From: Robiginitalea aurantiaca
GTDB taxonomy: Bacteria; Bacteroidota; Bacteroidia; Flavobacteriales; Flavobacteriaceae
Direction: 5' to 3'
DNA: 64,000 nucleotides
Assembly: GCF_030380815.1 (NCBI RefSeq)
Contig: NZ_JAUDUY010000012.1
Coordinates: forward strand, 1 to 64,000
Shown: one piece after another, positions 1-64,000 of the stretch
How positions within the stretch are numbered: position 1 is the first letter of the stretch
How the letters are laid out: each line of letters begins with the position of its first letter
Position numbers and translations under genes: made by a program
The notes under the pieces: generated by a model
What the model was told of the DNA's origin: nothing
The model's database searches: none
Seen by the model: only the letters and a program-made list of their open reading frames with translations

Positions 1-1538
1 TCGGCCAGATCATCACTCAAGATAACCGTGGTCAAGTCTACATTTCCGGTATTGACTACCGTAATGGTATAGTTCAACGTGCCGGGGGCACTGATAACTT
101 CAAGGTCTACCACCTTATCTACTGTTAAAGCAGGATTAGCAGGAGTGCTAACATCAGTTAATTCGCAATCCGTATCATTGGCTGGCTCCGTATCATCAGA
201 AATTGTAGCAACAGTTACCAAATTTCCAATATCGCCAGTCCCACACTGAGTTACTGTCGTATCATCACTCGGCGCATCATTATTGACCGTCACAGTTATT
301 GTGTACACCACCGTTTCGCCAGGTGCCAGGGCACCAACATCCCATGTTACCACACCGGCATTTTCGGTACCCCCATCAGATGCCGATACAAAAGTCACAT
401 TAGGATCAAGGGTGTCGGTGATCACCACAGAATTTGCCACAGAGGGGCCTGCATTGCTCGTTGTAATGGTATAGGTCAGTGTTCCTCCCTGATCGATAGG
501 GTCTACATCATCCGATTTAGTCACCGAAACATCTACATCTGCTGAAAAGAAGTCACCAACCTGGAGTAGTGGGACTTCCTGATTACCAGTATTAATTTTG
601 CCAGCTTCACAACTTCCGATGGCAGCGGCATCTCCCAATCGCGTTTTCACGTTGCCGCCTACATTTTGGGGGACACTACTCTGAAGAACCAACCAAACTT
701 CTACAATGATCTCATCCCCGGGATCCATACCACTGACTTCAATGGTACTTTCTATAGTATTACCTGTTAAGTTTGATGAAAAGCTTGAAACAGAAGCAGG
801 TGTGCCATTATCTATTAAACTGGCATCGGCTCCTGTATCTACAAAAGCACCAATAACTTTTAAATTACCGTCAAATCCGAATGCACCCCCATTGGTAGTC
901 TCAGTTTGCCACTCTCCACCAATTGATATAATATCATTAGCACAGGCCCCAGCAGCATCCGCCCGCACAAAATATTCGAAGGCCACAATCTGACCCAAGC
1001 CCAGATTGGCCGGTTGAAGGGATTCCAAAGTACTGGCATGACTCGTATTACCCAAAGGACTATCTCCACGTCCGTTAGGTGCTAAAACCTCACCATTTAA
1101 ATACCTGTTATATAATTCAGGATTATAAGCGCTGAAATCAATACCATAATCCCCCCCAGCATCATTAAATGTAATTGTAGCTTGATGTTGGCTTGCTCTT
1201 CCCGTTGCCAGTAAATGAAAAAAAGCGCCCCTGTCGGCCTCTATGACTGTATATATTTCAGTAGAAAAGGAGCCGCTGGCATCCGCGGTAACGACATCCT
1301 GGAGCCCAGATTCCCCCAGGTTATTAAAGACATGTTCCGTTAGTTTCAGGTCGATCACCTCAAAAGAACCCCAACCTTTTCCAGTAGCAATTACCTTATC
1401 ACCTGGAAAGTAATCTACTTTGTCCGTGGTGATGGTTTGGGCTGTTACAATCGAACTGATCATAATAGCAACAACCAATAAGAGTATTCGGCTGCTTCTG
1501 CTACTGATTCGTTGGAGTGTGGAGTAATAATGTTCCAT
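1..1538 (-). CDS. Secreted DUF11-repeat surface protein (N-terminal part, runs off window)
   Basis: An open minus-strand frame runs without a stop from an ATG at 1538 to the window edge, about 512 codons, so the C-terminus is missing. The N-terminus has a basic start and a hydrophobic stretch (ILLLVVAIMISSIVTAQT), a Sec signal peptide probably cleaved after TAQ. A segment containing TDKVDYFPGDKV resembles the Ig-like opening of large adhesins. Further on come two conserved repeats of the DUF11 type: one around VTKSDDVDPIDQGGTLTY with ITDTLDPNVTFVSASDGG, and a second near the edge around VDKVVDLEVISAPGTLNY with NTGNVDLTTVILSDDLA. Such proteins in Flavobacteria are usually very large, exported surface proteins ending in a type IX secretion tail. 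That tail would lie outside the window, so secretion by T9SS is inference. Function unknown; adhesion is possible. Confidence 0.75.
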   Translation of the reverse strand, partial: MEHYYSTLQRISSRSSRILLLVVAIMISSIVTAQTITTDKVDYFPGDKVIATGKGWGSFEVIDLKLTEHVFNNLGESGLQDVVTADASGSFSTEIYTVIEADRGAFFHLLATGRASQHQATITFNDAGGDYGIDFSAYNPELYNRYLNGEVLAPNGRGDSPLGNTSHASTLESLQPANLGLGQIVAFEYFVRADAAGACANDIISIGGEWQTETTNGGAFGFDGNLKVIGAFVDTGADASLIDNGTPASVSSFSSNLTGNTIESTIEVSGMDPGDEIIVEVWLVLQSSVPQNVGGNVKTRLGDAAAIGSCEAGKINTGNQEVPLLQVGDFFSADVDVSVTKSDDVDPIDQGGTLTYTITTSNAGPSVANSVVITDTLDPNVTFVSASDGGTENAGVVTWDVGALAPGETVVYTITVTVNNDAPSDDTTVTQCGTGDIGNLVTVATISDDTEPANDTDCELTDVSTPANPALTVDKVVDLEVISAPGTLNYTITVVNTGNVDLTTVILSDDLA

Positions 1539-2163
1539 TGGGATGTGGTTTAGGTTGTAGGGTATTTAAAATAGGAATAGGTATTTATCTGAAGGGGTCC
1601 GGACACGGGCCGTGCGGGCAGAAATACATACGAAGATTGCATCCCGCTTTCAGGGCAGGATAAAAGAGAATCGTTAAAAAGGAAGAGAAGTAATTCTGCT
1701 CCATACGCAAACGGCCGGTTTTTAAGAGTTCTTAAAAACCATAACAAGCAGGACTGGAAGTAAGAATTGGTAGAATAAACGGAACGAACTCTGGCAATCT
1801 AGTTTTGAAACGTATACGGGGGAAGAATTAAAAAGCCAGTATTCTTTCTCTTTTATTTTCTTAAATATACGTTAAACAAAATTAACGAGTCTCTGGGAAG
1901 TCGCTATAAATCATAGTTCATCGATGAAATGCACAGTTCTTACACCCAACACACTAGCACAAAATATATTATGTAATACTTTACCTACAAGGCTCTTATT
2001 TATTCACTGACTTTCTCCAGACCTCTAACCGTGATCACTTTTTTGATAGAAGAAAAAGAGCATCTTTTATCAACCCAAATCTTTTAAGACCCCCACTTAT
2101 CTGAAAACGGAAGGCCCCGATTCGGGGCCTTTTTTATTCTATTATAACATTCGCCTGGGACGA
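1539..2163. other. Intergenic region, 625 bp, no gene seen
   Basis: The region lies downstream of yidC and upstream of the DUF11-repeat gene. It is AT-rich between about 1850 and 2100 and must hold the promoter of the leftward DUF11 gene, but no clear TTG/TAnnTTTG pair could be placed. A GC-rich imperfect palindrome sits near 1600-1618. A strong hairpin lies at 2109-2136 and is listed separately. Short open frames here have no recognisable coding features. Confidence 0.5.
2109..2136 (+). terminator. Hairpin with T-run, probable terminator beside yidC
   Basis: The arms AAGGCCCC and GGGGCCTT enclose a short loop and are followed on the plus strand by a run of T. Read on the minus strand, just after the yidC stop, the hairpin is preceded by A and followed by a weaker T-rich stretch. 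It may act in both directions. It most likely ends the pyrG-yidC transcript, although the better T-run faces the other way. Confidence 0.55.
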
Positions 2164-4026
2164 CTACTTTTTCTTTTTCTGAGTCTCCGCCTGCTCCATC
2201 ACTTCACGCATTTTCCGCTGGAACCGGTTTTCCTTCCGGGGTTTCTTCTTTTGCTCCTGAATCTGGGCGTGAATTTTGTCCTCATCAAGGATGACGTTCT
2301 TGATGACCAGCATAATCCCTATGGTAATCAGGTTGGAGACAAAATAATACAAACTAAGGCCACTGGCGTAATTGTTGAAGAAGAACAACATCATCAGGGG
2401 CGACAGGTACATGATAAACTTCATGTTCGGCATCCCGGGTTGCTGGGTCTGCATGGTTTGCCCCGTGGTCATCATCATATAGAAAAATATGGCGATGGAA
2501 GCCAAAATTGGGAACAGACTGATATGATCTCCATAGAACGGAATGGCGAATGGTAATTGAGCCACAGTGTCATAGGATGAGAGGTCGTCTGCCCAAAGGA
2601 AGGATTTCTGGCGCAGTGAAAAACTCGTCGGGAAAAACATAAAAAGCGCATAGAAAACAGGCAATTGCAACAAAGCCGGGACACACCCGCTCAATGGACT
2701 CACGCCTGCCTTATTGTAGAGCTTCATGGTATCCTGTTGCCGTTTCATGGCATTGTCCTTATACTTCTCGTTGATCTCGGTGATCTCTGGTTTGAGGACT
2801 TTCATCTTTGCCTGGGACAAATACGACTTGTAAGTCACAGGAGACAGTACAATACGCACAACGATGGTCATCAGGACAATCGCAATCCCATAGGGTAAAA
2901 AGGAACTCAAAAAGCTGAAGAATGGCGTAAACAAATACCGGTTGATCCAGCCAAAGATCCCCCATCCGTAGGGTATGGAATCAGCCAGGGCCAAATCCTC
3001 GTATTGCTCCAGGACATCAATATCCGTCGGGCCGTAATACCAGTGCAGGTTTTTAGTGAAATCCCCGCCTGAGATGTCCAGGGGCATCTGAGCCCCGAAT
3101 TCCTTTGTAAACTGTACCTCCTTACTTTCCTCTTCCACAAGATTCTTTGACGTCAGGTCAGCGGAAGCAAAAGGTTCATCGGCTGCGAGGATCGTGCTGA
3201 AAAAGTGCTGCCGGAAAGACAACCACCTCACATCAACTTCGGTCTCCTCATCATCACTGCTTTCAGACAACTTACTGATCTGATCCCCCTCATGCCGGTA
3301 GGTCAAACGGGTATACCGGTTCCCGTACATCACGCTTTTGTTGTGGCGTATCCCCCTCAATTGCCAGTCGATGAGCGCGGGCTGGGCGGCGTTCAGGACT
3401 CCGCTCAGGCCAACTGTCCGTATCTGAAAATCAAGAAGGTACTCGTCAGGTTTGATCGTATACCGGTATTCGAGGTACTGATCGGGACCCGTTTTTGCCT
3501 TCATACTCAAAACCTTGTTCGCTCCTTCCTCTAAGAGTTCCGGTTCAAAATACAAGTCCCTGGTCTGCAGCAGACGGTTATCACTTGTTGCCAGCTGCAG
3601 ATTGAAAAGTGCATTCCCGTCCTTCACAAGATATACGGGTACAGAATCGTAGGTAACAAAATTCTTCATCACCGCTTCCACAACCTGACCACCCCGATTG
3701 GATATCTTAAGGGTGAGTAGTTCATTTTCCAGAAGGGTTTCACCGTCTTTTACCTGGGTATAGGCAAAGGCCCCTACCTGACTTGCATAGGCCTGTTGTG
3801 CCAGAGAGTCGTTGGCGTAGGTAACCGGTTGCTGAACAGGCGTTATTGGCTTTGGGGTCTCAGGGAGTGCTTCGGCCGGCTCCTCCACTTGTTCCGTGGC
3901 CTGTGCTTGCTTTTGTGCTTCCAGTTCTTCCGGGGTAGGCTGGTTTGTATAGAACCAGAATAGCAGAATCCCAAAAATCAAAAGGAAACCAATAATGGAA
4001 TTCGGGTCCAGTTTTTTTTCTTCCAT
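2164..4026 (-). CDS. yidC: Membrane protein insertase YidC
   Basis: 620 residues, the usual size for the Bacteroidota form. It inserts and folds inner-membrane proteins, alone or with SecYEG. An N-terminal membrane anchor lies at about residues 7-27 (IIGFLLIFGILLFWFY), followed by a Pro/Glu/Gln-rich linker and a large periplasmic beta domain to about residue 340. The conserved insertase core follows, with several membrane segments, including the FSFLSSFLPYGIAIVLMTI and GCVPALLQLPVFYALF regions. The C-terminus is strongly basic (QEQKKKPRKENRFQRKM), as expected for ribosome contact. It follows pyrG after 82 bp on the same strand, so the two are probably cotranscribed. Confidence 0.97.
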   Translation of the reverse strand: MEEKKLDPNSIIGFLLIFGILLFWFYTNQPTPEELEAQKQAQATEQVEEPAEALPETPKPITPVQQPVTYANDSLAQQAYASQVGAFAYTQVKDGETLLENELLTLKISNRGGQVVEAVMKNFVTYDSVPVYLVKDGNALFNLQLATSDNRLLQTRDLYFEPELLEEGANKVLSMKAKTGPDQYLEYRYTIKPDEYLLDFQIRTVGLSGVLNAAQPALIDWQLRGIRHNKSVMYGNRYTRLTYRHEGDQISKLSESSDDEETEVDVRWLSFRQHFFSTILAADEPFASADLTSKNLVEEESKEVQFTKEFGAQMPLDISGGDFTKNLHWYYGPTDIDVLEQYEDLALADSIPYGWGIFGWINRYLFTPFFSFLSSFLPYGIAIVLMTIVVRIVLSPVTYKSYLSQAKMKVLKPEITEINEKYKDNAMKRQQDTMKLYNKAGVSPLSGCVPALLQLPVFYALFMFFPTSFSLRQKSFLWADDLSSYDTVAQLPFAIPFYGDHISLFPILASIAIFFYMMMTTGQTMQTQQPGMPNMKFIMYLSPLMMLFFFNNYASGLSLYYFVSNLITIGIMLVIKNVILDEDKIHAQIQEQKKKPRKENRFQRKMREVMEQAETQKKKK

Positions 4027-4108
4027 GAATCTCTTGTTTGGCTTTTTACCCGGTCATTCCGGCATTTTTGGTAAAAAGCAGGTGCAAATATAGGCCCATT
4101 TGCGGAGT

Positions 4109-5818
<1,710 letters not shown>

Positions 5819-5874
5819 TCACGAGGTCATCAGCGAAAATATCAGGAGGATCCCTGGTAATTCCCTAAAAACCC

Positions 5875-6414
5875 TTATTGAGATGTCCGCTCGAGCTTTT
5901 CGGCAATCTTCTTATTCCATCGAAGCTGCCCTTCCCGATTTCTGGAAAAATCTGTCTCCAGATCATACCGGTCCTGATAGGCAGAGAGTTCCTTGTTAAT
6001 CTCTGAAAAAATGGATCTGATCTCCGCGCGTACATTTCCCTTGAAAGTTCTTTCCGAAAGTATTTTTCGCATTTTGCGTGCAAAAATTTCAGAGATGTCA
6101 AAATGTAGCTGTTCGTGCTTGAGGACCATGGCATCGCAGAGCTCCGGATGATACCAGGATTTCTCCGGATAGAAATAGGCGATAACCTCATAGTCCAGCC
6201 TGTACTCCCCGGGGCCTCCCCGGGTCTTAAAGGAATAACTAAGCCCGCTTGCGGTAGTTGCGGCAATAGTTTTATCAGTAGGGGGTGCAGCTTTGAAATC
6301 CTCCCATGTTAATTGTTCACCGGATTCCCAGCCAAAGGCCACATCTTCCTGCTGGGCCTGAAGTGCAAGGGCGAAGAGGAGTAAACTTCGCAAGAGTATT
6401 TTCAGAGGGTCCAA
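5875..6414 (-). CDS. Secreted DUF922-type putative zinc protease
   Basis: 179 residues. The N-terminus is a Sec signal peptide (LKILLRSLLLFALALQAQQ) with likely cleavage near residue 20. The mature protein carries HEQLHFD, an HExxH zinc motif with H100, E101 and H104. With the preceding aromatic-rich strand (YEVIAYFYPEKSWY) it resembles the DUF922 family of predicted secreted Zn-dependent proteases. The C-terminal third is charged and helical. The ATG overlaps the end of the upstream OsmC gene by 13 bp, so it is the last gene of the guaA-LysM-OsmC-DUF922 group. The substrate is unknown; protease activity is a family prediction. Confidence 0.7.
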   Translation of the reverse strand: MDPLKILLRSLLLFALALQAQQEDVAFGWESGEQLTWEDFKAAPPTDKTIAATTASGLSYSFKTRGGPGEYRLDYEVIAYFYPEKSWYHPELCDAMVLKHEQLHFDISEIFARKMRKILSERTFKGNVRAEIRSIFSEINKELSAYQDRYDLETDFSRNREGQLRWNKKIAEKLERTSQ

Positions 6415-6806
6415 AAGAACCGGATTTCCTTCTGGATGGCTTCGTGCAGACTAAACCAGACCGGACAGGTCCGGGCGGTTTTCTCAAGAAGTTTCTGGTT
6501 TTTTTCAGAAACTCCGGCAGGCAGATACAAATTGACATCGATACGGGATATCCTTCTGGGATCGGCAGCCATATGTTTGGTCACCTCTCCGTAGGCCCCG
6601 TCCAAAGGTGGTTGCATATCCCCATAACGTATTCCCATCATCGTTAGCATGCAGCTGGCAAGACCTGTGGCAACAGTATCGGTAGGACTGAAAGCCTCCC
6701 CGAGTCCGTGGTTGTCCACGGGGGCATCCGTATTGAACTGGTCACCAGATTTGAGGTGTGTACAGGTCGTGCGCAAATTTCCTTTGTATTCTACTTTTGA
6801 CGTCAT
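6402..6806 (-). CDS. OsmC family peroxiredoxin-like protein
   Basis: 134 residues. OsmC proteins reduce organic hydroperoxides with a pair of cysteines on two different helices. Both are present: C52 in GLASCMLTMMGI and C114 in ARTCPVWFSL. The N-terminal strands (VEYKGNLRTTCTHLKSG) and the FSPTDTVATGLASC segment match the YhfA-like branch of OsmC more than classical Ohr. It overlaps the LysM gene upstream by 4 bp and the DUF922 gene downstream by 13 bp, so translation is probably coupled. A role in thiol-based peroxide defence, perhaps with bacillithiol (bshC is at 13-14.6 kb), is inference. Confidence 0.88.
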   Translation of the reverse strand: MTSKVEYKGNLRTTCTHLKSGDQFNTDAPVDNHGLGEAFSPTDTVATGLASCMLTMMGIRYGDMQPPLDGAYGEVTKHMAADPRRISRIDVNLYLPAGVSEKNQKLLEKTARTCPVWFSLHEAIQKEIRFFWTL

Positions 6807-8947
6807 GGATCTTTAAGCTCTTTTATTTGAAGGTCTTCATACATCAGGATGTAAGACGCCGTGTTGTAGTACCCGGTCTGCCAACCCTTCCAATAATTGA
6901 ATTTATTTCCGGTATAGGTAACCTCCCCTATCTGATCGGCGACCTTAAACAGGTCAAGGTCGTAGGCGAGACGCAGCAACATATCCATGCCCAGGTCAAA
7001 CCCGCGAACCGCATACCTGTCCGGTTCCCCGCTAAAACGCCGGCGATACCTCCTGGCAAAAGCAGCCGTAGTGCTCTCACGTGTCACCGAGGGAAAAGTA
7101 AATTTCAGTTTAGACAAATGGGGTACTGAGATCACGTCGTTTTCAAAGGCTTTGTTCCTGTGGGTGGTCAACATCCTGATCTGGGTGGTATCGGAATTTG
7201 CGGAATTCAAAATTGAACTCACACTTGAGGCGATTTTAAAGTCATCGGTTTCCACAAAAATCCAGTTTTCGGCTTCCTGTGACAACTGGCTTACGAGTAC
7301 CTCCAGATCCAGAGAGATGTTTTCCTCTTCCTCCCTGAGTTCAACCAGCGTGGCTGCAGGAAACGTTTCGAGGATCTGCATTTCGGCATCCTGATTCTTC
7401 TGATCGGAAATGATCAGTATTTTTTCATCATTGACCTGCTCTTTGACAAAATCGAGCATGTGTGTTCGCAGACGGGCTTCAGGGGTAAAGGAATAAAACA
7501 GATTCTCCATGGGGATCTCCTGTCCTATGGGCAGCGGAGCCACTACCGGTACGTTGAGTTCCGATGCCTTCGAAGCGACTTCTTTGATGGACTCCTGGGA
7601 CAGTGGCCCCAGAATTGCACTGTAAGCTCCAAGGTCTTCCCGAAGCATCAGATTTTGGACATGCTCCGTACTGAGCTCGGTATCCAGGGTTTTCACATCT
7701 ACTGAAACTCCCAATTCAGCAATAGAATCCAGGGCAACCAAAAACCCTGAATAGAGGCCCAGACTGTATTGGAGGGCATTGTTTTGCTCAATGCGCTTCT
7801 GAGTTCCTTCATCATCGTCTAAATCCAGTCGATCCAAACGAAAAGGGAGCAATACCAGAACTCTGGGGATGTTTTCCGTATTTATGCTGTCCTTAAGGCT
7901 AAAAGGCGGTAATACAAGGTCATTTTTTACCTCAAGATTCATTGCCTTATCCCTGGGGATCTGGAGTACCATGCCCGCTTTAAGGCCCGAGGCAATTTCG
8001 GGGTTGGCATTCAATAAATCCGCATATCCAATCCCGAGTTGTCGGGTGAGGGAATACTGCGTCTGTTTTGGGCGTACTTCGTAAAACACATACTCACTTT
8101 CAGGTAGTGATTCGGGCTGTTTCTCAGGCAGCCGAAGTACCATCCCTTCCTTAAGCCCCCCCTGCTCGACGATTTCGGGGTTGAGCCGCAGAATTTCTTC
8201 TCTTGAAATACCGTATTCCTGACTCAGGCTATACAGGGTCTGCTTTGGTGGGACGGTAAAGGAAGTGTAGAGGATGGCAGCTTCTTCCATAATATCGCTT
8301 CCTGCCGGTTTTGGAAGCTTAAGCTCTTGTCCCGCCGCCAGGTAACTCGTGTTGTCCGGGAGTTCAGGATTGAGCTTGACAAGGCTGTCCACGGTAATTT
8401 TGAATTTATGGGCGATACTCCACCTGGTTTCGCGCGGCTGCACTTTGTACGAGATTAATTCGATTTCGCCTGCTTCCGGATCTGGTGAAGTACCCGGGGC
8501 ATACCTGGGAATTCGCAGCATCATTCCTTTTTGAAGCGATCCCGAATACAGGTCGGGGTTATAGCGTTTTAACCGGTCTTCAGAGACCTCGTATCGACGC
8601 GAAATGCTGTACAGGGTTTCCTTCCTGCGCACCCGATGCGATTGAAAACCAATGGGTTTGTCAATTTCTGTGGTATCCGTAACACGGGTCTGCTGCTGAC
8701 CAGATGCAACAGGCTGTGCCCCGGAGCTCGGGATAACGATGATCGTATTCGGCCTCAGGGCCGTATCAGGTGTGAGCTCCTTGTTGAATCGCAGGATTTC
8801 CTGAGTGCTCACCTGATATTGCTGAGCCACAGATTCCAGGGTCTCTCCCTGTTTTACGGCATGTGTTCTGAACTGCTGTGCCTTTGCTTTGCATCCAAAG
8901 GCCAGGAGCAGAATTCCCAATAAGATCCAATGCTGTGCAAACCTCAT
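6803..8947 (-). CDS. LysM-repeat lipoprotein with periplasmic-binding-protein fold
   Basis: About 714 residues from ATG 8947; an alternative ATG at 8959 overlaps the guaA stop. The N-terminus LLGILLLAFGC looks like a lipoprotein signal. Five LysM modules of about 45-60 residues follow (opening with HAVKQGETL, HRVRRKETL, YKVQPRETR, FTVPPKQTL, YEVRPKQTQ), predicted to bind peptidoglycan. After about residue 350 comes a type I periplasmic-binding-protein fold (RVLVLLPFRLDRL, then AILGPLSQESIKEVAS and LNVPVVAPL), as in ABC-transporter substrate-binding proteins and in LpoA. A wall-linked sensor or cell-wall synthesis regulator is a reasonable guess, but no ligand can be named. It sits between guaA and an OsmC gene in one operon. 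Confidence 0.85.
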   Translation of the reverse strand: MRFAQHWILLGILLLAFGCKAKAQQFRTHAVKQGETLESVAQQYQVSTQEILRFNKELTPDTALRPNTIIVIPSSGAQPVASGQQQTRVTDTTEIDKPIGFQSHRVRRKETLYSISRRYEVSEDRLKRYNPDLYSGSLQKGMMLRIPRYAPGTSPDPEAGEIELISYKVQPRETRWSIAHKFKITVDSLVKLNPELPDNTSYLAAGQELKLPKPAGSDIMEEAAILYTSFTVPPKQTLYSLSQEYGISREEILRLNPEIVEQGGLKEGMVLRLPEKQPESLPESEYVFYEVRPKQTQYSLTRQLGIGYADLLNANPEIASGLKAGMVLQIPRDKAMNLEVKNDLVLPPFSLKDSINTENIPRVLVLLPFRLDRLDLDDDEGTQKRIEQNNALQYSLGLYSGFLVALDSIAELGVSVDVKTLDTELSTEHVQNLMLREDLGAYSAILGPLSQESIKEVASKASELNVPVVAPLPIGQEIPMENLFYSFTPEARLRTHMLDFVKEQVNDEKILIISDQKNQDAEMQILETFPAATLVELREEEENISLDLEVLVSQLSQEAENWIFVETDDFKIASSVSSILNSANSDTTQIRMLTTHRNKAFENDVISVPHLSKLKFTFPSVTRESTTAAFARRYRRRFSGEPDRYAVRGFDLGMDMLLRLAYDLDLFKVADQIGEVTYTGNKFNYWKGWQTGYYNTASYILMYEDLQIKELKDP

Positions 8948-8949
8948 AA

Positions 8950-10479
8950 TTATTCCCATTCAATAGTGGCCGGGGGTTTCGAACTAATGTCGTACACTAC
9001 CCTGTTAACTCCAGGTACTTTATTTATTATATCATTTGAAATCTTCTGCATGAATTCATAGGGCAAATGCACCCAATCTGCAGTCATTCCATCCGTACTT
9101 TCCACAGCCCGTAAAGCTACGCATTTTTCATAAGTGCGCTCATCCCCCATCACCCCTACGCTTTGTACGGGCAGGAGGATTGCACCGGCCTGCCAAATCT
9201 GGTCATAGAGTCCCCAATCCACGAGTCCTTTAATAAATACGTGATCTACCTCCTGAAGGATCTCGACCTTTTCCGGAGTAATGTCCCCCAGGATACGAAT
9301 CGCCAGACCAGGCCCCGGAAAAGGATGCCTTCCGAGACGTTCATCGGGGATTCCCAGGCTCGCCCCCACACGCCTCACCTCATCTTTGAATAACATTTTA
9401 AGGGGTTCCACCACCTTGAGTTTCATGTAATCCGGTAACCCGCCTACATTGTGATGACTTTTTATGGTAGCCGAAGGCCCCCCTGTGGCAGACACAGATT
9501 CAATGACATCCGGGTAAATGGTACCCTGCCCCAGCCACTTTGCATCCTCTACCTTATGCGCTTCGTCATCAAAAACATCAATAAAAATACGACCGATAAT
9601 TTTTCTTTTCTTTTCGGGATCGGCCTCGCCCTTAAGGGCATCCAGAAACAATTTAGAAGCATCCACTCCCTTGACATTCAAGCCCATATGCTCGTACTGA
9701 TCAAGCACTTCTTGAAACTCATTTTTTCGCAGCAATCCATTGTTTACGAAAATACAATGCAGGTGCTTTCCGATAGCCTGATGCAAAAGGACGGCGGCAA
9801 CTGTTGAATCCACCCCTCCGGATAAACCTAATATCACTTTATCATTTCCAATTTTCTCACGCAGTTCGGCCACTGTAGTTTCGGCAAAAGCATCCGGAGT
9901 CCATGTTTGCTCTAATCCTGCTATGGTGACCAGAAAATTTTCGAGGATACGCTTGCCTTCCTTTGTATGGTACACTTCTGGGTGAAACTGGATGCCGTAG
10001 ATGTCCTCCTCCTGAATTTTAAACGCAGCATTTGCCACATCGTGTGTACTGGCGAGCAATTCTGCATGAGCCGGAAGGGTTTTGATCGTATCACTATGGC
10101 TCATCCAAACCTGGGTATTCTCGGGGACCCCTTTAAAAAATGGATCGGGAGCGATGTGGGCGAGTTTAGCCCTTCCATACTCCCTGGTGTTCGAAGGCGC
10201 TACATTACCTCCGCTGAAATGGGCGATATACTGCGCCCCGTAACAGACGGCCAGAATCGGCTTATGGCCCCGGATTTGACTCAGGTCCGGATGCGGGGCA
10301 TCTTCAGAGCGCACAGAGAAAGGTGAACCCGAAAGGATTACAGCCTTGTACTGTGAAAGATCTGCCGGTAAGGCATTATACGGTTTGATTTCACAAAAAA
10401 TATTCAGTTCGCGAACCCTTCGGGCGATTAGTTGGGTGTATTGCGATCCAAAATCAAGAATCAGGACGTTATTTTGCAT
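8950..10479 (-). CDS. guaA: GMP synthase (glutamine-hydrolysing)
   Basis: Converts XMP to GMP with ATP and glutamine. The N-terminal class I glutamine amidotransferase has nucleophile Cys in [11 protein letters not shown] and the His/Glu pair in QFHPEVYHT. The ATP pyrophosphatase domain has the P-loop [15 protein letters not shown], and the C-terminal dimerisation domain ends KPPATIEWE. The start at 10479 ([17 protein letters not shown]) matches the family and gives 509 residues. A longer frame to 10635 adds 52 residues of non-conserved sequence and is rejected. The last bases overlap or abut the LysM gene, suggesting an operon. Confidence 0.96.
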
Positions 10480-11045
10480 GGCCAAAAATAGTAAAATGGA
10501 CGAACTGATGCGAGTCCGATTATCAATACTTATCCCCAGTTTGTGAAAAAAGAAATAGGCGCTCTTCCATAACGCAAAAAACCGGAAGTAAAAATGGATA
10601 TAAACGTCAATTATTTCTGCTTTTATGTCATCCAAAATGGACTCAAAAAAAAAAGACGCTTTACACCCCGGGTACTGACAATATTTTATTTAAAAACCTA
10701 AATTTTCCAAAATAATTCACGATCAGTACATTTGTGTACTTTTACTTGATATAATGTATTTTTATATATTGGTTTTCAATCTTTTAATTCTTTTCCTACA
10801 AATTGCTTTTTAACGCTTTTTACCTTGGTTTTACTTGATTTTACAGCTGTTTTCACACCTGAATACTCCCCTCCCCCATGCCGGGAAATTCCCGCCCTGA
10901 AAACAGTTGGCGCCTCCAACATTGGCCGCGGTCTCCAAGGTGCCATAACACCCCTTCAGGTACTGCTCATAACACCAAAAAGTAAGGCGTAAAAACGCTG
11001 GATAAACATTATTTTTTTCGTAACTTTAAGGGAAAGTACAGGGCG
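10480..11045. other. Divergent intergenic region, 566 bp
   Basis: The region separates leftward guaA from the rightward FMN-binding protein gene and must hold both promoters. It is very AT-rich between 10680 and 10860. A perfect inverted repeat, AGTACA-TTTG-TGTACT, lies at 10725-10740, and the plus strand of the same site contains TACATTTG (10727-10734), a match to the -7 consensus, though no TTG is found at the right distance. A T-rich stretch and a GC-richer block (10860-10990) follow. No coding sequence or RNA gene was recognised. Confidence 0.4.
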
Positions 11046-11594
11046 ATGCAGGAGCAGAAATGGAAAGAGATCACCAGGGAACTCGAGGCGGGGTTATCCG
11101 ACCCTTTGCATCCATTCAGGTTTGGTACGCTTGCAACCCTGGGCCTTGGAAACCTTCCCCGACTCAGGACCGTTCGAATCCGGGAATTCGACCCCGAGAA
11201 AATGAAACTCACTTTCTATACCGATTCGCGTTCCAAGAAAATAATGCACATCAAGGAAAACAACAAAGTGAGCATGCTGTTCTATCATCCGGCCAAACTA
11301 CTTCAGCTTCGCCTTGAGGGGCTTGCGATACGGGAATCAGATGAAACGGTACTACAGAGGTACTGGGAGGAGGTCGAAGGGAATTCTAAATTGGATTACC
11401 TCACCACGACGGCACCGGGCACAGAGATTGTAGATCCTGATAAGGTCGAATACCTGAATGACGACCCCTATTTTTCGGTTATTTATATCCTCCCCTTTAA
11501 GATTGAGATGCTCCAACTTAAGCGGCCCCGCCACCTTCGCATCCGATTTTCAAAACGCGAAGGAACCTGGAAGAGTGACTATTTAGTCCCTTAG
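11046..11594 (+). CDS. Pyridoxamine 5'-phosphate oxidase-family FMN-binding protein
   Basis: 182 residues forming a split-barrel flavin-binding domain. Visible features are the first strand FRFGTLATLG, the RTVRIREFDPEKMKLTFYTD hairpin and the RSKKIMHIKENNKVSMLFYHP segment, all typical of the PNPOx-like superfamily. It lacks a C-terminal segment like that of true PdxH, so pyridoxal phosphate synthesis is uncertain and a general flavin- or heme-linked reductase is possible. It is read convergently with the decarboxylase gene, and the two stop regions overlap by 12 bp. Confidence 0.82.
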   Translation: MQEQKWKEITRELEAGLSDPLHPFRFGTLATLGLGNLPRLRTVRIREFDPEKMKLTFYTDSRSKKIMHIKENNKVSMLFYHPAKLLQLRLEGLAIRESDETVLQRYWEEVEGNSKLDYLTTTAPGTEIVDPDKVEYLNDDPYFSVIYILPFKIEMLQLKRPRHLRIRFSKREGTWKSDYLVP

Positions 11595-12956
11595 CGTATC
11601 CAAAATACACTGTACATCCGACTCGGAAGTATCCGGATTAATAAAACAAAAACGCAGTACGGTTTCAAACCCTCCTCCTGAAGGCCACTTTGTAGGGGCG
11701 ACCAGTGCGAGACCCGCCTTGTGGTTTTCGTAGGTCCACCTGGTGTAGTCCTCCGGCTCCCAACCCTTGCGGCGAAACAACACACAGGAAAGACTGGGCT
11801 CACGTACGAGTTCGAGATCCGGATTATTGCGTATCATTTCTCCGGATTCCCTGGCCAGGGTAATACCCCTTTCCACCGCCCACTTATATTTATCGGTACC
11901 ATGAGTCGCAAGCGAAAACCAAAGTGGCATCCCCCTGAGGCGACGGGTAAGCTGGATTTGATAATCTGAAGGATTAAAACCTCGCGCTCCTTCATCCCTG
12001 AAGATATCGAGATAGGAGCCATCCTGTTGATGCGCTTCCCTGGCCTGTTCAGGATCCCTGTATAGCACAGCCCCACAGTCATAGGGACTGAACAACCATT
12101 TGTGAGGATCAATCGTAACGCTGTCCGCCGATTCAATCCCCTTGAAGAGGTGACGAACAGAATCCGCAGCAAGGGCCCCTCCCCCATATGCTGCATCCAC
12201 ATGGAACCAAAGCCCTTCCTGTTTGCAAACCCTGGCAACCCCCTCCAAATCGTCAATAATCCCGGCATTGGTCGTCCCTCCGGTGGCCACTACAGCAAAA
12301 ACCCTTCTCCGGTCTTCCGGGGGCAGTGCATACAGTGCGCTTTCTAACTGGGCGCCACTCATACGATCTTCGGTTTGGACAAGGTGCACATCTGCGTCGA
12401 TGACCTTTGCCATCGCCTTAATGGAACTATGGGCTCCACTTGAGGTCAGTATCATCCCTTTTTCACCATTGGCTTCCTTCTTTTTCCGACAGGCCTCCCT
12501 GGCTGTAACCATTGCAGAGAGATTAGCTGCCGTACCTCCGCTGGTAAACACCCCAAAGGCTCCTTTTGGCATGCCTGTGAGGGAAACAAGCCAATCCATG
12601 GCCCTGTTCTCACAATAGATCCCTCCTGCTCCTTCCATCCAGTATGCCCCGTGTATGGAGGAAGCCGAGGTTATCAAATCAAAGAGAATAGCTGCGCGTG
12701 TTGGTGCAGCGGGCACAAATGCCAAATGTCGCGGGTGATCGATAGGTACCGTGGCTTTCACAAGGACATCCCGGAAGATCTCGAAGGCCTTTTCTCCACC
12801 AATCCCTTCGGGGGTGATGGTTTCTCCCGCCAATGCGTGGAGTTCAGATTCCTTTTTGGGCTGACCGAGGTCGGGCGCGCTGTTGGTAATCCTGCTGATG
12901 GCGTATTTCATCACGTCAAGGGTCATCTCGACGGTATCGATATCTAAGGTATGCAT
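11583..12956 (-). CDS. PLP-dependent group II decarboxylase (aromatic amino acid / glutamate type)
   Basis: 457 residues, fold type I PLP enzyme. Signature features are the phosphate-binding FTSGGTAANLSAM, the His-Asp pair WFHVDAAYGGGAL and the PLP-lysine motif TIDPHKWLFSPYDCG. These belong to the pyridoxal-dependent decarboxylase family that includes aromatic-L-amino-acid, histidine, glutamate and diaminobutyrate decarboxylases. The substrate cannot be read from sequence. It is a lone gene on its strand, between the PNPOx-like gene (convergent) and bshC. A -7 motif lies at 12980-12987. Confidence 0.92.
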   Translation of the reverse strand: MHTLDIDTVEMTLDVMKYAISRITNSAPDLGQPKKESELHALAGETITPEGIGGEKAFEIFRDVLVKATVPIDHPRHLAFVPAAPTRAAILFDLITSASSIHGAYWMEGAGGIYCENRAMDWLVSLTGMPKGAFGVFTSGGTAANLSAMVTAREACRKKKEANGEKGMILTSSGAHSSIKAMAKVIDADVHLVQTEDRMSGAQLESALYALPPEDRRRVFAVVATGGTTNAGIIDDLEGVARVCKQEGLWFHVDAAYGGGALAADSVRHLFKGIESADSVTIDPHKWLFSPYDCGAVLYRDPEQAREAHQQDGSYLDIFRDEGARGFNPSDYQIQLTRRLRGMPLWFSLATHGTDKYKWAVERGITLARESGEMIRNNPDLELVREPSLSCVLFRRKGWEPEDYTRWTYENHKAGLALVAPTKWPSGGGFETVLRFCFINPDTSESDVQCILDTLRD

Positions 12957-12979
12957 GTTGTAAAAGGTTAAGCTGAATG

Positions 12980-12987
12980 CAAATATA
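12980..12987 (-). promoter_or_regulatory. -7 element upstream of the PLP decarboxylase
   Basis: TATATTTG on the minus strand fits TAnnTTTG and sits 24 bp before the ATG at 12956. The -33 position has only a T-rich partial match, so the call rests on the -7 element and its position. Confidence 0.4.
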
Positions 12988-13014
12988 GGCTTCAGGGGCT
13001 AGAGAAACACCTGA

Positions 13015-14616
13015 TCAAAAAATGAAGACCGAAAACTCCTGATCTAAAGGCTGAAAAGCCTCGAGGAGGTCCTGGAACAGCTCCGGTCCGAAATCGAGAT
13101 AAAACTCCGAAAAATTTCGACTGCGCTCCTGAAGGCTACCCCCTGGAAACAGGGCATCCTGCAGGTCCCTAACTCGGGACACCTCATCGTTTAGCTTGCG
13201 CTTTTGAGCCTTCAGCAGCCTCTTTTCAAGGCGTTCAAGACCTTTTAGTTGTTTGACTTCCTGAGCCTGTACAGCTCCCAGGAAAGATTTGTCCGTTTTC
13301 GACGCGATGTCATAGAGCCCTTTGAATTGCTTTATCAGATGTTCTTTCTGAGGGCTGAAATCAATGGACAGTTCTGAGATCTCCCGAACTCTTTTTTCAA
13401 CAAGACGGTCCGGATCGAGGAACAGGTCGGCTGTTGTCAGGTTTAATTTCTGAAGCTTCTGCCCTTGCTTCCGGCTCATGAGCAAGGCAGAATTCCTGAG
13501 TAACAATAACGGAAAAGGCACATCCGAGGCCTCAAAAAACCCTTTGAGTTCCAGCCAGTAGGCCAGTTCACCTCCGCCACCTATGTAGCATAGATTGGGA
13601 AGAATGACTTCCTGATAAAGGGGTCTGGTAGTCACATTGGGTGAAAAACGCTCGGGGTGATCCCGGAGTTCCTCCCTTAGTTCAGTTTCCGAAAACCTGA
13701 TTTTCGAGTCTACCACGCTAAAGCCATCCCCCTCGGCAACCAATCTGTTTCGAAGTCCTTCAATCAGGTAAAAGAAGTTTATTTCCCTGGGGCTGACCTG
13801 AATGCGATAATTCCCGGGGAGCGCATTGAGTTTTTCAATACTCTTGCCTACCGTGGTATACCCCAGGTTCTTAAAAAGGTCATTTTCAATATGCGGTGTA
13901 AAAAGCCTTTTCAGTCGCGCATCATCCGCATCGAGCACAACAAGCCCGAGGTGTCCGAAGAGTTCATTAGCCAGGTATTGGGTAGCCGAAGCGAGGTTTG
14001 AATGCTCTAAATAGGCGCTCTGAAACATGTTTCTCAGGGTATCCGACCGTTTCCCAGGGCCCAGATCTGCTGAAAATGTTTCGAATACGGCTTGCAGGCC
14101 TTCCAAATCCAATCGCCCCACGCCTCCTGAAGCTCCCCGGTTCCACCGAACTTCTTTACCCCTGAAATTAAAATGGTTGATTTCCTCAAAATCATGATCC
14201 TCCGAAGCCATCCAGTACACGGGCACAAAATGACAATCGGGATAGGCTTCCTTTAGCTGTTGGGCAAGTTTTACCGCGGAAAGAATTTTATAGACAAAAT
14301 ACAAGGGGCCCGTAAACAGGTTGAGTTGGTGACCCGTTACAACAGTAAACGTTTTTTGGTCCTGCAGCGCCTTTATATGCCCAAGGGTCTTAACCGAAGC
14401 CTGTAGTCCTGAATATTGTTCTGAAAGCACTTCAGAGACAACAGCCCGGTGCTCCTTTGGGAAATTCGACTGCTTTTCCTCTATTTGAGCTTTAAAGGCA
14501 TTCAGGGAAGGAAATCTCCCGTAAAAGGGTTGCAAATCGTCCCGCTGGTCGAGATAATCCTCAATAAGATTCGAAAAGAAACCGGTATCCTGAAACGGAA
14601 TTCCCTGGGATTGCAT
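13015..14616 (-). CDS. bshC: Bacillithiol biosynthesis cysteine-adding enzyme BshC
   Basis: 533 residues, typical of the Bacteroidota form. BshC adds cysteine to GlcN-malate, the last step in making the low-molecular-weight thiol bacillithiol. The protein has a nucleotidyltransferase-like Rossmann core with VVTGHQLNLFTGPLYFVYK near residue 95 and FVPVYWMASEDHDFEEIN near residue 145. A long coiled-coil follows (about 420-500, rich in Lys, Glu, Leu and Gln), as in B. subtilis BshC. bshA and bshB are not in the window, which is usual since these genes are often scattered. A -7 promoter element TATCTTTG lies at 14634-14641. Confidence 0.95.
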   Translation of the reverse strand: MQSQGIPFQDTGFFSNLIEDYLDQRDDLQPFYGRFPSLNAFKAQIEEKQSNFPKEHRAVVSEVLSEQYSGLQASVKTLGHIKALQDQKTFTVVTGHQLNLFTGPLYFVYKILSAVKLAQQLKEAYPDCHFVPVYWMASEDHDFEEINHFNFRGKEVRWNRGASGGVGRLDLEGLQAVFETFSADLGPGKRSDTLRNMFQSAYLEHSNLASATQYLANELFGHLGLVVLDADDARLKRLFTPHIENDLFKNLGYTTVGKSIEKLNALPGNYRIQVSPREINFFYLIEGLRNRLVAEGDGFSVVDSKIRFSETELREELRDHPERFSPNVTTRPLYQEVILPNLCYIGGGGELAYWLELKGFFEASDVPFPLLLLRNSALLMSRKQGQKLQKLNLTTADLFLDPDRLVEKRVREISELSIDFSPQKEHLIKQFKGLYDIASKTDKSFLGAVQAQEVKQLKGLERLEKRLLKAQKRKLNDEVSRVRDLQDALFPGGSLQERSRNFSEFYLDFGPELFQDLLEAFQPLDQEFSVFIF

Positions 14617-14633
14617 AGTTTTTATTCAATAGT

Positions 14634-14641
14634 CAAAGATA
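14634..14641 (-). promoter_or_regulatory. -7 element upstream of bshC
   Basis: TATCTTTG on the minus strand fits TAnnTTTG, 18-25 bp before the bshC ATG. No clear TTG lies at the -33 position. Confidence 0.4.
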
Positions 14642-14707
14642 AAATTCCCACAGGGATGAATTCCTAAAAATACGTTAAGAAACATCAACTGCTTCCTGCC
14701 AAAAAAG

Positions 14708-14738
14708 ATGGTAAAACAGGACTTATTCCTTAGATTTG
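14708..14738 (+). promoter_or_regulatory. Candidate promoter of the M14 peptidase gene
   Basis: TAGATTTG at 14731-14738 fits the -7 consensus, with ATG (for TTG) at 14708-14710 after a 20-bp spacer. The gene starts at 14758, giving a short leader. Confidence 0.4.
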
Positions 14739-14757
14739 GCAACTTGATACAAACCCT

Positions 14758-17223
14758 ATGCGAATTTTTTCTGCCCTATTTGTTTTTTTGATCCTGAATC
14801 AAGCGGTTGCTCAGGACCTCAAATCCCCTTCTGAATACCTCGGGTACGAGCTCGGCTCAAAGTTTACCCGACATCACGAAGTAGTATCGTATTTTCAGTA
14901 TGTAAGTAACACACTCCCACAGCAGGTACAGCTGCAGCCTTACGGCTATACCAATGAACGAAGACCCCTGATGCTGGCTATGATTTCAAGTGCTGAAAAC
15001 ATGGCTAAACTGGATGAGGTGAGAAAAGAACATCTTCAAAGTACGGAAGGGGCTGGAAGTTCCGAAATAGCTGTCGTCTGGCTCAGCTATAACGTTCACG
15101 GAAACGAAAGTGTGAGCACTGAGGCCTCCATGCAAACCATTTATGAATTGCTGACCAGTAAAAAAGACTATCTAGAAAACACTGTGGTCATCATCGACCC
15201 GTGCATCAATCCGGATGGCAGGGACCGTTATGTGAACTGGTATTATCAGTATAAGAACAACCCGTATCAGGTGGACGCCGATAGCAAGGAACACCGCGAA
15301 GGCTGGTGGTCGGGAAGAAGCAACCACTACATGTTCGACCTGAACCGCGACTGGGCCTGGCTTACTCAGGTGGAAAGCCAACAGCGCCTGAAACAGTTTA
15401 ACCAGTGGATACCGCATATCCATGTGGATTTTCATGAACAAGGCATGAATAGTCCTTATTATTTTGCACCTGCTGCGGAACCTTATCACGAAGTCATTAC
15501 GGACTTTCAACGTGATTTTCAGGTGAAAATCGGGAAGAATCACGCCCGGTATTTCGATCAAAACGGCTGGTTTTATTTTACCCGGGAAGTATTCGATCTC
15601 TTTTATCCGAGCTACGGGGATACCTATCCCACCTATAATGGTGCGATCGGGATGACCTATGAGCAGGGTGGCAGTGGCCGGGCTGGTCTTGGGGTGGTAG
15701 TCGACAACGGTGATACCTTAACCCTTAAGGACCGGATTGCCCACCACCTGACCACAGGCCTGAGCACCGTTGAGGTTGCCTCTCAGAATGCGGGAGAATT
15801 GAATGAAGAATTCCGGACCTTCTACAAGAGCGGCAAAGATTTTAAATACAACTCCTACATTCTCAATGGGGATGCAGATAAACAACAGGCCCTAGCGGAT
15901 TTACTTGACAAACACCAAATTTCATATGGATGGGCAGATGGATCCTCTGTACGTGGAACTGCCTTTGGTACGGGAGAAAGTATAAATCTTAAAACGACCC
16001 CCGGGAGTATGGTGGTTTCAACAAATCAGAAAAAGGGTACCATGGTCAAGGTGCTATTTGAACCCAATGCCGTTCTGAGCGATTCACTCACCTATGATAT
16101 TACCGCCTGGTCCCTGCCTTATGCGTACGGTATGGATGCTGTGGCAAGCGAATCCCTGGCCCGGGTTAATTCCTCACAGAGTGCACCCTGGGACGCGGAA
16201 AATTTAGCGATTCAGAAGGGTGCCTTTGCGCATCTGGGTGACTGGAATAGTATGAAAGATGCGCGCTTTCTTTCCGATCTACTCCAAAAGGGCATCAGGG
16301 TCCGCAGATCGGAACGCCCGTTTGAACTGAACGGCCAAAACTGGGCTGGCGGAAGCCTTATTATTACCAGGGCTGACAACAAAAACGTTCCCGACTTTGA
16401 ATCACTGCTGCAAACCCTTGTTGAAAAACATCGCAAGCCCCTGACTCCGGCCAGTACGGGGTTAGTGGATTCCGGTAAGGATTTCGGGTCCGGATATGTC
16501 GGCATGATCCCTGCTCCTAAAGTCGCGGTACTTTCCGGAGAGCCTACCTCTACATTGAGATTCGGAGAAGTATGGCATTTTTTCGAACAACAACTCTACT
16601 ATCCGATTTCGGTTCTGGACGCCGATTATTTTGACAGGATTGACCTCGGAAAATACGATGTCCTGGTTCTTCCAGGAGGATGGGGATATTCAAATTTCTT
16701 AAACGAAACCCGGAAGGGCAAACTTAAAGACTGGGTAGCCTCTGGGGGCAGGCTGGTTGCCATGGGTAGCGCTTTGGGCCATCTCGGAGGTGAGGATGGA
16801 TTTTCTATAAAACGCAAAGAGGCCGAAGAAACGGATTTGGAGCTCGAAAAGGCCCCGGACTTTGCCGGGACGAGTCGGGAACGGATCCGGGATGAAATAA
16901 CGGGGGCGATTTTCAAAACCGAGGTTGACCCCACACATCCCCTGGCTTTTGGATACGGTAAATCCTATTACACACTGAAATTGGGGAGTAATAACTATAC
17001 CCTCCCGGGAAGCGGCACTGTTGCAGCATTGGGGGAATCCCCTATACCTGTTGCTGGTTTCGCGGGAAGTAAGGCGATTCAGAATCTTCCCAACAGCCTT
17101 GTTTTCGCCATGGAATATCACGGAAGCGGACAGGTTGTTTATATGGCAGACAACCCCTTATTCAGAGGGTTTTGGGAAAATGGTAAATTATTCTTTGCCA
17201 ATGCCGTGTTTATGGCGGATTGA
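14758..17223 (+). CDS. Secreted M14 family zinc carboxypeptidase with GATase-like C-terminus
   Basis: 821 residues. A signal peptide (MRIFSALFVFLILNQAVAQ) directs export. The catalytic domain spans about residues 30-360. Zinc ligands are H114 and E117 in NVHGNESVS and a later His in HVDFHEQG (H222 or H226). NPDGR (about 151) and FDLNRDWAW (about 193) carry substrate-binding residues, and E302 in MTYEQGG is the likely general base. This is the M14 carboxypeptidase family. The remaining 450 residues include a segment like a class I glutamine amidotransferase or DJ-1 fold (KYDVLVLPGGWGYSNFL) without an obvious nucleophile Cys, as seen in other long Bacteroidota M14 peptidases. It probably digests exogenous peptides in the periplasm or outside. 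Confidence 0.9.
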   Translation: MRIFSALFVFLILNQAVAQDLKSPSEYLGYELGSKFTRHHEVVSYFQYVSNTLPQQVQLQPYGYTNERRPLMLAMISSAENMAKLDEVRKEHLQSTEGAGSSEIAVVWLSYNVHGNESVSTEASMQTIYELLTSKKDYLENTVVIIDPCINPDGRDRYVNWYYQYKNNPYQVDADSKEHREGWWSGRSNHYMFDLNRDWAWLTQVESQQRLKQFNQWIPHIHVDFHEQGMNSPYYFAPAAEPYHEVITDFQRDFQVKIGKNHARYFDQNGWFYFTREVFDLFYPSYGDTYPTYNGAIGMTYEQGGSGRAGLGVVVDNGDTLTLKDRIAHHLTTGLSTVEVASQNAGELNEEFRTFYKSGKDFKYNSYILNGDADKQQALADLLDKHQISYGWADGSSVRGTAFGTGESINLKTTPGSMVVSTNQKKGTMVKVLFEPNAVLSDSLTYDITAWSLPYAYGMDAVASESLARVNSSQSAPWDAENLAIQKGAFAHLGDWNSMKDARFLSDLLQKGIRVRRSERPFELNGQNWAGGSLIITRADNKNVPDFESLLQTLVEKHRKPLTPASTGLVDSGKDFGSGYVGMIPAPKVAVLSGEPTSTLRFGEVWHFFEQQLYYPISVLDADYFDRIDLGKYDVLVLPGGWGYSNFLNETRKGKLKDWVASGGRLVAMGSALGHLGGEDGFSIKRKEAEETDLELEKAPDFAGTSRERIRDEITGAIFKTEVDPTHPLAFGYGKSYYTLKLGSNNYTLPGSGTVAALGESPIPVAGFAGSKAIQNLPNSLVFAMEYHGSGQVVYMADNPLFRGFWENGKLFFANAVFMAD

Positions 17224-17232
17224 TTCTGGTCC

Positions 17233-17592
17233 TTATTGAATGGTTACCGTAGTTTCGGGGTCTGCAATACACTCGGCACCCCCGAGGTTTAAGACGACGA
17301 GAGCCTGTACAGAATACGTTCCGGAATTGACATACAGGTGGGATACGGAATTTCCACTGCCCTTAGTCCCATCTCCAAAATCCCAATTCACGGATGCGAT
17401 CGGCAAATCCCCTGAGTATTGAACTTCGAACTGTACGGTCATGCCACCCAGGTCATTGTCATCTTCAATCTGGACGCGTGCTGCCTCCTGTTCGCAATTA
17501 ATTTCCTGTGGGGTGTCATCATCTCCACTACAGGACACCAGAAATACAAACAGGGTCAGACCTGCTAAACAAGTACTTAGAAATGAGCGCAT
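17233..17592 (-). CDS. Small PKD-domain lipoprotein
   Basis: 119 residues from ATG 17592; a further in-frame ATG at 17610 adds six residues before the signal. The N-terminus MRSFLSTCLAGLTLFVFLVSC is a lipoprotein signal with the lipobox LVSC followed by SGDDD, an acidic sequence seen on outer-membrane-exported lipoproteins of Bacteroidota. The mature part is a single PKD-like beta-sandwich with VNWDFGDGTKGSG and VSHLYVNSGTYSVQALV. Its function is unknown. The gene ends 9 bp from the end of the M14 peptidase gene on the opposite strand. Confidence 0.75.
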   Translation of the reverse strand: MRSFLSTCLAGLTLFVFLVSCSGDDDTPQEINCEQEAARVQIEDDNDLGGMTVQFEVQYSGDLPIASVNWDFGDGTKGSGNSVSHLYVNSGTYSVQALVVLNLGGAECIADPETTVTIQ

Positions 17593-17687
17593 TACACTTT
17601 GCGATATCATAGGCTACTCTTTAATCGAGATGGCAAAAGTACTCATAATACCTTAATACACAGAGTGCAATCCTGTGTTCAGGATTA

Positions 17688-19322
17688 TCAGGCGACCACA
17701 TCGGCTTCCAGGCGGCCCACCCCGGGGGGACTCTCCAAAAGGACGGCATCCAGATCAACTCCTTCAATCGGAATGACCTGCTGGCCCTCCCTGTCCCATT
17801 CGATTCGCCTTCCCAGTTTCCAGGAGAGGCCCGTCATATGTGCTGCAATGGCCTCATCGAACCCTTCCTGAATTCCGCAACTGAGCGTTCCTCCATTTCG
17901 AATAACACTGAGCCATTCCCGCATGTGCAGAAAAGTGGAGTCCACGCGTTTCCCGTCTACATAGGTCCACATCAGTCCTTTGTCTGCAAAATACTGAGAG
18001 GTTGCAGAAGAGACCCCATCCAGTGCAGAAGCGGCTGGATTGTAACTATAAATAGGACTCTGAGGGGACATTTTACCCGCCTCCAGCATTTCAGCATATC
18101 GTGTGGAACCTCCATCGGGCCATATGGTCAGACGGTTGCCAAGTTCCATGGATGCGTCATGGCCCATGAGCATGGTGGGACGGTTAAAGCCATTTCCAAG
18201 AGAGGCACTATAGGTAAAGGTCATCCCTTTTTCCTTGCCTTTTTTCTGTGTACTGCCTGTACTGAATTCGGGAAATTCCATATTGGCCTGAAGGACATCG
18301 GGAACATTGCGTCCGTCCCTGTGTGTGTATATTCCTCCAGAAGCCATTACGGATTTGGGAATACCCATTTTCAACACGCAATTCAGGCGGTCGTAGTCAT
18401 GTGTAAGCAAATCTCCGGATAATCCGGACCCGTATGCCCACCATTTTCGCCACCTGAAGAAATGATTCTTATTGAACGGAATTTCCGGCGCACTTCCCAG
18501 GAACTGTTCCCAATCGATGGTCTGGGCATTGGCCTGAGGGACAATGTCATAATTCCAGGCTCCATTGTCGTCATTGCGGTTTGTGTTGGTGGTAATGAGC
18601 GAAACATGACCCAGGATTTCCTTTTCCACAATATCCCGGGCAGTCTTAAAGCTCAGGGTTTGCCTGTGCTGATGCCCAACCTGAAAAGCAGCTTTAGAAT
18701 TCTGAGCAGCTTCCTTCAGCGCATAGGTTTCCTTTAAATTATGCGTCATGGGCTTTTCGACGTAGACGTGGACATTGTTCTTTAGGGCTTCTATGGACAT
18801 GGGAGCATGCCAGTGATCCGGAGTTGCGATAACTACAGCTTCTACCTCCCCACTTTGGATCATCTCCTTGTAGGTGCGGTACCTTTTGACCGGCTGATCT
18901 TCTGTCCCAAAGGATCGCATAGCCTTTTCGGCACGGATATCGAAAACGTCACAAACCCCCGTAATTTGAACATTTAAGGGCTCCTGATTTCGAAAATCCT
19001 CCAATGCTGTAAAGGGTTGGCCGGCTTTTTTCGCTTCGGCGGCAGCCTCCTCCATGGCTGCTATCCATTCATCTGTAGCATAGCCCAGCGACCTGCAGAG
19101 TTGTTCCCCTCTGATGCCAAAACCGATAATCCCCACCCGCACCGGCTTCCCGCCAATGGCCGGTACCGCATTAGGAAGTGAAGGTTGAATATTGAGTTGT
19201 TCCAGGATCGTTTCGCGCTCCCGTTTCTTCCCGACGGTCCCGGAGGCTCCTGCCCACCATACCGTTCCTAAAATTGGAATACTCCCCAGTCCCAATAAAG
19301 CTTCTCTTCGTGTCCAGCTCAT
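17688..19322 (-). CDS. Gfo/Idh/MocA family oxidoreductase with Tat-like signal
   Basis: 544 residues. The N-terminus WTRREALLGLGSIPILG resembles a Tat signal (RR followed by a hydrophobic stretch), common for exported members of this family in Bacteroidota. A Rossmann NAD(P)-binding motif follows (VRVGIIGFGIRGEQL), then the EAVVIATPDHWHAPMSIEALK and VYVEKPMTHNL motif with the conserved EKP lysine. The C-terminal half is the GFO_IDH_MocA substrate domain. The likely role is NAD-dependent redox change on a sugar or cyclitol; the substrate is unknown. It overlaps the DoxX gene upstream by 4 bp, so the pair forms an operon. Confidence 0.9.
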   Translation of the reverse strand: MSWTRREALLGLGSIPILGTVWWAGASGTVGKKRERETILEQLNIQPSLPNAVPAIGGKPVRVGIIGFGIRGEQLCRSLGYATDEWIAAMEEAAAEAKKAGQPFTALEDFRNQEPLNVQITGVCDVFDIRAEKAMRSFGTEDQPVKRYRTYKEMIQSGEVEAVVIATPDHWHAPMSIEALKNNVHVYVEKPMTHNLKETYALKEAAQNSKAAFQVGHQHRQTLSFKTARDIVEKEILGHVSLITTNTNRNDDNGAWNYDIVPQANAQTIDWEQFLGSAPEIPFNKNHFFRWRKWWAYGSGLSGDLLTHDYDRLNCVLKMGIPKSVMASGGIYTHRDGRNVPDVLQANMEFPEFSTGSTQKKGKEKGMTFTYSASLGNGFNRPTMLMGHDASMELGNRLTIWPDGGSTRYAEMLEAGKMSPQSPIYSYNPAASALDGVSSATSQYFADKGLMWTYVDGKRVDSTFLHMREWLSVIRNGGTLSCGIQEGFDEAIAAHMTGLSWKLGRRIEWDREGQQVIPIEGVDLDAVLLESPPGVGRLEADVVA

Positions 19323-19813
19323 GACAATTCGGTTTTAGTAGTTGTTTTATTTTTTGACAGAATACGCGGAAGCCCGAAAAGGGAACCGGTTGGATGATAA
19401 AAAAGCACCAGACAAGCTACAGCTTCTATCAAATTTTTATTGACGATCCAGTAACTGCCTTCGGTGTTCACCTGAGCCATTCCAGGCCAGGATGGATGCG
19501 CCAGGTAATAGAGTAAGAGCAGACCAGCTCCCACAAGGGCTCCTGCCTTTTCAAAGACCCCCAGGATGAGGGTAATTCCCACGAAGACCAGGGCAGCCCA
19601 GTTCATCGTATCGATCCAGGGCAGAACAGCCTCAGATGTCATGGCCTGAAACACAGGTTTTAAGGGGCCCTGGGCTGTTGCGAGATACCCAAAACTGGTC
19701 CAGTCCGGATTGTACAATTTTACAATTCCCTCATAGAGGAAATGCCAGCCGATAAGAATGCGAAGCAGGGCAATGCTCCAGGAACTCCCCTGCGGATTAA
19801 AGGATAAGGACAT
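19319..19813 (-). CDS. DoxX family membrane protein
   Basis: 164 residues from ATG 19813 (MSLSFNPQGSSWSIALL). An upstream ATG at 19879 would add 22 residues without membrane character. The protein shows four hydrophobic segments: ALLRILIGWHFLYEGIVKLY, AALVFVGITLILGVFEKAGALVGAGLLLLYYLA, and a last one around LIEAVACLVLFYHP. This matches the DoxX family. The GWHFLYEG(I/V)xK opening is characteristic. The 4-bp overlap with the oxidoreductase gene suggests coupled function, perhaps electron transfer to quinones, which is inference from DoxX literature on thiosulfate:quinone oxidoreductase. Confidence 0.85.
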   Translation of the reverse strand: MSLSFNPQGSSWSIALLRILIGWHFLYEGIVKLYNPDWTSFGYLATAQGPLKPVFQAMTSEAVLPWIDTMNWAALVFVGITLILGVFEKAGALVGAGLLLLYYLAHPSWPGMAQVNTEGSYWIVNKNLIEAVACLVLFYHPTGSLFGLPRILSKNKTTTKTELS

Positions 19814-19946
19814 AGAAAAATATTTGATTCTTAGATTAAGTGCGGCCTTACAGACCGAATGAAATTGCCTACAGGGCATGAAATTACGGAAACCCCGTTG
19901 TACATTTTATGACGAATATCAGCATTCACCCCAATTGAAAAAAAGA

Positions 19947-21209
19947 TCAGGTGCGCCCGGCAAGAATGGTCATCGCATCTACAAAATGGTCGAGTTCGTC
20001 CGTGGTAGTGTAGACGTTAGGGGTAATTCTGCAGCCCTTTACATTAGCATAATCAATGGCCACCGTAAATATTCCAAATTCATCCAGGAGTACTTTGGCC
20101 AGCTCTGCTGGTTGTATATGGGAAATGCCGGCATTGGCGATGCCACAACTCCGCTCCGGCGCCTGGGGCGTGTTAATCACGACGTTTTCAACCTGCCTCA
20201 GCCGGTCACTCCAATACCGTTGCAGAAACCGCAGGCGTTCTGTTTTTGCTTCCAGCCCTATCTGCTCCAGGTAATCCATGGCATCCGCTATGGCAAGATC
20301 CGTATGCACCGGATGCGTCCCGGTATGGTTGAGCCGACCGATATCCGTGGGTTCCCTTTGATGCTCTGCAAGCAAAGGCCAGATTTTCCCGATATGCGCG
20401 CTCTGAACATAGAGCATTCCCGCCCCGAGAGGCGTGCTTAACCATTTATGGAGGCTCGATCCGTAGTAATCGCATCCCAATGCAGGCAGATCTACCGGAA
20501 TATGACCAATACAGTGAGCACCATCGACCAGGACTTCCACCCCATGGCGATGCGCCATATCGCAAATTTTCCGGACCGGAAGAATCTGGCCGGTAATATT
20601 GATCATATGGCAAATCATGAGCATTCGGGTCTTCGAATTGATCTGCCCCTCGTAAAGGGACACAATTTCCTCATCGGTTTCCGGATGGTTTGGGACCGAA
20701 ACCTCACGACAAACAACCCCAAAACGTTCGGATATCTGTTTAAAATGATCTCGCATGGCCCCGTAATCCTGAAGGGCAAATACAGCCTCGTCTCCATCTT
20801 TCCAGGGATACCCTCCAATGATCATATCGAGGGATTCCGTGGTGTTACGGGTGATGATTAAATTCTCGCCCGTAGTGTTAAGCAGCCCTGCAAGGCGATC
20901 GGTTATCCGCTTTTTATTCTCCCATTGCACCGTCCGCATATAATAGGACCCCTGGTAATTGACTTCCCTGACATGCGCCATAAAAGCATTCAAGGTTGGG
21001 TTCGGAATAATGTTGTAATAGCCGTTTTCCAGGTTGATGTACTCCGGCTTCAGGCTATAGTCTTTGCGTATCCTTGCCCAGAAGTCTTCACCCCGATCCT
21101 GGGGATACGGTGCCAAATGCGACTCCCCTGCTGGGTTCATACCCGCGCCAAACAAAGGAGTTGCAAGCGCGGCAAATCCCAGGTTTTTAATAAAATCTCG
21201 TTTTTTCAC
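19947..21209 (-). CDS. Exported class V aminotransferase-fold PLP enzyme (isopenicillin-N epimerase-like)
   Basis: 420 residues. The N-terminus MKKRDFIKNLGFAALATPLFGAG resembles an export signal, so the enzyme may act outside the cytoplasm. The PLP fold is clear: TRNTTESLDMIIGGYPW (phosphate-binding loop), VLVDGAHCIGHIPVDL (Asp contacting the PLP nitrogen) and YYGSSLHKWLSTPLGAG, where the Lys after His is the PLP Schiff-base residue. Closest family features are those of isopenicillin-N epimerase and cysteine desulfurase-like proteins. The reaction cannot be named. The gene is single on its strand, next to the DoxX gene after 133 bp. Confidence 0.88.
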   Translation of the reverse strand: MKKRDFIKNLGFAALATPLFGAGMNPAGESHLAPYPQDRGEDFWARIRKDYSLKPEYINLENGYYNIIPNPTLNAFMAHVREVNYQGSYYMRTVQWENKKRITDRLAGLLNTTGENLIITRNTTESLDMIIGGYPWKDGDEAVFALQDYGAMRDHFKQISERFGVVCREVSVPNHPETDEEIVSLYEGQINSKTRMLMICHMINITGQILPVRKICDMAHRHGVEVLVDGAHCIGHIPVDLPALGCDYYGSSLHKWLSTPLGAGMLYVQSAHIGKIWPLLAEHQREPTDIGRLNHTGTHPVHTDLAIADAMDYLEQIGLEAKTERLRFLQRYWSDRLRQVENVVINTPQAPERSCGIANAGISHIQPAELAKVLLDEFGIFTVAIDYANVKGCRITPNVYTTTDELDHFVDAMTILAGRT

Positions 21210-21386
21210 ATTCAGGTTTTTAGCCCTCTGAAGATACTAAAACCCCGGAAAATAAAAGCGAAGTACTGAATACCCCCCCTTCGGACATGCTTTTAAATCA
21301 TTCGTAAATGCCGTATCTTCGAACTTAAAACCAGGGTGCTCAAACCACGGGTTTACCGGGTCCGCATTCTGGCAAATGGATTTGCT

Positions 21387-22670
21387 ATGATTCAGTATTC
21401 AGGTATTTTTTTGATTTTGTTTTTCCTTTTGGGAACGACGGTTTCAAGCGGCCAGCAAACGGCTGCGTCAGCTGATTCAGGGTTTCGGTCCTACCAGGGC
21501 GTCATCAGGGACTCCGATTCGCGGGAAGTTCTCGTATTTGCGACCCTTACCCTCCAGGACCAGAATATCAGTACGGTTTCAAATGCCGATGGGGCCTTCC
21601 TTTTGAAAATTCCGGAAAATCTGGTTGATGGGACCGTTCAGGTTTCCTTTCTGGGGTATAAATCTCGGGTAATCCCCCTGAGCCAGTTCAGCGAAAGTGG
21701 GACGGAGATTTTACTGGATGTTTCGGTCACTCCCCTTCAGGCTGTGGATGTGGTTGTACCCAGAGACGCCCGTACGCTCGTCCACGAGACTTTTGGGAAC
21801 CGGGGAATCAACTATATGCAGGACCCGCTTGAGATGACGGCTTTTTATCGTGAGACCATTAAAAGGCGACGTCAGAATGTTTCCCTTTCCGAGGCAGTGG
21901 TAACTGTACATAAAGCCCCCTACAACAGTGCGCGCCACGACATTGCAGAACTGTACAAAGCACGTAAGAGCACGGACTATTCAAAACTCGACACGGTTGC
22001 TTTAAAATTACAGGGAGGCCCTTACAACGCCCTGTATGTAGATTTGATGAAGTATCCGGACTACATTTTTTCATCCGACTATTTCGAGGATTACAATTTC
22101 ACTTTTGAACGGAATACCCGCATAAATGACAGACTGATTTTTGTTATTGCCTTTAAACAAAAGGAAGAAATCATTGAACCCCTCTATACGGGTAAACTCT
22201 ATATCGACGCCGAGCGAAAAATTCTTACCAGTGCCATTTTTTCACTCAACATTACGGACCGGGAGCTGGCCAGTCGGATGTTTGTCCGAAAAAAACCGGC
22301 CAATGCAAATGTTTACCCCACCAAAGTATCCTACCGGGTGGATTACCGGGAAAAAGAAGGCAGGTGGTACTATGGGTATAGCAATGCCATCCTGGAGTTC
22401 AAAATTGAATGGGACAAAAGGTTATTTAATTCAGTTTACAGCCTTACGTGTGAAATGGCAGTTACCGACTGGGAAAAAAACATCGGGGGTAAATTACCAA
22501 AATCGAATGAGCGGATTCGCTCCAGTATAATTCTCAGTGATGCTGCCAAGGGATTTTCGGATCCCGAGTTCTGGGGTGCCTATAACATTATTGAACCCGA
22601 CAAGTCTATAGAATCGGCCATTAAAAAGATACAAAGGCAGATTCGTAGGGAAGAGCGAAAAAGTGATTGA
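21387..22670 (+). CDS. CarboxypepD_reg-like domain outer-membrane-associated protein
   Basis: 427 residues from the internal ATG at 21387 (MIQYSGIFLILFFLLGTTVSSGQQ), which gives a proper signal peptide; an earlier in-frame start at 21336 would hide it. Residues about 35-115 form a carboxypeptidase regulatory-like beta-sandwich (FRSYQGVIRDSDSREVLVFATLTL, then VQVSFLGYKSRVIPL). The rest has alternating beta structure with FYRETIKRRRQNVSLSEAVV and TDYSKLDTVALKLQGGPYN, features shared with the DUF5686-related proteins of Bacteroidota. No barrel or TonB box is evident. A hairpin overlapping the stop (22659-22678) may terminate transcription. Confidence 0.75.
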   Translation: MIQYSGIFLILFFLLGTTVSSGQQTAASADSGFRSYQGVIRDSDSREVLVFATLTLQDQNISTVSNADGAFLLKIPENLVDGTVQVSFLGYKSRVIPLSQFSESGTEILLDVSVTPLQAVDVVVPRDARTLVHETFGNRGINYMQDPLEMTAFYRETIKRRRQNVSLSEAVVTVHKAPYNSARHDIAELYKARKSTDYSKLDTVALKLQGGPYNALYVDLMKYPDYIFSSDYFEDYNFTFERNTRINDRLIFVIAFKQKEEIIEPLYTGKLYIDAERKILTSAIFSLNITDRELASRMFVRKKPANANVYPTKVSYRVDYREKEGRWYYGYSNAILEFKIEWDKRLFNSVYSLTCEMAVTDWEKNIGGKLPKSNERIRSSIILSDAAKGFSDPEFWGAYNIIEPDKSIESAIKKIQRQIRREERKSD

Positions 22671-22680
22671 TCACTTTTAT
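22659..22680 (+). terminator. Hairpin at the end of the CarboxypepD_reg-like gene
   Basis: Arms AAAAGTGA and TCACTTTT with a TTGA loop overlap the stop codon and end in T-rich sequence. This is a short but perfect 8-bp stem, a plausible intrinsic terminator. Confidence 0.45.
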
Positions 22681-23135
22681 GTGTCGACGTATCTCACTGG
22701 TTTATAAACAATTGTTAATATCCTGAGTGAATAACGTGTGAATTACTTCTCCTGAGAGGATTTGGAAATCGCGAAGGATACATTTACTTTAGAAATGTGA
22801 TTGAGTAGGGAATTTCAGTCCTTGGAATTTCTGAAAAAGCACTACAGAGTTAGCGTTCTTTGTATTATTGATTAGTTGGAAAATTGAATGGGTAGCAATA
22901 CTCCTTTGGTTATTTCAACGAGTCTGAAGCGGTGGGCGGTTGTCCGCCACTACAGATGGGGACTTTTGCGTTACGTGACAAATTCAGGTTTGCTGTGTAA
23001 GATGAAAGAACTAAGCAATAAGAAGATTTGGAGAAGTATCCCTTTTTAAAAGGTTTCCTATTCATTTCAAACGCCGTTATAAGCTTTTGATTTGTTCGGC
23101 TTCGGCAGAACGTCCAATTAAAAGATTATTTCAAG
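22681..23135. other. Intergenic region, about 455 bp, no gene recognised
   Basis: No open frame of convincing length exists here. The stretch has moderate GC with a GC-rich patch (GCGGTGGGCGGTTGTCCGCC near 22931) containing the inverted repeat GGCGG-TTGT-CCGCC. Another small stem, TTCGGCTTCGGCAGAA, lies near 23096. A strong hairpin with T-run closes the region at 23136-23183. A noncoding transcript or a decayed gene are both possible. Confidence 0.35.
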
Positions 23136-23183
23136 AAAGCCATATCATTGTACTTGTTACAAAGATGTGGCTTTCATTTTTTT
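23136..23183 (+). terminator. Strong 17-bp hairpin with T-run
   Basis: Left arm from AAAGCCATATC at 23136 and right arm ending GATGTGGCTTT at 23174 pair over about 17 bp with one G-U and one mismatch, around a CTTGT loop, and are followed by C-A-TTTTTTT. It has all features of an intrinsic terminator on the plus strand, yet no protein-coding gene ends within 450 bp upstream. Confidence 0.7.
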
Positions 23184-23217
23184 ACATGCCACATACTACC
23201 GGATTCCCCGCCATGAC

Positions 23218-23247
23218 TTGATCTCACCGGCATAAATTGTATATTTG
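23218..23247 (+). promoter_or_regulatory. Consensus Bacteroidota promoter of icd
   Basis: TTG at 23218-23220 and TATATTTG at 23240-23247 are separated by exactly 19 bp, a full match to the TTG-N19-TAnnTTTG primary promoter. The start codon lies 23 bp downstream. Confidence 0.8.
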
Positions 23248-23270
23248 CTCGCCTAAACTGGAAATTTCAA

Positions 23271-25499
23271 ATGCCGACAATACGCTATACTCAAACTGAT
23301 GAAGCCCCTGCACTGGCCACTGCTTCCTTCCTACCCATCATAAAAGCTTTCACCAAACCTGCCGGCATTGAAATGGAGGCCCGGGATATCTCTCTGGCCG
23401 GAAGGATATTAGCCGTTTTCCCGGAGTTCCTGAGTGAAAATCAAAGGGTTGTAAATGACCTGGAGTTTCTTGGAAAGCTTGCGAAGGAACCAGACGCCAA
23501 TATCATTAAATTGCCAAACATTAGCGCTTCTATTCCCCAGTTAAAAGAGGCCATTTCTGAATTACAGGAGAAGGGTTTCCCCCTCCCGGAATATCCGGAT
23601 GACCCCCGAACAGACAAAGAAAAAGACATCAGAGCCCGGTACGATCGGGTTAAGGGCAGTGCTGTAAACCCTGTCCTGAGGGAGGGCAATTCCGACAGGA
23701 GGGCCCCGAAACCGGTTAAGAGTTATGCGCGCAAGCATCCGCACTCCATGGGGGCCTGGACGGCAGATAGCAGAAGTCGCGTTGCCACCATGTCTGGGGG
23801 GGATTTCAAGTCCAATGAAAAATCTGTTACCCTGGGCGAGAACAGGAATCTTCGCATTGAATGGCGTAATCCATCAGGAGAACATAAAGTCCTGAAAGCT
23901 GAAGTGGAGGTGTCCAAAGGAGCGATTATCGATGCCAGTTTAATGGAAAAAGAAGCCCTGATCGATTTCCTGGCCGATCAAATATCCGCGGCCAGGGCCG
24001 AGGGAATACTTTTCTCCGTGCACCTGAAAGCCACGATGATGAAGGTTTCGGACCCCATTATCTTTGGCCACGTTTTACAAACCTATTTCAAGACCCTTTT
24101 TGAAACCTATGGTCCGACCCTCGATAAATTAGGGGTAAATGCAAACGAAGGCCTGGAAAGCCTCCTGGAAGCACTTCAGGGTTTGCCGGAAGCTGAGGCG
24201 CTTGCCATTCGCAATACCCTATCCCAAACAATGGAGCAGGGGCCTTCTCTGGCCATGGTAAACTCGGATAAGGGGATCACCAACCTGCACGTTCCCAGCG
24301 ATATCATTATCGATGCTTCTATGCCTGCCATGATCCGGAATTCCGGCCAAATGTGGGATTCTGAGGGGAATCCTCAGGATACACTGGCGGTTATACCCGA
24401 TAGCAGTTATGCGGGCATTTACGACGCAACAATTAATTTTTGCAAGCAATACGGAGCCCTGGACCCCAAAACCATGGGATCTGTCCCCAATGTGGGACTT
24501 ATGGCTCAGAAGGCCGAAGAATACGGATCCCATGACAAGACCTTTGAAATTAAAGCGGAGGGCATTGTTCAGGTAATCGACAATACTTCAGGGGAAATCC
24601 TTCTGGAACACAATGTGAAGCAGGGGGATATCTGGAGGATGTGTACCGTAACCGATGCAGCCGTACAGAACTGGGTTGAACTTGCGGTACGCCGTGTTGA
24701 GGAATCAGGAACTCCAGCTGTCTTCTGGCTCGACTCAGAAAGGGCCCACGACAGGGAACTGATTAAAAAAGTAGACGCCTATTTACCTGAATCCACACGA
24801 GAACGCCTGGATATCCGGATCCTTTCCCCTGAAAAAGCTGCCTGGTATACACTAGAGCGTATCCGGGAAGGAAAAGACACCATTTCCGTTACAGGCAATG
24901 TCTTAAGAGACTACCTCACAGACCTTTTCCCCATCCTGGAAGTGGGAACGAGCGCCAAAATGCTTTCCATCGTACCCCTGATGAATGGGGGCGGTCTCTT
25001 TGAAACCGGTGCAGGAGGATCAGCACCTAAACACGTGGAACAGTTTGTTGAAGAGGGACATCTGAGGTGGGATTCCCTTGGGGAGTTTATGGCATTGGCA
25101 GTATCTCTGGACCACTGCAGCCGGAAGTATAAAAATACCCGGGCAGGGATTCTTTCAGAAACCCTGGATCTGGCAACGGAAAAATTTCTGGAGGAGAACA
25201 AATCTCCCTCCCGAAAAGTCGGGGAATTAGATACCCGTGGAAGTCATTTTTTCCTTGCGCTCTATTGGGCTCAGGCCCTGGCAGCACAGAACGAAGATGA
25301 GGTCCTAAAGAGGTATTTTCAGCAGACGGCCCAGGAGCTGACAAGGGACACCGATACCATTGTCAATGAACTACTGGACGCTCAGGGAAGACCCCAGGAT
25401 ATCGGAGGTTACTTTCTGCCACACCCCGAGAAAAAGGAGGCCGCCATGCGCCCCAGCCCTGCCCTAAACACCATCATAGAGCGCCTCCTGCAATCCTGA
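23271..25499 (+). CDS. icd: NADP-dependent isocitrate dehydrogenase, monomeric type
   Basis: 742 residues, the size of the monomeric IDH (IDH-II) family, which is unrelated in length to the common ~420-residue dimeric enzyme. It oxidises isocitrate to 2-oxoglutarate and CO2 in the TCA cycle with NADP+. The N-terminus [23 protein letters not shown], the [12 protein letters not shown] segment (substrate-binding SNSDRR-like region near residue 135), [19 protein letters not shown] near residue 255 and LDSERAHD are characteristic of the family. A consensus promoter precedes it by 23 bp. It appears to be a single-gene transcript, since the next gene has its own 60-95 bp leader. Confidence 0.97.
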
Positions 25500-25595
25500 A
25501 GCCATAGGGAAGGCATTGGTAATACCGTAAATCCTGAGACGTCTGAGTCATCCGGATAAATGTTTATATTTAAAGAAAAATTGCGCTTCCCTACG

Positions 25596-27986
25596 ATGAG
25601 GTTATACACGTTAATGTGCGTTCTGCTGATTACTTCATTTATAAATGCCCAGGGCAGATATACCTTAAGCGGTACCGTAAGCGAAGCCAATAGCAACGAA
25701 ACGCTCATTGGAGTCAGCATCCTGGTTCCTGAACTCAGCACGGGAGCAGTCACAAACGAATACGGGTTTTACTCCCTTACCCTGCCTGAAGGCACTTATG
25801 AAGTTGTCGTTACCTATCTCGGTTTTCAGGACATCCGGCGCGAGGTAGTGCTCAACTCAAGTCAGCGGATCGACTTTCAAATGGAGGAAGAAGCTGAAGA
25901 ACTGGACGAAGTGGTCCTTACTGAAGACGTGGAGCGCCTGGATATACGCAAGCCCCAAATGAGCGTAGCGGCACTTTCCGTAGAAACCATCAAAAGAATC
26001 CCCGTGGTTCTCGGGGAAGCCGATGTCATAAAGTCCATCATCCTGTTACCCGGGGTGACCAATGCCGGGGAAGCCTCCTCCGGGTTTAACGTCAGGGGTG
26101 GTGCAGTAGACCAGAACCTGATCCTTCTCGATGAGGCCATCATTTTTAACTCCTCCCACCTTTTCGGATTCTTTTCTGTTTTCAATCCGGATGCCATTAA
26201 AGACATCAAACTTTTCAAAGGCGGGATTCCCGCCCGTTACGGAGGAAGGGTATCTTCCGTTCTTGAAATATTTCAGAAAGAGGGGAACAGCAAGGAATTT
26301 CACATGAGTGGGGGTATCGGGGCTGTAGCGAGCAGGCTGCTTGCAGAAGGTCCCATCGTCAAGGATAAAGCCGCTTTTCTCATTGGAGGAAGGGCTTCCT
26401 ACGCCCACCTTTTTACTCCCCTTTTCGATATAGACAACCGGGCGTATTTCTATGACCTGAACACCAAATTGAATTATAAGGTAGATGACCGGAACAGTCT
26501 CTTCCTTTCCGGGTATTTCGGTCGGGACTTATTTAGCATCACAGACCTTTTTGTCAACACCTATGGCAATGCAGTTATCAATTTCAGATGGAACCACATT
26601 TTTTCGGACAAACTCTTTTCCAACCTTTCGCTGATCTATTCGGATTACTACTACGGGCTGGAATTGGATTTTGTAGGGTTCGAATGGGATTCAGGAATCC
26701 AGAATTTCAACCTGAAGTATGACCTGAAGCATTACCTCAGCGATAAATTACAAGTCAATTACGGGTTAAACAGCATCTACTATGTTTTCAATCCCGGTAA
26801 AATCATCCCCAACGGCGAGGATTCAGGTATCGTAGAACAGCAGCTGATCAAAAAATACGCCAACGAAAATGCCCTCTATGTAGACGTCTCTCATGAGATT
26901 ACGGATAATCTCAGCCTGGGATATGGGTTGCGGCTGAGTCAGTTCAACCGTTTGGGTCAGGATGAATTCTATGTGTATGAAGACGACAATCCTGTTGTTT
27001 TTGATCCCTTTAGCCTTGTGTACCAGGAGGCCACTCCTATAGACACGCTTCAATCGGGCCGCGGGGAAACGCTTTCAAACTTCCTGAATCTGGAACCACG
27101 GGTCTCGGTTGCCTACGCCCTGAATGACAGGACCTCTGTTAAAGCCAGCTATACGCGGATGGCCCAGTACCTGCATTTACTTTCAAATACGAGTTCCCCT
27201 ACCCCACTGGATGTCTGGACGCCCAGCGGACCCTATGTGGAGCCCCAGCTACTCGACCAGTATGCCCTTGGTTTCTTCAAGAATACGAAAAATGGGGCCT
27301 TTAGTTTTGAAACTGAAGTTTTTTATAAGGAGGTTCAAAACCGGATCGATTATATCGACGGTGCAAACCTGATAGCCAACAATGCCATCGAACAGGTAAT
27401 CCTCAATGGGGAAGCCCGGGCCTATGGTTGGGAATTCCTTTTGCGAAAAAATACAGGGGCCCTGACCGGATGGGTGGCGTATACACTTTCCCGATCGGAG
27501 CAGCGCACCCCCGGCCGTGACCTCAATATTGACAATGGGCGCTCCGGAGTGGAGACGGGCATCAACTTAGGCCAGTGGTACAGTACACCCTATGACAAAC
27601 CGCACGACATTACGGTTGTTGCCAACTACGAGCTCAACAAAAAGTGGAGCTTTAATGCCAATTTTGTTTATCAGACAGGACAACCGACCAATTATCCTAT
27701 TGGCCAGTTTCAGTTTGAAGGGCTGGTTGTGCCCTATTTTGGACTTAGGAACCAGGAACGACTGCCGGATTTTCACCGACTGGATATCGCAGCAACGCTG
27801 CGACCTAAGAACCCTTTCGGGAAGAAATTCCAGGGGGAATGGGTATTCAGTATTTACAATGTGTACAACCGGATGAATGCCGCATCTATCAATTTCCGCC
27901 AGAACCAGGATACGGGACGCAATGAAGCTGTGAGAACGTCCATATTTGGGATCGTTCCGGCCATAACGTATAATTTCAGATTCTGA
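25596..27986 (+). CDS. TonB-dependent outer-membrane receptor with carboxypeptidase-like N-terminal domain
   Basis: 796 residues from ATG 25596 (MRLYTLMCVLLITSFINAQ, a clear signal peptide); an upstream ATG at 25560 only adds 12 residues. Residues about 20-105 are a CarboxypepD_reg-like domain (YTLSGTVSEANSNETLIGVS). A plug domain follows (AVDQNLILLDEAIIFNSSHLFG and GGIPARYGGRVSSVLEI), then a 22-strand-type barrel ending in an aromatic residue (AITYNFRF), as outer-membrane barrels do. The two following DUF4249 lipoprotein genes begin 4 bp after its stop, so the three form a uptake-type operon. The substrate is unknown; the receptor is not SusC-like in length and no SusD partner is present. 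Confidence 0.93.
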   Translation: MRLYTLMCVLLITSFINAQGRYTLSGTVSEANSNETLIGVSILVPELSTGAVTNEYGFYSLTLPEGTYEVVVTYLGFQDIRREVVLNSSQRIDFQMEEEAEELDEVVLTEDVERLDIRKPQMSVAALSVETIKRIPVVLGEADVIKSIILLPGVTNAGEASSGFNVRGGAVDQNLILLDEAIIFNSSHLFGFFSVFNPDAIKDIKLFKGGIPARYGGRVSSVLEIFQKEGNSKEFHMSGGIGAVASRLLAEGPIVKDKAAFLIGGRASYAHLFTPLFDIDNRAYFYDLNTKLNYKVDDRNSLFLSGYFGRDLFSITDLFVNTYGNAVINFRWNHIFSDKLFSNLSLIYSDYYYGLELDFVGFEWDSGIQNFNLKYDLKHYLSDKLQVNYGLNSIYYVFNPGKIIPNGEDSGIVEQQLIKKYANENALYVDVSHEITDNLSLGYGLRLSQFNRLGQDEFYVYEDDNPVVFDPFSLVYQEATPIDTLQSGRGETLSNFLNLEPRVSVAYALNDRTSVKASYTRMAQYLHLLSNTSSPTPLDVWTPSGPYVEPQLLDQYALGFFKNTKNGAFSFETEVFYKEVQNRIDYIDGANLIANNAIEQVILNGEARAYGWEFLLRKNTGALTGWVAYTLSRSEQRTPGRDLNIDNGRSGVETGINLGQWYSTPYDKPHDITVVANYELNKKWSFNANFVYQTGQPTNYPIGQFQFEGLVVPYFGLRNQERLPDFHRLDIAATLRPKNPFGKKFQGEWVFSIYNVYNRMNAASINFRQNQDTGRNEAVRTSIFGIVPAITYNFRF

Positions 27987-27990
27987 TCAG

Positions 27991-28896
27991 ATGAAAAAGT
28001 GGTTTTTATACTTTCTGATTTGCGCGATACCCCTGACGGGGTGTGAGGATGTGATAGAAGTGGATACGCCTTCTGAAGATCCGAGACTGGTGGTGGAAGG
28101 CCTCTTACGGGTAGATACCACACAAAGGTGGATTCCCGTTGAGATTAAGCTTACCCAAACCTCTAACTTTTTCGGGACGATTGAACCGGTAACCGATGTG
28201 GACGAGATCATTATCATTTCCCAGGAAATAGACGAAAATGGTCTTCCGAATGGAGGCACAGGAACCTCCAGCCTGACACAACTGGACCCCGGAAGTGGGA
28301 TTTATGTTCCGGATCCCTCTTTTGATCGGGATCAACGCATCCCGGTTTCCGCTGTGCTGGAGGCAAATATCGAATTTACCCTGGTGATTTCATGGCGTGG
28401 ACGGCGGTATGCCGCGCAAACCCGGTACGTTCCCGCTGTCCCTATCGATACCCTGGTTCAGGGAGACAAAACCCTTTTCGAGGATGAAGAAACTGAGGTA
28501 ATCGTCCGTTTTACAGATGATGAGGAACCAGGACAATACTATCTTTTTGATTTTGGTTTTGCAAATTTTCTGCCCTCTGAGGATACCTTTTACAACGGCC
28601 AGCAATTCACATTCTCCTATTTTTACGACGAGATCTTTATACCCGGTACGGCCCTCGAAATAAGCATTTTAGGTGCAGACCAGACGTTCTACAATTATAT
28701 GGATCTGCTCGTAGAACAGACCGATGGGGCGCAGGGGCCATTCCAAACGCCCGTGGCCACGGCCAGGGGTAATGTTTTTGATGTTACGAACCTGGATAAC
28801 GACGAGGTCGTAGACAATGCCGCCCAACCCAATACTTTTGGGCTCGGATATTTTGCCATCGTGCAGGAATTCAAATCCACACTAATTATTGAATAG
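27991..28896 (+). CDS. DUF4249 family lipoprotein (first copy)
   Basis: 301 residues. The signal MKKWFLYFLICAIPLTGC ends in the lipobox LTGC, followed by EDVIEVDTPSEDPRLVVEGLL, the typical start of DUF4249 proteins. It is likely anchored in the outer membrane beside the TonB receptor, whose stop codon lies 4 bp upstream. Near-periodic beta structure fills the rest, with the conserved YLFDFGFANFL and FYNYMDLLVEQ segments. DUF4249 proteins regularly accompany TonB-dependent receptors in Bacteroidota, where they are thought to be accessory substrate-handling lipoproteins. It is a paralogue of the next gene. Confidence 0.88.
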   Translation: MKKWFLYFLICAIPLTGCEDVIEVDTPSEDPRLVVEGLLRVDTTQRWIPVEIKLTQTSNFFGTIEPVTDVDEIIIISQEIDENGLPNGGTGTSSLTQLDPGSGIYVPDPSFDRDQRIPVSAVLEANIEFTLVISWRGRRYAAQTRYVPAVPIDTLVQGDKTLFEDEETEVIVRFTDDEEPGQYYLFDFGFANFLPSEDTFYNGQQFTFSYFYDEIFIPGTALEISILGADQTFYNYMDLLVEQTDGAQGPFQTPVATARGNVFDVTNLDNDEVVDNAAQPNTFGLGYFAIVQEFKSTLIIE

Positions 28897-28900
28897 CGCC

Positions 28901-29800
28901 ATGAAACTGCGCTTTATAGCTTCCCTGACCTGTATCCTCCTGCTCTTTTCAGCCTGCGAGGATGTCATTGAAGTGGAGGTCCCAAGCGACACGCCCCGAC
29001 TGCTTGTGGAAGGCCTTATACGGGTAGATGAACAGGAGGCATTTGTACCCGTCCGAATAAGTCTGAAAGAGACCAATGGTTTCTTCGAAGAGTTGCCGGT
29101 GACCCAGGCGGAAAATATGATCATCAGTATTGAACGATTTGACCCGGATGGCAACCTGATTGAGTTCCTCACCTCTTCCCTGGCGGAGGAAGCCCCGGGA
29201 ACGGGAATTTACATTCCCGACCCCGATGCTACTTTTGACCAGCGGATCCCAACGGTTTTTCTCGATGAAAATGTCCGGTTCACACTTCAGTTGCGCCATA
29301 AGGGGAGGCAGTATCTGGCCCAAACCAATTATGTGCCTGTTGTGCCCATAGATTTTCTGGTACAGGGTAATGCCACCTTGTTTGAAGGGGATGAAACAGA
29401 GGTGATCGTCGCATTTACCGATCCTCCGGTAGTCCGTAATTACTATCTCTTTGATTTTGGTGCTTCCGAATTTCTGGTTACCGAAGACACTTTTTATCAG
29501 GGGCAATTCTTTCAGTTCTCTTATTTCTACGAAGATCCCATCGAAGCGGGCACGGAATTGGAAATCAGCATTCTGGGTGTGGACAAAACCTTTTATAATT
29601 ATATGGATTTGCTCATCTCACAAAGCGGTAACCAACAGGGTGTTTTTCAGACCCCTGTAGCCACGGTTCGCGGTAATGTATTCGATGTGACCGACATCGA
29701 CAATACAGACCGGGTAGACAACGCAGACCGTCCCGAGGTATTTCCTTTAGGCTATTTTGCCATCGTTCAGGAAAACGTCAATACGATTACCATACAGTGA
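28901..29800 (+). CDS. DUF4249 family lipoprotein (second copy)
   Basis: 299 residues from ATG 28901, 4 bp after the first copy's stop. A TTG at 28889 in frame is not needed. The signal MKLRFIASLTCILLLFSAC ends in lipobox FSAC, then EDVIEVEVPSDTPRLLVEGLI. It matches the first copy along its whole length, with shared motifs EVIVAFTD/EVIVRFTD, YYLFDFG, FYNYMDLL, PVAT(A/V)RGNVFDVT and GYFAIVQE. The two genes are a tandem duplication with clear divergence, so they may have different ligands. The following gene, glycerate kinase, is convergent and ends 4 bp away. Confidence 0.88.
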   Translation: MKLRFIASLTCILLLFSACEDVIEVEVPSDTPRLLVEGLIRVDEQEAFVPVRISLKETNGFFEELPVTQAENMIISIERFDPDGNLIEFLTSSLAEEAPGTGIYIPDPDATFDQRIPTVFLDENVRFTLQLRHKGRQYLAQTNYVPVVPIDFLVQGNATLFEGDETEVIVAFTDPPVVRNYYLFDFGASEFLVTEDTFYQGQFFQFSYFYEDPIEAGTELEISILGVDKTFYNYMDLLISQSGNQQGVFQTPVATVRGNVFDVTDIDNTDRVDNADRPEVFPLGYFAIVQENVNTITIQ

Positions 29801-29803
29801 ACT

Positions 29804-30937
29804 TTATTTTTTTTCGTTTATCAGGAAGTCTTGAAGCGCCTTTGTGGTAAGTTCAGAAGCGCAATCCATATTGTACGAGAGTGGTTTTTCCGGGTCTGAT
29901 ACGACCAGGACATGCTTCAGTCCAAAATTGTGAAGTATCTCCGCAGGCACGTCACATTTTCCACAAACAGCCAGAACCGGGATATCCTGGGCTACCGCCA
30001 TCCGCACTACCCCGTGAATTAATTTTCCCCTCAGGGTTTGATCATCAATACGACCCTCACCTGTAATGAGATAATCAACTTTACGTTCCCTAAGATAACT
30101 CCCTATCCCACTTAGGCGAAGAATGAGATCCGTTCCATTGACAAATCCGGCACGGAGAAAACAATGCAAACCAAAGGCAGCGCCTCCTGCAGCTCCGGCT
30201 CCAGGCATGTTGCCTGCTTGAATGCCAAGCTCCGCGGCAACCCTCCGGTCCAGGTTTTGAAGCCCGAGGTCCAGGGCTTTGATATCATCCGATGAAGCGC
30301 CTTTTTGGGTGGCATATACCCAAGCGGCACCTTCAGGGCCCCATAGCGGATTGTCTACATCGTTTACAGCGGTGATTTTTGTGGATTCCGGGATAATCGG
30401 CTCCTCCGGGGAAACAATACGCGCGATTCGCCCCAGGTTTGAACCCGTGGGCTCAAGTGTAAGGCCATTGGCGTCCAGGAACCGATATCCAAAAACGGTG
30501 GCAATCCCGCATCCCCCATCGTTGGTAGCGCTCCCCCCAAGGCCGACATAAATATGCCGGGCACCCCGATCCAGGGCGGCGCGAAGGAGCTGACCTGTGC
30601 CTCGGGTATGGGTCCGCAAGGGGTCGCGCTGCGAAGGGGAAAGCAACTCCATCCCCGAGGCTGCTGCCATCTCGATAAAGGCCTCCCCATTACTTTTATC
30701 GAACAAGAAAGGAGCAGATATCTGACGTCCCAGGGGATCTTCAACCGGAATATGGAATGTTTCCAGAGACCGGACCGCCCGGACGGCGTCCAGGAACCCG
30801 TCCCCCCCATCAGAAGCGGCAAAGGAGCGAATATCAGCATTGGGATAAACGGCGCGGATACCGGATTCAAGTGCCTTGCAAACCCCGGCCGCGGAGAGCG
30901 AGCCTTTAAACTTATCTGGTATCAGTGCGAATCTCAT
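29804..30937 (-). CDS. glxK: Glycerate kinase (type I, GlxK family)
   Basis: 377 residues. Phosphorylates D-glycerate with ATP, in most members giving 2-phosphoglycerate for glycolysis. The N-terminus MRFALIPDKFKGSLSA matches the (P)DxFKGSLSA signature; further hallmarks are IRSFAASDGGDGFLDAV, GLGGSATNDGGCGIA and ITGEGRIDDQTLRGK. The ATG overlaps the end of the symporter gene by 4 bp. It is the third gene of the GH63-symporter-kinase operon, which strongly suggests that the glycerate it uses comes from a glycoside cut by the hydrolase. The gene symbol is used for the family and is not a proven orthology. Confidence 0.93.
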   Translation of the reverse strand: MRFALIPDKFKGSLSAAGVCKALESGIRAVYPNADIRSFAASDGGDGFLDAVRAVRSLETFHIPVEDPLGRQISAPFLFDKSNGEAFIEMAAASGMELLSPSQRDPLRTHTRGTGQLLRAALDRGARHIYVGLGGSATNDGGCGIATVFGYRFLDANGLTLEPTGSNLGRIARIVSPEEPIIPESTKITAVNDVDNPLWGPEGAAWVYATQKGASSDDIKALDLGLQNLDRRVAAELGIQAGNMPGAGAAGGAAFGLHCFLRAGFVNGTDLILRLSGIGSYLRERKVDYLITGEGRIDDQTLRGKLIHGVVRMAVAQDIPVLAVCGKCDVPAEILHNFGLKHVLVVSDPEKPLSYNMDCASELTTKALQDFLINEKK

Positions 30938-32580
30938 CCGTATAGGCTTGGAAGAAAGTAACTAAATATCAGAATGAGGACAAAAAACACAAGAAGCATC
31001 CATACCTCCGGTTGCTTAAAATCATCCCAGCCGGGCCGCACGGTTTCGGGCAATGGCCTTGGTGCGTTTTTCCCCGGGAAAGCCCAGCTTACCGTATAGG
31101 CTACAGCCAGGGTTATCAGGACCCCTGTAAAATTAAGCCAGATCCAGAAAATGTGAATGCCCGGATCAAAGCCGAGAATTTGCTGCATGGTTTTACTGAA
31201 CGCCAGATTTACGAGTACTGCAATTACAATCCCTGCATTAATACCCCTGGTAGTGACTTTACGGGAAAACATGGCCAGGAGAAAGGTAACCAGCACAGGG
31301 CCATAGAAAACAGACCCGATCGCATTGATAATTTCGATAACGGCACTTTTGCTGCCCCCAAAAAGAAATGATGCCGCCATACAGACCCCGCCCCAGAATA
31401 CTACAGCCCCTTTGGAGAGCATCATATACTTTCGGGTACTTAGCTTTTTGGATCCCCGATTGAAGAAATCCTCTACGCTTACGGCTGAAAGTGAATTTAC
31501 GGTAGAACTCAGGGAGGACATGGCTGCTGAAAGGATGCCCACCATCAGAAGGCCGATAAAGCCATGAGGGAGGTATTTTGTGATAAAGATGGGGATCATC
31601 AGGTCCGCCTTGGTACCGGCTGTGGCGTATTCCTCCGGAAAATACTTTTGTGTCATCGCGCTGATTTCACTCAGAAAATCGGCATCTAATGTGACCAGCC
31701 CCCCTATGAACAGACCCACGGTACAATAAAGCAACACCACTGGGAAACGGATCAGGCCATTGGCAAGCAAAAGTTTGCGGATGGTCTTTTCATTTTTCGC
31801 ACTGAGCATTCGCTGCGCCTGCGTCTGATCACATCCGTAATAGGAAACATACAGGAAAAATCCCCCGATGAGCATCGGCCAGAACCCGTATTCCTCACCC
31901 ATCTCAAGACCCCAGTTAAAATCGATCACCTGAAGGCGTTCCGGGGGAAAACCTAATTCCGGCCCGCCAGATGTACTCCACAGATGCCATCCGTAGAACA
32001 GGCAGGTCAGCAAACCCGCGAAGAGGATGATCATCTGTATAGCATCTCCCCAGACTACGGCCTTCATCCCTCCCTGCCAGGAATAAACCACCGTAATTAT
32101 ACTGATAATGAGTATGGTATACACAAAATCAATATCCAGCACAGCTTGTAGGATAATGGCTATGGTATAGACCATTACCCCTGTTCCCAGTGCCCTGCTG
32201 ATCTGAAACACCACACTTAGAATCAAGCGGGTTGAAACCCCAAAACGCCTTTCGACGAACTCATAGATACTCACAACCCCGGAACGGAAAAGGGGAGGAA
32301 CGATAAAAATCATGATAAAAAGCATCGCCAGGGGTACCGCAAACTCAAAACTGAGCCATTTCATGCCACCCCCAAGTTTGAGTCCCACAAAAGCCGGAGC
32401 TGAAACAAAACTAATGGCCGAGAGTTGGGTGGCCATTGTCGAAAGGCTCAGCGGAAACCAACTCATGCTTCTACCCCCGAGAAAATAGTCGCTTGAATCC
32501 TTGTTGTCCTTAAAGAAGTAACCCATGCCCAAAAATCCGAGCAGGTAAACGGCCACAATGATATAATCCAGTGTATTCAT
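30934..32580 (-). CDS. Sodium:solute symporter family transporter
   Basis: 548 residues from ATG 32580 (MNTLDYIIVAVYLLGFLGMGYFF); a longer frame adds 42 residues that lack membrane character and overlap the preceding gene. The protein is almost wholly hydrophobic, with 13-14 predicted membrane helices. The SSS family signature is visible: SSDYFLGGRSMSWFPLSLS, then TQLSAISFVSAPAFVG, YSWQGGMKAVVWGD and the GILSAAMSSLSSTVNSLSAV segment that lines the sodium site. Its 4-bp overlaps with both the GH63 gene upstream and glycerate kinase downstream show a tightly coupled operon. The likely cargo is a glycerate glycoside or its product, by context. Confidence 0.92.
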   Translation of the reverse strand: MNTLDYIIVAVYLLGFLGMGYFFKDNKDSSDYFLGGRSMSWFPLSLSTMATQLSAISFVSAPAFVGLKLGGGMKWLSFEFAVPLAMLFIMIFIVPPLFRSGVVSIYEFVERRFGVSTRLILSVVFQISRALGTGVMVYTIAIILQAVLDIDFVYTILIISIITVVYSWQGGMKAVVWGDAIQMIILFAGLLTCLFYGWHLWSTSGGPELGFPPERLQVIDFNWGLEMGEEYGFWPMLIGGFFLYVSYYGCDQTQAQRMLSAKNEKTIRKLLLANGLIRFPVVLLYCTVGLFIGGLVTLDADFLSEISAMTQKYFPEEYATAGTKADLMIPIFITKYLPHGFIGLLMVGILSAAMSSLSSTVNSLSAVSVEDFFNRGSKKLSTRKYMMLSKGAVVFWGGVCMAASFLFGGSKSAVIEIINAIGSVFYGPVLVTFLLAMFSRKVTTRGINAGIVIAVLVNLAFSKTMQQILGFDPGIHIFWIWLNFTGVLITLAVAYTVSWAFPGKNAPRPLPETVRPGWDDFKQPEVWMLLVFFVLILIFSYFLPSLYG

Positions 32581-33893
32581 AGGGCTTTTCTTCTGATTAA
32601 ATCCAGGTAAAGGGCGGCGGACCACGAAAAATGATTGCCCCCGTATCCCCTGAAATGGCCCGGGTCCAGATCGCGTCTCGGGTCGAAATACTCGTAAAAA
32701 CCACACTCTTCAAGCAGCGCCAGGGTATCCCGCCTGACATTTTCAGCCACCTTATTAAAACCATACCGGTTTAAGCCCTGATATATCAGCCAGTTCAAAT
32801 TAATCCAGACCGGACCCCTCCAATACCGCTTGGGATCGAAAGACGGGCTTTCCGGGTCAAAGGAGGGACAGAGGAAATATGAAGGTCCGACTCCTGTAAA
32901 ACGGCCTTTATCCAAATGTGTTTTTACGATGTCTCCGGCGGTCTCCGCATCGGGTATACCTGCCAAAAGGGGCGTGAAGGAGGAAGAAGACAGCGCATCG
33001 AGCCGCCGGTTCGCCCTCAGGTCAAAATAGACATATGCTTTGCGCTGCTCACTAAAGAGTTTTTTATGGAAATGCGCCTTAGAAAGTGCTTGCCATTTTT
33101 GCAACTGGGCTACTTCAACATCCTTTCCAATGCGTTTTCCCAGATGGATCAGGCTCTCATTGGAGCGAATCAGGAGGGAATTAAATAAGGGGTCTTGTAT
33201 GAGAAAAGGGCTTTTTTCAGCTATTTGAACGTCGTCATAATCCCAGGACTTAAAAAGCTCAACAAGGTGGATGTAATGCTGGTATTCCCTGTTACTGGGT
33301 CGATTGGAGGCATCTACATGCTGGGTGTCCCTTCGGTTGAGCTCATACTCCGGAGAATCCAGGCCTTCCCAAACCGCATCCCAGACAGGGGTGTTATCCG
33401 TACCCGCCTCCCAGTTGTGGCAAATGTAAACCAGCCCTTCTTTATTAGGGTCCCTCCGGGTATAGAAATAATGATGCCAGGCATAAAGGGCGGGGAAAAT
33501 CTCGTCGATAAAATCCAGAAGCGGCTCCCCGGATATTTCGTAGAGCAATTCCAATATGTATCCGAGAACCGGGGGCTGGGTAATTCCCGAAGTTCGGGCT
33601 TGGGGAGCATCCGGGCTCCGTCCGACATCCCATACTTCGGGGCCCGGAAAATAGGATTCAGCCTCATTGTGAAATACGATATGGGGCAAAAAGCCATTAG
33701 ACCACTGGCCTTTCAGCAGCGACCGGAATTCGGCTTTGGCACGTTCCATATCCAGGTGCGCCCAACCCAGGGCAATAAATCCCGAGTCCCAATTCCACTG
33801 AAAAGGATACAGGCCTTTACAGGGTATGGTAAAACCATCCTGCCAGTTTCCTTCGAGCACTTCCTGGGCTAACAACTTCAGATCTGATGTCAT
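32577..33893 (-). CDS. GH63-type glycoside hydrolase, probable glucosyl/mannosylglycerate hydrolase
   Basis: 439 residues from ATG 33893 (MTSDLKLLAQEVLEG); there is no signal peptide, so it acts in the cytoplasm. An (alpha/alpha)6 barrel is suggested by the motifs. YPFQWNWDSGFIALGW (D36) is near the start. The HNWEAGTDNTPVWD segment (about 159-172) corresponds to the WESGxDNSP general-acid motif of GH63, giving D166 as likely acid. WRGPVWINLNWLIYQGL and the C-terminal FYEYFDPRRD supply E402 as likely base. Short GH63 proteins of this size include mannosylglycerate and glucosylglycerate hydrolases. The partner genes, a symporter and glycerate kinase, fit that reaction, which releases hexose and glycerate. 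The alternative is another short-chain alpha-glycosidase. Confidence 0.85.
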   Translation of the reverse strand: MTSDLKLLAQEVLEGNWQDGFTIPCKGLYPFQWNWDSGFIALGWAHLDMERAKAEFRSLLKGQWSNGFLPHIVFHNEAESYFPGPEVWDVGRSPDAPQARTSGITQPPVLGYILELLYEISGEPLLDFIDEIFPALYAWHHYFYTRRDPNKEGLVYICHNWEAGTDNTPVWDAVWEGLDSPEYELNRRDTQHVDASNRPSNREYQHYIHLVELFKSWDYDDVQIAEKSPFLIQDPLFNSLLIRSNESLIHLGKRIGKDVEVAQLQKWQALSKAHFHKKLFSEQRKAYVYFDLRANRRLDALSSSSFTPLLAGIPDAETAGDIVKTHLDKGRFTGVGPSYFLCPSFDPESPSFDPKRYWRGPVWINLNWLIYQGLNRYGFNKVAENVRRDTLALLEECGFYEYFDPRRDLDPGHFRGYGGNHFSWSAALYLDLIRRKAL

Positions 33894-33960
33894 TGTCTGT
33901 GGATAAAAGTCCAAAAGATAGCAATTCTTCCTATTTTTAGGACCTGAAAGCGAGATTCCC

Positions 33961-34188
33961 TTGAAAACCGATAAAGAATTACTGATCAAAGGTGTAAAAC
34001 GAATGGCATATACACTTGCCCTGATGTTTACGGCCCCTGTTGTCCTTTACCAGGCCTTTAAGAACCAGGACCACCCTTGGTACCTCCCGGTCCTGATTGC
34101 AGGGGGTATTTTGGCTATTGCAGCTGTAGGGATGGGATTCTACGGAATCCGCACCCTGGTCAACGCCCTGTTCTCCCGACCAAAATAA
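33961..34188 (+). CDS. DUF6095 family small membrane protein
   Basis: 75 residues with a TTG start at 33961, preferred because the preceding KTDKELLIKGVKRM segment is typical of the family; an internal ATG lies at 34003. Two membrane segments are clear (MAYTLALMFTAPVVLYQAF and YLPVLIAGGILAIAAVGMGFYGI), separated by KNQDHPW. The family is widespread in Flavobacteria and of unknown function. It reads toward thrS and is divergent from the GH63 gene, whose start is 67 bp away. Confidence 0.75.
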   Translation: MKTDKELLIKGVKRMAYTLALMFTAPVVLYQAFKNQDHPWYLPVLIAGGILAIAAVGMGFYGIRTLVNALFSRPK

Positions 34189-34210
34189 GCGATTCTCAGC
34201 GCGCCAGAGG

Positions 34211-34241
34211 TTGCCTGCGACTCCCGAAGATACTATCTTTA
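34211..34241 (+). promoter_or_regulatory. Probable thrS promoter
   Basis: TTG at 34211-34213 and TATCTTTA at 34234-34241, spaced by 20 bp, fit the TTG/TAnnTTTG pattern with one deviation (final A). The start codon of thrS lies 19 bp downstream. Confidence 0.5.
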
Positions 34242-34260
34242 CGCCCTTATAGCACAGCAT

Positions 34261-36210
34261 ATGATAAACATCACCTTACCCGATGGCACCGTGGTAGCTC
34301 ACCCAAAGGGAGTAACACCTTTGGAAGTGGCAAAAGGAATCAGTGAAGGTCTGGCCAGGAATGTGATTTCCGCCCGTTTTAACAATCGAAAAGTTGAATC
34401 GGTAACGCCTTTGGAAACCGACGGATCACTGGTCTTGTACACCTGGAATGACGAGGAGGGCAAAAAAACATTTTGGCACTCTTCTTCCCACGTTCTGGCC
34501 CAGGCACTAGAGGAGTTGTATCCCGGTATAAAGCTCACTATAGGCCCTGCCATTGATGCGGGGTTCTACTACGACGTGGATTTCATGGACCACCATATTT
34601 CCGAAAAAGACTTTCCGGCCATCGAGCAAAAGGCCATGGAAATTGCAAGGGGAAAACACGAGTTTAAAATGAGAGAGGTCTCAAAATCAGATGCGCTCTC
34701 CTATTATAAAGAACACGAAAACCCATACAAGGTTGAGTTGATTGAAAACCTGGAAGATGGGGACATCACCTTCTGTGACCACGACAGCTTTACAGATTTA
34801 TGCCGTGGCGGACATATCCCCAATACGGGTCTTATCAAGGCTTTTAAAGTCCTGAATGTAGCCGGAGCCTATTGGCGGGGAGATGAAAACCGCCCACAAC
34901 TTACACGGGTCTATGGGATTTCCTTTCCAAAACAGAAAGAACTCACCCAGTACCTCCACATGTTGGAGGAGGCTAAAAAGCGGGACCACAGAAAACTCGG
35001 CAAGGAGCTGGAACTATTTACCTTTTCCCAGAAAGTCGGACAGGGACTCCCCCTATGGTTGCCAAAAGGAGCAGCCTTAAGGGAACGCCTGGAGCAGTTT
35101 TTAAAAAGTGCGCAGAAGAAGGCAGGATACGAAATGGTGGTCTCTCCGCATATCGGACAAAAAGAACTTTATGTGACTTCCGGGCATTACGCCAAATACG
35201 GGGAGGACAGTTTTCAACCAATCCATACGCCCAAAGAAGACGAGGAATTCCTCCTTAAGCCCATGAATTGCCCGCACCACTGTGAAATATACAATGCAAA
35301 ACCCTATAGCTACAGGGAATTACCAAAGCGTTTTGCGGAATTCGGGACCGTTTACCGTTACGAACAGAGCGGAGAATTACACGGTCTTACACGCGTGAGG
35401 GGCTTTACACAGGATGACGCCCATATTTTTTGTACACATGAGCAGCTGGATCAGGAGTTTAAGGATGTAATCGATTTATCCCTTTATGTCCTGACGTCTC
35501 TCGGTTTTGATAATTACACCGCACAAGTGTCCGTTCGGGATCCGGAAACCCCGGAAAAATATATTGGTTCAGTGGAGAATTGGGAACGGGCGGAAGCTGC
35601 GATCATCAATGCGGCCCGTGAAAAAGATCTGAATTTTGTAATCGAACCGGGAGAGGCGGCGTTTTATGGCCCCAAACTGGATTTTATGGTAAAGGATGCC
35701 CTCGGGCGGAAATGGCAGCTCGGCACCATTCAGGTGGATTACAACCTGCCAGAGCGCTTTGAGCTTACCTACAAGGGAAGCGATAATGAAATGCACCGCC
35801 CCGTAATGATACATCGCGCGCCATTCGGAAGTATGGAGCGCTTTGTAGCCCTGCTCCTGGAGCATACCGGTGGTAATTTTCCACTTTGGCTGACCCCGGA
35901 TCAGGCTATTGTCTTGCCTGTTAGTGAGAAACACGAAAAATACGCTCAAAAAGTTTTAAAATCCCTGGAAAATTGCGAAATTCGCGCCCTCGTGGACGCT
36001 CGCAGCGAGACGGTAGGTAAAAAGATCCGTGAAGCGGAGATGCAAAAACTACCTTTTATGCTCATTGTTGGCGACCAGGAAATGGACCAGGGTACCATTT
36101 CAGTGCGCAGGCACGGAGGCGAAGATCTGGGTGCCATATCGGTGGAGGCATTTTCAGAATTGGTCGAAAACGAAATAAATAGTACCTTAAAAAGGTTCAA
36201 AGAAGTTTAA
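34261..36210 (+). CDS. thrS: Threonine--tRNA ligase
   Basis: 649 residues. Charges tRNA-Thr. Domain order is TGS (1-60), the editing domain with the HSSSHVLAQ and CRGGH zinc-like motifs, the class II catalytic core with MNCPHHCEIY (zinc Cys) and FGTVYRYEQSGELHGLTRVRGF (motif 2), then the anticodon-binding domain from about 545 (GNFPLWLTPDQAIVLPV). It heads the conserved thrS-infC-rpmI-rplT cluster; infC begins after 16 bp. Confidence 0.98.
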   Translation: MINITLPDGTVVAHPKGVTPLEVAKGISEGLARNVISARFNNRKVESVTPLETDGSLVLYTWNDEEGKKTFWHSSSHVLAQALEELYPGIKLTIGPAIDAGFYYDVDFMDHHISEKDFPAIEQKAMEIARGKHEFKMREVSKSDALSYYKEHENPYKVELIENLEDGDITFCDHDSFTDLCRGGHIPNTGLIKAFKVLNVAGAYWRGDENRPQLTRVYGISFPKQKELTQYLHMLEEAKKRDHRKLGKELELFTFSQKVGQGLPLWLPKGAALRERLEQFLKSAQKKAGYEMVVSPHIGQKELYVTSGHYAKYGEDSFQPIHTPKEDEEFLLKPMNCPHHCEIYNAKPYSYRELPKRFAEFGTVYRYEQSGELHGLTRVRGFTQDDAHIFCTHEQLDQEFKDVIDLSLYVLTSLGFDNYTAQVSVRDPETPEKYIGSVENWERAEAAIINAAREKDLNFVIEPGEAAFYGPKLDFMVKDALGRKWQLGTIQVDYNLPERFELTYKGSDNEMHRPVMIHRAPFGSMERFVALLLEHTGGNFPLWLTPDQAIVLPVSEKHEKYAQKVLKSLENCEIRALVDARSETVGKKIREAEMQKLPFMLIVGDQEMDQGTISVRRHGGEDLGAISVEAFSELVENEINSTLKRFKEV

Positions 36211-36226
36211 TTAAAACCATAAAGTC

Positions 36227-36781
36227 ATAGCAATACGAAGAAGATTCAGGCCGAGGCCCAAACGGGAAAATAAATTTCCCCACAGGATAAACGATAAAAT
36301 CACGGTCTCAGAAGTACGACTGGTCGGTGAAAATGTCGAAATGGGAGTTTATCCTACCCGCAAAGCCATGGAAATGGCAGAAGAACAAGGTTTAGACCTT
36401 GTAGAGATTTCACCGAAGGCAGATCCACCAGTTTGTAAGGTAATTGATTATAAAAAGTTTCTTTACGAACAAAAGAAGCGTGACAAGGCCATGAAGGCCA
36501 AAGCCACGAAGGTTATTGTTAAGGAAATTCGGTTTGGTCCGAATACAGACGACCACGATTACGATTTTAAAAAGAAGCACGCAGAGAAATTCCTGAAGGA
36601 AGGCGCCAAGTTAAAGGCATATGTTTTTTTTAAGGGAAGATCCATTGTGTATAAGGATAAAGGGGAGATTTTACTGCTCCGCCTGGCAACGGACCTTGAA
36701 GATTTCGGAAAGGTAGAACAGATGCCAAGGCTCGAAGGAAAGCGTATGACCATGTTCATCGCTCCCAAGGCCAAAAAGTAA
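36227..36781 (+). CDS. infC: Translation initiation factor IF-3 (non-ATG start)
   Basis: 184 residues if translation begins at ATA 36227. IF-3 binds the 30S subunit and proofreads the start codon. An in-frame stop at 36212 sets the upstream limit, and between it and the first ATG (36341) there is no ATG, GTG or TTG. Yet the frame there encodes conserved IF-3 N-terminal residues: basic [11 protein letters not shown], then [25 protein letters not shown], which is needed for function. An ATA start gives [17 protein letters not shown], as in related proteins; a second ATA at 36233 is also possible. Non-canonical infC starts (AUU in E. coli) allow IF-3 to repress itself. The C-domain is intact ([17 protein letters not shown]). 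Standard gene callers will start it at 36341 and lose 38 residues. Confidence 0.93.
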
Positions 36782-36818
36782 AAGCGAGAAAACGAATTTT
36801 AAATTTAACGAGGAAGAG

Positions 36819-37016
36819 ATGCCCAAAATGAAGACCAAATCCAGCGCCAAAAAGCGATTTAAGCTTACGGGTTCTGGAAAGATCAAGAGAAAGCACGCTT
36901 TTAAGAGCCATATCTTGACCAAAAAGTCGAAAAAGCGAAAGCTTAAACTGACGCATTCTACATTGGTCCATACGGCTGATGAGAACAGTATCAAAGAACA
37001 ACTGCGCCTTAAATAA
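36819..37016 (+). CDS. rpmI: 50S ribosomal protein L35
   Basis: 65 residues ([23 protein letters not shown]), very basic, of standard L35 length. It follows infC after 37 bp and precedes rplT. Confidence 0.96.
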
Positions 37017-37068
37017 GCCGCGATTGTATCGGTAAAATGTGTAACCCTGGAGTCAGGCTCAAAAAGTG

Positions 37069-37081
37069 CCCGTTAAACGGG
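37069..37081 (+). promoter_or_regulatory. Small hairpin in the rpmI-rplT spacer
   Basis: CCCGTT-A-AACGGG is a perfect 13-base inverted repeat 27 bp before the rplT ATG. With a 1-base centre only a shorter stem can form in RNA. L20 represses its own operon in other bacteria through leader structures, but a true binding site cannot be claimed here. Confidence 0.25.
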
Positions 37082-37107
37082 TCGCCTGCTACAAAAAACA
37101 AACAAAA

Positions 37108-37452
37108 ATGCCAAGATCAGTAAATTCAGTAGCTTCAAGAGCTCGTCGCAAAAAAGTGATGAAGCAAGCCAAAGGTTACTTTGGAAGACGTAAAAATGTC
37201 TGGACAGTAGCCAAAAACGCGGTAGAAAAGGCGATGGTATACGCCTACAGAGACCGTAGAACCAAGAAACGTAATTTCCGATCCCTCTGGATCACCCGGA
37301 TCAATGCCGGTGCCCGTATGCACGGGATGTCTTACTCGGAATTCATGGGTAAAGTTAAGGCCAACAATATCGACCTGAACCGCAAGGTGCTCGCCGATCT
37401 GGCCATGAACCACCCGGATGCCTTTAAGGCCGTTGTAGACAAAATAAAATAA
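37108..37452 (+). CDS. rplT: 50S ribosomal protein L20
   Basis: 114 residues from ATG 37108 ([16 protein letters not shown]), matching the standard L20 length. A GTG 42 bp upstream in frame would add non-conserved residues. The RNA-binding [21 protein letters not shown] region and the C-terminal globular domain are intact. A strong terminator follows. Confidence 0.97.
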
Positions 37453-37472
37453 AACAGATCGTTTTCTCGCAG

Positions 37473-37504
37473 AAACCCCGGCCTTTGAGTGCCGGGGTTT
37501 TTTT
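37473..37504 (+). terminator. Intrinsic terminator after rplT
   Basis: AAACCCCGGC and GCCGGGGTTT form a 10-bp perfect stem with an 8-nt loop, followed by T. It lies 20 bp past the rplT stop and overlaps the stop of the convergent YjbQ gene, so it may serve both. Confidence 0.85.
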
Positions 37505-37925
37505 ATTCCCCCTGCAGGGTAAGCAAAAGGGTTCGCCCCCCGGCGTGGTCGCGGTGCTCACAGAGGTAGACCCCCTGCCAAATTCCCAGGTTCAGTCGGC
37601 CCTTGCTGACAGGTACCATTACCGAACTACCCATTAGTGACGCCTTTATATGTGCAGGCATATCGTCTGAACCTTCAAAGGTATGGGTGTAATACGGCTG
37701 ATTCTCCGGCACCATTTCATTCATATGCGCCTCAAAATCATGACGAACCGATGCATCTGCATTTTCATTCAGGGTCAGGCTTGCCGAGGTGTGCTTTATA
37801 AAGATATGCAGGAGCCCTGCCCGAACCCGTTGTAGCTCTGGTAATTGCCGCTCAATCTCCGTGGTTACCAAATGAAACCCCCTTGGATAAGGCTGCAATC
37901 TGAATTCGCGCTGAAGCCACGTCAT
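37503..37925 (-). CDS. YjbQ family protein (UPF0047)
   Basis: 140 residues. Members show weak thiamine-phosphate synthase activity in vitro; the true role is unclear. The family motif IFIKHTSASLTLNENADASVRHDFE, with conserved His and Asp/Glu, is complete, as is LGIWQGVYLCEHRDHAGGR near the end. It is convergent with rplT and divergent from the HAD gene. Confidence 0.9.
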   Translation of the reverse strand: MTWLQREFRLQPYPRGFHLVTTEIERQLPELQRVRAGLLHIFIKHTSASLTLNENADASVRHDFEAHMNEMVPENQPYYTHTFEGSDDMPAHIKASLMGSSVMVPVSKGRLNLGIWQGVYLCEHRDHAGGRTLLLTLQGE

Positions 37926-37953
37926 TATTGGAAGAAGTTTATGTTAAACCGAG

Positions 37954-37982
37954 TTGGAAATGTACATATAAATATAACTTTA
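37954..37982 (+). promoter_or_regulatory. Probable promoter of the HAD hydrolase gene
   Basis: TTG at 37954-37956 and TAACTTTA at 37975-37982 with an 18-bp spacer fit the Bacteroidota promoter, with A replacing the last G. The ATG follows 17 bp later. Confidence 0.45.
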
Positions 37983-37999
37983 CCGCAAACACGACACGC

Positions 38000-38803
38000 A
38001 TGGATCTTTCGCCTGTTAAACTGGTAGTCACCGATATGGACGGGACGCTATTGAATTCTCAGCACGAGGTCAGTCCCCGTTTTTTTGAGTTGTTCGAAGC
38101 CCTGAGTCGTCGTGGGGTGCGCTTCGCCGCGGCCAGCGGCAGGCAGTACGAGAGTATCGCCATAAAACTGACCCCTATTCTGGACGAGCTCGTTATAATC
38201 GCCGAAAATGGAGGCCTGGTCCGTCAACAGGGACGTGAACTGCTTTCCACTCCATTGGATGCCAAACTTAGGGACCGCGTATTGCACCGGCTTGAAGAAA
38301 TCCCCGGAACCCATACCATCTTATGCGGAAAAGATACGGCTTACCTGAAACCCCCAACTCCTGAATTTGAAAACCTATTGAAAGAATACTACGGGGCGTA
38401 CGAATATGTGGACTACTTAATTGGCTTCCCCGAGGAAATCATGAAGATCGCAGTTTATCATTTTGAAAGCTCGGAAGCCCATATCTATCCGAAAGTACAA
38501 CCCTTTGAAGATCAGTTAAAAGTGAAGGTCTCAGGAGCGCATTGGGTAGATATTTCAGACCCTCTGGCACATAAAGGTCACGCCCTGAAACTCGTTCAGG
38601 AACACCTGGGGATTCCGCCGGAAGCTACCATGGTTTTCGGGGATTACAACAACGATCTGGAGATGCTCGGGCAGGCATTTTACAGTTTCGCCATGGCCAA
38701 TGCCCATCCGAATGTGCTGAAAACGGCCCGCTTTCGCACAGAGAGCAATGATAAGGGCGGGGTGGAAACCATCCTCAGTACCCTATTGCAGCAACTCGGT
38801 TAA
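38000..38803 (+). CDS. HAD superfamily hydrolase, Cof-like phosphatase
   Basis: 267 residues from ATG 38000; a TTG frame upstream to 37928 is rejected because it covers the promoter and has no conserved sequence. HAD motif I is VTDMDGTLLNS (DxDxT), motif II is AASGRQYES, motif III Lys lies near IYPKVQPFEDQLKVK, and motif IV is FGDYNNDLEML. The C2B cap domain fills the centre. Such enzymes remove phosphate from sugar phosphates and cofactors such as FMN. The stop overlaps the next gene's stop by 4 bp (convergent). Confidence 0.9.
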   Translation: MDLSPVKLVVTDMDGTLLNSQHEVSPRFFELFEALSRRGVRFAAASGRQYESIAIKLTPILDELVIIAENGGLVRQQGRELLSTPLDAKLRDRVLHRLEEIPGTHTILCGKDTAYLKPPTPEFENLLKEYYGAYEYVDYLIGFPEEIMKIAVYHFESSEAHIYPKVQPFEDQLKVKVSGAHWVDISDPLAHKGHALKLVQEHLGIPPEATMVFGDYNNDLEMLGQAFYSFAMANAHPNVLKTARFRTESNDKGGVETILSTLLQQLG

Positions 38804-40110
38804 GTTTTTTGTTTCTTTTTCCGCGCCGCAGGAAAGAGGATATTGTTGAGAATCAGTCGGTAGCCCGGAGAGTTTGGGTGCAGTTCCAATTCCGTTTTCG
38901 GGTCTCCAACACGGTGCTGGTAGTCCTCCGGATCGTGACCTCCGTAAAAAGTAAAGAATCCTTTCCCCTTAATTCCATGGATGTAACGGGCCTCCCCGTT
39001 TAGCCGGTTTTCACCGAGTACCAGGACAGTGGGTTTCACCTCGGAAGGGGCAAATGCAGTCGTTTGTCCCATAAAACCTTTTACCAGGGCCGTATGGTTC
39101 TGACAGAGCATTGTAGGGACAGGATCCCATTTGGCAGAAAAATCCATAAGTGTGAAATAATCGGATTCCCGGGGAATGTCTTCTCGTTTATTGGTCATGT
39201 CAATTGAGGAGAACTCATAACGCCTTGGGTTGCGTTCCAGAATAAAATCCGTAAAGGCAAAAGTTTTTCGGTAATCCAGCTGTTGCTGATAATTGGGGTC
39301 CGACGGATCCCCGTCGAACATGGGTTCACAAATATCGACCCCTTCTGCAGCCAGTGCAATATCAAAACTATCTGTGGCCGAGCACATGGCAAACATAAAC
39401 CCGCCGCCAATAACGTAATTGCGTATCTTCTGGGCCACGGCCGATTTCTCTTCTGAGACCTTACCGTATCCCAACCGGGTGGCCAGGGCCTCGGCCTCCT
39501 TTTTACCCTCTATGTACCATGGCGCAGTCCTGTACGCTCCATAAAATTTACCGTATTGCCCGGTAAAATCTTCATGATGCAAGTGCAGCCAGTCGTAAAT
39601 GGCCAGTTTATCATCGAGTACTTCTTCGTCGTAAAGGGTTACATATGGAATCTCTGCATAGGCAAGCACCATAGTCACGGCGTCGTCCCAGGGCTGGTTC
39701 CCCTTGGGGGAATAAACCGCGATCTTCGGAGCCTTCTCCAGGATTACGGCTTCCATATTCTGGGACGGGCTTGCAATGGTCTCAAGTATTTCTGTTGCCT
39801 GAGGGTCCGAAAGGACTTCAAAGGACACACCCCGGATTCGGCACTCATTGCGAATAGCCTCTCCATCCGGAATCAAAAAGGAGCCACCCCTGTAATTGAG
39901 CAACCACTGAACTTTTTGTTGTTTCGTCAAGACCCAGTAGGTTATGCCATAGGCTTTCAGGTGGTTTTCCTGTCCTTCGGCATCCATGGGTATCAGGATT
40001 ACGGAGGCGCGCATGGCAAATTGCCCTAACAGAAATGCTAAAAAAAAGAGAGCACAGAAAGCAGTAAAGGAACGGGGTTGGGATTTTGGCTTAGAATGGT
40101 ACATCATCAT
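38800..40110 (-). CDS. Conserved secreted protein of unknown function (often labelled asparagine synthetase B)
   Basis: 436 residues. A signal or anchor segment lies near residues 15-35 (FCALFFLAFLLGQFAM). The sequence is strongly conserved in Flavobacteria, with ILIPMDAEGQENHLKAYGITYW, PKIAVYSPKGNQPWDDAVTMVL, HHEDFTGQYGKFYGAYRTAPWY and FFTFYGGHDPEDYQHRVGDP. Databases often call it asparagine synthetase B, but no glutamine amidotransferase N-terminal Cys and no AsnB synthetase P-loop are present, so that name is not supported. The GGGFMFAMCSATDSFDIAL and FYGGHD segments recall a ThuA or GATase-like fold. The gene overlaps the start of the 3' end of dnaB by 20 bp. Confidence 0.8.
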   Translation of the reverse strand: MMMYHSKPKSQPRSFTAFCALFFLAFLLGQFAMRASVILIPMDAEGQENHLKAYGITYWVLTKQQKVQWLLNYRGGSFLIPDGEAIRNECRIRGVSFEVLSDPQATEILETIASPSQNMEAVILEKAPKIAVYSPKGNQPWDDAVTMVLAYAEIPYVTLYDEEVLDDKLAIYDWLHLHHEDFTGQYGKFYGAYRTAPWYIEGKKEAEALATRLGYGKVSEEKSAVAQKIRNYVIGGGFMFAMCSATDSFDIALAAEGVDICEPMFDGDPSDPNYQQQLDYRKTFAFTDFILERNPRRYEFSSIDMTNKREDIPRESDYFTLMDFSAKWDPVPTMLCQNHTALVKGFMGQTTAFAPSEVKPTVLVLGENRLNGEARYIHGIKGKGFFTFYGGHDPEDYQHRVGDPKTELELHPNSPGYRLILNNILFPAARKKKQKT

Positions 40111-41641
40111 CCGGATCTGCCCCGGGCAAATCGTTCATAGAGCTGCCAAAGGCCTGTTCGGCATCGGGAAGATTCCGGGTTATAAACGGATTTTCTCCTT
40201 CTGCATTCATTTTAGATTGAAACTCAAATGGAGAGTCAAAGTCATCCAAATTATCGAATTTACCCAGATTGGCAATGAACTTTAACCGAATATTATCTAA
40301 TCCGCCATTCCGGTGTTTGGCTACGATGAACTCCGCCTGCCCCTGGGTAGGGGTGCGCTCCTCATCATCCCACTCATCGATTTTATAGTACTCGGGTCTG
40401 TAGATAAAGGAGACGATATCCGCATCCTGCTCAATCGCTCCGGATTCCCGAAGGTCTGATAGGATTGGGCGTTTGCTGCCACCTCTTGTTTCCACGGCCC
40501 TCGATAACTGGGACAGCGCTATAACCGGCACATCCAATTCTTTTGCCAGGGCTTTCAGGTTTCTCGAGATCATGGATATCTCCTGTTCCCGATTCCCGCC
40601 TTTCTGACTGGCTCCCGAAGTCATCAACTGGAGGTAATCCAGCACAATCAGCCTGATTTTATGCTGAGACGCCAATCGGCGTGCCTTGGCCCGAAGGTCA
40701 AAAATGGAAAGGGAGGGCGTATCGTCAATAAACAAAGGCGCTTTTTCAAGGGTCTTCACCTTAACGTTGAGCTGTTCCCATTCGTGCTTTTCAAGCCGTC
40801 CCGTTCTCAATTTTTCTGAGGAAAGGCCGGTTTCTGAAGAAATCAGTCGGGTAATTAGTTGAACGGAAGACATTTCAAGGGAGAAAAACGCAACGGGGAT
40901 ATTCGCATTAACTGCGATATTCCTGGCCATGGATAAGGTAAGTGCGGTTTTACCCATCCCTGGGCGGGCTGCAATAATTATGAGGTCACTGGGCTGCCAG
41001 CCCGAAGTGAGCCGATCCACCTTGTCAAAACCAGAGGGGATCCCGCTAAGGCCTTCCTTATTTGAGATTTCCTCGATTTTCTTCTTCGCCTGAATCACGA
41101 GATTCTGTGCGGTTTCAGCTGAGCGTTTGAGGTTGCCCTGGGTTACTTCGTAAAGTTTCGATTCCGCATTGTCCAACAGGTCAAAAACATCCGTAGCCTC
41201 GTCATAGGCTTCCTCGATTATCTCACTGGATATCTTGATCAGGCTGCGCTGAATGTACTTCTGGAGGATAATGCGCGCATGGAATTCAATATGGGCCGAA
41301 GAGGCCACTTTCTGGGTGAGTTTTATCAGATAAAAGTCTCCTCCGGCCGCCTCGAGCTTGCCATCCGTTTTTAACTGGGCAGAAACGGTTAATAAATCGA
41401 CCGGCTGAGAAGATTCAAACAACTTGAAGATGGCTTCGTAAATGAAACGATGGCCCTCTTTGTAGAAGACATCGGGGTGCAAAATATCGATCACCTCATC
41501 GACCCCTTTTTTATCAATCATCATCGCTCCGAGTACAACCTCCTCTAAATCAACAGCTTGTGGCGGTATTTTACCTTTCTCCAGGGGAATTATTCCCGGA
41601 GTGCCGATTTTTCGACCCATTATCGCCCTTGATTTTTCCAT
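40091..41641 (-). CDS. dnaB: Replicative DNA helicase
   Basis: 516 residues. Unwinds DNA at the replication fork. The N-terminal helicase-binding domain begins GKIPPQAVDLEEVVLGAMMIDKKGVDE; the RecA-like motor has Walker A ARPGMGKTALTLS, Walker B IRLIVLDYLQLM and the SQLSRAVETR sensor region. No intein interrupts it. A -7 match (TACTTTTG, 41647-41654 on the minus strand) lies so close to the ATG at 41641 that either the message is nearly leaderless or the internal ATG at 41620 is used. The 3' end overlaps the next gene by 20 bp. Confidence 0.97.
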   Translation of the reverse strand: MEKSRAIMGRKIGTPGIIPLEKGKIPPQAVDLEEVVLGAMMIDKKGVDEVIDILHPDVFYKEGHRFIYEAIFKLFESSQPVDLLTVSAQLKTDGKLEAAGGDFYLIKLTQKVASSAHIEFHARIILQKYIQRSLIKISSEIIEEAYDEATDVFDLLDNAESKLYEVTQGNLKRSAETAQNLVIQAKKKIEEISNKEGLSGIPSGFDKVDRLTSGWQPSDLIIIAARPGMGKTALTLSMARNIAVNANIPVAFFSLEMSSVQLITRLISSETGLSSEKLRTGRLEKHEWEQLNVKVKTLEKAPLFIDDTPSLSIFDLRAKARRLASQHKIRLIVLDYLQLMTSGASQKGGNREQEISMISRNLKALAKELDVPVIALSQLSRAVETRGGSKRPILSDLRESGAIEQDADIVSFIYRPEYYKIDEWDDEERTPTQGQAEFIVAKHRNGGLDNIRLKFIANLGKFDNLDDFDSPFEFQSKMNAEGENPFITRNLPDAEQAFGSSMNDLPGADPDDDVPF

Positions 41642-41750
41642 AGCTCCAAAAGTAGATAATTAACATTAAGTTAATCCTGAGTGTCCGGTTGGGATATTAA
41701 CCGTTCATTCACAATACTACTGTTAATAAGTTACAACTTTCTGTTGATAA

Positions 41751-41778
41751 CAAAAAAAACCGGAGGTATTTCCTCCGG
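41751..41778 (-). terminator. Intrinsic terminator after accA
   Basis: On the minus strand CCGGAGG and CCTCCGG form a perfect 7-bp stem, followed by a run of eight T. It lies about 30 bp beyond the accA stop, between accA and dnaB. Confidence 0.85.
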
Positions 41779-41808
41779 ATTATTTCTAAATCATTCGTTA
41801 CAAAAGGT

Positions 41809-42762
41809 TTACCCCTTAAAGACCCCCATCCCGGTGTACTTTTCCATGCGTTTGGCAATCAATTCCTTTGGTGATAACTTTTCAAGTGCCTGAAAATGCT
41901 TTGCAATTTTATCCCGTACAATCTCGAAAGTTTTCTCCCGGTTGGCATGAGCACCTCCTGCGGGTTCCCTGACGATCTCATCGATCAATTTTAGTTTCTT
42001 CATGTCCGTGGCCGTAAGCTTTAACGCATCGGCGGCCTGCTCCTTATACTCCCAGCTCCTCCAGAGAATGGACGAACAGGATTCAGGTGAAATAACGGAG
42101 TACCAGGTGTTCTCCAGCATCAGCACGGTATCCCCTACTCCAATACCCAAAGCACCTCCTGAGGCACCCTCCCCGATGATCACTACGATGATCGGTACTT
42201 TCAAACGGGTCATTTCAAGGATATTCCTCGCGATGGCCTCGCCCTGACCGCGCTCTTCGGCTTCAATTCCGGGATATGCCCCGGGAGTATCGATAAAACA
42301 GACAACCGGAATTCCGAATTTCTCTGCCGAACGCATTAATCGGAGCGCTTTGCGATACCCTTCGGGATTCGCCATTCCGAAATTGCGGTATTGACGGGTT
42401 TTGGTGTTGTATCCTTTTTGCTGGCCGATAAACATATAGGACTGATCTCCAATCTTACCCAATCCCCCTATCATGGCTTTGTCATCCTTTACGGTCCGGT
42501 CTCCGTGTAACTCCAGAAAGGTATCTCCGCAAATCGCGCGAATATAATCCAGCGTGTAGGGTCGGTTGGGGTGGCGTGAGAGCTGTACCCGTTGCCATGC
42601 GGTCAGGTTCTTGTAGATCTCCTTTCGGGTCTCTGCGAGCTTTATCTCAATTTGCTTACAGGTTTCCGTGACATCCACATCGCTTTCCTCCCCGATCAGC
42701 GCACATTTTTCGAGCTGTTCCTCCAGTTCCTTGATGGGCAATTCAAAATCCAGGTATTCCAT
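41809..42762 (-). CDS. accA: Acetyl-CoA carboxylase carboxyltransferase subunit alpha
   Basis: 317 residues from ATG 42762 ([19 protein letters not shown]); an ATG 12 codons upstream lies inside the promoter. Joins AccD to form the transferase that carries CO2 from biotin to acetyl-CoA, the first step of fatty acid synthesis. Family hallmarks are [23 protein letters not shown], the [15 protein letters not shown] oxyanion region and the [10 protein letters not shown] segment. A -7 element lies at 42796-42803 and a clear terminator follows. Confidence 0.97.
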
Positions 42763-42795
42763 GGACAGTATAAAATTTTGGATGATTGGTACGGG

Positions 42796-42803
42796 CAAAG
42801 ATA
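42796..42803 (-). promoter_or_regulatory. -7 element upstream of accA
   Basis: TATCTTTG on the minus strand fits TAnnTTTG and lies 34 bp before the accA ATG; the -33 region has no clear TTG. Confidence 0.4.
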
Positions 42804-42854
42804 AACTATATTGGAAAACAGTCTACCCCCCTGAGGTTCCAAAAATGTGAATTA

Positions 42855-43934
42855 TCAACGTTTTGCCTGTTGCAAAAGGTAAAAACCGATTATTCCAAAG
42901 AATAGATTCGGGAGCAGGACGGCAAGCAGGGGTGGGAATCCGGATTGCTCAGCAAGTGTACTAAATACCTTGTCCATAAAGATGTAAATAAAGGCGACAC
43001 CGATCCCGAAGGCCAGATTGGCACCCATGCCACCCCGTCGTTTGGCCGACGACACCGCGACCCCAATAATGGTCAGGACAAAGGCGGTTATCGGCAGGGC
43101 CCAGCGCTTGTACAATACCATGATATAGGTGTTGACATTCGAGGCTCCCTTGCGTTTTTGCACCCGGATAAACTCATTGAGCTCAAAAAGATTTTTGGTC
43201 TCCCCAATGTAGGAAACGGGTGTAAGGTCATCTATTTGAAAGGCAAACAGGGTATCGAGCCTGCGCCTGGTGACCACTTCTTCCGTATCCCCCCTGAGGT
43301 TCCTTCGGGTATACGATGTCAGGCGGTAGACGCTGTCTGCAGGTACCCACCGAATGTTGGCAGAACTAATTTTGTACTCCAGGGTACCGTCTTCAGAAAA
43401 ATGTTCATAGGTGAAGTTGTACCCGATTTGCCGCTCCGGATCAAAAGAACTCACATAGATGTAATCCCGGTCACCGAGCTGATTAAAAATATTGCTGGTC
43501 ACCCGATCCTGATTTTTCTTCTTCAGGTATTTGAATTTGAATTCATTATACCCTGCACTGGCCGCGGGCACAATAAACATTCCCATAATAAACATGATAA
43601 TGGCAATGATGGTGGCACCGATCCAATAGGGCCGTAAAAACCTTCCAAACGAAACCCCCGACGAGAGGATGGCCACAATTTCGGTATTGTTGGCCATTTT
43701 TGAGGTAAAGAAAATAATGGCGAGAAACAGGAAGATCGGAAAGAGCAGGTGCCCGATGTAAATGGTGAAATTCACATAGTAGATGATAATTTCCATCAGG
43801 GGCGCTTCGTTGTCGATCATTTTACCGATCTGCTCAGCCAGATTCAGCATAATCCCAATGGGCACGAAGAGCAGGAGCATCAACCCGAAAGTGAGCAGGT
43901 ATTTCTTGAGGATATACCGGTCAATGATACCCAT
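42855..43934 (-). CDS. LptF/LptG family permease (YjgP/YjgQ)
   Basis: 359 residues from ATG 43934 (MGIIDRYILKKYLLTFGLMLLLF); a longer frame runs back into tgt and is rejected. Six membrane helices, three at each end, enclose a periplasmic beta-jellyroll, the layout of LptF and LptG, which with LptB extract lipopolysaccharide from the inner membrane. The start MxIxDRYILKKYL is diagnostic. F and G cannot be told apart reliably. It follows tgt by 4 bp and is surely cotranscribed with it, a pairing common in Flavobacteria. Confidence 0.92.
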   Translation of the reverse strand: MGIIDRYILKKYLLTFGLMLLLFVPIGIMLNLAEQIGKMIDNEAPLMEIIIYYVNFTIYIGHLLFPIFLFLAIIFFTSKMANNTEIVAILSSGVSFGRFLRPYWIGATIIAIIMFIMGMFIVPAASAGYNEFKFKYLKKKNQDRVTSNIFNQLGDRDYIYVSSFDPERQIGYNFTYEHFSEDGTLEYKISSANIRWVPADSVYRLTSYTRRNLRGDTEEVVTRRRLDTLFAFQIDDLTPVSYIGETKNLFELNEFIRVQKRKGASNVNTYIMVLYKRWALPITAFVLTIIGVAVSSAKRRGGMGANLAFGIGVAFIYIFMDKVFSTLAEQSGFPPLLAVLLPNLFFGIIGFYLLQQAKR

Positions 43935-43938
43935 ATGG

Positions 43939-45069
43939 CTAGAGTCTTTTATCCATTTGAACCACCATTTTATCCTTCCAGGGTCCGAAGGTCCCATCGA
44001 GAATTCGCCTCCGTGCTTCCCTAACGAGCCACAGGTAGAACCCAAGATTGTGCAGGGTGGCGATTTGCTTTCCAAGATACTCATTTGCCGCGAAGAGGTG
44101 TCTGAGGTACGCCCGTGAATATTCGCGGTCAGCAAATGTCAGCCCCATGGGGTCGAGGGGCGAAAAGTCTGTGGCCCATTTGCGGTTTTTAATATTTATG
44201 GTACCCTCTGAGGTAAATAACATCCCATTTCTGGCATTGCGCGTAGGCATTACGCAATCGAACATGTCTACCCCCAGGGCGATGTTCTCAAGAATATTAA
44301 TGGGTGTCCCGACCCCCATTAAGTAACGGGGTTTATCTTCAGGAAGGATCCTGCATACCTCATCAGCCATTGCGTAGAGTTCTTCGGCCGGTTCTCCAAC
44401 CGAAAGTCCTCCAATAGCATTTCCCACCGCATCGGCACCCGCGATATACTCAGCAGACTGCCGGCGCAAATCCGGATAGACCGAACCCTGGACTATCGGG
44501 AAAAAAGATTGTTCGTAACCATATTTTGGAGGCGCCTTTTTAAGGTGTTCTATGCAGCGATCGAGCCAGCGATGGGTCATGTGCATACTGCGCTCCGCAT
44601 AGGCGTAATCACAAGGGTAGGGTGTACATTCATCAAATGCCATGATGATGTCAGCCCCGATACTCCGCTGCAATTCCATCACGCGCTCCGGCGTAAAAAC
44701 ATGAAGAGACCCATCAATATGGGATTTAAATTTAACGCCTTCCTCCCGGATCTTGCGATTCGCTGAAAGCGAATACACCTGATAGCCTCCGCTGTCTGTG
44801 AGGATTGCCCTGTCCCATCCCATAAAAGCATGCAGACCCCCTGCGGCCTCGAGAATCTCCATCCCCGGGCGTAAAAACAGGTGGTAGGTATTGCCCAGGA
44901 TAATGTCGGGATCGATCTCCTCCCTAAGCTCCTTCTGATGGATGCCTTTAACAGAGGCCACAGTCCCCACGGGCATAAATATGGGGGTGTGGACAGTTCC
45001 GTGGGCGGTCTCAAAGCGGCCTGCCCGGGCACGGGTTGCCGGATCGGTATGTTCTAGGGTAAAGTGCAT
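43939..45069 (-). CDS. tgt: tRNA-guanine transglycosylase, without the usual zinc cysteines
   Basis: 376 residues from ATG 45069 (MHFTLEHTDPATRARAG), the standard length. Exchanges the wobble guanine of tRNAs with GUN anticodons for preQ1, on the way to queuosine. Catalytic landmarks are present: ILTDSGGYQVYSL (nucleophile/base Asp region), FDECTPYPCDY and the DCVMPTRNARNG motif with the catalytic Asp. The C-terminal zinc site of E. coli Tgt (CxCxxC plus His) is changed: the segment between DFSPLDP and EYSRAYLRHLF reads MGLTFADR, without cysteine, although the later LHN His remains. This seems to be a lineage variant. LptF/G follows. Confidence 0.95.
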   Translation of the reverse strand: MHFTLEHTDPATRARAGRFETAHGTVHTPIFMPVGTVASVKGIHQKELREEIDPDIILGNTYHLFLRPGMEILEAAGGLHAFMGWDRAILTDSGGYQVYSLSANRKIREEGVKFKSHIDGSLHVFTPERVMELQRSIGADIIMAFDECTPYPCDYAYAERSMHMTHRWLDRCIEHLKKAPPKYGYEQSFFPIVQGSVYPDLRRQSAEYIAGADAVGNAIGGLSVGEPAEELYAMADEVCRILPEDKPRYLMGVGTPINILENIALGVDMFDCVMPTRNARNGMLFTSEGTINIKNRKWATDFSPLDPMGLTFADREYSRAYLRHLFAANEYLGKQIATLHNLGFYLWLVREARRRILDGTFGPWKDKMVVQMDKRL

Positions 45070-45169
45070 GTCAGGCGGGGTCAAAGATACACAACTCCCC
45101 TTCATTCCCTCCTAAAGATATCCTTAAAGTTCACCCTTTAAAACCGTTGATAAATTGTAATAACAATGG

Positions 45170-45200
45170 TTGTTCAGGCAGAAGAATGCCCTTACTTTTG
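45170..45200 (+). promoter_or_regulatory. Consensus promoter of the transketolase operon
   Basis: TTG at 45170-45172 and TACTTTTG at 45193-45200 with a 20-bp spacer match the Bacteroidota promoter. The ATG is 21 bp downstream. Confidence 0.7.
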
Positions 45201-45220
45201 GGGAACCAAAAAAACATATA

Positions 45221-46066
45221 ATGTCGGAAATACAGGATTTGGAAGCGTTATCAACCCAGGTGCGCAGAGATATCGTCCGGATGGTGCACAAGGTGAACTC
45301 CGGTCACCCCGGGGGTTCTCTGGGATGCACGGAATTCTTTGTAGCCCTGTTCAACAAGGTCATGAATCTTAAGGACACATTTGATATGGATGGGATTGGA
45401 GAGGACATGTTTTTTCTCTCCAACGGGCACATCTCACCCGTGTATTACAGCGTACTGGCACGGAGGGGCTACTTCCCCGTGGCGGAGCTCAGTACCTTCC
45501 GACTGATCAACTCCCGACTCCAGGGACACCCGGCTACCCACGAGGGTCTTCCGGGGATCCGGATTGCATCCGGATCTCTGGGTCAGGGCATGTCCGTGGC
45601 CATTGGCGCAGCCCTGGCTAAAAAGCTCAACGACGATCCGCATCTGATTTACAGCCTCCACGGGGATGGTGAATTACAGGAGGGTCAGATCTGGGAAGCC
45701 GTTATGTTTGCCGCAGGGCGTAAAATCGATAACCTGATCGCCACCATCGACCGGAATGGACAGCAGATTGACGGGCCTACAGAAGAGGTCATGCCCCTGG
45801 GAGATGTAAAAACCAAATTTGAAGCTTTTGGCTGGGATGTGCTTTCCCTAGAAGATGGCAATAACATCGAGGCGGTAATCCGGACCTTGGAAGCTGCCAA
45901 ATCGCGAACCGGGAAAGGTAAACCCGTTGCCGTAATCATGGAAACCGTAATGGGGAATGGCGTTGATTTTATGATGCATACTCACGCCTGGCACGGGAAG
46001 GCTCCCAATGACGAGCAACTCGAAATCGCCCTAATACAAAACCCGGAAACCCTTGGGGATTACTAA
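45221..46066 (+). CDS. Transketolase, N-terminal (TPP-binding) subunit
   Basis: 281 residues from ATG 45221 (MSEIQDLEALSTQVRRD); the TTG in frame at 45170 is the -33 element and not the start. Holds the thiamine pyrophosphate-binding half of transketolase: VNSGHPGGSLGC, SLGQGMSVAIGAALA and the GDGELQEGQIWEA TPP/Mg motif, ending in NPETLGDY. The partner subunit follows after 21 bp. Together they move two-carbon units in the pentose phosphate pathway. Confidence 0.95.
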   Translation: MSEIQDLEALSTQVRRDIVRMVHKVNSGHPGGSLGCTEFFVALFNKVMNLKDTFDMDGIGEDMFFLSNGHISPVYYSVLARRGYFPVAELSTFRLINSRLQGHPATHEGLPGIRIASGSLGQGMSVAIGAALAKKLNDDPHLIYSLHGDGELQEGQIWEAVMFAAGRKIDNLIATIDRNGQQIDGPTEEVMPLGDVKTKFEAFGWDVLSLEDGNNIEAVIRTLEAAKSRTGKGKPVAVIMETVMGNGVDFMMHTHAWHGKAPNDEQLEIALIQNPETLGDY

Positions 46067-46087
46067 TTTCTTAAAAGCAGAAGACCG

Positions 46088-47044
46088 ATGAATAAATATA
46101 CGGATCAGGGAAAAAAAGATACACGAAGTGGTTTTGGAGCCGGGCTTGCAGAATTGGGTCGGACCAACCCGAAGGTAGTTGCCTTATGCGCAGACCTTGT
46201 AGGATCCCTCAAAATGGATGAATTTATAGCGGAAAACCCGGATCGATTTTTCCAGGTGGGGATCGCAGAGGCCAATATGATGGGGATTGCCGCAGGATTG
46301 ACCCTTGGGGGGTATATCCCTTTTACAGGAACCTTTGCAAACTTCTCCACAGGACGCGTTTATGACCAGATTCGGCAATCCATCGCCTATTCGGAAAAAA
46401 ACGTCAAAATATGTGCCTCCCACGCAGGGGTAACCCTCGGTGAGGACGGAGCCACACACCAGATTCTGGAAGACATCGGGCTGATGAAAATGCTACCGGG
46501 GATGACGGTGATCAATCCATGTGATTACAACCAGACCAAGGCCGCCACACTGGCAATTGCGAAACACCAGGGACCGGTGTACCTCAGGTTTGGAAGGCCT
46601 AAGGTGGCAAACTTTACACCCGTGGATCAGGAATTTGAAATTGGAAAAGCGCTCATGCTTCAGGAAGGCACAGATGTCACCATCCTGGCCACGGGCCACT
46701 TGGTCTGGGAAGCGCTGGTCGCCGCCGAAAACCTTGCAAATCAGGGGATATCTGCCGAGGTGATCGATATCCATACGATTAAACCTATCGATGCTGAGGC
46801 CATTGTAAGCTCCGCCAAGAAAACAGGATGTGTGGTGTCGGCAGAGGAACACAATTATCTGGGAGGTTTAGGCGAAAGCGTAGCCCGGGTCCTGTCCATG
46901 CACCATCCTACCCCCCAGGAATTCATCGCCACTCAGGACACTTTTGGGGAAAGCGGCACGCCAGAACAGCTGATGGAAAAGTACGGTTTGAATACTAAGG
47001 CTATCGAAAGGGCCGTTTTCAAAGTAATAGAACGCAAGGGTTGA
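46088..47044 (+). CDS. Transketolase, C-terminal subunit
   Basis: 318 residues, pyrimidine-binding plus C-terminal domains of transketolase: LGRTNPKVVALCADLVGSLKM, the RFFQVGIAEANMMGIAAGL catalytic Glu segment and DGATHQILEDIGLMK. The C-terminal domain has VIDIHTIKPIDAEAI and EEHNYLGGLG. It is the second gene of the split transketolase operon. Confidence 0.95.
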   Translation: MNKYTDQGKKDTRSGFGAGLAELGRTNPKVVALCADLVGSLKMDEFIAENPDRFFQVGIAEANMMGIAAGLTLGGYIPFTGTFANFSTGRVYDQIRQSIAYSEKNVKICASHAGVTLGEDGATHQILEDIGLMKMLPGMTVINPCDYNQTKAATLAIAKHQGPVYLRFGRPKVANFTPVDQEFEIGKALMLQEGTDVTILATGHLVWEALVAAENLANQGISAEVIDIHTIKPIDAEAIVSSAKKTGCVVSAEEHNYLGGLGESVARVLSMHHPTPQEFIATQDTFGESGTPEQLMEKYGLNTKAIERAVFKVIERKG

Positions 47045-47078
47045 TCCATTATGGATGGCCCGTTAAAATGAACACATT

Positions 47079-47666
47079 ATGAAAAACATTTTTATCACAG
47101 CCCTCATGCTTTTCGGATGTCTCACCTATGCCCAAAGCGGCGGTTCGGGGTTCGGACTCAAAGCAGGATTAAACTTTAGCGGGACCGGAGACCTTAAGAT
47201 CAACGAGGTCCCGGACATAAGTTCGGATGCTAAATTGGGCTATCACGTCGGGGTTTGGGGACGCTTTGGTGGGCGCGCCTATGTGCGTCCTGAGCTGGTC
47301 TTCACCCAGGTAAATTCCTCCTACGATGGAGATGGTTCAAACAGGGATTTCAAAATGCAAAAACTGGACCTCCCTGTCCTTTTTGGCCACAGGTTTCTGA
47401 AAATTTTCCACGGCTTTATCGGACCGGCCTTCCAATACGTCCTTAAGACCGATCTTGAAAATATCGATATCAGTGATGTTGAAAACGAATTTACGGTTGG
47501 CTTTCAGATTGGAGGGGGTTTAAACCTGGGAAATTTCGGGATTGACTTAAGGTTTGAACGCGGTTTCAGCCCGAATTACGTAGACCTGATTGAGGAAAAT
47601 ATTGAGGGTGTACGCCTGGACACGCGCCCCACCCAATGGATTCTGGGACTCTCCTATAAATTCTAA
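47079..47666 (+). CDS. Outer-membrane beta-barrel protein (porin family)
   Basis: 195 residues with a signal peptide (MKNIFITALMLFGCLTYAQS). The mature part begins GFGLKAGLNFSGTGD, a pattern of PorT-like or OmpW-like eight-stranded barrels, and shows alternating strands ending in aromatic LGLSYKF, as expected for assembly by BamA. It starts 34 bp after the transketolase C-subunit and is probably cotranscribed. Function unknown. Confidence 0.85.
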   Translation: MKNIFITALMLFGCLTYAQSGGSGFGLKAGLNFSGTGDLKINEVPDISSDAKLGYHVGVWGRFGGRAYVRPELVFTQVNSSYDGDGSNRDFKMQKLDLPVLFGHRFLKIFHGFIGPAFQYVLKTDLENIDISDVENEFTVGFQIGGGLNLGNFGIDLRFERGFSPNYVDLIEENIEGVRLDTRPTQWILGLSYKF

Positions 47667-47686
47667 AGGGAATCGTTCTCGATTGG

Positions 47687-48664
47687 TTAGGATTCCGGGT
47701 AGGTGTTATCCAGATAGTCGGGTGTACCATTTCCATTGGAATCCGGAAATTCAAGCGTACCGTCTGGTAGAATGATGATCTCATCGCGCGTCGGAACTTC
47801 ATCTCCGTCGTCATCCGGATCCAGGAAATTCACCCGTAAGACCCCTCCGATTGTTTCGCGTTCCTGTTGTTCGTTTGTGTTGTCGTTGTAGAGATATCCG
47901 TCACCATTGAGGTCCTCCTGAATGGAAGGTATCCCATCGCCATCGTGATCGGTTTCCTCAAGGGAAAAAAGCTCCACGAAAAATATCAGGGAACTGTAGT
48001 TCGGGATCGCATTGGTAGGGGCTGCATTGAAATACCCCAATCCCGAAGGCATTACGATCATCCCTACCCCACCATCGATGGAAGTCACGGTACCATCTGG
48101 GTTGGATGTGATGCCACTCGAAGCTTTAAAAAAGGGCATGCCTTCCGCAAAGCCCCTGGCTCCCTGAAGGGGCCCCTGTATACGTGCGAGATCGAACCAG
48201 ATGGGCTGTTCAAAAGAACCGTCGAAGTCGCGGTTATCCAAAAGTCTTCCCCTGTAGGTAAGAAAGGTGGAGTCCGCTACAGTCGGGGAACTGTCCATCC
48301 CTTCTCTGGCGATCAGGTAATAGAGCGTATGGACTACATCTGGCTGGTCAGTAAGTCCTAATTCACCGCTGGTTACATTTATCTGAACCGTTTCTACCTG
48401 GTCGATCAGCGGGATCTTTCCGGCATTTTCACCCGCAAGGGTATCGATGAACATTTTGAAATTAAACCCGGCAGGAGGATTCTCAAATTCCTCGTAATTG
48501 TAGAAATGCGTTTGCAGATACTCTCGTATCTCGGCGTCATTTTCAATCGCCACTTCATCCAAATCTCTGGGGGGTACTACTTCCACGTCAATTCCATCGT
48601 CGTTACCACATCCGACCAGCAATCCGGTTCCAATGAACAACACGCATAAACGCTTCCACATCAT
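47687..48664 (-). CDS. FKBP-type peptidyl-prolyl isomerase lipoprotein with calcium-binding repeats
   Basis: 325 residues from ATG 48664 (MMWKRLCVLFIGTGLLVGC, lipobox LVGC). The FKBP domain lies at about 100-225: VADSTFLTYRGRLLDNRDFDGSF, GFAEGMPFFK and MIVMPSGLGYFNAAPTNAIPNYSSLIFFVEL. The tail has acidic Asp-rich thrombospondin type 3-like repeats (DHDGDGIPSIQEDLNGDGY, DPDDDGDEVPTRDE, DSNGNGTPDYLD), likely to bind calcium. It should be a periplasmic or surface folding catalyst. It is convergent with the porin gene. Confidence 0.88.
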   Translation of the reverse strand: MMWKRLCVLFIGTGLLVGCGNDDGIDVEVVPPRDLDEVAIENDAEIREYLQTHFYNYEEFENPPAGFNFKMFIDTLAGENAGKIPLIDQVETVQINVTSGELGLTDQPDVVHTLYYLIAREGMDSSPTVADSTFLTYRGRLLDNRDFDGSFEQPIWFDLARIQGPLQGARGFAEGMPFFKASSGITSNPDGTVTSIDGGVGMIVMPSGLGYFNAAPTNAIPNYSSLIFFVELFSLEETDHDGDGIPSIQEDLNGDGYLYNDNTNEQQERETIGGVLRVNFLDPDDDGDEVPTRDEIIILPDGTLEFPDSNGNGTPDYLDNTYPES

Positions 48665-48736
48665 AGCCTTTCTATTAAAGGCCGCAAGATACAATTTTCC
48701 CCTATTTTTGCGAATCCCTTAACAAAGAATTGGCCC

Positions 48737-49108
48737 ATGCGGATCGATAAATACCTCTGGTGCACACGCTATTTTAAAACCCGGAATCAGGCCACTGAGG
48801 CATGTAAAAAAGGGCATGTCCGCATTGGAGAACAAGTTGTAAAGCCTTCCAGGGAAATCCTGCCCACTGATGAAATCCTGGTGCGGAAGAACCAGATTAA
48901 CTATCGCCTCAAAGTTTTGGATATCCCAACCCAGCGCCTCGGGGCCAAACTCGTCGATATTTACAGGATGGATACGACGCCGGCAGAGGCACTGGACCAT
49001 CTCAAAACAATCCAGACAACCCGCGAATATTACCGAAAGAAAGGAACGGGCAGACCGACGAAAAAAGACCGAAGGGAACTTGACGATTACCGGGATGAAG
49101 CTGAATAA
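48737..49108 (+). CDS. S4-domain RNA-binding protein (Hsp15-like)
   Basis: 123 residues. The N-terminal S4 domain is clear (MRIDKYLWCTRYFKTRNQAT, then CKKGHVRIGEQVVKPSREI), followed by a basic tail (YYRKKGTGRPTKKDRRELD). It is like Hsp15 (HslR), which recycles 50S subunits holding nascent chains. The next gene starts inside its 3' end (14-bp overlap). A -7 element TATTTTTG lies at 48703-48710. Confidence 0.88.
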   Translation: MRIDKYLWCTRYFKTRNQATEACKKGHVRIGEQVVKPSREILPTDEILVRKNQINYRLKVLDIPTQRLGAKLVDIYRMDTTPAEALDHLKTIQTTREYYRKKGTGRPTKKDRRELDDYRDEAE

Positions 49109-49682
49109 ACAGTATTGGCAGGAGCGGTATGAGGCCCAGAGGACCGGATGGGACATGGGCGGGGTAAGTCCGCCAATAGGGACCTACATCGACCAGCTTG
49201 CCAACAAGGATCTGAGGATTCTCCTTCCCGGGGCAGGAATGGGATATGAAGCTGCGCATATGGTTGCTTCCGGTTTCCGCAACCTTACAATCCTGGATAT
49301 AGCCCCATACCCACTGGAGCGTCTGCAGAAACGTCTGCCGGACTCTTTTCCCCCGGAAAACCTTATAGAGATGGATTTCTTTAAATACCAGGGTAAACCT
49401 TTTGACCTTATCCTTGAACATACGTTTTTCTGTGCCTTACCCCCGGAATTGAGGCCGGAATATGTTCTGAAAATGAGCCAGTTGCTTAAACCGGGCGGGA
49501 AACTGGCAGGGCTTTTCTTTGATTTTCCGCTAACCGATAAGGGGCCGCCTTTTGGAGGCTCAAAAGAGGAGTATGAGGCCTTATTTGCCCCCCATTTTCA
49601 CCTGCGTGTATTGGAGCGCGCTATTAATTCGATTAAGCCACGGGCAGGAAGTGAACTCTTTTTTATCTTTGAAAAGAAATAA
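49095..49682 (+). CDS. SAM-dependent methyltransferase, TPMT family
   Basis: 195 residues from ATG 49095, 14 bp inside the S4 gene end; earlier in-frame starts are merely the S4 gene in another frame. MKLNKQYWQERYEAQRTGWDMG is the family start; motif I is LLPGAGMGYEAA, and the LEHTFFCALPPELRPEY segment matches the DxIxExTFFCAL of the thiopurine methyltransferase family. The substrate is unknown; in related bacteria it can detoxify chalcogen or thiol compounds. Confidence 0.88.
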   Translation: MKLNKQYWQERYEAQRTGWDMGGVSPPIGTYIDQLANKDLRILLPGAGMGYEAAHMVASGFRNLTILDIAPYPLERLQKRLPDSFPPENLIEMDFFKYQGKPFDLILEHTFFCALPPELRPEYVLKMSQLLKPGGKLAGLFFDFPLTDKGPPFGGSKEEYEALFAPHFHLRVLERAINSIKPRAGSELFFIFEKK

Positions 49683-49686
49683 GCCT

Positions 49687-50184
49687 ATGGACCACAGAAT
49701 CCTAACCCATCAGCAGATCCTTCATAAGATCGATCGGATCGCCTATCAGATCTACGAGTCAAACGTGGATGAACCACAAATTGTACTGGCGGGTATCGTG
49801 GGTGGTGGCCTGGCATTTGCCCGAAAAATCAAGCGGTCGCTTGAAAAGATTTGCCCGGCAGAAATCCTGCTCTGTAAAGTGGATATGGATAAATCTGATC
49901 CGCTCACGAGTCCGGTGAAAACTTCAATGAAACCCGAAGAGTACCAGAACCTCTCGATCGTCCTGGTCGATGATGTCTTAAAATCGGGGACGACCCTAAT
50001 TTTTGGGGTTAAGCACTTTCTTCAAACACCTTTGAAACAGCTTAAAACAGCCGTATTGGTAGACCGGAATTACAAGAAATTCCCAGTAAAAGCAGATTTT
50101 AAAGGTCTCTCCCTCTCCACATCCATGGAGGAACATGTACGCGTAGATTTCAGTACAAGGAATTACGGAGTCTACCTAGACTAA
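49687..50184 (+). CDS. Phosphoribosyltransferase family protein
   Basis: 165 residues from ATG 49687, 4 bp after the methyltransferase stop. The type I PRTase signature IVLVDDVLKSGTTL binds PRPP. The pattern of two acidic residues plus SGTT resembles hypoxanthine/uracil-type PRTases and PyrR, but the base specificity cannot be read. It is the last gene of the S4-methyltransferase-PRTase group. Confidence 0.88.
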   Translation: MDHRILTHQQILHKIDRIAYQIYESNVDEPQIVLAGIVGGGLAFARKIKRSLEKICPAEILLCKVDMDKSDPLTSPVKTSMKPEEYQNLSIVLVDDVLKSGTTLIFGVKHFLQTPLKQLKTAVLVDRNYKKFPVKADFKGLSLSTSMEEHVRVDFSTRNYGVYLD

Positions 50185-50691
50185 CTTCCCCTCGATTTCG
50201 TCAAGCAATTCCTCCAGCAATTTGTCGGAACTGACAAGGGTATGCGAAGCCTTTAGATAATAAGGACCCCGGTCAAAAAGGTGTTTTCCTATGAATTCCG
50301 GAAGTTCGGAATCCGGGAGATGGGCGATTAAGGGGCGCTGTGCTTTTTCGCGTACCAAACGCCCGACCAGGGATGGGATGGAATGTTGGAGGTAAAAGCT
50401 ATTGGGTGTCGCTCGAACGACACGATCCATATTCCCGGCATAGGCGGGCGTGCCACCGCCCAGGGAAAGCACCCTGTCCTGCCCGGATTCCAGGAATCCT
50501 ACAAGAATTTCGTGCTCTAATTTGCGAAAATAAAGCTCACCTTTGTTTTGAAAGAGTTCAGGTATCGTGGTACCGGACTCTTCCTCTATCGCGGTGTCCA
50601 GATCGGTAAAAGGTAGATTCAAACGCTCCGCCAGGGCCTTGCCTACCGTAGATTTACCACTTCCCATATATCCGAGTAAAACAATCAGCAT
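50176..50691 (-). CDS. aroK: Shikimate kinase
   Basis: 171 residues. Phosphorylates shikimate in the aromatic amino acid pathway. The Walker A motif GYMGSGKSTVGKALA, the substrate Asp in FTDLDTAIEEESG, and the LSLGGGTPAY and REKAQRPL (lid Arg) segments are all present. It is convergent with the PRTase gene, with a 9-bp overlap. Confidence 0.95.
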   Translation of the reverse strand: MLIVLLGYMGSGKSTVGKALAERLNLPFTDLDTAIEEESGTTIPELFQNKGELYFRKLEHEILVGFLESGQDRVLSLGGGTPAYAGNMDRVVRATPNSFYLQHSIPSLVGRLVREKAQRPLIAHLPDSELPEFIGKHLFDRGPYYLKASHTLVSSDKLLEELLDEIEGKLV

Positions 50692-50765
50692 TCCTGAATT
50701 TTACATTTAGAAAAGCCCAAATATCCACCTTTTTTCAGAAATCGGAAATTTATAATCCGGGGGGC

Positions 50766-50795
50766 TTGATTCATTAAGAATAGATTGTATATTTG
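50766..50795 (+). promoter_or_regulatory. Consensus promoter of tRNA-Lys
   Basis: TTG at 50766-50768 and TATATTTG at 50788-50795 are 19 bp apart, a full match. The tRNA begins about 70 bp downstream; the leader includes a GCAGG-TTCG-CCTGC hairpin at 50833-50846. Confidence 0.8.
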
Positions 50796-50866
50796 CACCC
50801 GCCTATGCAACCTCTTTTGAAGAGTGAGCACGGCAGGTTCGCCTGCTTAGAGGCATTTGTTTTTTT

Positions 50867-50939
50867 GACCTGGTAGCTCAGTTGGTAGAGCATCTCCCTT
50901 TTAAGGAGAGGGTCCTGGGTTCGAGCCCCAGCCAGGTCA
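50867..50939 (+). tRNA. tRNA-Lys (anticodon UUU)
   Basis: A 73-base cloverleaf: acceptor GACCTGG with CCAGGTC, D arm GCTC-AGTTGGTAGA-GC, anticodon stem TCTCC/GGAGA with loop CTTTTAA (TTT), T arm CTGGG-TTCGAGC-CCCAG and discriminator A. CCA is not encoded. The last 14 bases are repeated at 51105-51118. Confidence 0.97.
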
Positions 50940-50951
50940 CAATCAAGCGCA

Positions 50952-50977
50952 AAACCCGCCCGCAAGGCGGGTTTTTT
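50952..50977 (+). terminator. Intrinsic terminator after tRNA-Lys
   Basis: AAACCCGCC and GGCGGGTTT pair over 9 bp with a CGCAA loop, followed by T. It lies 12 bp past the tRNA. Confidence 0.85.
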
Positions 50978-51104
50978 ATTTTCGGATCAAAGCCGAGTTT
51001 ACTTGAGCTTTGTGAAGGAAATAAAAAAACAAGCAGCTGGAGGCTGCACGGATTTTGCATTTGCAGGATGGGACGGCTGGGTCAGGCGAGCGCAGCGAAG
51101 CCAA

Positions 51105-51118
51105 CCCCAGCCAGGTCA
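51105..51118 (+). repeat. Copy of the tRNA-Lys 3' end (candidate attachment site)
   Basis: CCCCAGCCAGGTCA is identical to tRNA positions 50926-50939, 179 bp upstream. Duplicated tRNA ends are the usual mark of site-specific integration by a tyrosine recombinase. The copy is also the right arm of an inverted repeat (GGCTGGG ... CCCAGCC). Confidence 0.6.
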
Positions 51119-51127
51119 TTTCTTGCG

Positions 51128-51160
51128 AAATCCAGTCTATTTGTTTAGGCTGGATTTTTT
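51128..51160 (+). terminator. Hairpin with T-run after the tRNA-end copy
   Basis: AAATCCAG and CTGGATTT pair (with CTA/TAG inside), followed by T. Confidence 0.6.
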
Positions 51161-51186
51161 AGTTTAATGCAATGTAGGTCAGTAGT

Positions 51187-51299
51187 TTAACTGCACTCAC
51201 TGCATTAACTGCACTTTCCATCTTTCGTCAACTTGTCAACTTTTTTACGGGATTTAAGGTGTACCATTGGGTGTACCATTTTAAAAGGTGGGTGTAACA
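51187..51299 (+). repeat. Cluster of short direct repeats next to the tRNA copy
   Basis: Three repeat sets lie in 113 bp: TTAACTGCACT at 51187-51197 and 51205-51215; GTCAACTT twice in tandem at 51227-51242; and GGTGTACCATT at 51258-51268 and 51270-51280 with a partial third copy, GGTGTAACA, at 51291-51299. Such sets next to a tRNA resemble arm-type binding sites for an integrase and excisionase. No integrase gene is found here. The whole 50940-51355 gap holds no protein gene. Confidence 0.5.
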
Positions 51300-51355
51300 A
51301 TTATACTAACCCAGTCGTCATTAATCTGTAGCCACCTACTAAAAACCAACATATT

Positions 51356-52003
51356 ATGACTTCACAGGGTTCCTCATCAAAGCAGTTACAGTGGATTGGT
51401 GGAATTGCAGGTATTCTCTCCATTATTTTTTACTTCTCCGTTGCGGTTTTTTCATTTATGCCGGATGCCCTCGCCCTTAGCCTGGCATTTTCATTCCCCC
51501 TATTGTGGATCATTGCCTTCATGGGACTCTACCAATTCCTAAAAGAAGAGTCCCATACAGCCAGCCTGGAGATCGGATACATTTTTGGCATTATCGGCGG
51601 GGCTCTGGCCTGTACCCTGCTTGTGGTGCAGCAAGCTAACTTCATCTGGCATGAGCAGGCGATGGCGTCAGCCGCATCCGAAGAAGCAAAAACCCTTTTA
51701 AGGGCAACCTTCAGGGGAGCCAATCGCGTACAGGCCGGCATGGATGTGGCATTTGACATATTCATTACCGTTTCCTGGTTTCTCTATGCAATCAATGTTG
51801 CATGGAACTCTCACTTTCCGAAAATATTGGGCTGGATAGGCTGTCTGCTAACAATCGGACTGCTAACCCTGAATATGATCACCTTCCCCACCGCTCCGGC
51901 GGAGGCGGGGCTTTTTGACCTAGGGCCCTTTCTCGGAATCTGGACCCTCGTACTTTTCATCTGGCTCACGGTTATTCTGTCCAGAAAGGATAACACTGCA
52001 TAG
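51356..52003 (+). CDS. Six-helix membrane protein of unknown function (DUF4386-like)
   Basis: 215 residues. Six hydrophobic helices are visible, at about 13-33, 38-61, 73-92, 128-148, 155-177 and 188-208. The layout, with WIGGIAGILSIIFYF at the start and a Q/H/E-rich extracytoplasmic loop after helix 3, recalls the DUF4386 family, but the match is loose. It is the first gene after the tRNA-Lys repeat region and has no clear partner. Confidence 0.6.
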   Translation: MTSQGSSSKQLQWIGGIAGILSIIFYFSVAVFSFMPDALALSLAFSFPLLWIIAFMGLYQFLKEESHTASLEIGYIFGIIGGALACTLLVVQQANFIWHEQAMASAASEEAKTLLRATFRGANRVQAGMDVAFDIFITVSWFLYAINVAWNSHFPKILGWIGCLLTIGLLTLNMITFPTAPAEAGLFDLGPFLGIWTLVLFIWLTVILSRKDNTA

Positions 52004-52124
52004 GGCCTGGAAAGAGCCCCGGTAGTAGCGCATCATGCCTGCCTGTGATAAGATTCCATTCGCTCCTGATTGCTCAATGTCCTGAAACGGCTTTCAAGCT
52101 TTGCAAAATCAAAATATTTCGGAT

Positions 52125-52265
52125 TCAGTATTTCTGACATCCCACGGCTGCCATGGCATCGACTTTTTCACGGACTTGCCCTTCCCTTAGCGTACCATAG
52201 TTCTTTTGACAAAAGGGGCAAGAATTGAGATTCCCTTCCGCATCAATATAGATAACCTGCTTCCC
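52125..52265 (-). pseudogene. Detached 3' end of the radical SAM gene (beyond in-frame TGA)
   Basis: Reading on past the TGA at 52266-52268 in the same frame gives 46 more codons with clear coding sense: GKQVIYIDAEGNLNSCPFCQ, then KNYGTLREG and VGCQKY, ending at a TGA at 52125. CPFC and the later Cys look like ligands for an auxiliary iron-sulfur cluster as in SPASM-type radical SAM proteins. It is not translated unless the stop is bypassed. Confidence 0.7.
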
Positions 52266-53348
52266 TCAAGCAAAACAGCCTACGCGTCGGTGGTAATACC
52301 CCGAATAATGAATGATTGGATAATCCAAGTATTCTTTACCGAAGTTCATTTTCAGATAGAGCGCTTCTGCGGATGCTATGGATTCTTGGCTGAGTGAAAC
52401 CTCCCTGTTTCTGTAGCGACCCGTTGCCTGCGGCTCAAGGAACTGAACGAAATGCACCCCACATTCCTTTGCCAACTTCATATACTTCAATAGTTCTTCC
52501 TCCTGGCACATTTCATTGCTTAGACATATCGAAAAGGTTACGGCGAGTTGGGCATCAAGTGCGTTTTGGGCAGCCTTTAGTGCCCAGGAATATGCGGAAT
52601 CGTGATGTCTGAAGGAATTGTGCCTTTCTGCCTCATAATGATCCAGACTAATAAATACCCCTGTTAAACCTGCTTTTTTCAGTTGGAGTGCCTTTTCACT
52701 GGTTAACGGAAACCCAGAGGTAGCGATCCATGATTTTACATTTTTCGGAATTTTAGAAATAAGGGATTCCAGTAATTCAATCTTTAAAAGGGGTTCCCCT
52801 CCCGTAAAATACAGCTGGGAAACCCCGAGGCTGTATACCTCCTCGAGGATGGGCTGAAAGTCCTTTGCTTCCAAAACATCCTTTAAGTTTAAGGTATCCC
52901 ATGCAGAACAGTGCTCACATTGGAATGGACATTTTTTGGTTACGGCCAGAAACACCTGGTTGAGTCTGTTAACTTTTTCTTTGTGAGGCTTGAAATGGTA
53001 CAAATACGAAGCCACAAAACGATTGTAAGAAGAATCCTTCCAGCCCGGAATATACAGATCTGTATAGTATTGATCATTCAATCTGACCATCTTACGAATC
53101 CGGTGTTTCCCAAGAATGTTTCTCCTGAGTTTTAGAAGGTAATGAAGTCCCCCAATCCAGTCCAGTGGATTTTTATAACAATGCCTGAGGATTTGAAATT
53201 GTGTCCAATGAAGTTTAATGCGAACCCAAGTGTTGGCCCAACCGCTAATCATATGTGGAGACTTGACATATGTCGTACTGAGGGCATCGAGGTGCGGGGT
53301 ATTCTGTCCGGAATGACCAGGTTTCCTGGAAATACTAATAGCTTTCAT
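52266..53348 (-). CDS. Radical SAM protein, cut short by an in-frame TGA
   Basis: 360 residues. The radical SAM cluster motif is KKCPFQCEHC (C140, C144, C147), followed by LYFTGGEPLLK (GGE motif) and FISLDHYEAERH. The N-terminal 130 residues have no recognisable domain. The protein stops right after RRVGCFA, but the same frame continues for 46 codons with a Cys-rich SPASM-like tail, so the gene seems to have suffered a nonsense mutation. The core could still fold. It overlaps the large lipoprotein gene upstream by 14 bp, so the two form an operon, and the lipoprotein may be its substrate or partner. The reaction is unknown. Confidence 0.85.
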   Translation of the reverse strand: MKAISISRKPGHSGQNTPHLDALSTTYVKSPHMISGWANTWVRIKLHWTQFQILRHCYKNPLDWIGGLHYLLKLRRNILGKHRIRKMVRLNDQYYTDLYIPGWKDSSYNRFVASYLYHFKPHKEKVNRLNQVFLAVTKKCPFQCEHCSAWDTLNLKDVLEAKDFQPILEEVYSLGVSQLYFTGGEPLLKIELLESLISKIPKNVKSWIATSGFPLTSEKALQLKKAGLTGVFISLDHYEAERHNSFRHHDSAYSWALKAAQNALDAQLAVTFSICLSNEMCQEEELLKYMKLAKECGVHFVQFLEPQATGRYRNREVSLSQESIASAEALYLKMNFGKEYLDYPIIHYSGYYHRRVGCFA

Positions 53349-55041
53349 CTGAAGTAATCATTTCTGTATTCGTTTTCATGATTGCCTGTAAGAGCTCATG
53401 GTAACTTGTTTCTGAAAAGGAAGTGAAGTACCCGGGTTTCTTAAACTTTCTCAACTCTGCAAAATCGGGATCTCCCTTAAAATCCCTCACGTACGTATAA
53501 TAGCCTTTGTTTCTCAAGAATACCGTTCGATCTTCCCCGAACTTTGGAGGACTCTGATATTTGATTTCCACCCAGTCCCCCACTTCAGTCTGGGTGAGGT
53601 ATTGTTGATCGGGTTCCTTCAAGAGTTGGTTTACATCTCGTTTGTAGTTGTCCACGGCATAGCTGGGCAAAACCTCAATTTTACGTACCGATAGGTTCTG
53701 AGAGTAATCTATGGAAACTTTGTCAAGCTCCCAGAACATGAATCCAGACTGCAAACGAACCATCAGTGGTTCGTCTCCCAATCCTTCTAGATCGATGGGT
53801 AGCACCAACTCCTGGAATTTCAAAGGGCCTACCGCATAAAGGGTATGCTGCAATTCCCATTTATCCCCCTTGTTCACGTAAACAGAAAGTGGCAGGGACT
53901 GATCTTCCCGCCATTGATATGCCTCTTCCATGGATGTTGATTGACGATTCTCCTGGAATGCTGGAAAATAACTTCCAAACTGCTCATAAAACTGACCCAT
54001 TACATAATCCAGCCACAGGGAATTTTTCACATTCAAAACAAGTTTGGCATCGGTTTGCAAGCGATCGTGTTCAAACCAGAGATCAATTCTTCTTTTGTTG
54101 TCAGAATATTGTGCGGGTGTATTGAAGGCAGCCAACAGATCATCGGTACTGATGACTTTTTGTAATATATCATAGTCGCCATCGGCAATTGCCTTTATTG
54201 GTGGTGCGGGATCTGCTATGGTATAGAGGGTGCCCGAAGGATCCATTCCAACGGTTACGGAATCCGGGTGATCCACCACTTCCAGAACAACTTCATCAGT
54301 GTGCTGGATCTCCAAGAGTTCATTGGTAATCTGCAGGTTGTAAAAGCCGTCTTTTGATACCAGGTCAGGCAACTTCAGATAGTTTGTCTTTTGGGCTTTT
54401 TCATAAATATTACCCGGGTAAAGCTCTCCTTGGAAAGCCCATTGTTGTCCATTATCTACATAGATAAAGGGGCAGGAACTCTTAGTCAATGCTACGATAA
54501 CTGAAATCAAAGCCAAGCTACCAACAACAATACCAAAGATATTGGCAACCTCCCGAACGACATCTGCTTCGGAATAGCCAATTTTTTCAATGGAAGTAAT
54601 AGGAATGCTCAGAGAATTCCCCGGGGTCATGCTTATCTCATTATTGAGGTACAGGTGCACCTCATTAAGTGGAGATTGAACGCTCTTTTTATATCGCTGA
54701 CCTTCGCCTATTTCCAATGGACGTTTATAGGTATGCGCAGCAGGCAGTTCTTTTAGCACTCCCTTTAATTCATAATTCAATGGATCGATCTGTGCATTTT
54801 GGAGTTGGAGCGAGACCCCGTCCTGATGTAAGACGATGAATTTATCAGCCTGGTTGAATTCCTGCAACCAGGTTAGTTTGGATTTTTGGTCCTCCTCACG
54901 GACACCCTTAATCTTAAAGTAGCTGCAACCTGTGAAAAGGTTGACAATCAATAAGGACATAATAACAGACAAAAGCTGGATTGTTCTGTGCGAAGATTTC
55001 AAAAGTGAAATGGGATTCTGATAAGGGATTGAATTCTTCAT
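53335..55041 (-). CDS. Large lipoprotein of unknown function
   Basis: 568 residues from ATG 55041, chosen because it gives a lipoprotein signal (IQLLSVIMSLLIVNLFTGC). A later membrane segment lies near residue 180 (VANIFGIVVGSLALISVIVALT), just before CPFIYVDNGQQWAFQGELYPG, a motif also found in long secreted proteins of other phyla. The rest is beta-rich, with WFEHDRLQTDAKLVLNVKNSLWLDY. No catalytic residues are recognised. The gene overlaps the radical SAM gene downstream and is probably its operon partner. Confidence 0.7.
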   Translation of the reverse strand: MKNSIPYQNPISLLKSSHRTIQLLSVIMSLLIVNLFTGCSYFKIKGVREEDQKSKLTWLQEFNQADKFIVLHQDGVSLQLQNAQIDPLNYELKGVLKELPAAHTYKRPLEIGEGQRYKKSVQSPLNEVHLYLNNEISMTPGNSLSIPITSIEKIGYSEADVVREVANIFGIVVGSLALISVIVALTKSSCPFIYVDNGQQWAFQGELYPGNIYEKAQKTNYLKLPDLVSKDGFYNLQITNELLEIQHTDEVVLEVVDHPDSVTVGMDPSGTLYTIADPAPPIKAIADGDYDILQKVISTDDLLAAFNTPAQYSDNKRRIDLWFEHDRLQTDAKLVLNVKNSLWLDYVMGQFYEQFGSYFPAFQENRQSTSMEEAYQWREDQSLPLSVYVNKGDKWELQHTLYAVGPLKFQELVLPIDLEGLGDEPLMVRLQSGFMFWELDKVSIDYSQNLSVRKIEVLPSYAVDNYKRDVNQLLKEPDQQYLTQTEVGDWVEIKYQSPPKFGEDRTVFLRNKGYYTYVRDFKGDPDFAELRKFKKPGYFTSFSETSYHELLQAIMKTNTEMITSDESY

Positions 55042-55226
55042 AATCAGAGGGATTTTGAGTAGAATGTTACGGGTCTCATTAAAACTTATGGTCCCGTATA
55101 CGCTATAACCACTCGGACCTGTCCACTTGGTCTGCGCATACCTTAAATTTAAATGCAAATGGGCTAAAAAGACAATGACTTGGATCAGCTAGTGCCTTTC
55201 TTTTTGAATGTAAAGACTAAATAGGG

Positions 55227-55322
55227 CATTGCAGTATTAAGATTTCCCAGGATTACTATGGGAAGTTTGTTCAGAAAAGGGTTAGCGAAGAGATGATGCG
55301 GATTTCAAAGAAGCTAAATTGA
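55227..55322 (+). repeat. Left copy of a direct repeat flanking a DUF6090 gene; looks like a gene end
   Basis: About 75 bp matches 56163-56262 closely, reading TACTATGGGAAG, TTCAGAAAAGGG and TTAGCGA. On the plus strand it encodes IKISQDYYGKFVQKRVSEEM then MRISKKLN and a TGA stop. Differences between the copies are mostly conservative, so it may be the 3' remnant of a lost gene. Confidence 0.5.
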
Positions 55323-55378
55323 TATTACTTTTAAAACTTTCATTGTGTTTGCATTTTGTTTTATTAGTCTTAAATAAG

Positions 55379-56113
55379 TCATTCACGCATCGCCAGCTCA
55401 ATATCTATTTGATTAACAACATAAACAGCAGCTTCCTTAGCATCGGTATATATTGACTGAACACTCAACATCTTAATTGATGCATCAATTAATTTTTTAG
55501 TAAAAAATTTATCGTTTAAAATGGATTGATATTTTTTTTCATCGATTACCCACCCAGTATTTGAGTCAAAATAAATGTAATCAGACATCAGTTCTTCATA
55601 TATGGAGAGATAGTCATATTGTTTCGATTCGTTTTCAAAAAGTGCAACATAAGCGTATCTAAACTCGTACAATCTGCTTATACTGTCCCTGAGTTCTTTG
55701 TTTGAAATGATAGATAATCCTTTAGTCTTTGCTTCGTCAAAATAAGAAGTGTGCAGCATTATGGACATATTGGAACGCCATAAATCTGAAAGCTTGTCAT
55801 TTACCAAAGAGTCTAATGGTTTCTTGTCCGCAATATGATAAAAGACAATGGAGTCTCTTGTCCACATTTCTTCATATCTCCTTATATTATGATTTAAATC
55901 CAAGGTATCCATCAGAATATTTTGTTTAATCCCCTTTAAAATATCTAGTTCAGCTACCTCTAATTTTCTTCCTTCATTCCAATTATTAATACTCAACGCA
56001 ATCAAAATACCAATCACTACCAATACAATCTCCCCAATAGCATACCTCATATATTTCAATGGCTTGTTATCATCAGCAAATTGTTTTCGGATTTTACGAA
56101 AGAAGTTGATCAT
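55379..56113 (-). CDS. DUF6090 family membrane protein, copy A
   Basis: 244 residues. The N-terminus INFFRKIRKQFADDNKPLKY is basic and faces the cytoplasm; one membrane helix follows (AIGEIVLVVIGILIALSI) with the family motif NNWNE just after it. The remaining 200 residues are charged and helical, probably periplasmic. DUF6090 proteins are common in Flavobacteria and have no known role. This is the most divergent of the five copies here and is AT-rich. It is flanked by direct repeats (55227-55322 and 56163-56262). Confidence 0.85.
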   Translation of the reverse strand: MINFFRKIRKQFADDNKPLKYMRYAIGEIVLVVIGILIALSINNWNEGRKLEVAELDILKGIKQNILMDTLDLNHNIRRYEEMWTRDSIVFYHIADKKPLDSLVNDKLSDLWRSNMSIMLHTSYFDEAKTKGLSIISNKELRDSISRLYEFRYAYVALFENESKQYDYLSIYEELMSDYIYFDSNTGWVIDEKKYQSILNDKFFTKKLIDASIKMLSVQSIYTDAKEAAVYVVNQIDIELAMRE

Positions 56114-56162
56114 AGCAAAGCAGCGGTTGGTTATACTCCCAAGGTAGGGAATTATCAGGGCA

Positions 56163-56262
56163 CTAAGGGTTGAAGGTTACCCAGGAATACTATGGGAAGA
56201 TTTTTCAGAAAAGGGTTAGCGAGGAAATGGGGAGGATTTCAGAAAAGCTTAGCTCTTCTTAA
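56163..56262 (+). repeat. Right copy of the direct repeat flanking DUF6090 copy A
   Basis: Second copy of the repeat at 55227-55322. In the plus frame it reads LKVTQEYYGKIFQKRVSEEM then GRISEKLSSS and TAA. The 180 bp after it (to 56442) holds no gene. Confidence 0.5.
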
Positions 56263-56442
56263 AGGTCTGTGATAAAGTCATTCGAACCAGAAAGACCAAC
56301 AATCTCTCATATCGCCTCATTGACAATTATCATAGGCTCTAATTTGACCTGATCCTCCAGACCTTGCAGTCTTTCATCCTTTGACTACCGTCTAAATTGC
56401 CATGCTAACCCAGCATTTAGAAGCTCATTGTTGAGGGTTTGT

Positions 56443-57267
56443 CTAATCTAAAACGAAAATGGGCTTTATCGATGGTTCCGGAACTTGGATGGACCTATTT
56501 CTGAACTCATTTTCTATGTCAATTAATAAAAGTGTAGACTTATTCCTAAGATCCACGAGGTATTCTTTAAAAACCCCATGCTTTCCTGAATAAAACCCAA
56601 GTGAAAGTTCAAACGATTTGAAGGATTCCGACGTCCTATCATTGATCCATTGCCAATCATCGGAATCTTCTAGCATTTCAATTGTCCAGGGACTCCAGTC
56701 TCCTTCATAGGCAAAAAAGTGTTTCTGGGCTTTGCTTTGTATAAAAAAGTGCGACATAAACTGAATGGTAGTATTATTAAATTCTTCAAAATGCTTTTCA
56801 GCTACATCCACCTGACGATAGAATTCCAATATTTCTGTTTTGAGTTCATCGTTTCTGATGATATTAATTAGGCCTGCATTATTCATTTCAGAGAATGTGT
56901 TATCTCTTATGCTCAGGGCCTCAGACGACCAATCAAGTTTATTAAAAGATTCAAAAAAATCTCGTGAGCTTGATATTTCAGCGTAAGAGATCAGTAAAGC
57001 GTTCTTATGATCCGCAATTACTTTATCCGCATATTTTATTCGACGATTATAGTAGGCAGTATCATTTGCAAGATCTGAATGAAGGCGTATGAGATATTCA
57101 ATTTCAGTATTGGAGGTTTGTCGATCCTGATTCCAGTTATCCACTTGAAGTGCAATCAATATCCCAATCACTACCAACAGTATCTCCCCAACGGCATATA
57201 GCAGGTATTTGCTGAAATTATTATCAGTAATGAGTCTTTGGCGAATCTGTCGGAAGAAGCGGAGCAT
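56443..57267 (-). CDS. DUF6090 family membrane protein, copy B
   Basis: 274 residues. The first 50 residues (MLRFFRQIRQRL, NNFSKYLLYAVGEILLVV, IGILIALQVDNWN) are nearly identical to copies C and E, while the rest is different. The C-terminal region is charged, with coiled-coil-like stretches, and ends PEPSIKPIFVLD. It is the last gene of the cyclase operon, 27 bp after copy C. Confidence 0.87.
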   Translation of the reverse strand: MLRFFRQIRQRLITDNNFSKYLLYAVGEILLVVIGILIALQVDNWNQDRQTSNTEIEYLIRLHSDLANDTAYYNRRIKYADKVIADHKNALLISYAEISSSRDFFESFNKLDWSSEALSIRDNTFSEMNNAGLINIIRNDELKTEILEFYRQVDVAEKHFEEFNNTTIQFMSHFFIQSKAQKHFFAYEGDWSPWTIEMLEDSDDWQWINDRTSESFKSFELSLGFYSGKHGVFKEYLVDLRNKSTLLLIDIENEFRNRSIQVPEPSIKPIFVLD

Positions 57268-57294
57268 ATATATAGTTAAATCCTTTGGTGCTAA

Positions 57295-58035
57295 TTAAAT
57301 TGCGGATAATTCGCTCTCAATCATTTCAATCGTCCTTTTGATTTGACTGCGAGCCTCTTTAAGCTGCATGTTAAAAATACTTAGGGTCCCCCGGGTCATC
57401 TTTAAGTTAAGCAGGTATGCCTTATTATATTGAAGGGCCTTAGGGTTCACAGGGCGGAGGTCAAGCTGAAGCGATCCATCTCCAAAATCCGGCAGGAACT
57501 CAAAGCCTATCTGGTCGTGTGTGTTTCTGAAATGCAGGCTATTGTTTTTTTGTTCGTTCTGCCAGTAAAAAAGGTCCTCATAAACCACATCGTACAGGTT
57601 TGAAATTTGGTGGCCCAACTCCTTATTTGAAAGATTCTGAATTCCAAACACCTTTAATGTTTCGTATGGGGCATCCTTTACAGAAAATAATTTGGTCCAA
57701 AATGTATGTTTGAAATGGGGAATTAACGAGTCACGATAGGGCAGCTTTTGATCAATCCATTGCACTATAAAATCCTGACTTCTGATAAACTGCTCGTGAT
57801 CCGAAATGCAAAGATTGATCAGGTTGAGGTCTGATATTAATCCTTCCTGAACTTCTTCCAAAAGTTCATTTTCCTGCGCCAGGGCTTTCCGGTTTTCATT
57901 CCAGTTATCCACCTGCAACGCAATCAGAATTCCAATGACTACCAATAGAATCTCTCCAACCGCATACAGCAGGTATTTGCTGAACTTGTTATCAGTCAGG
58001 AGGCGCTGGCGTATCTGTCGGAAGAAGCGAAGCAT
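57295..58035 (-). CDS. DUF6090 family membrane protein, copy C
   Basis: 246 residues. Conserved anchor as in copy B (RLLTDNKFSKYLLYAVGE, VDNWNENRK), then a separate C-terminal region (LEEVQEGLISDLNLINLCISDHEQ at its start). Its ATG overlaps the stop of copy D (TAATG), so translation is coupled. It is the third gene of the operon. Confidence 0.87.
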   Translation of the reverse strand: MLRFFRQIRQRLLTDNKFSKYLLYAVGEILLVVIGILIALQVDNWNENRKALAQENELLEEVQEGLISDLNLINLCISDHEQFIRSQDFIVQWIDQKLPYRDSLIPHFKHTFWTKLFSVKDAPYETLKVFGIQNLSNKELGHQISNLYDVVYEDLFYWQNEQKNNSLHFRNTHDQIGFEFLPDFGDGSLQLDLRPVNPKALQYNKAYLLNLKMTRGTLSIFNMQLKEARSQIKRTIEMIESELSAI

Positions 58036-58829
58036 TAGTTATTCAATCGATTAATTTCACTCTGAATTAGCTCAATCGTTTCACTGGCCATCCTCTTCTC
58101 CTGGTTCAAATAACCCAGAGTAATACTTCTGGCTACAATGATATCATTGAGCAACCCCGGGAACTCAGGAATCTCAGATAATTCTTTTGTGATTAGTCGT
58201 CCAGCCGTCCTTAGTTTATACGTTTTCCAGCGGGAATCATCCGGATACGGGCGTTTCCACATAAAGTCTATATCCAATTTGTCTTCTGTGGTGAGAATAT
58301 TTCGTACAAGTTCCCGGTACATATAAATCCATGCGTACCATTCTTCATTTTCATCTTTTCTCTGTACCTGAAGCCCCTTCCAATTGTTTAAAACCGTTTT
58401 TAACGAGTCATTTTCAATTAGTGTGAATCGACCCGTTGAACTAAGTTCGGATGAGGTAGGCAAGTCTATACTATAAAAGTTTATTGCGCCCGTAAATTCA
58501 ATGGAGACGGCTAATTTGAGGGTGTCCAAACTTTCTAGTTGGCCATTTAGGAAGTCTGCCTGGAACACGGCCAAATCTCTTAACTCCTCCTCCCACCAGC
58601 TATGATGTTCAGCGTCCCTGTAAAAATTCTCAAAGTCTGATTTTAAACGAACGAGGTAGTTTCGGTAAAGGTTCCTTTCCTTTCTTTTCTCGTTCCAATT
58701 ATCAATCTGCAGCGCAATCAGAATTCCAATCACCACCAGCAATATCTCCCCAATGGCATATCTGGAATACTGAAAGAACTTGTTTTCTTTGGCGAGCTGT
58801 TTTCGTATTCGATTGAAGAAGCGTGGCAT
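58035..58829 (-). CDS. DUF6090 family membrane protein, copy D
   Basis: 264 residues. The anchor differs more (MPRFFNRIRKQLAKENKFFQY, then AIGEILLVVIGILIALQIDN), followed by a distinct helical C-terminal region (YRNYLVRLKSDFENFYRD). It begins 3 bp after the cyclase stop and ends in the start of copy C. Confidence 0.87.
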   Translation of the reverse strand: MPRFFNRIRKQLAKENKFFQYSRYAIGEILLVVIGILIALQIDNWNEKRKERNLYRNYLVRLKSDFENFYRDAEHHSWWEEELRDLAVFQADFLNGQLESLDTLKLAVSIEFTGAINFYSIDLPTSSELSSTGRFTLIENDSLKTVLNNWKGLQVQRKDENEEWYAWIYMYRELVRNILTTEDKLDIDFMWKRPYPDDSRWKTYKLRTAGRLITKELSEIPEFPGLLNDIIVARSITLGYLNQEKRMASETIELIQSEINRLNN

Positions 58830-58832
58830 GGT

Positions 58833-60800
58833 CTATATGGTTACTTTCGATTCAATTTCTGCGAAGTACATCTGCAATACTTGGCCATTCTTCACTTCAA
58901 GTTCTCCCCGATATGTAAAGTCATATTTGTCCTTTAACAGTTGATAGCTGCTTTCAGAGACATTGATTCTGCCTGGCTCAGACTTGGACTCCATTCGAGC
59001 TGCGAAATTTACCGTGCTTCCCCAGATGTCGTATGCGAACTTCTTTGTGCCCACTACTCCTGCCACAACCGGCCCAGAATTTAAGCCTATTCGTATCTCG
59101 AACGGATGGATATTGGGCGGTGGATTCTGCTTGGTCTCCTCCACAAAATCTCGAATTTCTATTGCTGCCTTCATCGCATCTTCGGCGTGCGTTTCATTTT
59201 GCTTGGGAATACCTCCAGCACACATATATGCGTCTCCTATGGTTTTTATCTTTTCTAGTCCGTGTTTCTCTACAATAGCATCAAAATACCTGAAATAGTA
59301 GTCTACGCTGTCTACCAGTTTTTCTGGGGATATACTCTCGGCAATTACTGAGAAGCCTTTGAAATCTGTAAAAAGAACGGTGATTTGTTGGAATTGTTTG
59401 GCCTTAATTCTTCCGTTTGCTTTCAGCTCTTTGGCTGTTTCCTCCGGCAGAATATTCAAAAGGATTTCATCTGAACGGTCTTTTTCTTTTGCTATTTGGT
59501 TCTTGGCTTTTCTTATAAACAAGAACCGGTTAATTAATCCTAGTATGACTAAAACTAATAGCCCAAGGCCTATGTATAAGAATAGCTTAGCCTGCTGGTC
59601 TTTTTCCCGCTCTAAATCCCTCTCTAATTCATATTGTATTCTTTGATTTTCATACTGATTCAAATACTCGCGTTCTTTTAACTCTGTTATGGTTGATAAT
59701 GTCTTTCTAAACTCTCCATAGTCCAACTTACTTATTGAATCCCGAACTTGCACATACTTATCCTTTGCAAACAAGGCGTTCCTGTAATCATTCAAAAGTG
59801 TGTAAGCTGTAGACATTCCTAATAACGCCTCTGCTTTTTGGCTAAGCATTTGATTTTCATTAATAATCTTCAGAGCATCATTAAAATATTCTATGGCATT
59901 ATTAGTTGAACCTAACTCTATGTAGGATTTTCCAAGTCCAATATTTGCTCTGACTTCCTCAGAAAATGTTCCGTAATAAGAAGCAGAATCCAATCCCTGC
60001 CTATAATATTCCTCTGCTTTTTTATAGTCCTCTAATTTGAAGTGTGCCTCCCCTAAAAAATTCAAGGGAGTTGATGGGTCTAAACCCAATTCCTGAAATG
60101 CTTCTAAGGAGCCTTTTAAAAATAGTAAAGAGGCCTCTGGATTATCCTTCTTAAGATACATTTCTCCAATATTTATTTTGCCTACCGCCAGTCCGATGGA
60201 ATAATCAATTTGGTCAAAGAAAGGAAGTGCTTTTTTGTAATTTTCTATCGCTTGGTCATAGGTTGATTTATCATTGGTATAAATTGTGCCAAGATTTACA
60301 TATGCTGTGCCAATCCTCAATGGGTCTTCCACTATTTGTGCATATCTCAGTGAACGTATGAAATAATCCAATGCCTTAGGGGCGTATCCTTGAGTTTGAT
60401 AAACGGAGCCCAGATTATTCAGCAGATTGCTCATTCCTAATGTATCCCCCGAATGTTCGTAGATGCTCAATGACCTTTTGAAATAATCATCTGCCATGAA
60501 AAAGTTCCCCCTATCTGACTCTACCAATCCAATAGCTTTAAGACCTTCCGCAAGACCATCAACATAGTCCAATTCTTCAGAAATTTCTACCGCCTTTCTT
60601 GAGAAGACTAATGAGGAATCGGAATTTCGGAATCTCAACTCCGATGCTTTTTCCAGAAGTTTTCTGACATAGTTGGTGTCTGGATCTTGCACTTTCATCT
60701 CACCTGACTCCCAATCAGAAAGTTGGGCATTCCCGACCACCGAAAACGCCAATAGGAATAATAGGTTGAGGAATCTAAGATTTCGATCTAGGAAAGACAT
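58833..60800 (-). CDS. Membrane-bound TPR-adenylate cyclase (class III)
   Basis: 655 residues. A signal or anchor lies at the N-terminus (LRFLNLLFLLAFSVVGNAQ). Residues about 45-370 contain TPR repeats (GNFFMADDYFKRSLSIYEHSG and similar units), a coiled-coil follows, a membrane helix lies at 406-429 (LFLYIGLGLLVLVILGL), and the catalytic domain covers about 472-650. Metal Asp are D479 (LFTDFKGFS) and D523 (TIGDAYM). K519 and D591 (YDIWG) are the purine-selecting pair of adenylate cyclases, not the Glu/Cys of guanylate cyclases. Transition-state residues N598 and R602 (VNFAAR) are present, so it should make cAMP. TPR repeats outside and catalysis inside suggest a signal receptor. It heads an operon with three DUF6090 genes. 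Confidence 0.93.
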   Translation of the reverse strand: MSFLDRNLRFLNLLFLLAFSVVGNAQLSDWESGEMKVQDPDTNYVRKLLEKASELRFRNSDSSLVFSRKAVEISEELDYVDGLAEGLKAIGLVESDRGNFFMADDYFKRSLSIYEHSGDTLGMSNLLNNLGSVYQTQGYAPKALDYFIRSLRYAQIVEDPLRIGTAYVNLGTIYTNDKSTYDQAIENYKKALPFFDQIDYSIGLAVGKINIGEMYLKKDNPEASLLFLKGSLEAFQELGLDPSTPLNFLGEAHFKLEDYKKAEEYYRQGLDSASYYGTFSEEVRANIGLGKSYIELGSTNNAIEYFNDALKIINENQMLSQKAEALLGMSTAYTLLNDYRNALFAKDKYVQVRDSISKLDYGEFRKTLSTITELKEREYLNQYENQRIQYELERDLEREKDQQAKLFLYIGLGLLVLVILGLINRFLFIRKAKNQIAKEKDRSDEILLNILPEETAKELKANGRIKAKQFQQITVLFTDFKGFSVIAESISPEKLVDSVDYYFRYFDAIVEKHGLEKIKTIGDAYMCAGGIPKQNETHAEDAMKAAIEIRDFVEETKQNPPPNIHPFEIRIGLNSGPVVAGVVGTKKFAYDIWGSTVNFAARMESKSEPGRINVSESSYQLLKDKYDFTYRGELEVKNGQVLQMYFAEIESKVTI

Positions 60801-60893
60801 TGATTGAGGTTGATTGCTCCTTCAAATTACAAAAAAGGAAATTATGCGCTATAATTCGGGTCAGCATGCCATAACTTTAATGGAAAAAACAAG

Positions 60894-61115
60894 ATGAACG
60901 AATCCGATTTTAAGAAGTATGCCGACCAGGAATTAGTCAAATGCCAACGTTACAAGCAGATATGGAAAAGTGCTACGAATCCAACCATTAAAAACAAGGC
61001 ATTCTTAGCCTGGTGTATTAAACGATTTCAATTACAGCAGATTCATTTCTACTCAGTTGAAAACATTACGCCATACAACCATTTCAGCATGGATGAGGCT
61101 GGTGGTTATTTCTGA
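60894..61115 (+). CDS. Small hypothetical protein
   Basis: 73 residues (MNESDFKKYADQELVKCQRYKQ). It has a plausible coding composition and reads away from the cyclase. The Lys- and aromatic-rich sequence with ATNPTIKNKAFLAWCIKRF has no recognised family. It could be a true small protein or a chance frame. Confidence 0.4.
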   Translation: MNESDFKKYADQELVKCQRYKQIWKSATNPTIKNKAFLAWCIKRFQLQQIHFYSVENITPYNHFSMDEAGGYF

Positions 61116-61245
61116 TGTCTATTTATTGGTCATTGATTACGAATCCTATCGGCTTAATTAGATCTCAAAATTAGCTTTATGAATAGAAACTCCCGGCTGA
61201 GTCCGCATGCTTCAACCGAGAGACTACTCAGTAGGTCAACCTCTA

Positions 61246-62814
61246 TTACCAGATAGGTGCATCAGGATCACAGTTCGTGAAATTGGGTTTAGGAAGCACC
61301 CAAAGAGGAGTTACAGTACTAAAATCGTTACACGCCACCACATTTTGGACATCCCATCCACCCAGATCCTGATTGAAGACTGAATCATAAAACATCAGGC
61401 GCATGTCGGAGACATTGCTTACATCCCAATCCCCAATAGGTTGGTTGAATGACGACAAAGCGAACATAGAACTCATTTTCGTTGCACTGCTTACATCCCA
61501 ATTGCCGATTGGCTGGTTGAACTCGGAATACAGGAACATTTCCGACATGTCAGTTACATTAGCAACATCCCAGTCGCTAATATTCTGATTAAAAGGGTGT
61601 GGATGTGTCATACTCCATGTAGATCCATTAAACATGCCGGACATATCTGTGACATTACCCACGTCCCAGGATCCAATATCCTGATTAAAAATGGAATGAG
61701 CGAACATATGTGACATCTCTGCAACACTACTTACATCCCAATCTCCAATAGGTTGGTTGAAACCTGAGAAATAGAACATATAGGACATGTCAGTCACATT
61801 GCCAACATCCCATGCGCTGATATCCTGATCGAACGGGTGTGTGAAAAACATATCGCCTCCCCCACCAAACATTCCTGACATATTTTCTACGCTGCTTACA
61901 TCCCAAACCCCAATGGGTTGATTGAAATCTGTCAATGCAAACAGGTTACTCATATCAGTGACATTGCTTACATCCCATGAGCGTATGGACATATCATTTA
62001 TAGAGAACTGAAGAGAAAATAAGTCACTCATATTGGTCACTTTTGTGGTACAGACCCGGGATACATCGGTTCCATTTTCAATCATTTCCCGTAACATGGT
62101 TTCATCCACGATGGTGTAGACCACCGCATCAACTACGTCTGTGCCAGCGATTACGCCTGTTTGACCAACTTCTGCCCATTCATAAGCCTTGATGGTCACA
62201 CCATTTTCGTCTAAGTAAATCGGAGAAGTTGTTGGACATCCTTGTTCATTTACATCCTCTCCTTCGGGTGTATTTGGACAAATATCCTTATCATCAGTTA
62301 TTCCATCCCCATCGGTGTCTTTTTGAGAATCAGCACACCCATTTTCATCCACGTCTTCTCCTTCAGGAGTTTCAGGGCAGGTATCGGTATTATCAAAAAT
62401 CCCATCCCCGTCTGAATCAATCTGTGAAGTAGAACAACCTTGTTCATTTACTTCTTCGCCCTCAGGGGTATTCAGACATTGATCCACATCGTCGAGGACT
62501 CCGTCATTATCTCCATCGGATTTTGCGAATACCAGGGTAATATTCATGTCGGTATCCATAGAAGCCTTGACAGGGTTTTCCGTGCTTTTGAGATCACCCA
62601 TCCATTCTTTGAAAACATAGCCTTCAGCAGGGGTGGCGGTGAGCGTGATCACGGTGCCATCGTCAAAGGTTCCCCCGTCAGGGGACACACTTCCGCCTTC
62701 TTCAGGGGATATGGTGACCGATAGAATGAACATTTCAGGGTCGTCATCTTTGGAACAGGTAAGGATCAGAAATAAAACCGGAAGTATGAGGAATATCCTC
62801 TTAAACAGTTTCAT
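61246..62814 (-). CDS. BspA-like repeat lipoprotein with calcium-binding repeats
   Basis: 522 residues. Lipoprotein signal MKLFKRIFLILPVLFLILTC. Residues about 30-95 resemble an InlB B-repeat (VTISPEEGGSVSPDGG, TPAEGYVFKEW). Three thrombospondin type 3-like units follow (DGDNDGVLDDVDQCLNTPEG, DSDGDGIFDNTDTCPETPEG, DTDGDGITDDKDICPNTPEG). From about residue 225 there are eight or so BspA/DUF285 repeats of about 25-40 residues with the core WDVSNVTDMSxMF and FNQPIGDWDVSS. These proteins are surface adhesins or antigens. No T9SS tail is seen; anchoring is by lipid. Confidence 0.92.
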   Translation of the reverse strand: MKLFKRIFLILPVLFLILTCSKDDDPEMFILSVTISPEEGGSVSPDGGTFDDGTVITLTATPAEGYVFKEWMGDLKSTENPVKASMDTDMNITLVFAKSDGDNDGVLDDVDQCLNTPEGEEVNEQGCSTSQIDSDGDGIFDNTDTCPETPEGEDVDENGCADSQKDTDGDGITDDKDICPNTPEGEDVNEQGCPTTSPIYLDENGVTIKAYEWAEVGQTGVIAGTDVVDAVVYTIVDETMLREMIENGTDVSRVCTTKVTNMSDLFSLQFSINDMSIRSWDVSNVTDMSNLFALTDFNQPIGVWDVSSVENMSGMFGGGGDMFFTHPFDQDISAWDVGNVTDMSYMFYFSGFNQPIGDWDVSSVAEMSHMFAHSIFNQDIGSWDVGNVTDMSGMFNGSTWSMTHPHPFNQNISDWDVANVTDMSEMFLYSEFNQPIGNWDVSSATKMSSMFALSSFNQPIGDWDVSNVSDMRLMFYDSVFNQDLGGWDVQNVVACNDFSTVTPLWVLPKPNFTNCDPDAPIW

Positions 62815-62963
62815 GGCTATATAATTTTGTAATTATCGAATTTGGATAAACAAAGCTAATAGCCAAATCAGGCGAAGGCAATGATTCAGGTCAATCAGAC
62901 CCTGAAATGAAACTTCAGGCTTAACCCTGACTTTTGAAATTTTTAATTGGTTTTCATGGACTT

Positions 62964-62983
62964 CCCCGGTTGAGGTGCCGGGG
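62964..62983. other. GC-rich hairpin between the BspA-like gene and DUF6090 copy E
   Basis: CCCCGG and CCGGGG enclose an 8-nt loop. It lies 110 bp beyond the DUF6090 copy E stop on the minus strand, but no T-run follows on that side. It may be a weak terminator; the rest of the 278-bp gap (62815-63092) shows no gene. Confidence 0.35.
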
Positions 62984-63092
62984 TTGTCTATTTATAGTTG
63001 AGAATTGGAAAGTCTCAATAGTAATTAGACCCAGTGTATAAATATAACTGTGTCGGCATTTACAAAGAATGTTTTCTAAGTTATTGTATTAC

Positions 63093-63908
63093 TTATTGCT
63101 GATTTAGTTCCTCTAAATAAGTTACAATCTCCATTTTTAGCATTTCCATCCGTTGCATCCTGCGCTCAATGCTGGCAAGTGCATTGAATGATCTGCCAAG
63201 GTCTCCAGTTAGATAATTTTCAAACTCAGGTCTTTTAAGGATGTTTTCAATCTCAAGTGGTAGGTCGCGCGTATCTTCAATGGCCGTTATGAATTCAAAT
63301 AATTCACTAAGATCATCAAGCTCTGAAGTTAACACATAAGAACCACTCTCGGCAGTTATGTAATTCTCTGGATATGTTGATAATATGGGTTCGAGGGAGG
63401 TTTCTAGCCATCTTGTGGTAGCAGTCAGAATGCCACTTAGTTCCCCAAAGTCAGCATAATACTGGTTGATGTTTTTGAGGATATCCTTATTTCGGAAGTA
63501 AGCAAAATCACCAGAGCTTTTAGAGGCTTCGTATGTTGAATTGTAGGTGATAGAGGAGGCCCCAAGATATAGTGGCTGAACGTGTTTGCCAATTTCCCGG
63601 CCGTCTACAATACTACCAGGCGTCCTTACTTTTCTAAGCAACCAACCGGCATTTTCAATCCTGTTTTTATAGAACTGGGTCAGCCCCTCCAATTTTAAAC
63701 TGTCTTTATTCAAATCACCGAGGATGTCACTGTAGAAAACCCGCTCTACCTTTAGGTTTTGCTTGTCTTCATTCCAACTATCCACCTGCAAGGCAATCAG
63801 AATACCAATAACCACCAACAAAATCTCACCCACTGCATACAGCAGGTATTTGCTGAACTTATTTTCAGTAATTAGTCTATGGCGAATCTGTCGGAAGAAT
63901 CTTATCAT
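63093..63908 (-). CDS. DUF6090 family membrane protein, copy E
   Basis: 271 residues. The anchor (MIRFFRQIRHRLITENKFSKY, then LYAVGEILLVVIGILIALQVD) matches copies B and C closely. The C-terminal region differs and contains DLNKDSLKLEGLTQFYKNRIE. It is separate from the operon, upstream of the BspA-like gene on the same strand after 278 bp. No gene is seen in 63909-64000. Confidence 0.87.
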   Translation of the reverse strand: MIRFFRQIRHRLITENKFSKYLLYAVGEILLVVIGILIALQVDSWNEDKQNLKVERVFYSDILGDLNKDSLKLEGLTQFYKNRIENAGWLLRKVRTPGSIVDGREIGKHVQPLYLGASSITYNSTYEASKSSGDFAYFRNKDILKNINQYYADFGELSGILTATTRWLETSLEPILSTYPENYITAESGSYVLTSELDDLSELFEFITAIEDTRDLPLEIENILKRPEFENYLTGDLGRSFNALASIERRMQRMEMLKMEIVTYLEELNQQ

Positions 63909-64000
63909 TGGTTATATGTTGGTCATCTGTAGTGTAATGGTTCCCAAAAAAGCCAAATTCACAGGAAATAGCTTATATGGAATGTTAACCTTTGTTTTTT

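Follow-up and report, generated by a model that had tools for sequence, protein, structure and literature searches.

Shared location favoured over dedicated partnership for a TPR adenylate cyclase and its DUF6090 neighbors in Robiginitalea aurantiaca

The closest described relatives of the cyclase discussed here are the class III adenylate cyclases that carry a TPR region in the periplasm; they have both the catalytic domain and the residue types in common with it. A further point of comparison is offered by Pycsar, in which PycC is combined with PycTM. In one report, the specificity residues of PycC are given as Y50, D94, and R97 for UTP (BcPycC) and as F100, R142, and Q144 for CTP (EaPycC) (PMC11224242); the adenylate-type K519 and D591 of our cyclase are set beside these by description, the positions being unaligned. 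For the DUF6090 membrane proteins encoded next to the cyclase, a possible likeness is to four-helix-bundle sensor domains, such as those of Tar and NarQ. DUF6090 is numerous (45 matches in this genome and at least 84 in that of one relative) yet unstudied, and no paper on it was found in the literature searched.

The window, that is, the whole stretch of 64,000 nucleotides that was analyzed, carries on its minus strand the gene for a 655-aa TPR adenylate cyclase (58833-60800), assigned by its Pfam Guanylate_cyc and TPR matches, hydropathy, invariant catalytic residues, and position on a tree. The protein consists of a signal-like N-terminus (residues 10-28), a TPR region, a single internal TM-like stretch (406-424), and a class III catalytic domain (466-646), of which the Guanylate_cyc match scores 181.2 bits against a curated cut-off of 21.9. 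These features fit the membrane-anchored class III cyclase proposed by the sequence-only reading, and the four adenylate-type residues that it had named (K519, D591, N598, and R602) are present. Together with D479 and D523, these are invariant in all 59 TPR cyclases compared; the set comprises what we take to be the metal aspartates, the adenine-type lysine and aspartate, and the transition-state asparagine and arginine. From the signal-like and internal TM-like stretches we infer a periplasmic TPR sensor joined to a cytoplasmic cyclase. The PycC models of PADLOC match the catalytic domain as well, with a best score of 66 bits, and a PycTM-family gene lies near sister copies of the cyclase, as in Pycsar. 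Unlike in Pycsar, no PycTM-type gene is found in the region examined around the window copy, the two PycTM matches of the genome being located on contigs C50 and C33, and PycTIR is absent from the Pfam matches of its neighbors.

When 59 TPR cyclases are placed on a tree, that of the window pairs with a copy from Robiginitalea sp. SC105 (L101; support 100), and this pair is nested within a Robiginitalea clade typified by the own-genome paralogue on contig C50 (support 99 and 98). The paralogue is accompanied by an HD gene and a PycTM-family gene. Across the tree, an HD gene lies near 22 of the 59 cyclases, a clustering stronger than in all 500 shuffles. In the five loci scanned with Pfam (the own C50 and those of four further Robiginitalea genomes), PycTM is detected every time and HD at E < 0.01 in four, with a score over its Pfam cut-off in one. 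The conserved neighbors of the clade are the HD gene and, less often, the PycTM-family gene. Neither occurs near the window or the L101 cyclase in the regions examined, which sets the window copy apart from other TPR adenylate cyclases as a genus-level duplicate without the neighbors of its clade. Both duplicates have a same-strand DUF6090 gene within 1 kb.

Three DUF6090 genes follow the cyclase on the minus strand, with the order and spacing reported earlier. A 3-bp gap separates the cyclase from the first (58035-58829; 264 aa; Pfam 28.3 bits), which sits on a long branch of the DUF6090 tree; the second (57295-58035; 246 aa; 22.2 bits) overlaps it by 1 bp, and the third (56443-57267; 274 aa; 29.9 bits) comes after a gap of 27 bp. 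Judging from these gaps, the three are probably co-transcribed with the cyclase. Another copy is located 329 bp further on (55379-56113, minus strand; 244 aa; 33.2 bits), and a fifth, on the minus strand too, lies upstream of the cyclase gene (63093-63908; 271 aa; 35.8 bits), with a gene for a lipoprotein-like DUF285/Flg_new_2/TSP_3 protein (61246-62814, minus strand; assigned by Pfam) in between. Four of the five pass the PF19578 gathering cut-off of 23.5 bits, the 57295-58035 protein being the one below it. NCBIfam holds no family for the five window proteins, nor does PADLOC for the four that were scanned. Ten of the 45 DUF6090 matches of the genome fall at 55.6-73 kb of the window contig, a concentration absent from the sequence-only reading.

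The copy at 55379-56113 has recombinase remnants on both sides. Both are plus-strand 3'-ends of tyrosine recombinase genes, the one at 56149-56250 matching L294:18051-19265 (tblastn, 71% over 34 aa) and the one at 55221-55316 being of the same type (75% over 32 aa). They coincide with two copies of a 109-nt repeat that are 76% identical, and a third copy lies near C3:69.0 kb, outside the window. We discarded the idea of integron-type cassette sites, since the repeats (~55.2 kb, ~56.2 kb, and C3:69.0 kb) fold no better than shuffles (five strands) and the two in the window read as recombinase ends. With two recombinases as queries, only three own-genome sites were found among the regions searched (C3, C33, and C11), which limits the signs of mobility to a few copies. 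A recombination handle flanking DUF6090 genes in general was likewise rejected, there being little upstream or downstream conservation across 172 genes. Plasmids and phages searched with the 63093 protein returned no match, and viral contigs searched with all five window proteins held no relative.

DUF6090 proteins are predicted to be single-pass, N-in membrane proteins, in which a near-constant basic tail and TM anchor precede a divergent periplasmic helical domain. In all five window copies the Pfam match begins at residue 28, which leaves the conserved cytoplasmic tail outside the PF19578 match; in the three operon copies it covers mostly the anchor, and in divergent copies little beyond it. 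Among 43 DUF6090 proteins of the genome (903 pairs), median identity is 64% for the anchor and 23% for the C-terminal domain, hereafter the tail. The near-identical 50-residue anchor said to be shared by three copies holds for the 57295 and 56443 proteins (94% over 47 residues); that of the 58035 protein, the first in the run, is 66-70% identical to both. Fourfold sites agree at 50% in the 89 pairs with an anchor identity of at least 85%, compared to 31% in pairs below 70% and 27% expected for unrelated codons. The anchor is thus kept mainly by protein-level selection, with some shared ancestry, and the 50% agreement led us to reject recent gene conversion as the chief source of near-identical anchors. 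A few pairs are recent copies, such as C11:550341 and 551269 (93% DNA identity over the anchor). That the cytoplasmic tail and TM helix stay constant while the periplasmic part varies freely needs explaining.

The tails themselves are not as unrelated as they had looked. A match to another tail (E ≤ 0.01) was found for 61 of the 62 compared, a tail glycine is invariant in 12/12 aligned proteins, and the order of helices is identical in the two structure models, those of the 57295 and 63093 proteins (mean pLDDT 77.9 and 75.0, respectively). The 57295 tail matches 11 others, and the closest match of the 56443 tail is a copy at G000:C49:1458 (33%). As in Tar and NarQ, the TM helix of DUF6090 is predicted to continue into a periplasmic helical bundle, with VIA-align Z-scores of 8.4-9.1, a range that the tool deems uninformative for helical bundles; unlike in these sensors, DUF6090 proteins are without a second TM-like stretch. 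Attempts to assign a known fold by Foldseek and VIA-align returned generic helical bundles only, and a profile search against PDB sequences gave nothing at E < 0.1.

Could the DUF6090 proteins feed signals into class III cyclases or act as their partners, with the constant cytoplasmic tail and TM helix touching either the cyclase or some shared cAMP component while each of the varied periplasmic domains does its own sensing? The operon-like spacing and the seemingly compatible topologies would suit this, as would the enrichment in Robiginitalea, where 11/32 cyclases have a DUF6090 gene within 5 kb versus 9/242 HATPase_c/ABC controls (P 8e-7 if independent, a value that is indicative since some of the tight neighbors in the genus are orthologs of one another and distance cut-offs were set after seeing the data). 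This count leaves out nine cyclases of G001, where there are no controls, and uses 133 of 163 ABC matches, the weakest or unlisted ones having been dropped. A same-strand DUF6090 gene lies within 1.3 kb of 7/35 Robiginitalea cyclases, one of these being a frame-shifted gene; the survey of close neighbors took in the 57 cyclases found by phmmer in 68 regions, weaker Pfam-only cyclases being uncounted. Tight neighbors include at least three cyclase architectures, namely TPR (window), receiver-cyclase, and Pkinase-AAA-GAF-cyclase, the latter in another genus (G206) and followed after 117 bp by six DUF6090 genes. In yet another genus (G018), two DUF6090 genes lie 219 bp upstream of a cyclase of a different type, and in G178 a cyclase frame is two genes away from one. 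On the other hand, the expectation that DUF6090 would accompany cyclases elsewhere is upheld in Robiginitalea and in these tight cases but fails in the flanks of 31 further loci outside the genus (0/31; 20 regions plus 11 loci of a second set of 79, from which Robiginitalea loci already covered and most distant matches were excluded, with several flanks shortened by contig ends). Several of these loci come from genomes with at least 15 to at least 84 DUF6090 matches (at least 84, 34, and 28 among them), and the tight cases in the two other genera concern other cyclase types, so the pair is not kept across genera. Moreover, a cyclase is just one of the 61 DUF6090 neighbors listed in the own genome and one of 118 elsewhere, in a region chosen for its cyclase. 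The cyclase-adjacent DUF6090s are scattered on their tree (nine changes versus a shuffled mean of 10.3, with 82/500 shuffles as low) and, on this evidence, form no subfamily. Among five orthologous receiver-cyclases, two have DUF6090 directly behind (one of the other three was examined for 970 bp downstream only), and those two cyclases are 82% identical (285/346), whereas the tails behind them are 29% identical. The proposal that DUF6090 proteins are cyclase partners finds support in part, and we regard it as rather unlikely. Its extension to a genome-expanded family of cAMP-signaling inputs, docking through the constant N-in tail and TM helix either on class III cyclases or on a shared cAMP component while the divergent periplasmic bundles sense different cues, appears improbable; if true, the window operon and the G206 cyclase with its six DUF6090s would be two builds of one system, with the same cyclase type plus HD and the PycTM-family membrane protein as a second conserved module alongside.

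The enrichment could also be wholly regional, both families residing in the same variable, signaling-rich regions. Both orientations contribute to it (7 of the 32 cyclases have a same-strand DUF6090 within the 5-kb comparison), and DUF6090 presence and tails vary at orthologous loci, but the HATPase_c/ABC controls were judged mostly core rather than accessory genes, and some cyclase-DUF6090 cases are overlapping genes (4 bp and 103 bp for the receiver-cyclases); a purely regional origin strikes us as decidedly improbable. The least credible idea, to which we give a very small chance, is that each tail is fitted to the adjoining gene, with DUF6090 as a general tether or chaperone for secreted or membrane proteins and the cyclase as one client. 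Many neighbors do start like secreted proteins or lipoproteins (judged by eye, without a count), and some neighbor families recur beside DUF6090 across genera. Nevertheless, the tails exceed the 99% mark set by random pairs in only one of 14 cross-genus pairs with homologous neighbors, and this pair accounts for the excess in mean tail score (0.48 versus 0.34 for random pairs); even where the neighbor is 100% identical (G178 and G080), the tails stay below that mark. Matching of tail and neighbor was accordingly dropped, and tails that rarely track their neighbor also speak against cyclase partnership.

We therefore favor shared location over a dedicated cyclase-DUF6090 partnership, with a probability of roughly 0.6 for a relocated Robiginitalea duplicate that works as a one-protein sensor among co-resident DUF6090s. 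The window cyclase would be a genus-specific duplicate of a TPR adenylate cyclase widespread in Flavobacteriaceae, copied or moved into a variable, DUF6090-rich region, while the ancestral type stayed with HD and often the PycTM-family gene. Its periplasmic TPR region may bind a ligand or protein, and the signal would pass one TM helix to the cytoplasmic domain, which, given the observed architecture and residues, presumably makes cAMP. DUF6090 genes have many different, unrelated neighbors, at some sites together with recombinase pieces: among the 61 neighbors, 58 were scanned and no Pfam family occurs in more than three (the remainder are one DUF6090 and two apparently chance frames). The three DUF6090s behind the cyclase are, in this light, most likely co-residents rather than dedicated partners.

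A functional link may exist. Counting against co-residence are the genus enrichment, the DUF6090 genes near both duplicates, the G206, G018, and G178 loci, and the pair formed by G000 C50 and R. aestuariiviva, in both of which a DUF6090 gene lies upstream of the cyclase-HD pair, the two DUF6090 proteins grouping together on their tree (support 98).

For cAMP signaling, the TPR adenylate cyclase beside HD, and often PycTM, in many of the Flavobacteriaceae sampled is a better lead than the DUF6090 link. This neighborhood raises the question of whether proteins of the PycTM type serve adenylate-type cyclases in a resident role. PF00027 also gave six matches, which are possible cAMP receptors.

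The putative operon comprises a class III cyclase gene of 655 residues (58833-60800, minus strand; ORF and Pfam searches) and three downstream DUF6090 (PF19578) genes: the first begins after 3 bp, the second overlaps the first by 1 bp, and the third follows 27 bp later. This layout, with the same spacings, had been described in the sequence-only reading and agrees with the ORFs found. In the cyclase, Pfam detects TPRs and a catalytic domain of class III, the latter at 181 bits. It also assigns the three downstream proteins to DUF6090, the match lying mainly across the anchor (the conserved N-terminal basic tail and transmembrane (TM) stretch), with the protein of 57295-58035 slightly below the family cut-off. 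According to hydropathy, the cyclase carries a signal-like segment plus a single internal TM-like one, and five DUF6090 proteins each have one TM-like stretch (~22-42) preceded by a tail with 5-7 Lys/Arg. Judged from these profiles, the variable parts of both families should face the periplasm. A 73-residue ORF (60894-61115) diverges from the cyclase, and by eye its product resembles a protein encoded ~4 kb from the sister cyclase in Robiginitalea sp. SC105.

Most likely, the window cyclase is a duplicated copy of a conserved cAMP sensor, now residing in a DUF6090-rich region. In a tree of 59 TPR cyclases, it pairs with the SC105 copy L101 (support 100), and the pair is nested inside the Robiginitalea C50-type cyclases (support 99 and 98), named after the paralogue on contig C50 of the own genome. 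An HD gene is found near 22 of the 59 tree rows: downstream in 21, three of them behind a PycTM gene (DUF5706 presumably being the older name of PycTM), and as a 60-residue upstream piece at a contig edge in the remaining one (G024). The clustering of HD genes on the tree exceeds all 500 shuffles; DUF6090 occurs near 5/59 TPR cyclases, unclustered (60/500 shuffles as low). Three genomes (G246, G206, and G166) show the order cyclase, PycTM, HD on a single strand, and the HD gene lies beside the C50-type cyclase in many sampled Flavobacteriaceae, PycTM in fewer. Among the small neighbors scanned with Pfam, PycTM scored above its cut-off in 5/5, and HD reached E<0.01 in 4/5 and its own cut-off in 1. 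HD genes and, less often, PycTM genes are thus the conserved neighbors of this clade. Neither gene is present in the region examined around the window cyclase. As a candidate for an undescribed cAMP module, the window operon ranks below the own-genome locus L021 (contig C50, 8979-12534), with its TPR adenylate cyclase, downstream HD-like gene, and convergent PycTM-family gene.

The adenylate cyclase K/D pair is invariant in 59/59 TPR cyclases. The Pycsar cyclases covered by one report (PMC11224242) rely on other residues. Searches of open-licence PMC papers returned no mention of DUF6090 or DUF5706, no paper joining PycTM to an HD domain or Pycsar to both adenylate cyclase and tetratricopeptide, and nothing apparently related for Robiginitalea with adenylate cyclase.

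The sequence-only reading had proposed the DUF6090 proteins as partners or inputs of the cyclase. Its observations hold in large part, and the link is possible, but it is not the best reading. In its favor, cyclases and DUF6090 are moderately associated within Robiginitalea. In four genomes of this genus, measured domain to domain, 11/32 cyclases have a DUF6090 within 5 kb and 3/32 within 500 bp, versus 9/242 and 1/242 for HATPase_c and ABC matches as controls. Comparison with random positions (within 5 kb) gives a weaker signal: 4/8 in the own genome (P 0.0025), 4/10 in SC105 (0.008), 2/8 in a Robiginitalea MAG (0.09), 1/6 in R. marina (0.29), and 2/9 in G001 (0.11). Measured gene to gene, 7/35 phmmer-found Robiginitalea cyclases lie within 1.3 kb of a DUF6090 gene on their own strand (one of these DUF6090 genes is frame-shifted), and one more cyclase, in G001 (contig C142) and detected by Pfam only, has such a gene 129 bp away. 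In SC105 (L103, ~7420-8177), a DUF6090 gene upstream of a cyclase is broken into 94- and 158-residue frames by a frameshift or a sequence error. Outside Robiginitalea, 2/22 cyclases in a first set of regions have a DUF6090 within 1.3 kb (at 219 bp in G018; an 84-residue fragment in G014), and 0/31 in a second set have one alongside (flanks up to 9-12 kb, sometimes far shorter). DUF6090 itself is present in 14/16 genomes checked (one being Robiginitalea), with up to 84 among the matches listed. Ten Robiginitalea genomes split evenly in raw counts that ignore kinship: five carry 6-10 cyclases and show 30-47 DUF6090 among the matches listed, while the other five carry 1-3 cyclases and show 6-12, one of the latter genomes being 74% complete.

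Seen from the DUF6090 side, a cyclase is one of 61 genes listed beside DUF6090 genes in the own genome, and among 58 scanned neighbors each Pfam family matched three at most. Six other genomes contributed 143 DUF6090 genes with 118 flanking genes. The one cyclase directly next to a DUF6090 there belongs to G206, in a region picked for its cyclase via one listed match: a 1714-residue Pkinase-AAA-GAF-cyclase with a same-strand tandem array of six DUF6090 genes starting 117 bp downstream (L294, contig C11, 4935-15025). A second cyclase frame, in G178, lies two genes from a DUF6090. In a 62-member tree, eleven cyclase-adjacent DUF6090s require 9 changes, versus a shuffled mean of 10.3 (82/500 as low), and so do not form a subfamily. 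A receiver gene followed by a receiver-cyclase (L038, own-genome contig C22, 7617-9031) is kept in five Robiginitalea genomes; in two of these a DUF6090 gene lies directly behind, overlapping the cyclase 3' end, and the two tails are 29% identical versus 82% for the cyclases. Across genera, tail similarity exceeds the 99% mark of random pairs in one of 14 pairs of homologous DUF6090 neighbors, and owing to that pair the mean tail score, 0.48 per residue, is above the random mean (0.34).

The own genome (3.46 Mb) belongs with Robiginitalea and holds eight class III cyclases and 45 DUF6090 matches (E<=0.001), 10 of them at 55.6 to 73 kb of contig C3, which carries the window. Among 43 of its DUF6090 proteins (903 pairs), median identity falls from 64% over the first 47 residues to 23% over the tail, i.e., the divergent remainder. 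Agreement at fourfold sites is 50% for the 89 pairs whose anchors share at least 85% identity, versus 27% expected and 31% in pairs with anchors <70% identical, so anchor constancy mainly reflects selection on the protein. The tails, earlier called unrelated-looking, turn out not to be unrelated: 61/62 match another tail (E<=0.01), one glycine is invariant in 12/12 aligned proteins, and models of the 63093 and 57295 proteins (mean pLDDT 75.0 and 77.9) share a helix order of a long TM-to-periplasm helix, short helices, and two long helices. Fold searches yielded generic helical bundles.

We read the DUF6090 region around the operon as a variable island. Most DUF6090 copies show no recombinase piece. 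A 109-nt repeat flanks the DUF6090 gene at 55379-56113 on both sides, with a third, weaker copy outside the window. The two window copies read as remnants of a tyrosine recombinase gene 3' end (55221-55316 and 56149-56250), so that these bracket the DUF6090 gene. Both remnants are 71-75% identical over 32-34 residues to the tyrosine recombinase encoded 3 kb past the G206 DUF6090 array. Further recombinase sequences lie within the DUF6090 regions of own-genome contigs C33 and C11, and in G206 a gap of 58 bp separates a recombinase from a DUF6090 gene. A secreted-looking protein of 151 residues is 100% identical in two genera (G178, L302:5993-6448; G080, L313:17135-17590), by recent transfer or as a shared contaminant, and each copy adjoins a DUF6090, the tails of the two being unlike.
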